Positions 1 to 64,000 of a DNA stretch of 64,000 nt are shown here, one piece after another. Below the pieces are notes generated by a model. It was not told the origin of the DNA and ran no database searches. It worked only from the letters and a program-made list of their open reading frames with translations. The position numbers were made by a program, and so were the translations under genes. The DNA comes from Membranipora membranacea. Taxonomy: Eukaryota; Bryozoa; Gymnolaemata; Cheilostomatida; Membraniporidae. Location: positions 7,254,001-7,318,000 of the forward strand of contig OU612073.1 in NCBI GenBank assembly GCA_914767715.1, written 5' to 3'. The number at the start of each line of letters is the position of its first letter. Position 1 is the first letter of the stretch.

Positions 1-44
1 CTTATTGCTTACTGCCATAGGTAATTTTGATTACACTTTTGTAG

Positions 45-3000
45 CTGGGGAAATATAAGGAGTGTCTGTATGATGCTCTATTTTCTGCACTCGTTGATGA
101 CAAAAATGAGATGGTAGAGCTTCTACTTGACAGCTGTCAAGTGAATATTCAGCACTTTGTGAGCAGAGAAAGGCTTTCTGATCTTTATGACAAGGTAATT
201 GCAAATTTTATGCAGGATATTTGAAAATTTACAAGTGCGTATAAACCTGAAAAAATTTGTTTAGAATCGCTATGAATGGGCTATCGTACTCATCTATCAA
301 TAGTTCATAGCAATCCTTAACATGGTCATATCAACGTCAGACCAAGTGATGTCCCATGCACTAAAGTCTAGTTGAAAATGTATAATTACTGCATTATTAT
401 AGGTTGAGATGAGACTCTGTGAAGTATAGCTATCAAATTTGGGGTTGGGTGAGGCTTTTAGATGAGTTTTTTGGCCTTTTTTATGTGTCGTGACTTTATT
501 CTCATCAATATGTTTTAAGAGTCATACATTTATCGCAAGATATTCCTGCAGGAATATCTTGCGGTAAAACAATTTAACAAAAGTTGTAGAGTGTATGGGA
601 ATTTTTATATGTTGATACCAGATTTGTTGATTTGGTCAGATATAATCTTTGTGAACTGAGTAAAACTAGAATGTGACGAGTTTTTCATGGTGAACCTTAG
701 ATGATGCCAAGATAACTTTATAAAAAAAAGAATTTTTTGTTCAGTCTGCAATGAGAGACGAGCCGTTCTCAAGATTCATTAAGAATGTCACTGATGACAG
801 AACCTGCTTTGGTCTGGTAAGTTTGAACTATTCACAGTCCTCCGCTATATGACTGTGCAATATATGTATTTCTTTCGATTATCCATCACATCATCCAAAC
901 TTTACCACCAGTGTATTATGTAAATACGCACTCATTCATGTCTGTCATCTGAGTCCACACATGCTTAATGACTGACAAGAAATTATTGAATGCAGGTGTT
1001 CTAAATTGTGGTGTTAGTAAATACAGAACATGTTTCTCACATAAACACATGCTGTTTAACCATAAATATTTTATCTTTAGCATGGTGGATGCTGCATAGA
1101 TGGTTGTTGCGGAGATGGCAATGATGATCACCTCGTAGCAGTAGGAAGAACAATCAAGAGGCTTCTATTCACCACTTACCCTAACATTTACATGCACCAG
1201 TCAGCAGGTGGTAAGTTTATATTGCCTCTGAAAAGATCCCACATGTATACATAATTGTAGAATACATCTATAAATGTATTCTACGATTATGTTGGTACCA
1301 ATAAGAGATAAATGAGACATAGCAATAAATATATTTCTGATTATTTTTAGTTTCAAGCCATTCAAATCTAGGACTAAGGATTCTTTGAGTAGAGCTTATG
1401 TTTATGACCAGTCCCCAGGCTCTTTTTGTCCTTAGACCCAAATTAGATTCTAAATGAGCATGAGTATGAGCAGTTTAAGAGCGTTTGCGAAACTCCCCCC
1501 CCCTTTAAAGGAAGGGAAAAGCCAATTTTCTTTTCTCAAATGAAGGTCAGAGTGTAATCATTACAGGCGTCAACCTAGAAGATGATCCTTCCCAGCATAT
1601 CTATATCTGGGCTATTATTTTCAACCGCATGAATTTCGCTAAGCTTTTCTGGGAAAGTTCCCTAGATCAGATCGGTAAGTATGTTAGAATTTTAATTTAA
1701 TTATTGTTTGTATTTTGTATAAATTTTAATGCGTCTGAATCCGAAGTCAACGGCCCGATCCATGCCTGAAACACAAAACAAAGCCGAAGGTATAAAGAGG
1801 TCTTGAATTAATTGATCTTAGGCAACACTTGGAAAATTGTTGGTATCAATTTCACCGAATAATACAATGCTACAGAAAAATTAACATGTCGAAAATTACT
1901 GAAAATCTCAGATGAAATATTCAACGCTTGTCCTTGCAGCTGGAGCTGTTGTAGGATGTGCTCTATCTAATAGCTTATCCAGATTTAATGCACACCAAGA
2001 AGATGTAGATGTTACATCTGCTTACACAAGAAATGCTACGTAAGTTGTTAAATTGCTGACCAGTCTTTTATGAGGTGTAAAGCAAAGCAAACAAACACTA
2101 TTTTGCTGAGAACTAAAAGTTGAAAGTTTGTTTGTACCACTCGGCAATTTGAAGTCCCCTGATTTTGGTTGGTTAAATTTAGGCGACTAGAAGTGATGGC
2201 TAACAGCGTTCTGGATATATGTTGGATGAAGAACAGGCAAATTACATCTGACTTACTTATAACTGAGATACCAAACTGGGGTAACATAACGATTCTATCC
2301 ATGGCGCATAAGGCTAGGATGGAGGAATTCATGTCACAGCCTGCATGCTATGCTAAACTAAACAAGATATGGCGAGGCGATATATCACTATCCACTCACT
2401 ATTTGAGGGTAACTTGTGCTTATATTTAATATTCTGATACATATGCCAGTGTGGATGTACTGAAGTAACAGAGGGAAACTGATTGTAACACATTTTTGCG
2501 CATGGCAAATTCAAATCAAAAACTTCCTACAGCCATGTAGAGGTTTACCCAGAAGATTGCGGATTTAGGAAACTTGAATATGACCTTTGCCCGAATACCT
2601 CTATACTGTAGTAGCTTTCTGGAGCTAAGCCTCAATTGTTTTTTGGTAGTGATTTCAACGAGAGGAGTAAAGTGATCAGGAGGAGTGCTCAATTTCACCA
2701 TTTTCAAGCAGCTAAATTTAATGCTGGGTGAAATTAATTCACCCTCTTTACCTAATCTCTTTTAGACTCTCACCTCAGCAACTAAAATTGAGTTCTAGCT
2801 GTCACAAAGTCACCCCTAAAATGGCTAACCATTGCTCATAATATTGTAGATTGTGCTCGTATGTATTTGCCCATTTCTGGCATTTCTGTTGAAATTTGTG
2901 AGAAAGGATGCACAACAGCCAAGACTTGATGAAGCTTACCTTTTCAAAACCCGTGACGAAAGTATAGAGACTTCAACTGCTATTCAGCCCGTCATCAATG

Positions 3001-6000
3001 TCAGTCTTTGTGGAACGGGGCCTGATGAAATAAGTTATGCCAAGGCAATATACAAGAGCTTCACCACCCCTTTTGTCGTGTATGCACATTACACGGTAAG
3101 TACCAATATATTCATAGATGAAACTTACTTCTTCAGGTAGCTTCAAAGTTGATAAACAAGGTCAAGTAACATTTGAATTCATATACAGTTTTTGAAATCT
3201 TGCTTTATCTAACTAAAATTTTTGTTTATCAATGCAATAAGAAGGCATAACCAAAAATTTACAGGCAAATTGGAGAACCAAAGTGAATTGATTCAAACAA
3301 GAATGCACACTTCTCATATCTGGCCTGACTTCGAGTGATGAGCTTCTGTTTAATTTGCAGATGTATTACTCAGCATATCTCATCGTCTTTTCACTGTTTC
3401 TAATGACTGAACTGAAGGATGCATGGAAACCAGATATCAGTAACTCCACCAATCAAACGGACGCATCATGCAACGAGACAGTGATCGCACCGTACTGCAT
3501 CAGCGAGCTGTGCTGTAAACTCATGTGCTTCACTGGACTGGGCTGCCTTGAAGTGATCACATACTACTGTGTTATAACAAACTTCTTGGGGTGCATCCGA
3601 GAGGTTGGAACTCAAATTATCTAGCTTACCTCAACTCACCCATCAGAACCATACAAGAGACAAAATCTTTCCTAATATTTGAAGCAGTTGAGTTGAGATA
3701 AAAGTGTTTGGCAGAACAAAAGGGGCAACTCCAAAACTTTATTAATTGTAGCTTGCAAAGTATTATTATCAAGTGTCCCGCCTCCTATTGCAGAAAAAAA
3801 TACAACTTCAGATTCGAATTCCTCATAATAATACTTTGTTACCAAAAATAAGGTAGAATTGAAATGTCGCAGGGCCTGAAAAGAAAATCCAACCCAAAGC
3901 ACCCAATTTCTCGATTCCTTTTGCAAGTGGCTTGAAGGGGAAACTCTGAATCCAGACAAATTTGGTTAAGCTTGATCTAAACCAGAGAGATTGGTATATA
4001 GGTCCCAAACTATGTATCCATAGACTAATCATTATTGTTCAGGTACTTCACTTATAAACAAGCTGCATTTTTTAGCTGTTTTTAATGTAGTAAGCTACCT
4101 TTTTACCATAGTGATCGCCTTTTTAAAAACTGAACTATACAGCCTATTTATTTGACAGATAAGATGTATGGAGTCAAATTCAACCTATCAGAACATAAAA
4201 GACTGGTGTAAGGACTGGAGTAATGCTCTCGAGATCATTGGCTATGTTCTGATCGCCGGTGCAATCCCTTTTCGCTTTTATGTTGAGGGAGAGAACTTTG
4301 AGTACGCTACATGGCTTTACTGCTATTGCTTGTGTGTTTCCTACGCACGATTCACCCAACTATTCTATGTCTTCGAACGTCTAGGACCTAAAATCATCAT
4401 GATCGGTAAAATGGTGAGTGACAAACATCAAATGCATGCACTGTCGACTTTTACCAGTAATCAGATGAAAGTCTGCTGAGTGGATGAGTGTCTTAATGAC
4501 TTTGGATTTTTAGCAGAGTCTGCACTGTGTTTTCTTTTTCATTATTGTTTATGCTAAACATTTATATTTTTTAAAGAAAGCATTTCACATAATAGTTAAT
4601 TAAAGCAAGTAAAGAGCAAGGGCTCAGCGAGATGGACCTAGGACTAGAGTGACAGCTGGCCTAATGGACACTGATAAAAAGCACCCAAACAAGCCGATAA
4701 GTCGCACACTGCCTGGTGTCGAGGATAGACCCAAAGGGCACAGCCACACCAAACATGGGATTGCTCTGGAAAGCATAGCCTTTTGATAGAAATTTTGAAG
4801 CGATGGAAATTGTTACTCAAAAAAGGATATCCATTGGTTTCATTTCTAGAAAAAAACATGGTAACTGAAATCAATGGTAGAGAGGAAGAGTCATGCCCAC
4901 TTCTTATTACTGGTTTAATTTTGACTATTCACATTATATTTCAGATGCTTGATTTGATCCTGTTCATTGTGATACTGGTGATACTTGTTCTAGCATTTGG
5001 AACTCTTTCAGTCGCAATACTTAATCCTCGAACACCATTAGACAGTAATCTTCTTAAGGAAGTCGTAAGAAGACCTTATTTTCAAATATATGGCTCACTG
5101 CATCTTGAAGACTTCGAGTCAGGTACAACATTCACAGTTGTTTTATTAGGCTATGTGGAGGCAAAAAAGCTATTACAGTCGACTGGTTTCCTCTCTTGAT
5201 ATAAAAACACTGACAAACAATGTCATTTATTCATATAAGTTCGTATTTTTGTTGTTGTTATAAACATTATTCGAATAGGAACAATGTTTGAAAGGAAAAA
5301 AACAGGTTAAGGTGTTCATATCTGATACTTTTGGTGGTAAGCATTAACCAGATATAATATCACTAAGTTTTTGCATATTTTTAGGTGAGCGATGGTGGTT
5401 ACTCGCACTTTACATGCTGTTAGCCAATGTGTTACTGATGAATCTACTTATTGCCATGTTCAGGTAAAGATCGAAACAAGAGGACTCAGTGTTTATATAC
5501 TACAAGGATTAGTGTGAATTAGGCATATCCCTACATACCTTTTACACCATTATTTCATCTAGACACAAAGAAATATTTGAAACTTACCTCACTTCAACTT
5601 ACTTGATTGCATACGCCTTTCATTGAGGATCAATCCAGCAGACTCCAAATCAAAAGAATTGATCTACCAACATCTGCTGGCAGCATTGTAGATTTATTAC
5701 AAACTTGTGTTTTCTCTTTTGCTTTTGGTATGTAAAATGCATTTTTGCACACATTCCATCAACTACTTTAATTGCCCGTTTTTTTATAGTTACACCTTCG
5801 ATCAGATTCAGGACAAAGCTGAGACACTGTGGAAATTCAATTTATATTCCATAGTCTATGACTACTGCTACGCTCCACGGTACCAGTTCATACCTCTCAT
5901 TATTTTCCACATTTTTATGAGGAGAAGGATGTGTAAAACTGGACTAACTGATCACAAATTCAGTGAGTGTATGAGTGTAATAGACAGCTGTTCAAGTAAA

Positions 6001-7866
6001 AACATTATACAACAAGTGTATACAGTTTTGCTATGTTTTCTCGATATTTTTCTCTGCTTCAAGCTGATGATATGGCTCTTTCAATTGACAACTTTTCTGT
6101 GTTGAAAATCATGAAAGTAGTTAGAACTCTTAGGCTGCACACCTCGAGACCCTCTTGGTGTGGTATTTGCTTGTTTTTTCCCAGGTCATTTCTTTTATAA
6201 GTTTGGGGTGGAGTTCATATTAGTTATCGAGGAACAAACCTGCAGAAAAAAGTATGCGTGGTATGCTGTCCATATATTTTTAATAATACCAGTATTTCAC
6301 TTATAGAGCAAGAATATGAGGAAGACAAGCACAGAGAACTAACTAACCTTGTACGGCGATGTACAGATATCTATCTCTCCAAGGAAGAGAAGGAACAAGA
6401 AGAGGAAGTGTCACACCGTATCGCTAAAACTGTCAAAAAGTAAACACAAAGCCTAGACTATTGATTTTGATTGGTTTAGGTTTCAGTTTGTAGTCTCGAA
6501 TAGCATTAGCTTCTAGTACTGGAAATCAGGAGGTGGTCAAACAATAATACTAATGGTCCAAGGGGTCACCTCAACAGCCCACCGAAGGCTTGACCAATTA
6601 TAGTATCAAACAACAGAGTTGTAGAGGATGAATCATGCAATGCATCTTTATAAATGCTCTTCAATGAGCAGGTTCCCTATAGAGAGGATCCCTGGCATCT
6701 TTTCCGACCTTAAGTACTGTAGATTTGTGGGTTGGTTGGGTTAAAATCATTCTATCTCTGTCCGAAGACTGAGAAATAAGGGTGCCATAAGGGCGCAGCC
6801 GCCATATTCGGCGCCAAGTTGCTCTCAGTTTGCAGGCAGGTCAAAACAAACCTGGGCAGTCAATTGAGCCGAGTAGTCAGTAGACTGCAACAAGACTCGA
6901 ACCAGGTACCTCCAAGACTTAGAGGGCAGGCGCTCTAACCAACTGAGCTACCTCCTACTCCTGGAATATTAATACAGTACTCCAAACAGAGATGCCAGGA
7001 GGGTATGGGGGGCCTCCCCCAGAAAATCTTCAAAATTCAGGGGCAGTTTTAAGGCATGTCAGCCTATTTTGAGCCAAAATTGACAAGAATTTGGCCCCTG
7101 ATATTAGTTTAACAAAAAGGGGCATCAGCATATCCCAACTATGATTGATATTAAGAATTGAAAAACATGCGGTGAAGATATTATGGAAAGAGGATGACCA
7201 TCAAATTTTGATTCTATTGACCACCACAGAGAAGTTTTTTGGGATGAGATGCCATAAACTTGCCAAAATTGAACTTTGACATGCTCAATCCCTCTCTGCA
7301 ACCAATTTAGAACACGCAATGTTTCATGGCTTTTTGTTCAAGTTTGGCCGAAAGATATCTTTTGAGGAGGGCCATGGCGCGGAAGGATAGCTCACATTCT
7401 TCCGTTTTAGATGTATTGATGAACTGTAAATTTCATAACAAGCATAAATTCCATTATAAAACAGCTACATCAGTGCTATTACTTTATAATTCATATGCAC
7501 AACACAAGGGTCCCCCATGAGCACTGTTATGACAAACATAAATTTGGTTAAAGAGTATTCATAACAATTATGGCAATTCTAGGGGTTTTTTCAAAATTGA
7601 CCCTCTGAATAAGTGGTAGGGCCATGGCCCCCTGGCTCTACCTATGGATACACCTCTGAGTTGTTGTAATACAGCTCCTTAGAAAATACTGTAAGCCATG
7701 ATGATATTTTTCACGTGAATGTAGAACACGCTCACAGCAGCTGGAAAAGATGGATGGAAGTATCAGAAGAATCGAGTCCAAGCTGGCCAAAGTCCTTGAA
7801 TACAGTGAGAAGCAGAGCAAGGAAATCTCAAGATTAAAAGCTGATAGATTTCGGCAATCTGACTGA
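45..7866 (+). CDS. TRPM-family cation channel, 5'-truncated by window edge
   Basis: Fourteen exons join in frame to about 744 residues: 45-194, 745-816, 1081-1210, 1567-1674, 1940-2039, 2183-2408, 2850-3095, 3361-3603, 4159-4413, 4945-5122, 5385-5463, 5790-5962, 6307-6439, 7725-7866. The first exons match the end of the TRPM homology region (YDALFSALVDDKNEMVELLL; IYIWAIIFNRMNFAKLFWES). A membrane block of six segments follows; exon 9 carries S3-S4 ending RLGPKIIMIGKM. The pore helix is PYFQIYGSLHLEDFES. S6 is ALYMLLANVLLMNLLIAMF, and the TRP-domain start is YTFDQIQDKAETLWKF. The C-terminus has two acidic/basic coiled-coil stretches and stops at 7864-7866, with no NUDT9-like or kinase domain. 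TRPM channels are tetrameric cation channels of plasma or organelle membranes. The extracellular loop between pore and S6 is unusually short here. An ATTAAA at 8238-8243 may be its poly(A) signal. The N-terminal part lies left of the window. Family assignment is secure; subfamily is not. Confidence 0.9.
529..568. repeat. 40-base near-perfect palindrome in TRPM intron
   Basis: TTTATCGCAAGATATTCCTG is followed without spacer by its reverse complement, with a single mismatch. It is a dyad-symmetric site or tiny foldback in the first TRPM intron of the window. Confidence 0.8.
1249..1292. repeat. Short hairpin in TRPM intron
   Basis: A 19-base arm (ACATAATTGTAGAATACAT) and its inverted copy with one mismatch flank a six-base loop. 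Probably a minimal foldback repeat. Confidence 0.6.
6745..6962 (-). repeat. SINE, copy 1 (TRPM intron)
   Basis: Read on the minus strand, a tRNA-like head has an A box (TAGCTCAGTTGGTTAGAGCG) and a B box (GGTTCGAGTC). It is followed by a central core CCTGCCTGCAAACTGAGAGC and a tail containing the TCTCTGTCCGAAGACTGAGA segment in inverse. The core recurs at 45121-45163 and 61320-61360. It is tRNA-derived, not a functional tRNA, because the arms do not fold properly. Confidence 0.75.
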
Positions 7867-10084
7867 TTTTGACTGCAGTGTGGCACAGCAAAACTGTGCA
7901 CTGTACTCCTTTTTTCTCAATGTATACTATAATACTATATATATACATAATATATATATATAGTATACTTTTATTTTAAGATAATATAATACTATATAAT
8001 ATAGTTTACTATGGATGTGTTTCAGCAACCTGTTGTCATTTGGTGTCAATTTTGTTTGTGGACTATTACAGTTCCTCAAATTGGAATTTTCTGTAGTATT
8101 TCCTAATATTCCTTGAGAATCTTTTCTTTTAGAATGACAAACTGGTATTTTCAACTGGTATTACTAACCGGTATTTTCAATGTTTATATTAATTGGAATT
8201 GAGGTCATAAGTATTGAGTCTTTGTTATTCGGAATTTATTAAATATACCAATATAATTCATCCACTGACCGTCCTCATAGAAAGGAAACAATGCATGCTT
8301 GTCTTTTACGGGTATTTTTCTGTTGTCTGTAATGGAAAGATTTTCCGTCATTGTTCTTGTCTATAATCTGATGGTTATGACAATTTTGTTCCAGTTAAAA
8401 CGCAGACAATTAGGACCAGAGTATACCAATGGTTCTTGTGAGCATCAAGCCTGCAGTCATCTCACCATCCTCAGACAAATGGGTTATTAGAGCGACCACA
8501 CAACTAGTTTTGTTTTGACGGCTCCCGAGATTTGCGTTTGAATCCCAATCAACTCCCACAATTCCTAATCCCTAGCCAATGTAAAAGGCAACACCACAGC
8601 GTGTTTTATGACTTCATTGACAAAAAACTGAGCGATAGCAGTTTAAGCTGCTCGAGAGTTTCATAAACAAATAGAGAACCATCTGGGGGCCAGGGCTAAG
8701 ACCAAACTATCATCAAGGAGCCACATCAAACCCCATGCTACAATTAACTATGTAAGCAAAGACCTTGTTGAACTTCCACAGTGCAATTTTATATATCAAT
8801 TAAAGTGCTACCAACAAGTACTTGAGTGTGATTCAGTAGTATAGTTTATTATAACATTTCTATACAATTCTGTACAAAAAATGCACAAATCCAACATCTT
8901 CATACACATGCTAAGTGATATACGCATGTTACTGAAGACGCTTGTTCTCATACAAATTTGGACACAGGAGGAAAAGAGAGCCATGCCGGTTGAATATAAT
9001 GGAACACCTAGGTCTTGTGTTGTTCAAATAGCAAAATTAACAAAATAATAGCTTGTATCATTTACAAGCTAATAATTCCGTAGCTTAATTATACACAATA
9101 TGCTACAACAAGAAAAATACAGTAAACAACTTCCCTGGCTCGACATGAGATCCGCATTTTAAAAGTAATGCACTTAATATGATGTGTGGATACACAATCA
9201 AAGTTTGGAACCAAAATAAGGACGATAAAGAAAACTGACTTCAGAAACAGACTACAAACCCTGCAAGTATTATACTTTCTATAACTTAATGATCCTTTCC
9301 TACGCAAATTGAGCTACATTGCAACATTTCAGAGCATTAAAAAAAATATCGACTTTTGGGAGTAACAACAAATTATTAGTTTGGAACAGCACTTAACAAA
9401 CCACAGATTATGCGAAGGAAATTTGAAGACTTTCAGTGGATTCTTTGCCATTAACACTAAGTACAAGCACTTATTTCAATCAGATATGTCAAGGAGTAAA
9501 GCACAAGAGTTTTCCAAGTGGGTATTCCCTGACATCTCCTTTTAAGCTATACTCAATGCCAATTAGTCCACTACCAGCTGATTCTTGATAGCACCAAAAA
9601 TGTCATTGTCTTTTGCGTAATCAGACACAAAAATATCATACCTATAAGTGATCAACATAACAACTGTCGTTGCTTTTGTGCTCTGATAACTACAGATAAT
9701 ACATAGTTCAAATCCTGTTCAATATCCATGGTGAATAAGGCTCAAATTATACTTTTACTTGGGTACAATGTCTATATGAACAGTATTTGGTCGTTACGTT
9801 TGTGATGACTGATACCACTGATTTAATGGTAGCCCTGAAGCTTACCACATAATGCATGTTTTCCAGTCATCTATTTACCTTTAGCTTCTATGTTGGTGAA
9901 GGTCTAATAAATAAGTCAAAATGATATTGTGGATGTGCTGTGCTCAGATCCGTTGAAAGGTAGCTCAATATAATTACTCCAGTTCGTAGCAGCTGTTCAG
10001 TCCTTTCTTACATATAACTCCAGGGCAATGTAGCTTTTCTAACTTAGTATATCAGTGATGTATCGTCCTTACCTCAGCTCAATG
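7867..10084. other. Convergent 3' region between TRPM and CNOT2
   Basis: No coding exon recognised. It should hold both 3' UTRs. Candidate signals are ATTAAA at 8238-8243 on the plus strand and AATAAA at 8845-8850 on the minus strand; the latter would give CNOT2 a long 3' UTR of about 1.2 kb. Confidence 0.4.
7938..7976. repeat. AT microsatellite after TRPM
   Basis: Alternating TA run interrupted by ACATAA, in the 3' flank of TRPM. Confidence 0.8.
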
Positions 10085-13000
10085 CTAATGCGTGGCTATC
10101 GTTGGGTTAGGTGTCGGGCCGTGGGGAGGCTGCTGTTGCTGCTGCTGCTGATGTGACTGCTGCTGCTGGGATGGTTGTTGTTGCTGGGGAGGCTGACTTG
10201 CTAAGCCCTGTGTCCTCTCCTCTAACTTACTGTATTCTAGGTGTAGCTCCTTAAGTACCTGAGACATAACATTACGGAGATGTAAAATAGCGCAAGGATG
10301 ATCTAGCTTTGAACTATGGGCAATGCTACTATATGTGACCAAGACAATTCACCTCCTCCCACACAAGAATGAAGTGACTAATGAAATACTGGCTATATTT
10401 AACTCGGCAACCAGCACCAGTCATTAAGGGACAAGATAACATGGAAAATCGATTATCAGTGTGCAAAGATAATTTCATTAGACAATAGTTGGAATAGTTT
10501 AAGCATTCAAACCCTGTGGGTTTAGCTGGTAATAGAATTCCATTATCAACCACAGGGTGAGGAAAGTGGTTGACAATGGGATACTACTGCAAGTCATCCC
10601 GGCAATGTTTGAGCGCTTAAACAATGGCTAGCAATGCCACACGGGTTAAAGCTATATTTGCGCCTCCCCATATTTGGTATCATATTGAAGATCGCTCTTC
10701 AACATGTAAAGATGAAGAGAGGACAACCTTAGTGGTTGAGAAAAATTGGAAAAATTTTGATTTCAGTAAAGCTAACGGTTTCAACTGTGTCCATAGGCTA
10801 CTCAAAAGGTTGCCATGGTGGTCTTAATTAGACTGAGACCTTCAATATGATGTCAAATATGGGAAGGCGCAACTGTACTTTAAAGATAAAGAAGGCACTA
10901 ACCTTCCTCCAACTCTGAGGGTTAAAGACATAGTAGTGGCCTCTCTCGTAGGTGTTTGTTTTGATTTGAGGGTCCATACCAGGTGCTCTAGTTATCCAAA
11001 CTTGTTCTTCCTTATGATACCTCCAGTCTCTGTTATATCTATATAATAGAAACGGAAGCTCCTATATTTCTTTGACCCTTTTTTTAATACATTTCATTGA
11101 CCGCCATAAACTTCGCATTCTGCCAAATTTTTTCGAGAAGTTAACAGTCAGATCGGTCAGTAGGTCGAGAAAAAGTGAGGTGGAAAGTGTCAATACGATC
11201 GCATGAAGTGTCTATTTATATTATACATCGTTCATACAGTATACATTGTTCATTGTAATATTGAATCCATACAGAATCATATTGTCAATGGTGTGAGCAC
11301 CTAGCATTGATTGTTAATAAGTCAGATTTATACTAAACCGGTGCAGGCGAGTTCCAACGTTGAATGAGCTACAGTAGGTTGGGACCAATCAGACGTTCTC
11401 CTGAATAACAAGGCCCATTTCTTATTTTCTAATACTGGATCCATTAGGAATGATAATGTTATTAGTGCAAGCACCAAGTATTATTTCATAAAGAAACAGA
11501 TTTATACTAAACCAGAACAGGCAAATTCTAACAACAATTGATCTACAAGCAGGTGGGGACGAATCAGACTAATAAGAACTGTCTCTACTCACAATTCTGA
11601 TGAAGCAGCCATCTGAAGCACATCTCCGGGGTTTGTATAGAATAAATAGAAGAGCAGGTCTTCTCCGTACTTGTTTAGTTTGATAGGCGACAGCTTTTCT
11701 CTTATGAATGTGTTGGTCAGGTATTCTGTGGGTACATGATAGTCTATATCCTGTGGCCTACACGGACTCTCAGCCCACGGAGACTGAAACGTACTGTACA
11801 ATGGTCTGTGGACAACAAGAAATAAAAATGATCATCTTCACCTTGGAGCGTCTACACTAGATCAATTTTGGTCCATTTGCCTGCATTTGTAGTTTCTCCC
11901 GATCCACTTATCACGCCTGGGGCATGACCAGTGGAGGGCAGCAACTGGAATGCAGGCGATTGGATTTAACTTGATCTAGCCTACACTGTGGAATTGTGGA
12001 ATGAGGCACATAACAACTAAAAGGGACATAATCAATGGTCTGTGAAAGAATAAAAATAAATGATCATTCGTATCTCTGAGCCACACTGCTCGCAGATTGA
12101 CCCCGAGATACAGGTCTCTCTGCACAGTGCTAAAAATGATCCCTTTTGACCCATTTACAATTTGCATATAGAAGTTAACTTTTTCCCAGGGAGGGTGGGG
12201 CGATTTTTAGTTTGGGAACTCAAGCAAATTTGGATTAATCCAAATGCGACGGTGCAAAGATAACCAACCTGAACTGATTGGTTGGACATGGGGGAAGTGT
12301 TTCTGAACACAATATGGCATTGCGGACTGGGGTACATAACCAACGAGAGGTAAACAATTAATAGCTCTTGCGAACTTCATCTATATTAGGGAAGTACAAC
12401 CTATTAAAGTGAATGGAAATCAATGGTATTGTATAAGGTACTGCAGAATACTGTGGGTTGTACTGCCACATCATATATAAATGGGTTATGCATCTCAAAA
12501 GAGCCTTACTCGAGAGAGTTTAAGTTGAGCCCAAGCGAGGTTAGGTCTACACCGGGAGCTAAAGCCACTAGATTGGCGTCTGTCTCCGCCGCTCTGATAA
12601 ATGTTAACAACCCGATCATACCAAACTGATCGGTAACCATTCCCGCTGGAATATTTGTAACTGTACCTGTAAATAGGTAAAAAAGTTGTACAAGTGAATT
12701 TCATTGTCAGTTGTCTGCTCATTGAATATATTTTAATATGGTTGAACAACTCCAAAATAATAAGGTTTCCTGATCAGCATTACCTTAGAGGAGTAAATGT
12801 TCAAATGAGGTTGAGTAAATGTAACCGGGCCTTAAATTCGCGTAAAATATTGTTCTTTCCCTTCTGTGAAAACGATACCTCTCTAGGGTATAACCAACGA
12901 TAGACAATAATAGATTGATTGATCATGACATAACTAGTCAGTATATTGGCTTACCATCAGGTAAACTTTGTACCCCCTTCTGTGGTTTTTGTTCTGACCG

Positions 13001-16000
13001 CAGTAGACTCTCTTTTGTTGTTATCGTCAAAGGCTGCATCTATAATAATATTCATAGTGTTTTAGTCTTGATCACAATCCACTCACATTCACCAGGACTT
13101 TCATGGAAATGACTGAATATTGTATGACAGGGACTTCATGAACAACTGGTTTATGGAATGAAAACAGTTTTTATGTCATCATTATTAAAAGGTTAGCTGC
13201 AAAAGTTGAAATATGAAGTACTGTCTCCAACAATCATCTGAAGACTGATTTTGTATGAAAAGTAAGGATTAGTAGTATGAATTAAACTGATGCCGGAATC
13301 ATGATGACAGGTAGTAAAAATGAGCACACAAATAGTGAGTAAAGTAAATTCAAACACAATTGGTCAAACTCAACATCTCAAACACTTACCTCCGTCAACG
13401 ATTGTTTTGTAGAGTCTTGTCCGTTCTGTGTGACTACAAAGAGAGTGAAAAATAGAAATTATGCCCATCCTACACTTACTTGAGAAAGAAGTTTACGACA
13501 CACCTTATAGAACAGTTTATGGCTTCCATTTTCCTTCTTTTACCTCTAGTTGTTTTGCTTCCTCTTGCACATCGGTAAGAACATAATTTTAATGATGAAG
13601 ATTTTTGTCAATAAAATGTAGAAAAAAAATACAATTGTCACGCTCACTTGCGGAGCCCATCAGTTTCCATAACGGCATGCGATCACACAAATAAAAAACA
13701 GCGAGAGTAAGAGATGAAAACAATCAAAGCTGCAAATGTCACTGCAGTGCAAATTTTCTCTAGTTTTGAATGTGGAAACTGATCTACAGTGAGAAGTTTG
13801 ACTGCTAGTTCTGAATATCTGAATGTACTGGGGTAATTCATACTTACACACACCTGGGTTCGAGCCAGGTAATGCTGGGAAATCTTCCTGTTGCATTGAG
13901 AACTCTCCTCCGCTGTCTAAACTCTTACCGGTTCCACCCACCATACCAACTAGAATAGAGCAAACAAATTTCAATAAGTTTAAATTTATACGAGTTTTCA
14001 CAGACATCAAAGGTTTGAACGACCATGTTTGTATTGGTCAAGTCTGATAACTTAGCGTCCTAAAATCCACATTATAAACGCCCAACCATTAGGTTGATTA
14101 TAGTCCTAGATTTAATAATATTATATTATAATATTATTAGGTCTATACTTATACTAGAAGTGGCTTAGAACACAATCAAGAAATACTGGGTTCTTCTTGG
14201 TCAATATCAAGATCGGATGGGATCTTTGGAGAACTTTGCAAACTATGACAGCAGTTTTTCACATATAATCCATTCCGCACATATCGTTGCACTAACTAAC
14301 CATAGTTTCTTATACCGGGTGCTAGGTTAGGCTGAGGTACTGTTCTGTTACTAAGAGAAGGGAACTCAGACGTGGACAGGTCTATACTCATCTGACTAGC
14401 GGTCTGTAAGTCACTGCCTGAGCCTGGAGTGCCGGGTGTACGAGATTGCTGAAAATTAAACGCCTGTGGCTGTCCAAAGCCAGAGTAACTGTAACAAACA
14501 GATGCGAGCATGATAATAATAGAGGATTGATTTTATATTGTGTTCAGTATCATAACTGATAAAATTGGACGCTCAGAAGGTGGGTAAGGTGATTTGATAT
14601 GATATTATCATTTCAACAATGAAACTCAAATTCCAAGATTATGGATTTACCAACATAAGTACACAAATACCACACTTGATGTATTGAAATAATTTCATTT
14701 GTAAACATTTCTAAACTGAGCATGACACAGTAATGTTTATGGCTTTGACCATTACATATTCTATTGTTATTCCCTGGTGGAGAGTGCATACATATGAATG
14801 AACTTATTGAGATCATGCCCTTGTAGGTAAAGTTAGTTTGACACAATGTAGAATGGTATGTTAAGAGCAGCACCACAAATACGGTAAGTATAAAGAGCCA
14901 ATACTGATTTGTTTCAAAATTTCCAATACTGCAATAGTAGACAATGCCAACTTCAATGAGGAGTTTTGCAATTGGTCAGAGATTCTGGTGCCAACTTACT
15001 TTGTAGGGTTAGCCAGCCGTTTCTGCATGCCCTGTGCTGGTTGTGCCTGCTGGGTTTGCTGTTGTTGAATATTAGACATGAAAGGTTGGTTCATATGCTG
15101 AAACCCTCTCTGCGCTAAATTACCTAACACATTGTTCCTGCTGTAAAACAAAATAGGTAAATCAATTTTTGATCGAATGCTTGTAAAGTAGTTCCCTGAG
15201 AATTTACTCGGCTCATTTTCCAATTTTGCTGCATAGAAATTACACAAAATTTCTCCTGTAACTTGCTTGGCGCTCAGTTAGAAGATTTTATGACATGTTA
15301 CATAAAGTCTGAGTACCTACGCTACTACGCAGACAGCTTTTGTCATCTAATGAAAAGATGTGCACAAGCAGACTGTTCCCTACACAGATAACAGATCCCA
15401 TGAAATCAGCCTTAGAACTTAGTAAAACAATGTCTTGTCTAAGGCTGATGATAGAGGTTGCAGTGAACTATTTTGTTTTATTTTGAAATCGGAAGCATCC
15501 ATTAGCTTTATCCGAACATGCCTGGCAAGCAAAGTCCCAAAGTACCAATCATACTAAATAATAGCAGATAATTCATAATCTATTGCTTCTTTAATTGTTT
15601 TGAACCATATGGTTACCTGGTCATTTGACGATTTATTTCAACAAAATAGTGGAAATCAAAATCTCAAACATAGACATTAGCCTAACTATCAGAGCAATAG
15701 GTAAAATCAATCTTCGGTAAAATAAAGGCCATTGATATGAGCAATGAGCAGATTCTTGTGTCTATCGGTATGAAAAATATGTTGTTTGTGGTATTTCAAT
15801 TGATGCAAATTGACCATTCACACTGACAATGCAATTCACTACTTGATATGCTCAGATTGCAACTTATCTGTTGCATCTATAAATTTGACACTACTTTGAG
15901 ATGATTCGTGTATCATAAGCAAACAGTTTCTTTTAATCACCACTGCAATATGTGTGACAATAGCTGCCTATTGTGTTATCTAGATGAGTTTTCATGAAAG

Positions 16001-17652
16001 AATTCCGAGGATGCCTACGCCTTGGAGGAGTTAAGAACTCACAGAGGGAAGTTAAGAGATTAATGGCTAGCTAAAATAAACTCAACCTCGTTACTTTATA
16101 TAAACTTTCACCTTAACTAGCCTGTTAACCCTACTAGCTACAACGAATTCACTCACAAACTAGCTAAATTAAACTCCAGTAATTATTCCCTCCTTTATGA
16201 ATTTCACAAACCGCATTCTACCAGTTGCCAGCCCTTTCATACCAGGCTAATGCAAAAAATTCATCATCAAGGGCAAAGGTGAAAATGAGACAATCAATCC
16301 TCAGAAAATATAGATTTCAACAGAGGCCCGAGTATCAAGGGGGAGGGGAGAAGGAGTGGTGTAGGAAGAAGGACAGTAAAGAGAATATTACTGACCTGTT
16401 TGGTGACTGTGGTTGTAACATACTGGTCGGTGTAGATCTCTGAAAGGCTGCCACATTTCCATTATACGCTCGGCTTATGGCTACAAAATTATAGTAGATA
16501 ATTTACCTATTCAAAACAGCTAGGATGACAGCACACAGTATGACAATCAAGATGTAAATTTTCAGTGGTTACATTTAATAATGGACAAACTGTAGGAGTA
16601 TCTAAGTAAAGAGCATGATGGAACGAAAAAACAGCATCAGATACATTTAAAATATGCTTGATGCATATGAATCAATGAGCAACAGATGAGAAGGCTTCTG
16701 TCAGGCCTTCTTCCTTCTTCCACGAATGCATTAACATCGACCAGTAATGAAAGAGGTAAAACTAATCAGACAACAAATATGTATATGTGCACGTAATAGA
16801 CACTTACATTGTTGCTGTTGCTGATAAACCTGGTTGGTCGGTGTGAAAGCTTGTGATGGAGACCCAGAATTGAACATCTTCAAAAGAATAACAATACTCA
16901 ATTAGTTAATAGTTGACACACTTAGGCATGTGGAATTGGCATGTGGAACTGTATGGAAACTTCCAATGAGATCATTATGATAAGCAGTCGGAATATGTAA
17001 CAAGATAGCACGGTTTGCACTTGGGCTATAGAGACTATCACACCGTATTATGCAGTCAATCAATGACAATCTACCATTGAATAAACAGGCTACCAAGAGA
17101 ATACCAAGATTAGATTTTCATTGAATCTAGGTTCCCTAAAATTGGTAAAATGAGGTAGAAGACATTGTTTCTGAGCTTATCTATTTTGTTAGTGAATTCA
17201 GTGGCTGGTTACCACTACAAAACTGCTCACCATATCTCGTTCCCTGAACATACTTGACTGTGCTTGTCCATTGAAGTACATGCTAGTCTCCTGGTCCTCC
17301 TCATCGAGGTAGAACCCCTAGAAAACAAAATATAAAGTGAGTAAAACTAGAAATAATATGCTTATAACCCGATTTCTTCAAAAAGAGGCTCTGAATTGTT
17401 GTGTTGCATTTAAAATGCAGACTGCAGTGGCCAGCAACATACCTGAATCATTTCCTAATTGGTAAGGCTTCACATGACAGGTAACGCAACATAATATGCA
17501 TATCTGTCAAACAGTCCATGCCACATCAAACAACATTTTTTTCAGACACTGAAATTTGATTTGACTCAACATCTTACCTTTTTCTTCTGCGACATATCAA
17601 CTTGTTCTCTCCAACTACCGGTGAATTCAAATGTAGAAGCCACCTTGGCGAT
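10085..17652 (-). CDS. CNOT2: CCR4-NOT complex subunit 2 (NOT2/NOT-box protein)
   Basis: CNOT2 is a structural subunit of the CCR4-NOT deadenylase, pairing with CNOT3 through its NOT box and binding CNOT1. Thirteen coding exons (5' to 3'): 17652-17578, 17317-17231, 16877-16808, 16480-16396, 15140-15000, 14488-14301, 13949-13848, 13433-13390, 13033-12955, 12666-12510, 11805-11593, 11038-10903, 10258-10085. All phases agree and give about 516 residues, close to the usual 540. Diagnostic stretches are EDFPALPGS, VTNIPAGMVTDQFGMIGLLT, CRPQDIDYHVPTEYLTN, KYGEDLLFYLFYTNPGDVLQ, NRDWRYHKEEQVWITRAPGM and ELHLEYSKLEER. The N-terminal half is low complexity, rich in Gln, Ser and Asn. The C-terminus carries a Gln/Pro/His tail in place of the short family ending. 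The true start was not found: the 25-codon exon at 17578-17652 opens straight from a splice acceptor, so a further 5' exon is likely, unless the internal ATG in that exon is used. The gene converges on TRPM and diverges from SSR3. Confidence 0.92.
11850..11988. repeat. Foldback MITE, family with copies at 36440 and 38354
   Basis: Imperfect terminal inverted repeats of about 35 bases: TCTACACTAGATCAATTTTG at the left and AACTTGATCTAGCCTACACT at the right. Related half copies (TTTGATCCAATTTG, then AGTTGTTTCCCC) occur at 36440-36490 and 38354-38410 in METTL25 introns. Confidence 0.65.
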
Positions 17653-18121
17653 CTAGAAAAAAGAGAATGAATTGAAATTCCAAACAGTATAATGTGTTGG
17701 CGAAGTCATTGTACCACTCAAACTTTCCACAGGGGCAGAGATATCCGACAGTGTACATAACCATTTAGTCTAATCAACGCAATTTTATAACCAGTTAAAC
17801 TTTTTACCACAGACTGTGATTGCTGCAGTGAAGCCCAGAACACCACTTTGCTTAGAGGACACGAACCATCCTCATAATAACATGCGCAAAGCCTGGCAGG
17901 CCTAAATAAATAAATCAAACAAGGAGGCACTCTTTTGATTGCAGTATTTTGATGTTAACAAAAAATTCATTCGCACAAGCTCCTCTCACCAAAAGAAGGC
18001 AACATGTTGGGTAACTGTCTGTTTCATTGCACTTGGTAAAATAAAGGAAACTTTTTTTAAAGAAAAACTGCTATGCAACTTGGGGTGATATATACAAAGA
18101 ACAAATCATTTACACAAATGC

Positions 18122-19052
18122 TAATAAGGGAAGGCGGGCACGTTGATCCACCCCACTTTTTTCAATTTTTTTTTATGTTTTGAGTTTTCCTCTCCATCAG
18201 AGGTCATGTGACCAAAGGCACCCTTTTTGAGCAGATAAAAAGAAAGATAGCTACTAAGGGAAGATAATTATTTAGTAATTCGTTGTTTCTAGCGTAAAAA
18301 GTAAATAATGCTCAAATCGCCGGAAATGTCATCTATTCCCAACAAGGAGTGACTGAGAAGTTTCAACTTTTATTATGTGATAACATAAGATTTAGTCTCA
18401 ATTTCACATAATCTAAACTTATCTCTGATGGAGAGATTTTGTTTAACTCGAGTTGAAAGTGAAAAACATGCTGTTGGGCACGTTGAGCCATGCCCCGCAG
18501 TATAAAATATGATGGAAGTGTATATGAAGTTTATGTTTGAAACTGTTCGACAACACTTAGACACACAAAAATGGAAACATTGGAATTGATGTTTCTTTAA
18601 TGAAATAAGCAATTACTCAATTTTCCCTTCTCTTATCATCAAGTTTGCCGTGTGCAAGTTTTCCTCTACCGCAAATATTCCGGAGATTTGTTTTGTGTTG
18701 CGAATTCTTTTTTATACTTGGATTGAGTGAAAACAATGCGCTGTTGCAATGAATTTTGTTGCTTTCCTTTATTTCTTATGGTTGCAATGAATTTAAAAGT
18801 TATTACTAGCAAAGAGATGACCATAACAGAGTGGCTCAACGTGCCCCATACAAAATGCTGACCCGGCTCAACGTTTTGAAACAGCAATATTTCCTTTTCT
18901 TGCTGCAATAGGTTTCTGAGTTCACTCATGTTGATGGAAGATATGAAGACCAATTTCAGTGCCAAGTTTTGTCAATCTGGCACAATTCAACTGCATGTTA
19001 CAATCAAATATGTAAAAACTGGCTCAACGTACCCCACCTTCCCCTAATGGTG
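18122..19052. mobile_element. TIR element with repeated CACGTTGAGCCA motif
   Basis: The ends are inverted: AAGGGAAGGCGGGCACGTTG at the left and CGTACCCCACCTTCCCCTAA at the right. The motif GGGCACGTTGAGCCA, or its complement, recurs inside near 18476, 18833 and 18872. No transposase was found, so it is probably non-autonomous. It lies between CNOT2 and SSR3, possibly in a CNOT2 5' intron. Confidence 0.65.
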
Positions 19053-19387
19053 AGCAACAATTGCAAATTTGCTTGTTTTGGCACAATACCACCTTGAACA
19101 TCGCAAAACATATGCAACCAATCACATGTCAAATGCTAATGTATGTAAGTAAGACACAATTCTAACAATAGTACAGAGTATTTCTTATCAGCTGTCCCTT
19201 TTGTGCGATGCCATAGATTGGGCTATCGCAAGAATTGGATTGGTTTTTAGACTCATGAGGAGTGAGGACAAGTGACGGCACTATCTAGCCATCTTACCTT
19301 TACAAGTATAGACACTTATTGTTTGTTTGGCTACTCACAGTCACACTTAGATACTGTATGTTAGACTACTACTCTCTACAGATTATT

Positions 19388-19458
19388 ATGAGTGATATAT
19401 TCTCAAGACTCAGTAAGTAAAGTAACTGAGTCTTGAGAATAAATATTATATCACTCAT
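19388..19458. repeat. Long hairpin upstream of SSR3
   Basis: Two paired blocks: ATGAGTGATATA with TATATCACTCAT, and TTCTCAAGACTCAGT with its exact complement. A seven-base bulge lies on the right arm and a ten-base loop in the centre. Confidence 0.7.
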
Positions 19459-19986
19459 CATAGATAAGATAGGTGATTAAATAAATGCCAGTGAAATTAT
19501 AACAATATCTTAAAATACAGATGTACAACGAATATTTATAGCAATATAATATTACTACCATTCACTTTCCATCCCCATATATTCATGTATTTTTCTAAAT
19601 AATTATTTTATTTATTTTACTTCAAATTATCTAACTAATTTATCTATCTAATTCTATCATAAAGATTTTGTGTCTTCTGTATGAAAGGATTGAGCATAAG
19701 ATGAAGATATTATATCATGGATTTCATCATCATTACCTGTATAAACCACTATGAGAACAATATTAAGTCTCAATTATCCTTGAAATATGAGGAAATCTGA
19801 GCTTTGTAGGAAAAACTTTGCTACATTTCTCTCTTCTCAGAAAAAAAACAATTTTCCTCAGATTTACATGACCTTGACCCTAAGACATAAGCTCCGCCTA
19901 GAACCGTCGTACTCCGGATTGCTGTATCCGTTTCCGCTGACGACTACAACAACTTTCATTTTGAGAAGAAAAAGTAAACTGCCAAC

Positions 19987-22238
19987 ATGTCATCCACTGG
20001 AACACAACTTACCAAAGAAGAGGAGCTGCTTTTGCAAGATTTCAGCCGTAATGTAACCACAAAGTCATCAGCACTGTTCTACGGAAATGCCCTCATAGTA
20101 TCAGCAGTACCATTGTGTAAGTATTGAGTGGTAGTAGACTTAATTACTAATATAGTTACAGTAGAGTAGGATAGTTGGGAGTAAAATGAAATTGAATGAA
20201 TGAATCAGATTTTTTATATTATCATGATGAAGTTAGAGCTAAGAAGTAGATGGGAATCATTTGAGGAATGTGTGGTTGTAGAACTGCAATACCAATTTGA
20301 CAATAATGGATTCACTTGTTCAGAGTGTCTGTTATGCATTACAGTTTTCTTGAATATATAATACAAGTTGTACTACTAACAAGAGGAGGCAGATCTGAGA
20401 TCACCATCTTCATTCGTTCACAATATCATTAGTACTATACTCTTTGCTTCTGCAGAATTAACATCACTTCTTAACTTCTGTTTATTTCTGGATTTGATTG
20501 TTGCCAATATGTGCAAATATCACCATTTGCATATAAGAAATCACACAAATTAGGGAGAAAAACAGTTCGAGTACCATGTCATTGAATGCTAACGAAACAC
20601 ATACGTCTACAGCAGTAACGTCTTAGATTGTCTGACCTCATATTCTAAGTGTTGATAAGTTTTATCACATATCAAGCAAAGTATTCATCATTGTATGCAT
20701 AGAATATATGTTTGCTTATAATTCTTTAATATTGTGTTACAGGGCTCTACTGGAGAATACACAGCATGGACCCAATTGCCTCAGCAATCCTCTTTGTATT
20801 GATGACTGGAGTCAGCACCTATCTTCTCTCATTCGCCTACAAGAATACCAAATTTATTCTTAAGCACAAGTAAGATAACAAGTAGAGATCGAACTCTATG
20901 TTGGGCCTACTTTGATATGTTGCATTTATCCGTTTTGAATCTAAAACTACTGGGAACCGAAATTGGTCAACGTTTTGTGGTTAGAAATTTTGGATTCATA
21001 TCTCACTAGTTCTATGTTGCCATGACAACTCTGGTAGATGAAGATTTGTCCAGCTTGCCAACATGGCATGATGATAATATCATGATGCCATGTTGGCATT
21101 ATATGCTGTGTGCAAGCCTTGGTATTGGCCTTGATATGATTAACATAAGTTTATGCGGTAAGATATTCTCCAATGTATTGTCGCTTGACTTATGTGTGAA
21201 CATTTTGCTGTTACAGAGCAGCACAGAAAGTAGAGGAAGGAGTTACTTCAGAAATCATGAAGAAATTCGCTGACGACAAGAAAGTCTCCAAGAAAGAAAA
21301 AGATGAGAGGTAGGTGGCATTGGTTTGATGTTTAACATCCACCTGATTCAAAATTCATGGTCCGCTTCTGAATCTTTGGATAAAGAACAGTCTTCATTTT
21401 GAATTAGTAATAATAACATTAGATTTGAAAGACTGATGAGATCAAAAGCTAAATTCTGCAAAAAATAGCTCCCAATTCAACCCAAAATCCTAACATCCTG
21501 CCACATAATGACACTGGTTTTACCAGGTACACAGTATGAACAGGGAGGTTTGAATCATAACATTGATTCATTAAAGGGCAACCAAGGTTTCAAACAACTT
21601 CTCATTGATGGCCATTGATTAATAGCAGATTGCACCTTCTGCATGGGGAAAAAGACAAAATATAATTCGGATGATGATTCAGCCAGAATTCTTGTGAAAC
21701 ATTTCTTCCATCAGGTACTCAAACTCAGCTAAAAGAGAATACCACATAGCAGTTTCCTGTTCCTGTTATTATTTAGCCTTTGCTCTATAATTATTACAGC
21801 AAAGTCTTGGAACCTCCCCTAAACTGAAGTGTTACCCAGCTTAGAGTCAGCAGCTACTTTGAGTTTTGCATCGCGTAATGCACAAAGCTGATGCTGCCCA
21901 GCACATTATTTGCTACCCATTAATGCATTGCTGCGAAACCTTGGTTGCCCTTTAAAGGGTGTTGTCCTCTCTTGTATAGAAGTAGCACAACTCTCTCTCG
22001 ACCAACTCCCTTAAATTTCTGAGTTCTTTTCTTTTGCAGAATTCTATGGAAGAAGAATGAAGTAGCCGATTATCAAGCTACCAACTATTCCATATTCTAT
22101 AACAACACACTGTTCTTAGCCCTTGTTGTTCTCTGCTCTTTCTTTGTCCTGAAGACAATGTCTCCCAGCGTTAACTACATCCTGTCAATGGGCATGGCCT
22201 CAGGGCTCGTCGCTCTCCTCAGCACAGGCACAAAGTAA
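19987..22238 (+). CDS. SSR3: Translocon-associated protein subunit gamma (TRAP-gamma)
   Basis: SSR3 is a multi-pass ER membrane subunit of the TRAP complex that sits beside Sec61 and assists protein translocation. Four exons, 19987-20116, 20743-20869, 21217-21309 and 22040-22238, join in frame to 182 residues, matching the usual length of about 185. Recognisable stretches are LLLQDFSRN near the N-terminus, [60 protein letters not shown] and SIFYNNTLF. The C-terminal pair of hydrophobic segments ends [11 protein letters not shown]. The start ATG at 19987 gives the expected short polar N-terminus ([13 protein letters not shown]). Intron 3 contains a perfect-TIR foldback element. A canonical poly(A) signal lies 194 bases after the stop. 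Confidence 0.96.
21571..21955. mobile_element. MITE with perfect TIRs and TTAA ends (SSR3 intron 3)
   Basis: TTAAAGGGCAACCAAGGTTT at the left is exactly inverted at the right end (AAACCTTGGTTGCCCTTTAA). If TTAA is the target duplication, the element fits a piggyBac-type non-autonomous copy of about 0.38 kb. No ORF inside. Confidence 0.75.
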
Positions 22239-23217
22239 CCCCACCCTCCATAAGTGCCTGTTGTTGTATATAATTCTGAGCTAGTAGATTGTAATAATAA
22301 TATTATAAGCATCTTTTTTACACTGTTGCTATATTCGGAATCATAATTCTTTTAATTGTATCGATACTTAGTTTTTTTTGTCTTGAACAATTGCAACGTC
22401 ATTTTATGTGATCATTATGATGCTGCTAGGAAATAAAGTCAATTAGTTCACTCAAAACAACTCTCGTTTTAATTGAAACAATACTTAATTAGTTTGTGAG
22501 AAGCTTCTTGCATTCTTTTGGACAGAGAAATCACTTGTTTTTCAGTTAGGAGATTATCCTTCTCACTGGGGTCACAATGAATGAGTAAGCAGAACTGGCA
22601 TGGTGTTCCAAATTTAGTGAAAAACTCAATAGTTTACTTGACATGTTACATGGATGAAATTACTATGGAAAGGCTAATGTAACATAATTGCATCTCAAGT
22701 TTCCATGAACATAATTGTGTCTCTTTTTGCTTCAAATCCGGACCATTTTGTAACTTGACTCTGTAGCATGGTCGAAGCAAGTATAGTCCATGTCAAATAG
22801 ATCGTGATGAACTCTATCACAGCCCGTAGCTAGGGTTTCCAGGCTTATGCTGTACAAATAAATAAACTTATCATACAAACGACCTAAAGGGAGGGTCCTA
22901 TAAGTAGGCCACTGTTATCAGGGAGTTAGGGAGCGACTATGTATCAAAGAGTTTGGTATTAGGCTGCCTGTCTAATCATTATATGTTACAAATAGAAGTT
23001 GTGCACTCCTTCAATTCATGAAGTCAAACACAGTAGTTTGTAGTTATGTCCACATCTTTGCTAGACTCACCTATCAGATCGTTTAGATTATTGACTGCTG
23101 GGATTAAAGACTAAATGGGTCAAGTTTTCTGAGCTGGAAAAGAAGAACCTTGTTCAAAACTGACAATTTTAGTTTTACTATGATTTTGTGAGCTTGAGGA
23201 CATTAGCTGCATTTTTC
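22239..23217. other. Intergenic interval, SSR3 to tandem-ectodomain gene
   Basis: SSR3 3' UTR and poly(A) signal, then about 0.8 kb with nothing recognised; the promoter of the downstream gene is expected here. Confidence 0.4.
22432..22437 (+). terminator. Poly(A) signal of SSR3
   Basis: AATAAA, 194 bases downstream of the SSR3 stop codon, in AT-rich sequence. This is the expected context for 3' end formation. Confidence 0.6.
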
Positions 23218-26200
23218 ATGGCTGCAGAACAGAAACTCAAGACCACTGTGGTGGTGGTCATCGCTTTAATTACTCTCACCAGTGCCAATGGAGTGTATGA
23301 ATGGATGACAGCTGATAATTTTGATGAAATTATTGACAGAATGGATGCTGTCAATGAATTGAACTGTGAAGCCAAAAGCAGAGAAGAGCTTCTTCTTCCT
23401 TTTGGAACTGTTAGTAACATTGTTAAGACTAACAAGCTGAGAACCTCAGACTTTCAGAAGAATTATTACAGCAACAGATCTTCTTTGCTGCAGCTTCATG
23501 CCACATCACTGGCTAATGCTTACAAGTTCAGCTATCTGTTTCAAAGGCTGAATCAGACATGGAATTTTGCTGATCAGCCCAGCTTGTTCTATTATTACCT
23601 GGGTCTTACTGCTGATGTCACAGCCAACCTTGGATTTATGAATGGTAAGTATAAAACACAAAACATTGTGTGGCTATTATGTCATTGTAACTGTGTTTTC
23701 TCAACTGAGACAATAAATGAGTTTATGTGGAATGACCTACCTTGGACATATATACTATATAGTCTCTGATTGTTATTATTATAAATTGGCCTCAGTAATG
23801 AGCTTGATTTCTGCAGAGGGCCGCTGTTGATGTTGTTTTCCTGCAGCCACCATCAACTTATCCTAGTTCTAGTCTACCAAGGAAACAGTTGCGAAACTTG
23901 AGTGTTTCTCACATGTTAGGCTACTTCTTTTGTAGGGTCTGCTGTATTTTTTGACAACAACAATTTCTATCCAAATTTCCTCACTCAAGTGAGTGTGAAT
24001 AAGACAATTCCGTTGTTTGGACCACGATCATGGAGAATCGATGACTACAATGACCCAGCCAACTGGCTCAGAGAGCCAACCAACAATACAGTAAGTGGTT
24101 GTGTGTGAGATAGGCCAGCAATTCTATGTAATACCAGTTCTGCATAGCTATAGATTGGAGCCACCCTACCCTCCCAAGTCTTACAATAATGATGTATCCT
24201 TGCCAATACAAGCTAACTGCTTAGTGACATATAGGGAATGCCATAGTTGCCATCTCATTTGCTGATTTGATTTGTCTCGAAGACTTCGAGCACTCACTCT
24301 CAAATATATAATGAAAGCGTATCTCAACACCCTACATCATGTTTTCATAGTCCAAATAAAGAACTGTAATCCTCAACCAGTTATCTATACCATGGTAATA
24401 TTTATATATTCTCCATTATAAAGTTCCAAGTCACGGATTATGGTGCGGGACCTCTGAGAAACTACACACTCGATGCATATAAAATAAATGGATGGTATGA
24501 TCCCTGGCTACCACACAGACAATCCGACCAGGATCTAACGTTAACGTAAGAATTTTTATTTTATTTCATTATAATTTTATGCGATTGTGGTGTATGTGGT
24601 AGCCATCAAACACAACCTGTTACATACGAGTTTGTATACCTTGGTACATTGATGAGAACTTGGCATGTTACCATCTCTCATGCAAAAGCCTTCCAGTAAC
24701 TTTTGAGATGCCATCTTTGGCTCGGCGAGTAGATTTTTATTCAGCAGTCTGTAGGATAGGCTAGTAAATGTAGACCATGCTGTATGACTTTCACAGAATG
24801 GTGAGTCAGTCAAACTCCTTTGAGTGGCCACTGACCAAAAACTCTGATAATCTCATTGCTAATGAAATTATCTGAGGCATTTAATTCGGTGCACTGCCAA
24901 CTTAGGGGTAGGGTACGGAGGTTTTAGTCCAGCGTTGTGCCTTTTAGTATTTGTCTTCTAAACAACTGAGAGAGATATGGTTCACGCCTAAATTGTAATG
25001 TGTTTCTGACACAATTACCAAAATAAAATTAACTCAATTCAATTAAAATACACTACTGAATGGGAGGACTTCAAAAACTCAGACAAGGTAGCTTATGAAG
25101 CAATCTGAATTAAATCATGAGGTTTCCACTTGTTCACTTTTCACATCTTTTTATTTGAAGGGATGAGGTTACTGTACGTATTACAAGAGCGATACGACCA
25201 GGAGAGTTTGACCAGTTTGAAGGCTTCAAATTCTTTGGTCCAGCCTCACCTTTCCTCTCAGCAGAAACAGACGAGCTGCCGGTACAGTTTACTCGACCTT
25301 ACTTTGACTGCGGGCGATCTAACAAATGGATAGTCAGTGCTACAGCACCTATATACGACAGATTACCCAGATACCCCTACGATCCTGATGTCAAGGGTAA
25401 CTTCAGTGCCGGTATCTTCGACAGCATTCGTAAGAACAGGTACAACCTACAATTTTCTTTCAAAGCATCCATGAAATACTTAAATTACTCAAAGGTCGTT
25501 CTCCAGCTAATATGTTTCATAATGAGCTCAAAAAGATCTCAATTGGGCAACTAGGAGAGAAGTTACAACTTTTCAAAGTAAGGACTGAGGGTAGGATACA
25601 CAAAAGCATTACATTTCTTCCAAAACTGGAACTGTCATACTGTCATTTGTCAGCTCTAAGTGAGTGCACAAACAACAGTTTGATCATATCCGTCCTTTTC
25701 CATCTTAACAGGCGAGTTGGTGTAGCAGTTACAGATGTGGATTTTCTGAATATTGACATTAACCCGTGTAGCAGATATCCCGATGACGATGGTGATAACT
25801 ACCTAGGTGGTATAGATCGCTGTCACAAACTGTCCACAATCGTGAGTTACGCAGAGTATTACTTTTATGATTTGTAGCTTGCAAAAAACATAGGCAGAAT
25901 TTAAGTATGTTTGACCATGCTCCCTGGTTTGAGCAAGGAGTAAGAGTTTTGTTCATCATTCAGGAGTTTGTTGATCATTCATTCCAAATAATTCATTTTC
26001 CTATCAGCTAAGAACATCATGGCGTGTTCATTAAAAGGCCAAAGAAGAAACCATCAAGTTGTATTATGTACTGAACATAACTCAAAACTTCCTCTATAAC
26101 ACTGATTGATGTCCTTATATATTATAAAAATTAGATTTAACTTTCATTTTATATTCATGGTCGGAGCAAGGCTGACCCAACCATGAATAGCAAAACCAAA

Positions 26201-29200
26201 TAAAAAGGTTTATATTTGGGTTTGTGAAGTACATCGATATTTTCAACTCTATACTCATAATCACTGTCCACTTTTTCTTTATACTTGTTATGGTGACATG
26301 ATAATTGTTTAGTAAAAAAAAATTTTTTGTTATGTGCTAAAAGCGGAAAAAGAAAATACTTGTATGTGTTTTGAGCTAATAAATGTTTTCTTCTGGTTTC
26401 AGTGTAAACCGTTGAACGGATTCGGATTCCAGCGAGGTGGGTATATATGCGAGTGTAGACCAAACTACAGATACCCTGAGTATATACAGGGACCTTATCT
26501 GGGTGTAGCTATAGAGAGAGCTACTGAAGAGGAGCACAAGGCTGGATTCCATTGCATAAAGAGTGAAGGTGAGCTTCACATTGACGTCGAGACTACACTA
26601 TTAACATCTGCATCTCTGATCGTTAGAGTAAATTTAGTATGAGTACCTAGCATGTTCCCGCCCCTAATTAATACAATTTCCCTTTGGTGGTACTCATGCT
26701 AAGTGAATTAGTTCACTCTCTATCGATCAGAGATATACATGCAATAGTATATTACATCATCAGTGTGGGTGAGGTTGTTCACCATATGTGTCATATCACA
26801 ATAATGAACTCTTTTTGCTTGTATTCGAGTTGCTCCCCCTCTTTCTGATAGCTTATTTTATCAGTAAAGGGTAGCAACTCTGAATACGAGAAAATTGAAT
26901 TAATCTTAATGAACCGGTGAATTGACCTAGTGCCAAACATGCAAACAACTCATTCTTATTAGTCAGATCTATTTTAGGCGTCTGAAAAATTGTATATTTA
27001 AATGTCACTCTTGATTACCTGGATATACGATGAGTTCTTTACAATACACATGTATTACATTGTTATTGTAGATTTGTTTGTGGTACCGGAGTATAACTCA
27101 GAAGTAGGAGATAACTCTGGTATTGACAGACTGCCCGGTAGTACATCCAACAGGAAGAAAAGAGAGGTCAGTAACATGGGGTATCGCACTTCGTTTGTCT
27201 TGGCATCTGTATCATTTTCAAGAAAATGCTTTTCGAAAGTGCCATTAAATAAAAAAACTTATATGGGTGACACAAAAAAATATGATTGAATGGTTATAGA
27301 TTTTTATTGTAGCATATAGCATTGTAGCAATTTTAGTAATTAGGGGCGGGGGCTTGTTAGGTACTCATACTAAATTGACTCTAACGATCAGAGATACATA
27401 ACATAGTAGTGTAGTCTCGATGTCAGTGTGGTCGCACATATAGGATTGCCATACTCCATCTTGGCCCATCACCATCCGTACATTATGTCATAATGGTGCA
27501 ATGTTGTTATTATTATGATATAATTGACGACACTTAGGTATTCAATTGCTTGTTCAGCAATACATAATGGCTCAACATAAACAAAAACAAAATTTTGATT
27601 CTGCTAAAAGAGGTTTAATTAATGAAATTTTGGTCAATAATATTCCACAAATATAATATACATTAATTTTCGTGTTAACCCAGCCAGTGATGACATTTTA
27701 TAAGTCATAAATGATAATAATAATAATATGAATTTAATTGAATTGATCAGTGCAGGGAAGCAAATAAGATCACGTTTTACAATCTGGGTTTTAAAACAGT
27801 GACTAAGAGACAAGGTAGCGAACAATGAAGAAAGGATAAAAATGGATGCTACATGTCTATACACAAAAATGAAAAGATTTTGTTCTTCATTTTAGGCTGA
27901 AGTGGCACATGCTGAGATGGCCGCTCGATTTGAGGATGAGGATAGAAAGAGGCGAGATGTCGATAGTATAACCAAATACTCGGACGCCAAGACACGATTC
28001 ATCCGGAGGGTCACTCCAAAAGATGTAAGTGTGGATATATAAGAAAAATCTACAAGCTTGCCCAACACAATCATTCAATGATTGGAAGAATTTATGACTC
28101 TTAATACATCCAAAAACGGATAATCAAATCCATCAATTTGGAGTATCATCATTTAATCTGGACTTAACGCTGTCTCAACATTTTTAATCAACGCATTACT
28201 TTTTTTTTAGCACACCACTGCCAGAGAAGTCAGGGAACATATGCTAAAAAAAAAAAGAGTAGCCAGTTTTAGTGATATTCCTTCGGAATTCATGGATCTT
28301 ATGGTCGAGCGTAACTCAGGTAGGTTATGATCTCCAGCTTAATTGGGTCTCACTGGAAGCATTTACTGTACATTTGTTCAGACTAATTGTCAACACTCAG
28401 AAAAAAGATAGTATGTGAGCGTTTTATTAAACTATTGTTAATTGGATGCTAAATAATATTTTGATTTGATTTTGATTGATTGATTTGTTTTTTGGTAGAT
28501 CTTGGAATGGGATGGAAGGGCAGGCAATTAGTTAGCAAGTATAAGAGGGCAGAAGAAAAGAAAGAAGCAGAATTGGACAAGAAGCTCAACAGAAAAAAAC
28601 GAACTGCATTCAGCCAAATGAGCTATGACAGGTTTGTTGGATGCTCCATAAAATTTATCAATTGTGACAACAATGACGATAAGATCTCTCGTTTTCTCAA
28701 TTGTGTCAATTAGTCAGAATTCTCAAGCACTCTATTGGATATTTGGCAAACTTAGCTAGTAGCTGATATTATTCTGTCTGAATATGAGAAACATGGTGTT
28801 TCTCTTCCAAGTCATTTGATATCTTGATCCAATGCAAAGCTCGTATTGAAGGAAGCCAACATCGATATTGGGATTTTTGAATTAGTTCCAACATGAATAG
28901 TTAAAAAACGGTACAAAAACTGACTCGGTGCAGAGGCTACTATCAAGCCAATTAGGCTGGCTGCCCAAATTTTTGCTCACAAATATATGAATACTACCCA
29001 CAGCTCACAAAGTAACTGGTCATGAAATCTTATTTATCCATTGCTTGTCTGCTTGCAGGGTCGCCAAGATATTCACACACAAGAGTCAGATGACGGCAGG
29101 TAACTGTAGAGGTTTCTCTGAAGAGCAGTGGAAGCTGCCGGGTGATGCTAAATTTGGGGTAGAGAAGAAGTTGGAGAGACTTGGGAGGCAAGGTGTCCGG

Positions 29201-32200
29201 CTGGCTGACTTCCTGTCCAGCTTCTTACAGAATGTGGATGGCGAGCAGAATTATGGTTAGTTTCACTTTTGAGTTGCAAATTTATTGCATGAAAAGTCAG
29301 GTCAAAGACTCTTGTATGGTTTGCTGTTATTATATAGATTTTTATTGCATCTACCATCATCCGAAGATGTTCTCCCTGATACGCAAAAGTAACAACAACA
29401 AAAAAATCGAAATAAGACCAAAGGAATAAAAAAACTCCATCCAATGAAAACAAATGGTTTGACAGTGCCAAGTTAAATGTATATATGATTGTTAATGTAT
29501 GTGTGTAATTCATTGGAAAGTAAGACCCTGTCATAGACTTGTTGCTTAGACCCCCAAAATTGGACTTTCATACAGTTATTTGTCTTAATTAGTTTTTGTG
29601 ATTATGTCCATAGAAAACTTTAGACACAGATGGGGAGTTACCTACTCTCCATATATTTTCAAGTGCACAACTCCAAACTTTCGACCACATCTTTCCTGTA
29701 ACACCAATATATCTTGCTATCAGGTACTCTTAGTGGTGACAGCTTACTAAAGGAGGAGCAGTTGTACTCAGAAGTTCTAGCTGTCATTCTAGCCGAGCCT
29801 GATGTGGAAGGGATCGGACTACTGTTTGACACAGATCAATATCAGACCTTTCCTTCTCTTGATGCCAACACCAGGGTAAAGCTTTGAATCAATCGTTAAA
29901 AATAATAGCAAGTTTTTTTTTGTCTCTGTCCGAAGACTGAGAAATACAGTGCCTCAAGTTGCATTTGACAAGCTCTAAACTCTACTCTAGACAAGTTTAC
30001 TTTATCTATGAATCCGGAATTATCATCTTGTTCAAACTTTTTACTGTGGATTTAATTGATGAGGCTCGACCAGGCGGCTTATAGAGCTGATTGACTCGTT
30101 ACGGAGTCGGCATTACGTAGTCAACTTGCTTATAAAAATGCCTTGTATTTCTGTCTCACTGTTGCATTCGTTATTTTGTTTATCGTTAATAGGACCTGCG
30201 AGAGACCCTGAGACTTCTTTTGGTACAACTGTACGGGGAGGATTTGGGAGGACGTGATCTGCAAGAGGAGATGGACAAAGTGTCAAGTGGTGGCAGTTAT
30301 AATGTGAAAGTCAGTAAGGAGCTTTTTGGACCCTACGCCTATCAGCTAGGTGAGAAAGGACATCAAATTATTAGTTAGACTAGATTCAATTTATTGCTAC
30401 TTTTGTCAAAGTCAAATCACAATAGTGTTTACTGAAAAGCTCTTTCAGACGGTCATACATATACTGTTTAAAACTTGATTACTCTGGGGTATAAAACTGT
30501 GTAAAAAACGTTTAGTACGCACTCTAGGCATAGAAAAATAATTCCAAGACTTGCTGTTACAGCTATTAAGGATATCAATAAATTTTAGTTTAGTTTTATT
30601 ATCTGATCCGATATTTCAATGTGATAATAAAAAAAATGATCACGGGGTACTCTGGGTAGAGATGGTACTAAGAATCTTTCGACTTATATAATATAATATA
30701 ATATAATATATAATATAATGGGGATAAGAAGGGATAGTCTTTTTCATGGAATGTAAAGAGTTAATCACCTGTAATATTTCGCTCACTAGAAGCAATTGTA
30801 ATATAATATGGGGGTGTAAGTACATATACTGTTTTTATTAAGTACATCAGGATATCCTGTACTTTTTAGCACCCGTGAATATAATTATATATTTATGCGT
30901 ATTTATTGTATTATTATATATTAATTTTTTTAGTTGACAAGGATTTTGTTATTGTAAAGATGATGAGCATAACATACCTCTTAGCACCCGTAAATATTTC
31001 ATTTATATATATATTATATTATATTTTTTAAATATATATTATATTTTATATATTATATCAAATATTTTATATTATATTTTGTAGTTGACAAGGACTCACA
31101 GCGAGACAGTTACCACGCAATAGACAGAGCGGGAGAGAAGGCTCCCTATACTGAGTCCACTTGGTACAAGGATATCAAGAGAAGATGGTCATATAACTCT
31201 GAAGGCCTTAAGAGCTACACACTCAATCCATGGATCAGGTGAGGCATCCTTGTTCGCTTAACTCAATTGTTTGGAAACGAAATTCTAAAATTTGAACATC
31301 ATCCCTATTTCTTTTGCTTGTTATTATAAATTAGAGCTATACACACTCAATCAATTGATCAGGTGAAGCATCCTCGGTCGCTTTACTCGATTGACCCGAA
31401 ACTCTTCCAAACATTGAGCATCTTATATCCGTATTTCTTGGCATGTATGGAAAAAATGGTACCAGGATGATTTTATCTCCCAAAATAAAAGAAGAATTTA
31501 ATAATTAAGTCCCAAGTTCGAAATCTGACTGCTGTTTTAGGATGGCATCATCATCTTATCCTCTCTTGGGTACAGGTTCTGAGACTTCATAGTACTCTTA
31601 TACCCATGCCAGCCGGACATCTGGTGCTCTTTATATCAAAGAGACAGAGGGAGTTCTTTTAACTGTTCAGGCAAAACTTGAGTATCAGGTTATTAAATTA
31701 TTGTCGTTTGAAACAGTCCAGTTTTGAATTTTTCAAATGAATTTTGTTTTCAGAAACGATATAGATGGAACAAATATACGTAAGCATGAGGAGTATCCTC
31801 TTGTCTACAAATCAGCCAGTTATGAGGCGGGCGTGTGGAGCGACCCCTACTTTGATTGTGGTGGCTACATCAACGACTGGATCCTCTCATATAGAATACC
31901 ATTCTTTGGAAACACAGGCTATGGTAGTGCTGTAAAATTCAGGTTTGTACACCGATCAACAATTTTTCTCTTTGTAAAACAGAAGATTTTTCACTGATGT
32001 GAGCAATTGAAAGCGCCTGACTTTGCTTGAACCAATGAGCAAGTCCAATTCAGGCAGCAGATGAAATAATGATGTTTTTCTAGGCAAAAATCCTAAACAT
32101 TTAAATCAAATCTAGGGCTGTCAAATATAACAATAACACTCAAGTCTATTATAATCATATTGGATTTGTATTTGTAGGGGAATCGTTGTGGTGGATGTAA

Positions 32201-33277
32201 AACTAGACTTACTGGATATTGAGCAATGCCCATCTGATTTCTACGCATCCAATGCTTTTATGGGTACAGCAAGATGTGATTACGAATCTACTTATGTAAG
32301 TGTATCACATAACTTCAGCACATTCACACTATTTAGCTTATTTCTCACTAATTTCATAGAGCTTCAATTTATGAGTGAGCGGGTGGTGAGGGACACTAGG
32401 TGAGCAGGAGCTTGTGGGGGAGGGCTTGTGAGATGCTCAATGAGCTCTAATTACAGACCCTATAATGCAGTTACTAGGGACAGATGAGCCGATGTTGTAA
32501 CTTCTCTGTCCTCGGAGTTAGACCCAGAGATGATTGAGAGAATACTGTTAGTTCTTTCAGTGATTGGCACTAGCGGAATTATCACTTGGTTTATTTGTGT
32601 GGTAGTCCCATAGTGCCATGCACTGCTTATAACACGCTCACGCAACACTGAGGCTTTTTGTTGCACATGCAGCACTTGGACGGTTGTTATTGAATGTTGC
32701 GAGATCTAATGGAGGATTTTTTTAAATGATGATAGATCTCAAAGGGAAATCCTATAAATAACCAGACCTTGCCTGTAACGGTTGGGTACTATTATCATCC
32801 TAGCGATGTCTTGAATTGACTGGCTTGCTTTGTGGGCCGACCCCTAAGGAAAATCATTACTGATCCTTGCTATACTACCTCGATGATTTCTCCATTAGGT
32901 AAATATTTGAGTTGTAGTGAACACTCACTTCTAGTGAACACATTGAATCTTATCTGCCAAGGCAATAATAGTACCAGAAATGTTGAATAACCAATCATAT
33001 TTCATAAATTATTCAGTGCGTACCGATCGAGAACCAGGGATTCCAGCTCCACCAAGGATACAGATGTAACTGTAAACAGGGGTACGAGTATCCGTGGAAA
33101 GGTGCCAATGAATACTTCTATACTGGAGATTTAATTGAGGAGTCTAGACTGAGATACCTTGATAACAGAACTAACAGATTCGACAGGCTCAAATGTCGAA
33201 TGTCTTCTGCAACACAAACAAGTAGTATGCTACTAACAGTCAGTTTGTCTATATTCCTTGCATTTTTGATGAAATAG
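23218..33277 (+). CDS. Secreted/anchored protein with two tandem GPR158-like ectodomains
   Basis: Seventeen exons with consistent phases encode about 990 residues: 23218-23644, 23936-24090, 24424-24545, 25161-25439, 25712-25841, 26403-26568, 27072-27166, 27896-28024, 28211-28319, 28499-28631, 29059-29255, 29724-29875, 30193-30349, 31085-31238, 31754-31942, 32178-32295, 33017-33277. The chosen ATG starts a signal peptide (basic start, then VVVVIALITLTSANG). Each half carries the pattern I associate with the Cache plus EGF-like ectodomain of GPR158/GPR179. In half 1 this is RPYFDCGRSNKWIVSATAPI, then GVAVTDVDFLNIDINPC, then CKPLNGFGFQRGGYICECRP. In half 2 it is DPYFDCGGYINDWILSYRIP, then GIVVVDVKLDLLDIEQC, then CVPIENQGFQLHRGYRCNCK. 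The halves are joined by a charged linker with basic cleavage-like sites (RKKR-E near residue 458, RKRR-D near 480, NRKKR near 560). There is no seven-helix domain; the protein ends in a hydrophobic tail (SSMLLTVSLSIFLAFLMK) like a GPI signal. Several N-glycosylation sequons (for example NRS, NQT, NKT) fit an extracellular role. Function is unknown. Confidence 0.82.
26577..26768. repeat. Foldback element just after a splice donor
   Basis: Left arm (CGAGACTACACTA, then ATCTCTGATCGTTAGAG) and a diverged inverted right arm at 26690-26768 (TCGATCAGAGATATACATGC, then CATCAGTGTG). It starts nine bases after the end of exon 6 of the tandem-ectodomain gene. Confidence 0.6.
27331..27430. repeat. Inverted second copy of the 26577 element
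   Basis: About 100 bases nearly identical, in inverse, to 26577-26679 (AATTAGGGGCGGGGGC, then ACTCTAACGATCAGAGATAC, then TAGTGTAGTCTCGATGTCAG). With the copy at 26577 it brackets exon 7. Confidence 0.7.
29922..29945 (+). repeat. SINE tail fragment
   Basis: Twenty-four bases identical to 6755-6778 (core TCTGTCCGAAGACTGAGAAA), directly after a T tract. Probably the 3' tail of a truncated SINE in an intron of the tandem-ectodomain gene. Confidence 0.5.
30685..30719. repeat. ATAAT microsatellite
   Basis: Repeats of ATAAT in intron 13 of the tandem-ectodomain gene. Confidence 0.8.
30862..31100 (+). repeat. Tandem duplication including the acceptor of exon 14
   Basis: Two copies start TTAGCACCCGT (30866, 30981) and each ends, after AT-rich sequence, in an acceptor followed by TTGACAAGGA (30934 and 31085). 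Only the second leads into the real exon. Confidence 0.7.
31210..31450 (+). repeat. Tandem duplication including the donor of exon 14
   Basis: AGAGCTACACACTCAATCCA, then ATCAGGTGAGGCATCCT, at 31210 recurs at 31333 as a diverged copy with the exon end and the GTGAAG donor. Confidence 0.75.
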
Positions 33278-33625
33278 TGTTGATATGAAGTGGAATCAAG
33301 ACATTTTCCGCGATAACTTGTGCATTTTGTGACAACGAGTGGTTGAATTTGTATTTTAAATCCAATGATTCAAACACAAATTCTGAAAAATTATGCAAAG
33401 TTTGTATCATTCAATTTACTGATTTCTAGTTTCTACTCAATTTTATACATTCCACTTATTACTTAGAAGCTAAGACATTGGAGATGCCATGTACTAATTG
33501 TATACTTTTATTTTTATGCTATTTTACATTCCAACAAATTTTAGACCTCATCAAGCATTCCAACTTACCTTTTTCAATTCAGACTTATATACTGTGTACA
33601 TATTCATCCATGATTTTGTAAAAGC

Positions 33626-33631
33626 AATAAA
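33626..33631 (+). terminator. Poly(A) signal of the tandem-ectodomain gene
   Basis: AATAAA about 350 bases after the stop at 33275-33277, in AT-rich 3' sequence. No other gene is recognised between the two. Confidence 0.5.
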
Positions 33632-34236
33632 AAGTTGTATTCCAGTTTAAGCTAAATTGTACGACCGACGACCGAAACTTGTAATTCAGGTACCAGTAAT
33701 CGTTTGTCCTAGAACATATAATTCACTGTGTAAATTTCACTGTAATTGTATGTTGGAGTTATGTCTAAAACTCCTCGCAGTAATCAAACCAGGGACCACC
33801 CTTCCCGATCAAACTCAGGACTAATTATACTGACAGAAGTTGTCTCCACAATCATAGTGCAGGAAAGGATAACCCCTGTAAAAACAAAGAAATTCAACCA
33901 ATCAAAGGTCCAATAACATACAAAATAGTCAGTGATTCAAGTATATTCACTTGTGTAGTTGAAAACCAGGCTGGAAGTTTATTTTTAGACTCAGGTGTTT
34001 TCAAAATAGTAACAATCTGAGTTACTTTACTGCCTTGGGTGTGTGTAATGGAAGCAACTCGCTGACTAGATATTACTGAGGAGGGGGTGGAGATTTCTGC
34101 TGACCACATCTCATAAGAGGTGGATGCTAGGGGGGGGGGGGCTACTGCTAGACTAGAGTCAGATAGATGAGTAGCCACATCAATTCAATGTGTTGTATGT
34201 ATAGTATGTGTCAGGCATGGACCCTTGGGATTTAAT

Positions 34237-34320
34237 ACATGCCTTTACTTTGCCAATGTCCAGTATCAACCACCCTAAAACTATAGGTTGGTACTGGACA
34301 TTGGCAAAGTGAAGGCATGT
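34237..34320 (+). ncRNA. Candidate pre-miRNA-like hairpin
   Basis: Two 35-base arms (34237-34271, 34286-34320) pair along their full length around a 14-base loop. The only two non-Watson-Crick positions are U-G wobbles if the plus strand is transcribed, but A-C mismatches on the minus strand. The upper part of the stem is CTTTGCCAATGTCCAGTA. It could be a microRNA precursor or a minimal foldback transposon. Confidence 0.4.
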
Positions 34321-36256
34321 GAGGCCCATGGTGTGCAGGGTAGATTCACTTTCAATCAGAGAATTATGCATAACAGGTGTAGTATTGCCAGACATGAGTC
34401 ACTTGACAAACAATGATTGGATGGAGTGATCACAGCAAATATTACTGCTCCAAGCCAATCCGGATGGGTATATGGCAACCATCAATTGCCAAATGGCTAT
34501 CTGGATGGGTTTGTGACAGTCACGCTTCCAGATTGATGCAAGGTGAGATTGATGACCAGTGAGCGCTCCCGGATGGGTATTTGTCATGAGTGGATGGCCC
34601 TTTTACAGATATGTGTGGTGGATGGCCATTTTTGCACATCAGGTCTCTGGTTGAGTAAAATAAACTTATATATGGACAGTGGGAAGGTAGACTTCCCCAG
34701 AGTGTTTTATTTGAATCACTACCTCTTAGGCTGCTCACAAATTTCTCTTATGATGGATTCGGGCACCATCAGAGTACTAAGAGCATTCAATTTCATATCC
34801 AAAACATCTTTGAAACTCTCTTGTGAGATGGTAGGAAAAATGGGGTCAACCTGATATCACTATATAATACTGGTGGCAAGGGGACGGATGTTATAAAGAA
34901 TTGTATAGTTTAACGGTTTAAATGTTGGCTGCATATCCTTAGATAATCCATCCAACCTGGTAAAGAGAAACCTTCTTTAGATGCCACTCATCCCTAGTCC
35001 ACATAGCAAATTAAACAGTATCACACTTTGACGTGACATGACAAGACGTGTTGTGGGGCGGCCTTGAGGCGCTGTATGATAGTCTCCAGCCGTCGAAGGG
35101 CAGTCTTGAGGCCTTATGCAGAGCCCTTATAAGTATAAACAAATCCTCATGAGTTATGACATTGTTAGCCCAAAAATGCAGCACATGAACAAATCAGAAT
35201 GGGTTGATCTATCAACCTTAACAGGGATAGGAGGAAGTGAATCTGACATAAATTCCCTCTTAAAACTATGTCAGTTGTAAATGCAAATCATAGTTGACCA
35301 CTTTGGTCTAGAGGCTAATGATATAGTTCCCATTAGATCTACGCTTCAGTTACCAAAATAACGCATGTTACCTGATATTTAAACTGAAATTTAACTGACA
35401 TGACTGGCCTAAAAAAGACATAGGCTAAAACTTCATTCTGTCTGACAAACCCCTCTAATTTAAGTCACATGTTATCCCCAACTCTAAACACTTAGTGTTT
35501 GGAGTTGTTTTATGATAACATGTGCGGGTGCGAATAGACATCTTATCCCCAACAGACATCTATTCGGGGACTTCAGACAACCTACAGTTTTGCCCATCCA
35601 GCTTCAAATTTTGCCAAGTGAACTAGATTCATACCTGATCTTCTCTTTGGGAGTAGTATGAACAACAGCAGTTTATCCTATTGCCTGCTCTTATTGGCAT
35701 AATGAATAATATTTCCCAAGACCAATGAAATGAATGAGGCAGTTGTTACAATAATTACACCCTCTAGTGGAGGGCGAGTAACTGATGTACAAATGCAAGC
35801 AAATGGATCAAACTTGATGTAGCGTCACTCTGACAAATGAACTAAGCTCTGATCTGACCTCCTGAGCCGAACAGCTTTGCATCTTTTCTGCAGTCAAACA
35901 TTGCCAAAGACCAAAGGTTTGGAGAAGACCTGTGATACGGTCCCAATATACCAACGATATGGAAGAGGCAGTTTTTCCAATAATCACCCATTATTGACAC
36001 GCCTCAGTTTTTCACAGAACATATTGCTGTTGCAAACAAATCCCCTCATACTTTTCCTATCCCTACCTTCCACCACACCATTATTAGAGTTGGGTCCTGA
36101 GGTGTCAGTTCTAGTCTAGTTCTTGTATAGGCCTGAAATTAGTTGACCTATCGACCTGCTTACTCTGACTCCTACCTGTACACCTGTGTGAAAACTTACT
36201 ATCCATTTTACAACATTGTAGACCCTTCATTGCTGGTTTACTGATATCCATTTAAT

Positions 36257-39200
36257 ATGTACAAGAGAGAAGAATTGATAGCTCAGTGCGTTCAGGATAT
36301 TGAGCACGTCTCAAAGTTTATAAGCGGCTATCTCAACTTGGCAAACCTACACAATACAAACTTCATAATAAGTCAATACTGGGAGCAGGTGAGTTTGTTG
36401 CTAAAAGACATGACTAACTATCTTAGCTAAGCAGGGTTATCTTGGATCAAATTTGATCCAATTTGCCTGTATTTGAAGTTGTTTCCCCCTTAGGCCATCC
36501 GTGACAACTTGCCTGTAGAATGGGAGAACTCCATATACTTTATAATAATTAATTAATATATTAAGTCTATGGAGAACTCTCAAAAAGTTTTTCATCATGA
36601 AAATGTCTAGAGCTTGAAACGAAGCCCTTTGACATTCAACAAAGATCATGTGAAAAAGAAATAACCCAAATTTTTATATGTTTTGCCTTGTTGGTGAAGG
36701 TTCTTGCTAATCTACCCGGCTTCATACATGGAAAGCCGCTATAACCAAAAGAAATTAAATATTCATGTGAGAGACATATAAGTATTTGAGATATATGTTG
36801 TATGTTTTCTCAGACACCCGCTGATATCCGCTCAGCATTGGAGAAGCTGCCACACGATGAAATGAGTGGTTTGCTGCTGCGCTATGACTGGAATGAGAAG
36901 GTACGGTACCATGACAAGATTATTGAGATGAATATGTTCATATCTATGTACCTCATACATGGCCTTGTCATGAGGCCAATTTTGTTTGTTTTGGTGTAAA
37001 GGCCTCCTCGAATAGAATAGAGTAGAATTATCATGTCAACAAAGCCATACAGCAGTTAAGTAAGTGGTTCGTTTTAGTGTTGTATGTAATTTTAGATTAA
37101 GCAGCAGGGTGACGATCTTGACTGTGACGGTGTATGCTGGACGTCACCAAACCTCTCATTACCACAGGAAATGACATCATCAGGAGAATTATCTCCTGCC
37201 AATCCACCTCTTTCCTGGCAGCACTCTCAGCTTGAAAGCTTCATGTCTCTAGCTGCTTCATGTCAGTTAGATAGACTGCAGTTCACTCAAGGCTGTCAAC
37301 AACTAGCTAACCAGGTACTCTTTAACTTACTCCTGGATTCATACAGACATAAGCCACTTCTATGTTTAGATATTGTGGAAATAGTGGGGCAATATTTATG
37401 CCTCTCAATTAAAAGACATTGGTGATAAGTTTATTGTGATAAATGATTTGAATAGTGCTGATGAAGAGTTACTTAAATCTAGGAGTTGTCCCATCTCTGT
37501 CAGTCGGGAGACCATACCTAGAAACAATAATGCTTTCGATAAACTGTCTTTATTTTTCTTTTAGTCATTATCAGAGCATACGAGTGATGTACCGTTTGTT
37601 AGTCATGCGATGGGCGAAAAGAAAAGTCATGAGGTCGAGGTCATGGCCAAATTCTGCTCACAGCTAGCACGACGCAACAACATCAAACAGGTTAATGTTT
37701 TTCAATTGCAATGTTACTTATAATTCTTCACAGAATTACAGGTTATTTGGTACTTTTTATTGGCAATAGTTTACTTATCATCCAACCGTTGTCCGTATGG
37801 TGCCCAAAAAATCAAAAAGAAAGAAAATCAGATCAAATATTGAAAGTACTTGTGTACTGCACGTTTTAAAGATGTTGGCTTAGTTATTCGACAAAGTAAT
37901 GATAATATTTAGATAGTCTTTAGGGGATGCAGGATGTAACAATATGTCCTAGGGATCTATGTGAAACTATGTTTTGAAGCCTTGGAACAAATAGTGTCAC
38001 TCTTGCTGTATAAACCAAAAACTAAGAAATGTGATTTTTTTCCAAGTCCGAGTTTTGGCATGTGTTAATTGCTAGAAATTCATGTTTTCATTGGGGACAA
38101 TATATTCTCAACCCTATTGCCCTCTTGTAGTAAAAACCGAAGACAATATCCTAGCTAGTTGGGGGAAATTATATTTTAATATGTTGTGCTATTTTGATTT
38201 GTAGGTGGTTGATTTGGGCAGTGGTAAGGGTTACCTATCCTCCACACTAGCATTGCAGCATGACTTAGATGTGATAGGGATAGACTCACAACAGGGTAAC
38301 ACACATGGTGCTATGCAGAGAAAAACTAAGTAAGTTTGTTTATTCTTGATTGTTCTAGCCTAGACCTAGTTTGATCCAATTTGTCTAACTTTTGAGTTGT
38401 TTCCCCTCTATTAATAAGGCTCTGCAGCCTATCAGCCAAAAAGGAGCAAGTCATAAGGCAAACTGGTATAAACTCGACAGAGTTCCAGCTCCAACCACCT
38501 TTGTGTCAACCCTACTTCCTAATTTAAGGCACCCTGTAAACTCTTTGCCATGATACATCACTCAAATATCTCAAAGTTATTTCAATACAATACTGTTATT
38601 TTCTGATCGGTAAACCGTTTGAGCTAAATATGGTAGTTTCTTTACCACCCAACCACTAAAACAAAGTTCCTTGGTACTTTGACTTGCCAGGTAAGCAAGC
38701 ATCACTGAATGCTACAATGAGGTGAGAATTAGTCAATTCATAGAAGCTGTTATACCTGTTGAGGCCAACAGTGTGATCGTTTTCTTAGCGAATTTTTCCA
38801 TGTATAGAATATTAGATTTGATTTCGTCCAATTTTATTTCTAAATCACTGATATACAACATAGGTGACTACTGGTGACTTTTTGAGCATGATTGGCGTGT
38901 ACCCGTTGTAACATCTACAGTGAACATGATAATAGATAAATAAGTTATGAATTTGAGATTTTATATTTTTGAAGATTAGATAAGCAGTACACTGGCTTAG
39001 TGAGAAGAGAGCAGGATAAAGCCCTGAATCCTGATGAGGCTAAACTGAGTAGAAGGCAGGCTGCACGGCATCGCCGTAAGCAAAGACTGGAATCACAGGC
39101 TAACTCAGGTAAGAAAGGAACCAAATCATTCAGGCCTTTTGAGTTTGCGCCTCGAATGATTTATTGGGAGGTGGACAGTTAAGCTGTTTGAATTTAGTTT

Positions 39201-42200
39201 TTTCCTGACACACCTGTTGATGTCACAGGCTATTAACTTAGGCTTTAATATGTCACATGAATATATTGAGTGCTTGGTCTTCTTCAGTTCATCACAGCGT
39301 GACTAGTGTTCTGCAGCATCATAAGCCGCAACCATAGCGTTTACTCTGTACACTTTTGAGTTGTCTTCTGTTTGAAGGTAAACCTCACCACTATAGCCCA
39401 TATGGTTAATACTTCGATTCCCTAAACAGGAACCAAATATATGAAATGAAAATGAAGTGTAACCCTGATAAGAATTGACTAGCTCTCCCACATGGCATTA
39501 ATCGAGAACTTGGCACACAAGGATTGTATAAGAGAAGAATCTGATCCCCAGCTTTCCCACTATAAGGATGGCGTTCTCATTCCTCCGCCAAGACTTCCCT
39601 GTTGATAAAAGCTCCCTGTGTACTCCTAGCTAAGACTAAGACCATAGCATATTGTCGGTCTTGTAGGTGTTCAGAGTGAGCAAGGAGAAGATGCCAATAA
39701 GAAAATGAAGGATAAATCAAACTACAGAGCATTGACAGCGTTTGTTGGTCCTGATGATAGAATAGAACATCTCACTGCTGATCTTTTCCCTGCTGACGAG
39801 CCGGTGAGTTGTCTCTAACATAATATATACATATATAATAGGCATCTGTTGTGAAGCAAACCAGGCAGAAGGTTGTGGGTTCTATATTTGGAACAATTCA
39901 CCGAGTTTCACAGTACACAACAGTGCTAACTAAATTGGATACAATATTGTACTATTATTTATGACAGGGAACATGGCGATAATTGGATAGGCCTTGTGCA
40001 GAGTAAGAACAGGAACATCCCTTTTCTAGCAGATTAATATACTTACAAGTGGCCATAATTTGTGAAATTTTTCATAACTACAATGATAAAGGCATGCCTG
40101 AGTGATAGTGGTCTATCAGAATAACAACATCTACAGCCTGTATAATGCGGACCACATTTTGATATTAGCCTCAAATGTATGAGTCAATGTTGTTCTCCAC
40201 TCTGTAAGCTATTATTGAGTGCAGGTGTACCCAAGTTAAAAGGTATACACAACAGTGTGAACACTACTAGAGAAACTAATTGTGTACTAAATTAATAGAG
40301 AGTTTGTATAGTGCAATATGGATTGTTGGCTGAAAAGCGGGACTGGCACTCACTAACTACACAGCTTTACCTATGGCGTAATTACTCAAGGATATGGTTA
40401 TACAACGTGATATAGTTTTCATCTTGCATAAGTTGTTTTCTTGAACTCCTCTTTCAATCCAAAATCAAATAACATTAGTTGAAAGTCCAACCTCCTAATA
40501 AATGGTCTAACTTCAAAACTCAACTACAATTTGAGTACAGTTGATTAGCGTTTTCAAAACACGAACTTGCAGCACGTCCATGAAAACTTCTCTTTAAAGT
40601 TTACACAGAGGACATAGGCGATAGGAAATTGTGGGTCGAACCTGATTTGACCAAGGAGCTAGTCCTTGATTTGACAATATCACTTGGGGGGGGGGCTTGT
40701 TATTGGTAAAGTACATTCAACCCCCTGTTAGGGTACTGTAATTAAGTGCTATTGCTTCATTCAGTAAATTTTGCTGTATCATACTTTTCTATTTACTAAG
40801 TCAATCAATGGAAAACAATAAGCCTATATACCAATTCAATATTTATCAGTAGCTTGGCGATAACAACATAATATCATGTGATTTTTAGTCATATAATCTA
40901 TTATGTTAGAATTCCTTTCTTGATTCATATGCACTCCGCACCCTAGAATATTCTTTGGTAGTTATATAAAGCAATTCTCCGGGTGAATAAGTGGGACATC
41001 TGGGACTTCTGCCACAACAAATTCCAGCAGGATTTGAACAAAATTAATTTTGCTGTTTGCCATCAGCTTCTAAATGATTCCATGAATATATTGTCTACTT
41101 GTAACAGTGACTTTGTCAAACTCAAAGCTTTCGTGTCCGTATTTACAATAAAGTGGCGGTAATTTCTCATCAACCAAAGGACATTGCCTTACGCTCTATC
41201 CTGATATAAACTACTGGTTTTGTAAAAGTTATTATGACAACAATTCAGTAATTTATTCGCAAAGACAAAAATGGTTGACTGTAGGACTTTCAACTATTTT
41301 CCCACATGGCACAGGAGGATGTGACATAAGCAAGTTTTTAATTTACTTGATTAAAATTATATTTCGCAACACCCCCAGAATCCGGGAACCAGCTGTTGCA
41401 GCTTGATTGGTTTGTTGAACTGGTCTTGGTCTGATCTTTGTTGGACCAAGGAGTTGTCTTTAACTCCTTGGTTGGAATGACCTTTGGAATTAGGATTATA
41501 AAACCCATTTACATAACTTGCCTTATACTCAATTTACTAGTCTTCATATTCCTGTCATCCGTGCCCATTTTATAATTAATCATCATATCACAGAGTAGGG
41601 TATATCCTGTTTAGTTTTAGAAAGGAGTGCTCCTGGTTTTAGTGCTCAAACTCTGCCCTGATTGCTAATTGTAGCATTTCATAATTGACTGGTTCATGAA
41701 GGATTGCCGCCATCTAACAACCCAGCAGAGTTTGAGCACTAATCCTTGCAGCTGTGATAATGTGAATGAATGTGTATGGAAAAATTAAGCCCCCACCCCT
41801 ATTTAGTTGAGGAAATGTCAATATTGATGACCTTGGAGATTGGAAGCTATAATTCTTATCAGCTCAGAGGTGTCTGTAAACTTTGCACACCCTTTTCACG
41901 CAACCAAAGGATGGCTTAGAGCAAATAATTTCAAGGACAATTAACCTTATCATAATTGTAACCGGCGTTCATATCTTATCATCTGGGCATGTGCGACCAG
42001 TGTCCAATAACAAAAGTTTGATCTCACAACCTGGGAGCTCTTCAACCCTTGCTTCAACTTTAATCAAGAACAGAGTACCAATGAGAATACATCTTACATG
42101 TTGACTGTTGTCACAAGATAAACGCTGCAGTTATCATCTCAGCTTGTTACATATTACGACATATTTCTAGGGTCAATGATAACAAACTATTTGTGGGGTA

Positions 42201-45200
42201 GTGGAAAGTTCTATTAGAAGGAAGGTTGTTGATAGAAGCTTGATGATGAAATGGTGGAATATTCTAGAACAACGTCAAAACAATGATTAGGCTCTACTAC
42301 ATTGTAATCAACAATTTAAGATGAGTGATAAATTTATAGCGATTGCCAATATCAATTAATCCCCCCACAGTGGGACCAACACCAAGGGGTAAGCGCATGA
42401 CCAGCAAATGGAATACTTGTATATTCCACTGCTGTTATGTCATATGATGACTAGTAAGAGTAGTTGGGTTCCTTGTCTTGTCTTATCTTTGAGTAGGGAC
42501 TGGCCGAGGTAACTCAGTGAATCAACCTGGGTTCAGTTCTCAGAGACCCATGGAACTCAGGCTGAGTTTGTTGTAACTGGAAGTTACCCTCTTACTCACT
42601 ATCACTTGTATATAATTACACAGAACCATGTGACAGCAGAACATCCTGTAGTCGAGGACTTAAAATCAACTTTGCTGACAAGAATGAACTAATCATCAGT
42701 ACAAAACATCCCTCGCCACCATTTACATCCTGTATAATTTCCATAGCTTGGGGTTAGAGGGAGGGAGGGAGGGAGGGTCACATCAAGGGGGGAACACCCT
42801 CCCTGATGTGTCTAATGCTCATCCCCTTGTTGTTGATTTGCCTTTGTGGTATGACAACAAAGAAGGATCATTGAGGTTGACTTTAGCACTGTGTGCGATA
42901 TTATAACATCATGGCTGCTCCTCATACTCAATACCCCCATACATCCTACCCCTATGTATTTGTGAAACAGACTTCTAAAGTCCTTCACCTAATCATTGTT
43001 ACGTAAATATGGAAAAATGATTCTTTATTGTGTAATATGTTTGTGACCTATCAATGATTTCTGACAAAGCTCTACTGAAGTCTGTCCCCCACGGAAGAAG
43101 AAAACTATCGCTCATGTCATTGTACAAGCCTTACATAATTTGCATTTTGAACCTCCATGTTGGCCTCCATTACAGGTTTTGTTGACCGGACTTCATACAT
43201 GTGGTAACTTAGCTGTCAGCATGGCAAAGCTTTTTCTCAGAAGTGACAGCTGTAAGGCGATGGTTAATGTTGGTTGCTGCTATCATCAAGTCGATGAGAT
43301 GTTCTGCAAAAACCCCTACGAAACATCAAACGAAGGTACAGTCTATAAGTTTGATTTAAAGTTCACATGTGGCATGATTTTGAGATTGAGCCATATAAGA
43401 TTTTTATCAGAGGTATTTTGTAAATTTCAATGAGGCCTTTGAGTAATTGATTATTACTAATGGCTGGTTCACATTGTCCCAGATGACACTGGGATGCCAT
43501 CCCAGATGCTTATCCCAGATGGTCCCAGTCTTATGTTCACATTATAAAATTCATACCAGGCTAGCGGTTAGGTTTTTGTCTGGGATAGTGCTGGGATGAT
43601 GTGCACATTGTTTAGGATCGTCCCAGATCGACCCAGATGATCCCAGATCATCCAAATGTCTGGTTCACATAGAACCCAGATGCAAAATGAGTCTGGGACA
43701 GCATCGGGAAAGTTTGACGCTTACGAACTTTCCAGATACTGTCCCAGACGGACCAGACAGTCTGGGATTGCGTCATTTTCATGTTCACATTGACTGGGAT
43801 GGCTATCTGGGATGGTCGTCTGGGACAATGTGAACCAGCCATTAGGTAGTTCAAAAGCAACCAGTAGTACCACCAACTGAGTATTTAGTATCTTTGGATT
43901 GGCTATGTGAACATATTGGGCCTATTCTTGAGCAATATTTGCAATGTTTCGCAATATTAATGAGTCATGCTGCAGTAACACAAATATTTCACAATACTTC
44001 TCAATTGTTTCAATTTGACCATCAATCACCAATATCAAACACATGCTACTGAAAAGTTATGGTGAGGGTTTCAAGATCCATGCGTAGTCTCAAATGAGCT
44101 GGTGGATAAGTTCATGGCTGTTCTTCTGAGTGCATTTATAGCAGTCAATGTATCCATAACTGTGCCACGAGTTAGTTCTGTTTGATTATGGGTCTTTTCT
44201 TGAGTTTTGCGGCTCTCTCACTAAACCCCCTCAAGCACTGCAAGTAAAATATGCCTACACTGCCCACTTGCCCTCATGCTATCATTCTTTTGTAGATGAT
44301 GATGATGTTGTCCCACATTTCCCAATGTGTTCTCTACTCAAAGACAAAAAGTTCTGGTTGGGGAGAAACTGTCGTATGTTGTCCATGCAGGCGATGGAAA
44401 AGTCTGCCACTCTGGGTATTGGTGGGGTAAGTTATGTGAATTGACTTACGCTACACCCTGGCTACTGGACTTACAGTAAAGCTGCAGGCGCCCTAACTTT
44501 TTACACCAAAAAGATAAGTAAGAAAAACCCAGCTTCAGCTGTAATACCAGTACATTCGCCATATTATTTGGCTTTTCATGAAGTGGAACTTAGAGATTGA
44601 ATCCTTACTGCACACCATAAGTCAAATGCAATTGTTGAAGAATGAGTTGACTGATGGGCCTGGATAGGCACAACCCAGCTATCTGTCATCAATGAAAATT
44701 TCTCATTATCTAAATTCTGCACAAACCAAGTTTTTTTTTTTTCGTGGGTTTCTTAGTATACATGACTCGGATCATATGGCTGTGCGAAAAAAATGATAGC
44801 TGCGTTGAGTTTATCTACATGTTTTTTATTACACCCACTTCCTGATCAATAGCTGGTGGACTTGGTATGTTGAGCCAACAAATAAATTGAAAATGACATG
44901 GACCAGATTTTATTTATGAATGCCACCTGTATGCTGGTTTCATGTTTAGTAGTTCCTCAATTCCTATCCATCTAGGTATGTCAAATAATAATGTATTCAA
45001 GATAGGTGGTGGCTCAGTTGGTCCTACAGCAAGCAATTGTTAGCAAGCAACTGTTGTAGTTCGTGGGTTTGAATCCCACTGCAGTCCATCAAGTACTGGG
45101 TTGACCCCCCAGGTGAGTTCCGACCTGCCTGCAAACAGAGAGCAACCTGGCGCAGGCGTGCAGCCTCACTCGTAAGGCAACAATTATTTTGCCACCCATG

Positions 45201-46872
45201 ATCGGGATGTGGCGTGTGATATGATCATGTGATTTTAATCAACCTTAGTCAATATTGATGAGCTCTCAATCATTCCAATTCTATTCTAGGGACTGGATAT
45301 CACGTTATACTGGAGGGCTCTACTACAAAAAATCCTTCTCGACATTCATGGATATTGGAGGAAGGATTGGATTGTCGGAAAAATATCAAACAAGTGTGCT
45401 AATTTTCATGAATATGTACGGAAAGCCATGAAGAAGCTTAAAGTTGAGACACAGGTTAAGAGCATTGCGATAATAATTCTTATACTGTGGGGTCTTAAAA
45501 TAAGAATGATCGTTGCCTTACTAAAGCAATTATCACTATCACATCGCTCAATATTATCGCTCACTTGGTCTTTCAATTAGTTCCCAAAGTCCTCACTCAG
45601 AATGTATATAGTTCAATCAACGACTGAGCAATTTGTGAGCGAGACCCTAGCCCACTAACTGAGTGACCTATCAGATAGCAATTTTCGGCTGTTTTTCATT
45701 GATAGGACCCTCTGGTTGGATGTTATTGTTTCAAATGTTGGCACAGTTTGGGAATCTAGGAACTTTCCCACAACAATAATTGATGTACTCCTTGCATCGT
45801 ATTGCTGGTAACCTATACTTGGCCCGTAACCACCTCCTGTCCCTTTATTATAAGCTGCAAAAAATGTGACAGCGATATAATGTTATTCATCTATGCAAAA
45901 CAAAACAGGAATTTAAATTGATGGCCATAGCAAGCTTGATTCTGTGTTGGGTGACACAGCTTACTCATACCATAAGTTTTGTTCTGTTCATTATTTTCAG
46001 CTCACTGACGTGCAGATAACAGAATACCTGCAGCAGTATGACAAGTCTAGGTATCAGATGGCCATGTTCTTCCAGCTCAGAATAGCTCTCAGTCCAGCTA
46101 TAGAAGCCATAATCTTACTTGATCGATGCCTTTACTTACTAGAGCAGGTATGCAGGCATTTCTACGGTCAATTAATCTTCCAAATCCTGCCGGCAATAAA
46201 ATGGAAAATATTTCATCTGAACTCTTTGTTTAACTTCCTGCAAATGCCAACTCATAGAGCAACAACATCTGACAAGTGCCAAATGCTGGGAGAGCCTATT
46301 CTCGTCATAGACTAGGATGGGAGCCTAGTCACCCAACATTTTATTTATTTATAGCCTGTGACAAGGCTCCATTGCTGGGCCGTAATCATTCATATAATAA
46401 AGGATCTGAGATTTATTTACAGTGCTTGTATTGTTGTTGGCTTCAAAAAGATTTGTGCCAAATTGCTAATAAGAATTCTTACCGACGAAGAGAGGTTGGA
46501 AATACCTCCATAAATATCTTATTTTTAACTCGAAAGTGACAGTTAAAAATTTTTTTGATTTTTTTGTCATTAGTTCAAGTAAAGCTCTTCGATGTCCAGA
46601 GTACAGTGGGTGCTATAATGATTAAATTTGGCTGTGATACAAAAGTCACGGAGGCGTTGTAGTGAAAAATTTGGTTTCATCGTCGACTTGAGGAGAAACT
46701 TACTCCTTAGTTAATTTCTCGAAAGATTCTAGGAGAAGGGTACTCCTGTATGTCATTTGGCAACATGTTACTTTGTTAAATGTTTCAGGAGACAACCGAT
46801 GTCGTTATGGTGCAGAAACTCTTTGATGCTGTCCAGTCCCCAAGATGTTATGCGGTAATAGCAACCAAATGA
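36257..46872 (+). CDS. METTL25: Methyltransferase-like protein 25
   Basis: Twelve exons join in frame to about 548 residues: 36257-36388, 36814-36900, 37096-37314, 37565-37690, 38205-38329, 38975-39108, 39667-39803, 43176-43335, 44296-44426, 45290-45454, 46001-46147, 46789-46872. A Rossmann SAM-binding motif I is clear (VVDLGSGKGYLSSTLAL), followed by the acidic strand-2 end VIGIDS. Family-specific stretches follow: LLTGLHTCGNLA, VNVGCCYH, FPMCSLLKDKKF with GRNCRM, ITLYWRALLQKILLDIHGYW, VGKISNKC, and ALSPAIEAIILLDRCLYLLE. The C-terminus is KLFDAVQSPRCYAVIATK. These match METTL25 better than its paralogue METTL25B. Substrate is not established. A basic helix (SRRQAARHRRKQR) sits between motif I and the later motifs. 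Intron 7 (39804-43175) is 3.4 kb and holds repeats. The start ATG at 36257 gives a plausible N-terminus (MYKREELIAQ). Confidence 0.92.
36440..36490. repeat. Partial copy of the 11850 MITE family
   Basis: TTTGATCCAATTTGCCTGTA, then TTTGAAGTTGTTTCCCCC, matches one arm of the element at 11850-11988; located in METTL25 intron 1. Confidence 0.5.
38354..38410. repeat. Partial copy of the 11850 MITE family
   Basis: CTAGTTTGATCCAATTTGTC, then TTTGAGTTGTTTCCCC, in METTL25 intron 5; diverged arm of the same family. Confidence 0.5.
41639..41742. repeat. 104-base foldback repeat in METTL25 intron 7
   Basis: Perfect 18-base ends, TTAGTGCTCAAACTCTGC and its inverse, around a 68-base centre. Confidence 0.75.
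42759..42777 (+). other. G-quadruplex motif
   Basis: Five GGG tracts separated by single A residues, followed by GTCA. It sits on the transcribed (mRNA-sense) strand of METTL25 intron 7. Confidence 0.7.
43458..43844. mobile_element. MITE with perfect TIRs, METTL25 intron 8
   Basis: TAATGGCTGGTTCACATTGT at the left is exactly inverted at the right end. Inside, CTGGGA/TCCCAG motifs are repeated many times in both orientations. The flanking TA fits a Tc1/mariner-type duplication. No coding capacity. Confidence 0.8.
45003..45245 (+). repeat. SINE, copy 2 (METTL25 intron)
   Basis: Plus-strand copy with a tRNA-like head (GTGGCTCAGTTGGT and GGGTTTGAATCCC), a loose variable region, then the core CGACCTGCCTGCAAACAGAG shared with the other two copies. 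It lies in intron 9 of METTL25. Confidence 0.75.
45567..45695. repeat. Dispersed repeat, copy A (METTL25 intron)
   Basis: GGTCTTTCAATTAG, then CTCACTCAGAATGTATATAG, then GTGAGCGAGACCCTAG; the same order of blocks is found at 60200-60330. Confidence 0.6.
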
Positions 46873-47857
46873 ATATATAGTCAGGAAGGCATGTGACAAT
46901 GGTGCAGATGTTTACAGCACCAGTCAGTGCTCCCTAGAGGCAAACAACAACAGATCTTGTGAAGTCTGACTGCAAAACCCAACTGTCTCTCCAGACATGG
47001 ACAATGAGGATTATGAGTGCTGACTTGTTTGACTTTGTGTCATGTCTATGGTTAAAAATCTATTAGTAATGAATACCACTGAGCACCCACTTCCCACATC
47101 ACCACTACTACTCAGTCCCATGCCGTCAAGTTGTGCTCATTATATATTGAGATCAATACTCAATATTGCACAAGCTGCATGGTACTACTGCCTGGTTTGT
47201 GTTTAACCACTAGAAGTGGTAGATCAAAGTTAGAGGACATGTCTCTTTTTTTTAAATGATGATATGAAGTATCAGTTTTTTCAGATACCATGACACCATG
47301 TTTCATTGTAAGAATTTTGATGTTCTGCTGTCAGATCTAGTCCATACATTTTTAATGTACTCTCATCAACGAAAGAAATCACAAAAACAGGACAGAATGA
47401 ACTGTTGTGCATACTATGCATCTTGTAGTATTCTAGGTTACTCATTATTTATGATGATAAGGGGGATTAGTGACAATGTCATCTTTCATTCATTTGCAAG
47501 AATTGAACAGTAGTGTGGGTTTTTGGATTTTTATTGAGTTTTTATTCTAAACAGCAGTTGATTCACAGAAAAACTGATCTCAAGCTGTCATCCAGAAGTT
47601 TTTCATAAGGTTGAGCGGCCATACCAATCAAATGCATCTCTCTCCACAATTATATCAGCAACAAAAGCATAGAAACAAAATATAGTGTGCTGATTGATCA
47701 CAACTTTATAAACTTGTAGAAAATGCAGATATGACCAAAGAAGTAAAAAAAATGTATATGGCCGAAGTTTCTTGTTCAGCGTATTTAGCTGTTTTTTGTT
47801 GCGGTTTAGTGACACAGGTTTAAGTACTGCTGATTGTTTTGACATGTGGATAGAGAT
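46873..47857. other. Convergent 3' region between METTL25 and ferritin
   Basis: Holds both 3' UTRs. Ferritin poly(A) signals are annotated; no clear AATAAA for METTL25 was found. A 71-codon plus-strand ORF at 47298-47513 has no recognisable content. Confidence 0.4.
47530..47546 (-). terminator. Poly(A) signals of ferritin gene
   Basis: Two AATAAA hexamers on the minus strand, at 47541-47546 and 47530-47535, about 310-330 bases after the ferritin stop. Confidence 0.5.
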
Positions 47858-49272
47858 TTAGTTGATGGAGTGCTTGTTGAACTGGTACTCTCCGAGTCCA
47901 GGTCCAACTCTCTTCAGGTTGGTGATATGCTTGGCGATGTCACTGATAGCCTCAACCTATAAGAGATAATATATAATATCAGGTTATGATTTGGTGTTTT
48001 TGGCAGTCATTTCTTCTGATTGTCCTATCTACGACTCAACAGGGACTAATGTTCAAAAATCCTTGTTCAAGATAGCTTATGCTTCATAGATTGGGGCATG
48101 CAGAACAACTATTTGGCGTAAATCATAATATCACTGGCTCAGTCCAGTCATGACCACACCGATCGGGATAGTAAGATACTATACGTTGTGCAGTGTTTAA
48201 GTCAATGTAAATGGCTAGTATTAGTTGGACTTGCCTGTTCAGTAAGGTAGTTGGCTTCAATGAAGTCACACATCTGAGCATCACCATGAGAGTCGGCTGT
48301 CTTGTGAAGGTCAAGCAGGGCTTGGTTCACATTCTTCTCGAGCTCCAGTGCTGACTGCATGGCCTGCAATCCAGTTCCCCAGTCACTTTTCTCAGGGGCC
48401 TGTAATGGCAAACATCATCAATCATGATATATGGCTATGACCACTAAAGCTATTTCAAGGAATAATAGCCTGTTATAATATCCTCATTGCAATATGATAT
48501 AGAATAAGTTTTCAGTCAGTGTCCAGTGTATGAAAAATCAATAACAAGAGCTGAGGAAGAATAGAATTAATCACAGCCGGGCACTATTTTCAAAATGGCG
48601 ACATTTGCACCTATTCACGAAGATTGTGAAATCAGCATGCCAATGTGGCTTTAAGAGCGCTGCGTTTTACTCATCACAATTTTTATTTCTAACTAGTAGA
48701 ATAACTTTCGCTAACAATTACGGTGGTGTGGAACAATCGGTTCAAGCAAAACTTTGCAAGAACGACCAACTTATCACAGTTATAATTGTGTTAGCTTACC
48801 TGGATTGCCTTAAGCACAATGCGGCCACCTCTTTGGTTCTGGTACTTCATGAGCTTCTCAGCATGCTCACGCTCTTCCTCAGAAGCCTTTCTGAAGTAGG
48901 AGGCAAAGTTGTCCAGAGCAACATCATCTCTGTCCATATGGAAAGCCTGAATAGAGTGAATAAGATTATTTATTAAATGGTTAGTTGAACATCAGATCAG
49001 AGAGGTTCATTAACATTGGATATAGGAAGCATAAGCAGTTGTTTGCAAGTCCAATTGATAACAGAGCACAGCCAGAGACTGACAGCTCAACTTCTTTGTT
49101 CTATAAAATTGATGGTTTTCACAATATATAATAATAATGTTTCCACTTTCTATCTATTTTCAGTCTCACTCACCATTGATTGGTAGGCATAGCTTGCGTA
49201 GAGCTCCAGATTAATCTGTTTGTTCACGGCAGCCTCGCTGTCCTCATGATAGTTCTGTCTGACCATAGACAT
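47858..49272 (-). CDS. Ferritin, H-type ferroxidase subunit
   Basis: Ferritin forms a 24-subunit cage that oxidises and stores iron. Four exons, 49272-49174, 48946-48800, 48399-48235 and 47956-47858, each begin and end in phase 0 and total 169 residues, the normal size. The start [13 protein letters not shown] is typical, and the absence of a leader suggests a cytosolic protein. Ferroxidase residues appear intact: Glu and Tyr in LELYASYAY, the Glu-x-x-His pair in [10 protein letters not shown], Glu in [12 protein letters not shown], and Gln in EANYLTEQ. The end is [20 protein letters not shown]. Exon 3 is followed by a GC rather than GT donor. An iron-responsive element and a TATA box lie upstream. 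AATAAA on this strand at 47541-47546 and 47530-47535 gives a 3' UTR of about 0.3 kb. The gene converges with METTL25. Confidence 0.96.
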
Positions 49273-49331
49273 GATGGCAGTTTGAAATCAGTTCTTCTGT
49301 GAATAAAAGCTGGAAAAATTGCAAAGAATTG

Positions 49332-49356
49332 CCTGTACGTTCACTGACGCAGCAAG
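49332..49356 (-). promoter_or_regulatory. Iron-responsive element in ferritin 5' leader
   Basis: On the minus strand a hairpin has the six-base loop CAGTGA, a five-pair upper stem (TGCGT with ACGTA, one G-U pair), an unpaired C directly below it, then a lower stem (CTTG with CAGG). A further ATTG/CAAT pairing lies just outside these bounds. This is the canonical C-bulge IRE bound by iron regulatory proteins to block ferritin translation when iron is low. It ends about 60 bases before the ferritin ATG and about 42 bases downstream of a TATA box, so it would lie close to the mRNA cap, as required for translational block. Confidence 0.88.
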
Positions 49357-49397
49357 ACAATATCAAGCAGTATGGTTAGCAAGAGTCAATGGCGTAT

Positions 49398-49405
49398 TAT
49401 TTATA
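49398..49405 (-). promoter_or_regulatory. TATA box of ferritin gene
   Basis: TATAAATA on the minus strand, 126 bases before the start codon. Initiation about 30 bases downstream (near 49370) would give a leader of roughly 100 bases that includes the whole IRE. Confidence 0.55.
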
Positions 49406-52347
49406 GCTAGCTTGTGGTCATTATACTGATAGGCTTTACTCCCCAAGTTGATAGTATGATAACAGTTTGCTTGTACACAGAATGTTCATCCAAATCCAAT
49501 GATTTCCTTGTGATGTGATAGTTTTAATTCAAAGTAGGGAGAGTGTGGTGTTACAAGTCAAATTATTGTCACTATTTCAGCTTATGCAGGAGTTAATCCT
49601 TGCTTTATGCATCTAAAATTTCTCATTTACATTATTGTTTTGTATAGAGAAATAAGGGGAGTGAAATGTGAAACAGCCAGTCACTATTTTCATTACGTAA
49701 ATATAGACTGAGTTCTAGGGAAAGAAAAAAAGATAAGGATTTCAGATAGTGACTGAAATTTCTCTTTATTATAAAGCTTAGGCTATTATGCTACGTATTA
49801 TGCACGTGAGCAAACTGATCCCTAACGTGATTTACTTTGTTGTTTGGACTTTGGGTCATTACACCTATGAACAGGTATAGGGATTTTATCGGTGCACCCT
49901 GCACTTGCACTATTGTCTTGAAATATAAAAATAGTCATTCCTTTTATTTAATAGTAGTCTTATTTGAAATTAATTTTAATAGCGATTGGGAGCCTGGTTC
50001 TCAACCTGGTAGGATCAAAATCCTGATTTTTGCCTGTGCTGTGTCGCATCAAAGGATAATAAGGCCCTGTGGATGAACAGCTTAACGTTTTAGTGATCTG
50101 TAAGCCTTCCCAACAAGGTCAGGCCGTAGAAACCTAAAGAAAAAATTTAGGGTTTTCAGATGAATTCACTTTGTTTTAATTTTAAGGTTCATATTTTCAG
50201 TTAGCATATTATATATAAGCACCTATAGATTGTTAATAAAAATCAACTGAATATTCTGAAAAATTCCCCAACTTAGACGTTTATGAGGGGAATATGAGTT
50301 CTTAGCTCATGTTCTGAACTCCCCTGAGTGGCCTGGGACCTGGTTTCAACCCGAAAATCTGAGTAACTAAAATCTGAGTGGTTGAGAGCCTTGATTGGGA
50401 AGACTTTCATTCAAAAAGTGCGAAAACACATAATGATCCTTGCTGAGTTATCAAGACATATCATACTGACGTCTCATTCAAAGGTCGTTCACTGCTTGAT
50501 CGGACCAATGAGTGAGAGGCTATATTCTCCTGAGTAAGCGTTTTGAGAACTCGACAGTTTGCTGGAAATCCAGGTTTTAGTTCATTGCAATGATAATGTG
50601 CGGAATTGAAACTTGCTATTTTACATTTAACAAAAGAATCAATCTGGAAGCAAAGAGAGAGATCTGATAATTTCGCCTTTTTATGTTAGCATACATTTAT
50701 TCCCCCTCATCGCTTCATCCTTCCAGCAAGGAGCTAACTCCTCGCCTCCAGCCAGCCACAATAGGTGCGAGCTAACACTAAGTCTCATTACTCCAGCAAC
50801 TTGAAACTCCAGCTTACATTACCATTATCATTAGGGTATTCGGTTTTTTTTAGCCTTTTCACGCGGCTAATTTTTAAATTTTGAAAGGCAAGGTCTTTTT
50901 AATATCAGACTGATACACCATTCGAGCTCAAATTTAAAAAGGAGAAAACTCCCAAATGTTGAAACCATAGACTTAATAATAAATTTATTATTAAAACTTT
51001 GGTTAAAACTGATAAATGGAGATCCAAATACTTCTCTTCCTCCGACTCGGTTTCTATTTATAAAGTGTCGTATAGACTTGAGTATTATGTGTAACCAAAA
51101 AAAAGACAGGAAGGAGCCCACAAGCTATGGGAAGTCTTATGATCTGAATCTGATTGACTTTTAGGAAGCTCTCTTCTCTGAGAACTCTGTTAAGCGCGTT
51201 TGCAATCTGATTTATTCGAGGTATTTATTATTTTGACAGAAACTCTCAAAATCGTGATTAACAAGGCCATAGTTTAGGAAAAATGGTAGGGGAGGCAAAA
51301 ACTTTAGAGGATGAGAATTAATGTACCAGGTTGGGTATTGTAAGCTCCTCTTGTGGAGCCAAGATAGATTATGTCCGTATACCCTGATTTGATTTAGTTT
51401 CAAATCCCCCCTCTTCATCACAGACAAGAAATTTACGAAACTCTAAAGGAACTCCCTCTTTAATGAAGTGAATTAAACAAAAATCGTGCTCTAAAATATG
51501 TATATGGCCTAAATCCAATGCATATCATAAATAGGATGAGCCATTTCAAAATGTCTATGAATACAATTAGGCCTAACCATTTAATAAGAACTCCTACATT
51601 ATTCTCTATGCATTCTTGTTTCCTACTCTATTGTATTAATTCTATTCAATAATAATTTTTTTGTATTATGACATTATTTCAATGTTGTTGCCACACAGAA
51701 ATATATTTATAAAAATTAAAAACCAGCTGCACCAAACTCGTTTGGAGCACCCCTCTCTATGTAGGATAAAACAAATAAGACACAAATTCTACATTTATTG
51801 GTTATTTATATCATCAACATAATTTATCATCAAAACAGTATTGTAATAAGACATTTTTGAAAGACGAAATCACCGGGGAGTACATGAGCTTTTCTCAAAT
51901 TAATATGTAATGATTATATATATTATATGTTAGCTATTCAAATGGAATGAAATATGAATAGTTTGCTAGAAAAATAGCTCGTCTTTAGCTGGCATATAAT
52001 AATAGGGAATAAATATAAAATGGTCATAACTGTGTGCACATTGATAAAAGGAGGACAACTCCGCTGGTCATATTTCCACTGAAGTCCCTTTGATCAGGGA
52101 GTTTTGGACAGCTCCCAAACTCCCTGCATTGATATTATCATTCAAATATTGAAAAGCTCTTAAATTTACGAGGACTTTTTACCTCTTGGTTTGACAATAA
52201 AAATATATATATATATATATAGCTCATACAGATCAACAGTCATAAATTAATTTAATTTACAAATAGATACTTATTTTCATCGCTGAGACTGGCCATGAAG
52301 TCTAATTGCCCAAGTATTTTTAACTGTGTGCTTGATTAGTTCAGATG
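49406..52347. other. Intergenic interval upstream of ferritin
   Basis: Nothing coding recognised in about 2.9 kb of AT-rich DNA; it includes an AT microsatellite at 52203-52220 and the probable 3' UTR of the propeptide gene. AATAAA on the minus strand at 51794-51799 is a possible distal signal. Confidence 0.4.
52203..52220. repeat. AT microsatellite
   Basis: Uninterrupted AT alternation downstream of the propeptide gene. Confidence 0.8.
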
Positions 52348-52464
52348 TTACTCCCTGCATCCTAGGATCTCAATAACTTTTAAACTATTTCTTGAACCAT
52401 GAGGGTCATCGTTGTTTGAAGATTGGCCAAGAAACCAACTCCTAATTACATCATACCATTTGTG
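52348..52464 (-). pseudogene. Decayed sixth propeptide cassette
   Basis: Immediately after the last Lys-Arg the normal AGCACATGG has become AGCACAAATGG. This two-base gain moves the frame to a stop at 52446-52448. In the shifted frame a cassette continues: WYDVIRSWFLGQSSNNDDP, then SRNSLKVIEILGC, ending at a stop at 52348-52350. It matches the first two thirds of the unit but lacks the Arg-Arg and Lys-Arg sites. Confidence 0.75.
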
Positions 52465-53983
52465 CTTCTTTTAGAGAGCCTCGAAGGTAGGTTAGGTAAA
52501 ATGGGATCCGGCAAGCTACGCCTAATAATGGTGTTGCCTTCAATAGTATCCAGACTGTTTCTAGGTCTGTCGTTGCGGTCAGCGTCATTTGAAGATGGTG
52601 TTGTGAACCAACTTCTGACCAATTCATACCATGTGCTTCTTTTAGAAAGCCTTGATTGTTCGTCCGGTAAACTTCGCCTAATAATGGTGTTGCCTTCAAT
52701 AGCATCAAGGCTGTTTCTAGGTCTGTGATCTTGGTTATCGTCATTTGAAGATGGCGTTGTGAACCAACTTCTGACCGTGTCGTACCAAGTGCTTCTTTTA
52801 GAAAGCTTTGATTGTTTGTCCGGTAAACTTCGCCTAATGATGGTGCTACCTTCAATAGTATCCAGACTATTTCTAGGTCTGTCATTGCGGTCGACATCAG
52901 TTGAAGATGGTGCCGTGAACCAACTTCTCACTGTTTCATACCATGTGCTTCTTTTAGAAAGCCTTGATTGTTCGTCTGGTAAGCTACGCCTAATAATGGT
53001 ATTGCCTTCAATAGTATCCAGACTGTTTCTAGGTCTTTGATCTTCGTCACCATCATCTGAAGATGGCACTGTGAACCAACTTCTGACTGTTTCGTACCAT
53101 GAGCTTCTTTTAGAAAGCCTTGATTGTTCCTCCGGTAAACTTCGCCTAATAATGGTGTTGCCTTCAATAGTATCCAGACTATTTCTAGGTCTGTCATTTT
53201 TGTCATCATCATTCGAAGATGGCGTAGTGAACCAACTTCTCACTGTTTCGTACCATGTGCTTCTCTTAGAGATCTTTCCTTGTTTCTCTAAGGTGATTGG
53301 CTTAACAGTCAGCCCTCTCTCAATGATAGTCAGTCTATTACTCAGGTCCTGTTGTGATCCACCATTGTTTGATGTCTGGTCAGTGTCTGAATGACAAAAG
53401 ATAGATCATGCTTCATAATGCGCAACAGGACAATCATAAACATTCTACAGGAGGAGTCTGGACTCCCTCCAGCATTACTACAAAATGATACTTTGGTGGA
53501 TCTGTCTTCTTTTATTGCAATAAGAGGAACCCTTGTTTCAGTACTCTAGGTTTCTTGCATATAATTTATTTGCTTCCCTGTGAAGAATTTTGTCAGATAT
53601 TTTCAATTATGAGTGTTAAATGAGCTCACCTTGTTGTGAATTGATTGACTCATCTTGATATCTTGCAGGCTGTTCAACTGATAATACATGGGAATCACCT
53701 CCACCTGGTAATGGTAGGGTCATACAGCTACCAAATGTAACTGACCTGTCAAAAGGAATACAGATACAACTACGCTCTGTAATAAAAATGACCTGGAATA
53801 TTAAACAAGTTTTTTTGGATCACCTACTGTTTAAAATTGAATATTTATTCATAAAATTCAAAGTTTAGTTTGCTGCAGTGTAAAGTTTCCCGAATGAGCA
53901 TTCAATTTAAGTAGTGAACCTATATTTATTTGAAAAACTTACCACATTAGAAGATACATAGCTGCTTTACTCAATTTATTCAT
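52446..53983 (-). CDS. Multi-copy secreted propeptide precursor, novel
   Basis: Three exons, 53983-53943, 53745-53630 and 53386-52446, join in frame to about 365 residues. The start MNKLSKAAMYLLMWSVTFGS is a good signal peptide whose hydrophobic core is split by intron 1. After a polar spacer of about 75 residues, a Lys-Arg site opens five tandem cassettes of 52 residues (156 bases). Each reads S-T-W-Y-E-T-V-R-S-W-F-T, then an acidic Asn/Asp stretch, then RPRNSLDTIEGNTIIRR, then SLPDEQSRLSKR. Every unit therefore carries an internal Arg-Arg and a terminal Lys-Arg, as in prohormone-convertase substrates. Processing would release a peptide of about 38 residues and one of about 10 from each cassette. 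No Gly precedes the basic sites, so amidation is not predicted. The last cassette has an expanded spacer (PILPNLP) and ends six residues after its Lys-Arg through a frameshift. I recognise no family. Alternatives are an antimicrobial polyprotein or a secreted repetitive structural protein. Confidence 0.8.
52465..53262 (-). repeat. Tandem 156-base coding repeat of the propeptide gene
   Basis: Five head-to-tail copies of a 156-base unit inside exon 3, nearly identical at DNA level over the segment encoding RPRNSLD through IIRRSLP and more variable over the acidic stretch. Because the unit is a multiple of three, all copies keep the frame. Both antisense frames stay partly open, which produces shadow ORFs on the plus strand. 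Confidence 0.9.
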
Positions 53984-54102
53984 TTTTTGACTGTGAGTTA
54001 CTATTGTTAAATCAGAAGTAGAGATTATCAAATTCCTCTGCTGTAATAGGCAGACACATTTAGCAAAAAATTGTGTTTATTCAAAAGTGCTGATGGTACA
54101 AG

Positions 54103-54110
54103 CTTATATA
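54103..54110 (-). promoter_or_regulatory. TATA box of propeptide gene
   Basis: TATATAAG on the minus strand, 120 bases upstream of the propeptide ATG at 53983. Initiation about 30 bases further down would leave a 5' leader of roughly 95 bases without an intron. Confidence 0.4.
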
Positions 54111-57100
54111 CTGTAGAGTCTGCACTATTACCATGGCAATGTATGACGACATGAAAATCAATTATTTCTATGACACAAAAATGCCTTATCGATAGCAAAT
54201 ATTTTCTAGGCACCTTCTATTTTGCCTACATGAATACCATGTCATCACCAATGCAATGACTCTCTCATTGAACAGTCATGCTAATGGAATTAAAGATATC
54301 ATAAATAATTAAGAGGAAATAAGCAATTATTAGGACATTGGCATCACTGTGACTCCAGTATAGGTGCAAAGATGTCGTAGGTTGATTAACCATGCCCCTT
54401 TCCAAGAATTCGGGAAACTCCCATACAGCACACAGAGGTACAAAAGACGTCCAAAAACTTTTCTCATGTGAATAAATTGCCAACCGAGACCTTGGATAGC
54501 TAGTTTCGGTACCCAATTGAATATAGCTCAGCAATTCAATCAGGCCATTTATTGCCCCAAAGTGTTGAGCTGAGCTGATTGCTGCAAGAAATGGTAGGTC
54601 ATGTCTAGGTGGGATTGGACTTTGCGCCACCAGTTCATGTGATAATTTTTTCTGTGCTCAAAAAGCGCGAAATTGAGAGTTCATTTGATTATTATATTTT
54701 GATATGCCAGCTGCCTTAGATGGAAGACAAACAATAAATCGCTACTATAATCTCTGATTTTCCTTTCCCAGATAGATCCACCCTTGTAGTTGTTTTTTCT
54801 AATAAAAAGTTATCACACTATTTACCTCTACAAAAATGCACACCATGTGAAGATTTTTCAGCCACTGGGTTAAATGTTTCCCTGCCAAAAAAGCTGTCAG
54901 CGAACTTCCCAGGTAATAGGTCGTGATGCCTTTATGGGGCTCAACCCTTCACATGACATTACATAACATTACAGTTGTTACCTGGTAGAATTCAAAAGGC
55001 ATCAGGTAATTAAAAACTTGAGCACATTCTACCGGAACAGATCCGGTTCTTCTTTTGTTTGTTTACAGCCAGGGTTCTCTAGTCTGGCACCAGACAAAAA
55101 TGTCAGATATGTCCTGCAGCACAAGTCTGATAATGTTCATAGTTTGGGTGAGAAATAGCATCTAGTGCAAGCTGCTGTAGGGAGAGCAATGTACTTATGT
55201 GTTATTGACTTCAAAAGGGTTGATTGACATTTACCCTGGATATCAGCGAACATCCCAATTATATCCTCACAGAACCTCCCAGAGCCTCCTAGAGATATTG
55301 ATACGTGACTGTTCCATTGTCACGCACACAAGGTTTTAATTATAAATTTCTCCTTTCAGGCGTGCAGCGAGTCAAAGTACGTAAGGATATACTACAACCT
55401 ATCAGTGGCTAAATTAATTCAAGATAATCCGAAAGCTTAGGTTAGCTCATTGAATCTGCAAAAGAGGCAGGAGATGAGAATTTTTCAGAACCATAATGCA
55501 ACACCATCAACCCGCCCTCTAAACACTTGTGGGAGACAACTTTTATTTATTCATTCATTTATTGAAGATAACTGTAAAGAATTTCATAATTAAAAAAGCG
55601 AAAATTAATCAGATTATCAAAATTCTTTGTCTCCCAGAGTGTGCAGATCCTATCCGCAAGTAGAACCAAATCCAACTGTGATAAAAACATTTGCCTGAAA
55701 ACTATGTTTTACAAAAAAAAATTGTTTTAAGAAACCATCCTTGCGGCTCATCATGACCAAATTACAATGATTGCTGCACTGACCACTTTCCATAAACGTT
55801 TTTCTATATACTCATGCTCCTGTGGGACCCCTAAGAATGACGGGGTAGTACATTTGTGACCTCAATCCGTGATTCCATGTCAAATACTTGCAGGTGATCT
55901 TTCCTGGGGATATGCAAACCATTTATCAAAAGTTTGTGCACATGTTTGGTAACTTGTGGATATTTCCGCTGTTTTCCAAGTGGATAATCTCTTGATACAG
56001 TAAAGCCATATGTACTGATATATTATGCCGCCAGAGTATTTTGAAATAAGATTTAAGATAGACAGCCCCTTTTGTGCAGTTTTGGAAGCATTCCCCTAAC
56101 ACAGAGCCAGAAGATTCAGATAATTGATAGCACTGCCTTTTCATATCGAAAAAAAGAAAGCAAAAGCTTCTAAGCATATTTTTGCAAGTTCTGACCGATT
56201 TACTGCTTTGCACTATTTTCTCTTACAATATCAAGAAGTGATATCACCCATTGCTTCTTAATCAAATACTCTTTCTATCTTTAGCAAACCTTGGTGCTTT
56301 ATTTTTTTTCTGAGATCGCAGATTCAGGATTTCATTAGGATAAAGTACAGCACATGTAATGAATATTCCTATCAGTGACGTAAAGCCATCATAATTATTA
56401 CACTCCTGATTCAATTTACCCCAATGATGTCAAAGCCGTGGACTGTAATTTTGCATGAACCCTCCTAGCTTCCTACGCATTTTGACCAATCAAAAGCAAA
56501 TGGAGAGATTATGAATACATGATCTTTGCACAGAGTATTGACAAAAATCTGCAAGATACCTCAAGTATATGCAGTGGTTTTGGGAACCCTTTCTAAATAT
56601 TACGTTCGATTACATCAATTACTGTGAGAAATGCAAAGACAAAAATTCTTTCTTTTTCTATCGTTACTCGAATTTATTTTATTACACCGTTAGGTTAATT
56701 TGAGTTGGTTCGACAGCGCAGTGAGCTTCATATGTAGGACAAAATAAAGCTATGACGCATGACCCCAGATATCCCCTGTAGTCATTTAGTATAATTATTA
56801 GATTGCAGTTCAGTACCTTTATGAGTTTTGCGTGTGGGTTTGTGCTGACATGCAATTATCGATTTCATTAGAAATTTTCCGGGAACCAGGTTATGAAACT
56901 GGCTTCCTAGTAGATCCCTTACCCCCTGTTGACCAGGGCATGACATCATTGTAGGTTTGGCGTGGTCAGTAAACAAATATAATAATATTCTACGATCACA
57001 GAAGTTCACAGAGATCGTTCTTCCAAAAAATCCATCACGAAATGTTTTTGAGAATCGTGATTGGCCGTTTCAATTTGGGTTAATGACTTAGCTAAGTTAT

Positions 57101-57471
57101 GGATTAGTTGATAGTCTCAAAGTGACGTCACAGCATCCTATTTTTTGTTCAAGCTATCCCTGGTCCATTATTATGAACCCACGTACACCTAGTCGGCTAT
57201 TGACCTTGATAAGATTGAGTAAATGCATTATCTGAGAGTAAGAGGCGGTGAAAGGTACATGCGGGAGAAATTGACAAATCATCAGGGACACAAGTGTTTT
57301 GCTATTGCTCGGTTACCAATAAAAGCTGCCGAACACATCACTAATCGAACATCACGCATATACACCTTGAGTGGTATTTTATCTCTCACGTTATCCTGAT
57401 TTTTATTGGTTTACATCTCCTGGAGCAGAGGTGATAAAGTGTAGGATAGGAAGTATATCCGCCGTTGCATT

Positions 57472-57484
57472 GTTGCTCGGCAAC
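57472..57484. promoter_or_regulatory. X-box-like palindrome
   Basis: GTTGC-TCG-GCAAC, an inverted repeat close to the RFX-binding consensus, inside the least AT-rich patch of this intergenic region. No adjacent gene start was found, so this is only suggestive. Confidence 0.25.
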
Positions 57485-58180
57485 AGTTTGCGGAATTCGG
57501 CCCGAAGCGCCTTGCTGTCTAATCCGATGACATGCCTGTCAGTATGAATTCTAGGTATTACATCGACGTCGAGGATTTATGTAAGATCCGGAATCCGGAA
57601 TCCCACTACCAATCGTTTCATTGGGACTAAATCGACCTCCCGGCTATTCAAAATATTGAGGGTTTTTCCACGATGTAGGACATTTGACGATTTCTAATTC
57701 ATTTTTAATTGCCGCCTGATTTAGCTGACAGGTCAGTAGGTAAATTTAGAGAAATTTTTTATCCATAATATCCGTATGCACTTTTTTTTCTCAGGGAACT
57801 TCAAGAAGCCGGATGTGACAGCTCTTGCCAACCTCAGTAAATCGTTTGTCATAATATTGTCGATGAATTGCTGAAAATTATTACGAAATTAAAAGTTTTA
57901 AGATATTTCTAGCATCCATTCTTTAAATAAGGAAATGTTCAATTCTTTCACCTATGTCACCATGGCCGGCCATCTATATCTGTGGAATTATCTTGGCCAA
58001 GAATAGTAACTTGTCAAAAAAGTAAACCTGTTATATCAAGTTTAAAGACTTTTTAATATTTGATCAACTACGTAAATGTCATAATATATAGCGTAGGAGA
58101 TAACTATGCCACATTCCAGATAAAAAATTGGTTGAAAAAAAAATCCTGTATCAATTTGGCTGCTGGAGCAAATAGCCTTG

Positions 58181-61100
58181 CTAGCTGTCCAATGTCATAT
58201 CCTTGAATAGTCTAGGAAATTGGACATAGTCTTCTATAAATTTAGCAGTGTTAAGTAGAGTATGTTCATCAAAGTGAGATGTTATCAGCTGCATGCTAAG
58301 AGGTAGGTTATCTTCAGATAGACGTACTGGTATGGATATAGCTGGTATACCTACAACAGTCACAACCATTGATATGAATTCATGAATCAGTGGTAAAATG
58401 CACAGTATGGCTATGTAATTGGATCTAGCTAAAATTCTGGCAGCCTTAACATTATGCATAGACTGACGTCTCGGTAACAACCTTAAAAAGTCAGGCAAGC
58501 TACTTGACAAAAGTTTTTAAGGGGTCAGCTGTAGCATTAACGAAATTTTAGACCAATCAAAGATGAGCAAATGTCTCCAGCAACCATACATAAATTGACA
58601 TATGCTTGTTCAAGGTCAGAATTTATAACAGTGTTCACAACCATCAAATATATCTTTCGGCAACTGAGAATAAATGTAGTGGGAAATAATATTTTGATAT
58701 TTGTTGTGAAACAAATATTTCTATCTATTACCTTACCCTCACAGATTAAAATTGAGTGAACTTGTCTTGAATGGCTGATTTCATTGGTTCAAATAATAAG
58801 CGAGTTTCGATTTTTTGAAATTACCTTACATAAGCTATCTTTGGGAAAGTTGCATAAGTCAAAATGCGAATGCCATGAAAATTTCATCATGTATGGTATC
58901 AAATATGATAACTAAAGGGGATACATTAATTAGGGTGTTGTCAAAGTTTTGGCCAGATAAAGATGAATTGCATGGTTAGCTAATAAAACAAGGCTCCAAA
59001 AAATGAGTTGTATAACCGGAATATTACCGGAATAAAATACTTCATAGTGTTAATAAAAATTTAATTAAATTAACGCACCGCTAATCTGAGGTCATTCCTT
59101 AATGGCGCAAATGACCCCATTTTTTAAATTTCGAAAATTTGTAGATATTAGTTCCGGTTTTTCTTTGCAAAGTTCTCAATAAGCAAGAGCGCCAATGTGT
59201 GCCGTGGAAAGAAAATTGATCATTTATAATCAATGTAAAAACCAATAAATCACTGTAATTTCCATAGTTGAGATCTGCTGTGTCCCCATTGTATGAATGC
59301 TGCTTTCAGCAGTGAAGGGGATTTACCATTTATGGGTTTTTAGATTTACTTTTTATAACCAATTTTCTTTCCACAGCACATGTCGGCTTTTGCCAAATGA
59401 AAGCCATAAACGGAATTTCAGCAACCGAAAATTTCTTATATTTTGACCTATGAATTCAGCTAGTATTGTCCAGCTGGTCTATTTTTGAAACAGAGTGACT
59501 TAAAAGACAGGAATTTGAGCCAAGTGAAAGTAATGATTCAATAAAAAAACATTTCACTAAATATAATCTATACGTCCTCTGCCATGAAGTAGGAATGAAT
59601 GATTAAAGGCTTAATTTTTTTTTTATAACTGAATCTATAAGAGAGTGAATTACTCACACATTTTCTCAACACATATTTGAATACTCAATTAATCTTTAAT
59701 CACTATTATTTAATAATAATAGGCAAAAGCGCTGACATGTGCTGTGGAAAGAAAATTAATCATTAATTTAATATCTCATTGTTGAGAGCTACTGCGTATG
59801 GGATTTTACATTGATTATTTATAAACGATTTTTGGTCCACAGCACATGTCGGCACGTTTGCCAATTGCATTTTGAATTCTTAAATTAATCTTTAATCACT
59901 TTACTTTAATAATAATTTGATCAAAATTATTTGGGAATTCCCACCAATATAATATTCAATACTGACCGGCGAGATTGACAGGTAAAGTGAAGCAGTCTTG
60001 TAGGGCACACTGAGTTCTGTTATCCAGCTGTCTAAACTCAGAATAAAGCTGTGCCTGGCTGATGGTAGTCGGTGTTAAAAGTACATCTACGCTTTTGAAT
60101 ACCTTAACAAAGTCATCATGTATCAACCGCCGTACTTTGGCAGCTTTGAGATAATACTTCTCATAATTCCTAAAAGAGAATAAAATGGAACAGATCAGGG
60201 GGTCTTTCAATTAGACAAAATCTCTCGCTCACTAAGAATGTGTATAGTTCCATCAATGAGTGAGTGATTTCTGAGCGACACCCTAGCAGGTATCACTCAC
60301 TCATTGAGTGAGCAATCAGATTTCGATTTTGGATTTTTTTGATTTGAAGACCCCACATGATCATGTTTGTAATTATGATTACAAACATTCTAACCATTTC
60401 TTTTAATTTTTATACCAAGGGGCCACAAAAGTGCCGAAATGGACTCATTCTGATGATGCGCTGAGTGGAGGGTAAGCTGCCTTGACAAGTTATGTTAGTT
60501 TGTTGCAGGGTTGATTCCCTTGCCACAAAAACAACAGGACATCCCAGAACTGACTATGCTGTTGTTTTGGGCTTTACCATAGATAGAGAGCATCATTGAA
60601 TGAGTAATTCCAAGTTTAATGGCAGCTGATTTGTGGGGAAAACGCGAACTAGAAGGTTTTTTATGAGGAAATTTTGTTTGTTCTTCAATTAGTTTTCTCT
60701 ACTACAGTATGTGTCAATTCAATTTCATTTATCAAAGTGAGGCTCTCAAGTAAGTTTCCAGCTGTCATGCATTGCTTTTACTTTAACCCTAGGAGATAGG
60801 GCAGTCACGCCCCGTCAAGCAGTTGTAGGCAATCATTTTGAACCAAACTATCCTCTTTTTCCAGTTGAACCTGATACCACTCACTTTCTTAGTAAAAAAT
60901 AGTTCCCAGCAAAGATTCTGCTTCTGACAACATCACTCAGAGCTTCATGTCTTGTTTGAGCGTATAAAGCTTCAGTTGAGATATCAGTGTCTGCTCTGTG
61001 CCCTACAGAATAGAGAGTGTGGGTTGAATAAAATCAAGTTGTCATATCGCATGCCACATCCCGAAGCATGAAGCAAAATATTAGTTGTAAATGTAAATCA

Positions 61101-63727
61101 CTTTTCACTAGCTGCTCTCCAGCAATCTGTACAGAAATATAACATATCCAAGTTAGCGCACTCCTGCACAAGGTAGGAGTGGGCAAGCTAGGCTATTGTC
61201 CGGAGAGCTCACCTCCTTTAGCAGCATGTGAGAAGGATTAGAAACGACAACCCTCAGATTGTCTAGCTCGAATCCAAACCACCACGCCATCCTGCCTGCC
61301 CTTAGGGGAGTGGCTGCAATACCTGCGCCAGGTTGCTCTCTGTTTGCAGACAGGTCAGAGAACACCCAGCGGTTCAACAAATCCTAGTAGTTGATAGACG
61401 TCTAGACAGACAACCATCAATATTTGCATGTTAAAGAACGGCACTCTAACCAACTAAGCCACTGAGGAGTTGAAACAACTGCCATGTGGTAACAACACCA
61501 CATAATCGCGACCATTCTCATCTCATAAATAATTTTATGATAACAAAATTGTTATCAATTTTATTTATTTTACCAGCCATAGGCTTATTTCATAGTATAC
61601 GTTTCTATTTTACCTTTTTATCACATGTACAACGCTTAGAAATCATTGTTTCTAAACAATTTTATTAAGCGTTTCATAAATAAACTTTATTGTTGTTATT
61701 ATTATTTTCAGCATGCGTTGGTGGAGTTTAAGGAAGGTCTGCCTACCGACATTGATACAAAAGGCCTGGGAAACAGAAGCTCTTATATCATTTTTCGTCT
61801 TTCTAGTATGAAACTAGTTTAGCTTTTGTATTTCAAATTCTGGCATAGAAGAACCAGGAGATTTTTGACATTGTTAGTTATCATTTTATGGCGCTTAGCA
61901 AGCCTAACTTCTGTGGTTCTCCAGATTTTACTATGACACAATACATAATTCTATTATGCCTAGCACCATTACCGGTGCAACAAGCACAGAGCAGCTAAAA
62001 ATAATACCATTTATATGCTAGAGTGGATCATTCTGTGTGATGGAAAGTGGTTAAGGGAGATAGAAGCGTTTCTTATGGACTTTGTCATCGTCAACAACAC
62101 AGCACAGTGAGTGTCTCAGCAATTATACATAAACTGGTGTCCTCTCTATAGCCTAAACAATGAGGGACGATTTGATATGGATTTGTCTGCCTTTTTCAAA
62201 TACGGATAACTCACTCTAATTTCAATACGTCGACAGACGGGTTGCTGATATCATTTACTCCTTCCCTTGCGAGCTTGCCTTGCGAAAGTGATTTGGCAAA
62301 TCTATCATGTGACAATTTCCTGAGTCCAACTTAATGCATGTCTTGTCTATTAAGACTAGACATACATTGATATAAGAAAATAAATTATCATTTACCACAA
62401 AATATTGCAGCATATTACCTACCAAATTCCAGTCCATCGTATCTGGCCATGTTAGAAGCCACATCTGCATAGTTGAGCATTGAGTAGCATGCTGCACTAT
62501 ATTTAGTGTGGGGTAGGGAGACCTGCTCCACTATGGCACCGTTATCTTCTAGAACTTGTGCTATTTCTACCCAAGTATCAATGACAGACTGATCTGTATA
62601 TGGTGCATGGTATTCCTGAGTTAAAAGAATCAGTTATGTTAACAAATACTGCACGATTCAGAGACAACGATAGAAGTCAAAGTTAAAGTCAAATAAACAG
62701 CCTAAGTTAGAATGTGATAGAGAGTAACTTTGTGTTTTTATTTAAAGTGATTATCAAAGTATAAGGTTTGTTTTAGAGTTCTCAGTCTAATTTAGAATAC
62801 TGCTCTTGTGGCCAATTTTCAACTGATCCCCATTCAAAGTTAAGATAAGAAGGTACTAAAAAGGTACTACTTTGTATATACTATGATAAAAATAACATCC
62901 TTGTTGTAACTTCTCATCTCAACTTTCAGTGAAAATTAGTTGAAACTCAGTAACAGGCCGTTTTATGAACCCAGAGCAGTATTCTAAATTAAACTGATTC
63001 TTTCACAAGCTCTTTAAATAAAGACACAAAGATCATTTTCATCGCGTTCTATTCAACTTCCAAAACATTCTATTCATGTAAATATAGGAGTAGGAGTCAC
63101 TGAATCATTGCCTCCCGCACATTGCTGAAGGGGATTACGGTCGGATAATCAACTACTCCCACTAAGGTCCTCAGGCTAGGCTTTTACCAGTAATTACTTC
63201 GAAAACTTAAATATGTCACGCTTTTAGACACAAATATAGAGGCATTCCATCCAGGAGAACGACCCCACTCCAGGTTATCCCTCAAGATAGTTTTTTTGCC
63301 ACCTTGTTTAAAACAATCCTACGGAGTTTTGACCTCTTTTTCCATTTTTGCTCATGTCTACTTCTTAAGGCCAAAATTTTCACCGAATTTCACAACATGT
63401 ATTCTTGTCTGTGATATGTTATAAATCTCATAATCATAACACAGACAGATTGAACATACTCATCCTTCTAACATCGTGGATGGGCCTTCGAGGACTATAG
63501 ATGTCAATCACCTGTTCACTGGAGAGTACAGTCTCATACCACTACCCTCCCCCACACAAGACAAGATATGTAATAGATAAATCAATCAATCAATCAATCT
63601 TGGCCACTAACCTTTGGTATTCCCACTCTAAGACCTTTGACACATGGTTTTGCTTTGAGCTGAATCTCATGGAAGGGTTTACTGTGATATGTTGTAGAGT
63701 CAAGATTATCATGGCCAGCCATGGCGT
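58181..63727 (-). CDS. QRSL1: Glutamyl-tRNA(Gln) amidotransferase subunit A, mitochondrial, partial
   Basis: GatA/QRSL1 is the amidase subunit that converts Glu-tRNA(Gln) to Gln-tRNA(Gln) in mitochondria. Five 3' exons lie in the window: 63727-63612, 62615-62423, 61002-60885, 60169-59967 and 58350-58181, in consistent phase, encoding about 266 residues. Matches include [103 protein letters not shown] and [15 protein letters not shown]. The C-terminus is [17 protein letters not shown]. The upstream half with the catalytic Ser-cisSer-Lys triad lies right of the window edge. Introns hold two related foldback elements, a SINE and a dispersed repeat. Confidence 0.93.
59182..59394. mobile_element. 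Foldback MITE, longer copy (QRSL1 intron)
   Basis: Left end GCGCCAATGTGTGCCGTGGA, right end CCACAGCACATGTCGGCTTT; arms pair for about 45 bases with few mismatches. Same family as 59722-59862. Confidence 0.7.
59722..59862. mobile_element. Foldback MITE, shorter copy (QRSL1 intron)
   Basis: Begins GGCAAAAGCGCTGACATGTG and ends CACATGTCGGCACGTTTGCC. Shares arms with the copy at 59182-59394 but has a shorter centre. Confidence 0.7.
60200..60330. repeat. Dispersed repeat, copy B (QRSL1 intron)
   Basis: GGTCTTTCAATTAG, then AAGAATGTGTATAGTTCCAT, then CTGAGCGACACCCTAG, then GTGAGCAATCAGAT. Homologous to 45567-45695 and in the same orientation. Confidence 0.6.
61150..61474 (-). repeat. SINE, copy 3, composite (QRSL1 intron)
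   Basis: On the minus strand a head GTGGCTTAGTTGGTTAGAGT precedes the shared core CTGCAAACAGAGAGCAACCT. A second tRNA-like stretch (GTGGTGGTTTGGATTCGAGC, then CAATCTGAGGGTTGT) follows the core, so this copy looks like two tRNA-derived units joined. Confidence 0.65.
63580..63599. repeat. ATCA microsatellite
   Basis: Five ATCA units just before the 3' boundary of the QRSL1 exon at 63612-63727. Confidence 0.8.
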
Positions 63728-64000
63728 CTGTATAAAATATAGATGCACTATAGGATGTATATTTATATATATATAAATTCACAGACCTAGATTCATTATG
63801 TATAAGTGCATCATAGGGAGTTGCCCGATCAGTACTTTACGGTTTTTGTCAGCTACATGATTCAAAGAAAGCATCAGATTAAATAGTGTATTGATCTCAA
63901 TAAGCACAAACTGCTCCATTTTTAGCATCTATACAGTGCTCAATGCAACATCAGTATCAGCATAAGAGGCCACCCTGACATCTTGATAACACCATTATCA

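Follow-up and report, generated by a model that had tools for sequence, protein, structure and literature searches.

Peptide precursors of the pedal peptide/orcokinin type, described from molluscs, annelids, arthropods, echinoderms and Bugula neritina, have a layout in common, in which similar peptides lie between dibasic sites behind a signal peptide. The Aplysia pedal peptide, according to the source passages used here, is non-amidated and occurs in 17 copies in one precursor. Another group, myoinhibitory peptide/allatostatin B, is recognized by the motif Wx6Wamide, and new neuropeptide-like families of comparable build turn up fairly often. Work on nemerteans, brachiopods and phoronids names, in the portion drawn on here, lineage-specific spiralian proneuropeptides (for example, the nemertean WWS, DMF and AGEamide precursors; PMC8557429). 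Here, we describe a gene in a 64,000-nucleotide stretch of DNA (the window) whose layout, copy number, reading frame and site-by-site constraint make it likely a multi-copy peptide precursor, found once in its apparently protostome genome, that would be secreted, cut at Lys-Arg (KR) and Arg-Arg (RR) and act through a receptor.

Results

The gene lies on the minus strand, where three exons, from 53983 to 52446, join in frame to encode a 365-residue protein (Table 1). The model put forward in the initial annotation was recovered at exactly these coordinates, with both introns bounded by GT..AG and the frame kept across them. Three-exon models joining exon 3 were enumerated over 3 kb upstream and kept if a crude rule (hydropathy, with a threshold of 1.6, plus the −3/−1 rule) scored their N terminus as signal-like. 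The model in Table 1 had the top splice score (29.7) among the 13 upstream models that passed this filter; the top score from 30 shuffled upstream regions, 14 of which gave no model, was 22.9. It just meets the hydropathy threshold and 12 other upstream models pass too; alternative exon 2 ends and first exons are possible. By the hydropathy and −3/−1 rule, the N terminus is plausibly a signal peptide, and the crudeness of that rule, with its threshold just reached, weighs against reading the gene as a precursor.

Table 1 Exons and repeat cassettes of the putative precursor gene (positions are those of the window).
Feature	Position	Strand	Content	Remark
Exon 1	53943..53983	-	Start codon; first half of the putative signal peptide (MNKLSKAAMYLLM); W codon split by intron	In top-scoring model
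Exon 2	53630..53745	-	End of the putative signal peptide (SVTFGSC) and N-terminal propeptide	In top-scoring model; alternative exon 2 ends score lower
Exon 3	52446..53386	-	Remaining propeptide; all five cassettes; TAA stop codon (52448-52446)	
Cassette 1	53106..53261	-	52 residues	
Cassette 2	52950..53105	-	52 residues	
Cassette 3	52794..52949	-	52 residues	
Cassette 4	52638..52793	-	52 residues	
Cassette 5	52467..52637	-	57 residues	Altered tail
Sixth cassette remnant	52369..52479	-	In frame at start (LSKRST), out of frame beyond stop; one stop	54% identity to cassette 4; E 0.0024 in genome protein search

The protein carries five cassettes, as had been reported, although the uniform length of 52 residues ascribed to them applies to four, the fifth having 57 residues, where SLPDPILPNLPSRLSKR replaces SLPDEQSRLSKR. 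Tandem Repeats Finder independently delimited the array (period 156, 4.9 copies, 85% matches, score 1115, at 52507-53270). The internal IIRR described earlier is present in all five cassettes and KR closes each of them; the RLSKR ending attributed to every cassette narrows to LSKR, cassette 3 terminating in KLSKR. Dibasic cassettes in five of five copies after a signal-like start support the multi-copy precursor layout proposed initially, and the two products predicted at that time were recovered to different extents, the 38-residue product in all five cassettes and the 10-residue product in cassettes 1-4 only. No glycine precedes any dibasic site, so the predicted products would not be amidated, and the cassettes contain no cysteine; a linear 38-mer with neither cysteines nor amidation is long for such precursors, which tells against the precursor reading.

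Constraint among the five copies, calculated block by block after removal of the codons inserted in cassette 5, was unevenly distributed: pN/pS was 0.12 for block A (cassette residues 1-12, STWYETVRSWFT, directly after KR), 0.65 for the acidic linker (residues 13-23), 0.08 for block B (residues 24-40, RPRNSLDTIEGNTIIRR) and 0.12 for the cassette tail (residues 41-52), while the dibasic sites are invariant in all five. The low values in blocks A and B, next to a loose linker, indicate that the two blocks are kept, as are the KR and RR sites, while the linker drifts. The motif W-Y-[ED]-x-V-R-S-W-F-T after Lys-Arg, previously singled out as the most conserved part, is a real block found in every copy, but RPRNSLDTIEGNTIIRR is at least as constrained (0.08 versus 0.12). 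Across four cassettes, pN/pS was 0.28 in the coding frame, compared with 1.29 and 1.99 in the remaining two same-strand frames and 1.14, 0.31 and 1.20 in the three opposite-strand frames (the frame with 0.31 is broken by two stops), with all of these ratios to be read as pairwise comparisons among copies that are not independent and that gene conversion can homogenize within a gene, a point that also counts against the precursor reading. A dibasic-repeat scan of 264 kb (the window and 100 kb of flank on either side; ORFs of at least 80 amino acids) for at least three similar post-dibasic segments returned 1 of 337 ORFs, the precursor gene itself, and none of 887 ORFs in five shuffles.

These patterns bear on three other accounts of the gene. 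One is a repetitive secreted protein of structural, adhesive or mucus type, a kind known to have tandem repeats and linkers rich in Ser/Asp/Asn, with dibasic sites that go unused; we consider this improbable, given dibasic sites that are invariant in five of five copies while the linker drifts, a repeat number of only five and cassettes devoid of cysteine. Antimicrobial precursors with tandem dibasic cassettes are also known, and a structure model of one cassette placed a helix at residues 2-11, within block A, and two short strands at residues 30-39, at low confidence (mean pLDDT 64, pTM 0.20). The predicted 38-residue product has a net charge of −2 to −5 in all five copies, however, and this acidity argues against an antimicrobial role, which was rejected on that ground and has very little probability left. 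Equally slight is the chance that the gene was inactivated recently, with the loss of frame beyond the stop in the sixth cassette as a sign of decay: the five preceding cassettes are open, and the differences in blocks A and B are mostly silent. A secreted multi-copy precursor is the reading that we favour.

Searches of the precursor gene against Pfam (7 rows, led by DRC7_C, DUF3841 and DUF5888), NCBIfam (2) and PHROG (6) gave no convincing domain; the rows were weak and mostly on short repeat stretches (DRC7_C, at 28.8 bits, lay just above its cut-off of 28), and all were judged chance or repeat-driven. A PDB search returned two peroxiredoxin chains at E 0.32 and nothing else. Sequence strings from blocks A and B were absent from the literature text searched (figures and supplements lay outside that search), and the same text search found no relative of block A. 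The initial annotation knew no family with the aromatic motif. Block B, RPRNSLDTIEGNTIIRR, is weakly pedal peptide/orcokinin-like.

That likeness was scored against nine family peptides (six Bugula peptides out of the nine listed in Table 2 of PMC4990251, and three from the part of PMC5656890 used here). The 12-residue NSLDTIEGNTII within block B reached its top score, 22, with bryozoan BnPep P2 (YLERIGSGNSVI; LDTI-EGNTII / LERIGSGNSVI), a value equalled or beaten in 196 of 5,000 shuffles and obtained for a family picked after the likeness had been noticed. Against ten unrelated published peptides, its top score was 14 (reached by 2,826 of 5,000 shuffles). Block A scored 14 against the family set (668 of 5,000 shuffles), and in the same run the spacer SLPDEQSRLS reached 18 with an unrelated peptide (383 of 5,000), showing that such score levels arise by chance. 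A core pattern written for this analysis, [FL]-[DE]-x-[ILV] followed by G near a dibasic site, was found in five of five copies and had 1 unrelated match in the 38,156 residues of window ORFs of at least 40 amino acids.

It is conceivable, albeit unlikely, that the gene is a divergent precursor of the pedal peptide/orcokinin type, in which cuts at RPR and RR would release NSLDTIEGNTII as the family peptide and leave the aromatic block as a co-peptide. Block B being the most constrained block fits this idea, as does a non-amidated multi-copy layout like that of Aplysia pedal peptide. Against it, RPR is not dibasic, and peptides of about 12-20 residues directly between processing sites were not seen (the KR-to-RR distance is 38 residues, and 12 only with the RPR cut). 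The SGFx C terminus of Aplysia-type members, as given in the passages used, is also missing, with neither SGFx nor another aromatic near the C terminus of NSLDTIEGNTII; among the nine Bugula peptides tabulated in PMC4990251 (Table 2), eight, one of them partial, likewise have no aromatic there. With the family selected after the resemblance was seen, the pedal peptide likeness is a lead, not membership.

The host genome comprises 339 Mb in 18 contigs, of which 17 are nuclear and 1, contig 18, is mitochondrial. A protein search of these 339 Mb, at E up to 10, found no second gene and matched exon 3, exon 2 and the sixth cassette remnant alone. The mitochondrial genome has 14,741 bases and carries genes on both strands, in the order nad2-nad4L-nad4, cox1, nad5, nad3, cox2 and cob on one strand and nad1, atp6, nad6, rRNAs and cox3 on the other (named by eye from translations), an arrangement that matches no phylum known to us. 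Its code, judged from COX1 under the invertebrate code, reads AGR as Ser, ATA as Met and AAA as Lys; to our knowledge, this differs from the codes of cnidarians and sponges. The innexin family has 55 matching stretches in the genome, the best one nearly full length, and we know of no sponge with innexins. Together, the innexin matches and the mitochondrial code suggest a protostome host, probably a spiralian from the size of the innexin set, and leave the early-branching animal raised in the initial annotation unsupported. The molluscan haemocyanin family had no match in the genome, in a search whose controls were silent too. A new neuropeptide family is less surprising in a protostome. Had the host been a sponge, this would have been of consequence, as phoenixin and nesfatin are, to the knowledge of the authors of PMC9004410 in the part used here, the first neuropeptides identified in sponges; the host not being nerveless, the gene says nothing of how neuropeptides arose in animals that lack nerves.

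Elsewhere in the window, neighbouring features include a TRPM-like channel exon, a Methyltransf_32 exon, the C terminus of a GatA-type amidase and a weak match to a GPR158/179 ectodomain. Near the GPR158-like exons lies an inverted repeat (26577-26678 / 27329-27430; 102-base arms, 85% complementary, 650 bases apart), possibly a transposon-like element. Separately, a 121-base stretch at 11253-11547 occurs as two tandem copies, 71% alike and 174 bases apart, and is open in no frame, and direct and inverted repeats cluster at 59177-59916.

Discussion

If the gene is a precursor as its layout suggests, a signal peptide would direct the protein to the secretory pathway, where a proprotein convertase would cleave after KR and RR, leaving the basic residues to be removed by a carboxypeptidase. 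Processing of this kind would release five non-amidated 38-residue peptides, each consisting of STWYETVRSWFT, the acidic linker and RPRNSLDTIEGNTII, together with copies of a roughly 10-residue spacer; a cut at RPR, if used, would yield the 12-residue NSLDTIEGNTII. The two constrained ends would be the likely receptor-binding parts and the linker a spacer between them. More tentatively, the 38-mer might be a two-headed ligand of a new lineage-specific peptide-hormone family, with an aromatic, helix-like N-terminal head (WYETVRSWF), a variable acidic linker and a pedal peptide/orcokinin-like C-terminal head; we hold this to be a minority possibility. Were the peptides made, the protostome repertoire would gain a messenger with two separately conserved ends.

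Among known systems, the two tryptophans of WYETVRSW, six residues apart, recall myoinhibitory peptide/allatostatin B, but this stretch is not C-terminal and has no amidation glycine after it, and no dibasic site of the precursor yields the amidated C-terminal W of that family. With pedal peptide/orcokinin precursors, the gene shares the core [FL]-[DE]-x-[IL]..G in NSLDTIEGNTII and the non-amidated state of the Aplysia pedal peptide; it differs in its 52-residue unit, its 38-residue dibasic product and its lack of an SGFx ending, and sequence similarity to members is near chance level. It also has a second constrained block, the aromatic one, for which the pedal peptide/orcokinin passages used here mention no counterpart. 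In kind, it can be set beside the WWS, DMF and AGEamide precursors of nemerteans, which the portion of PMC8557429 used here presents as proneuropeptides restricted to one or two phyla. We read the gene, from its sequence, as a new lineage-specific proneuropeptide-like gene and perhaps a far relative of the pedal peptide/orcokinin type, in which case its orphan aromatic motif may be tied to that family and show how such families diverge. Set beside these systems, the gene is probably new as a family and ordinary as a kind.
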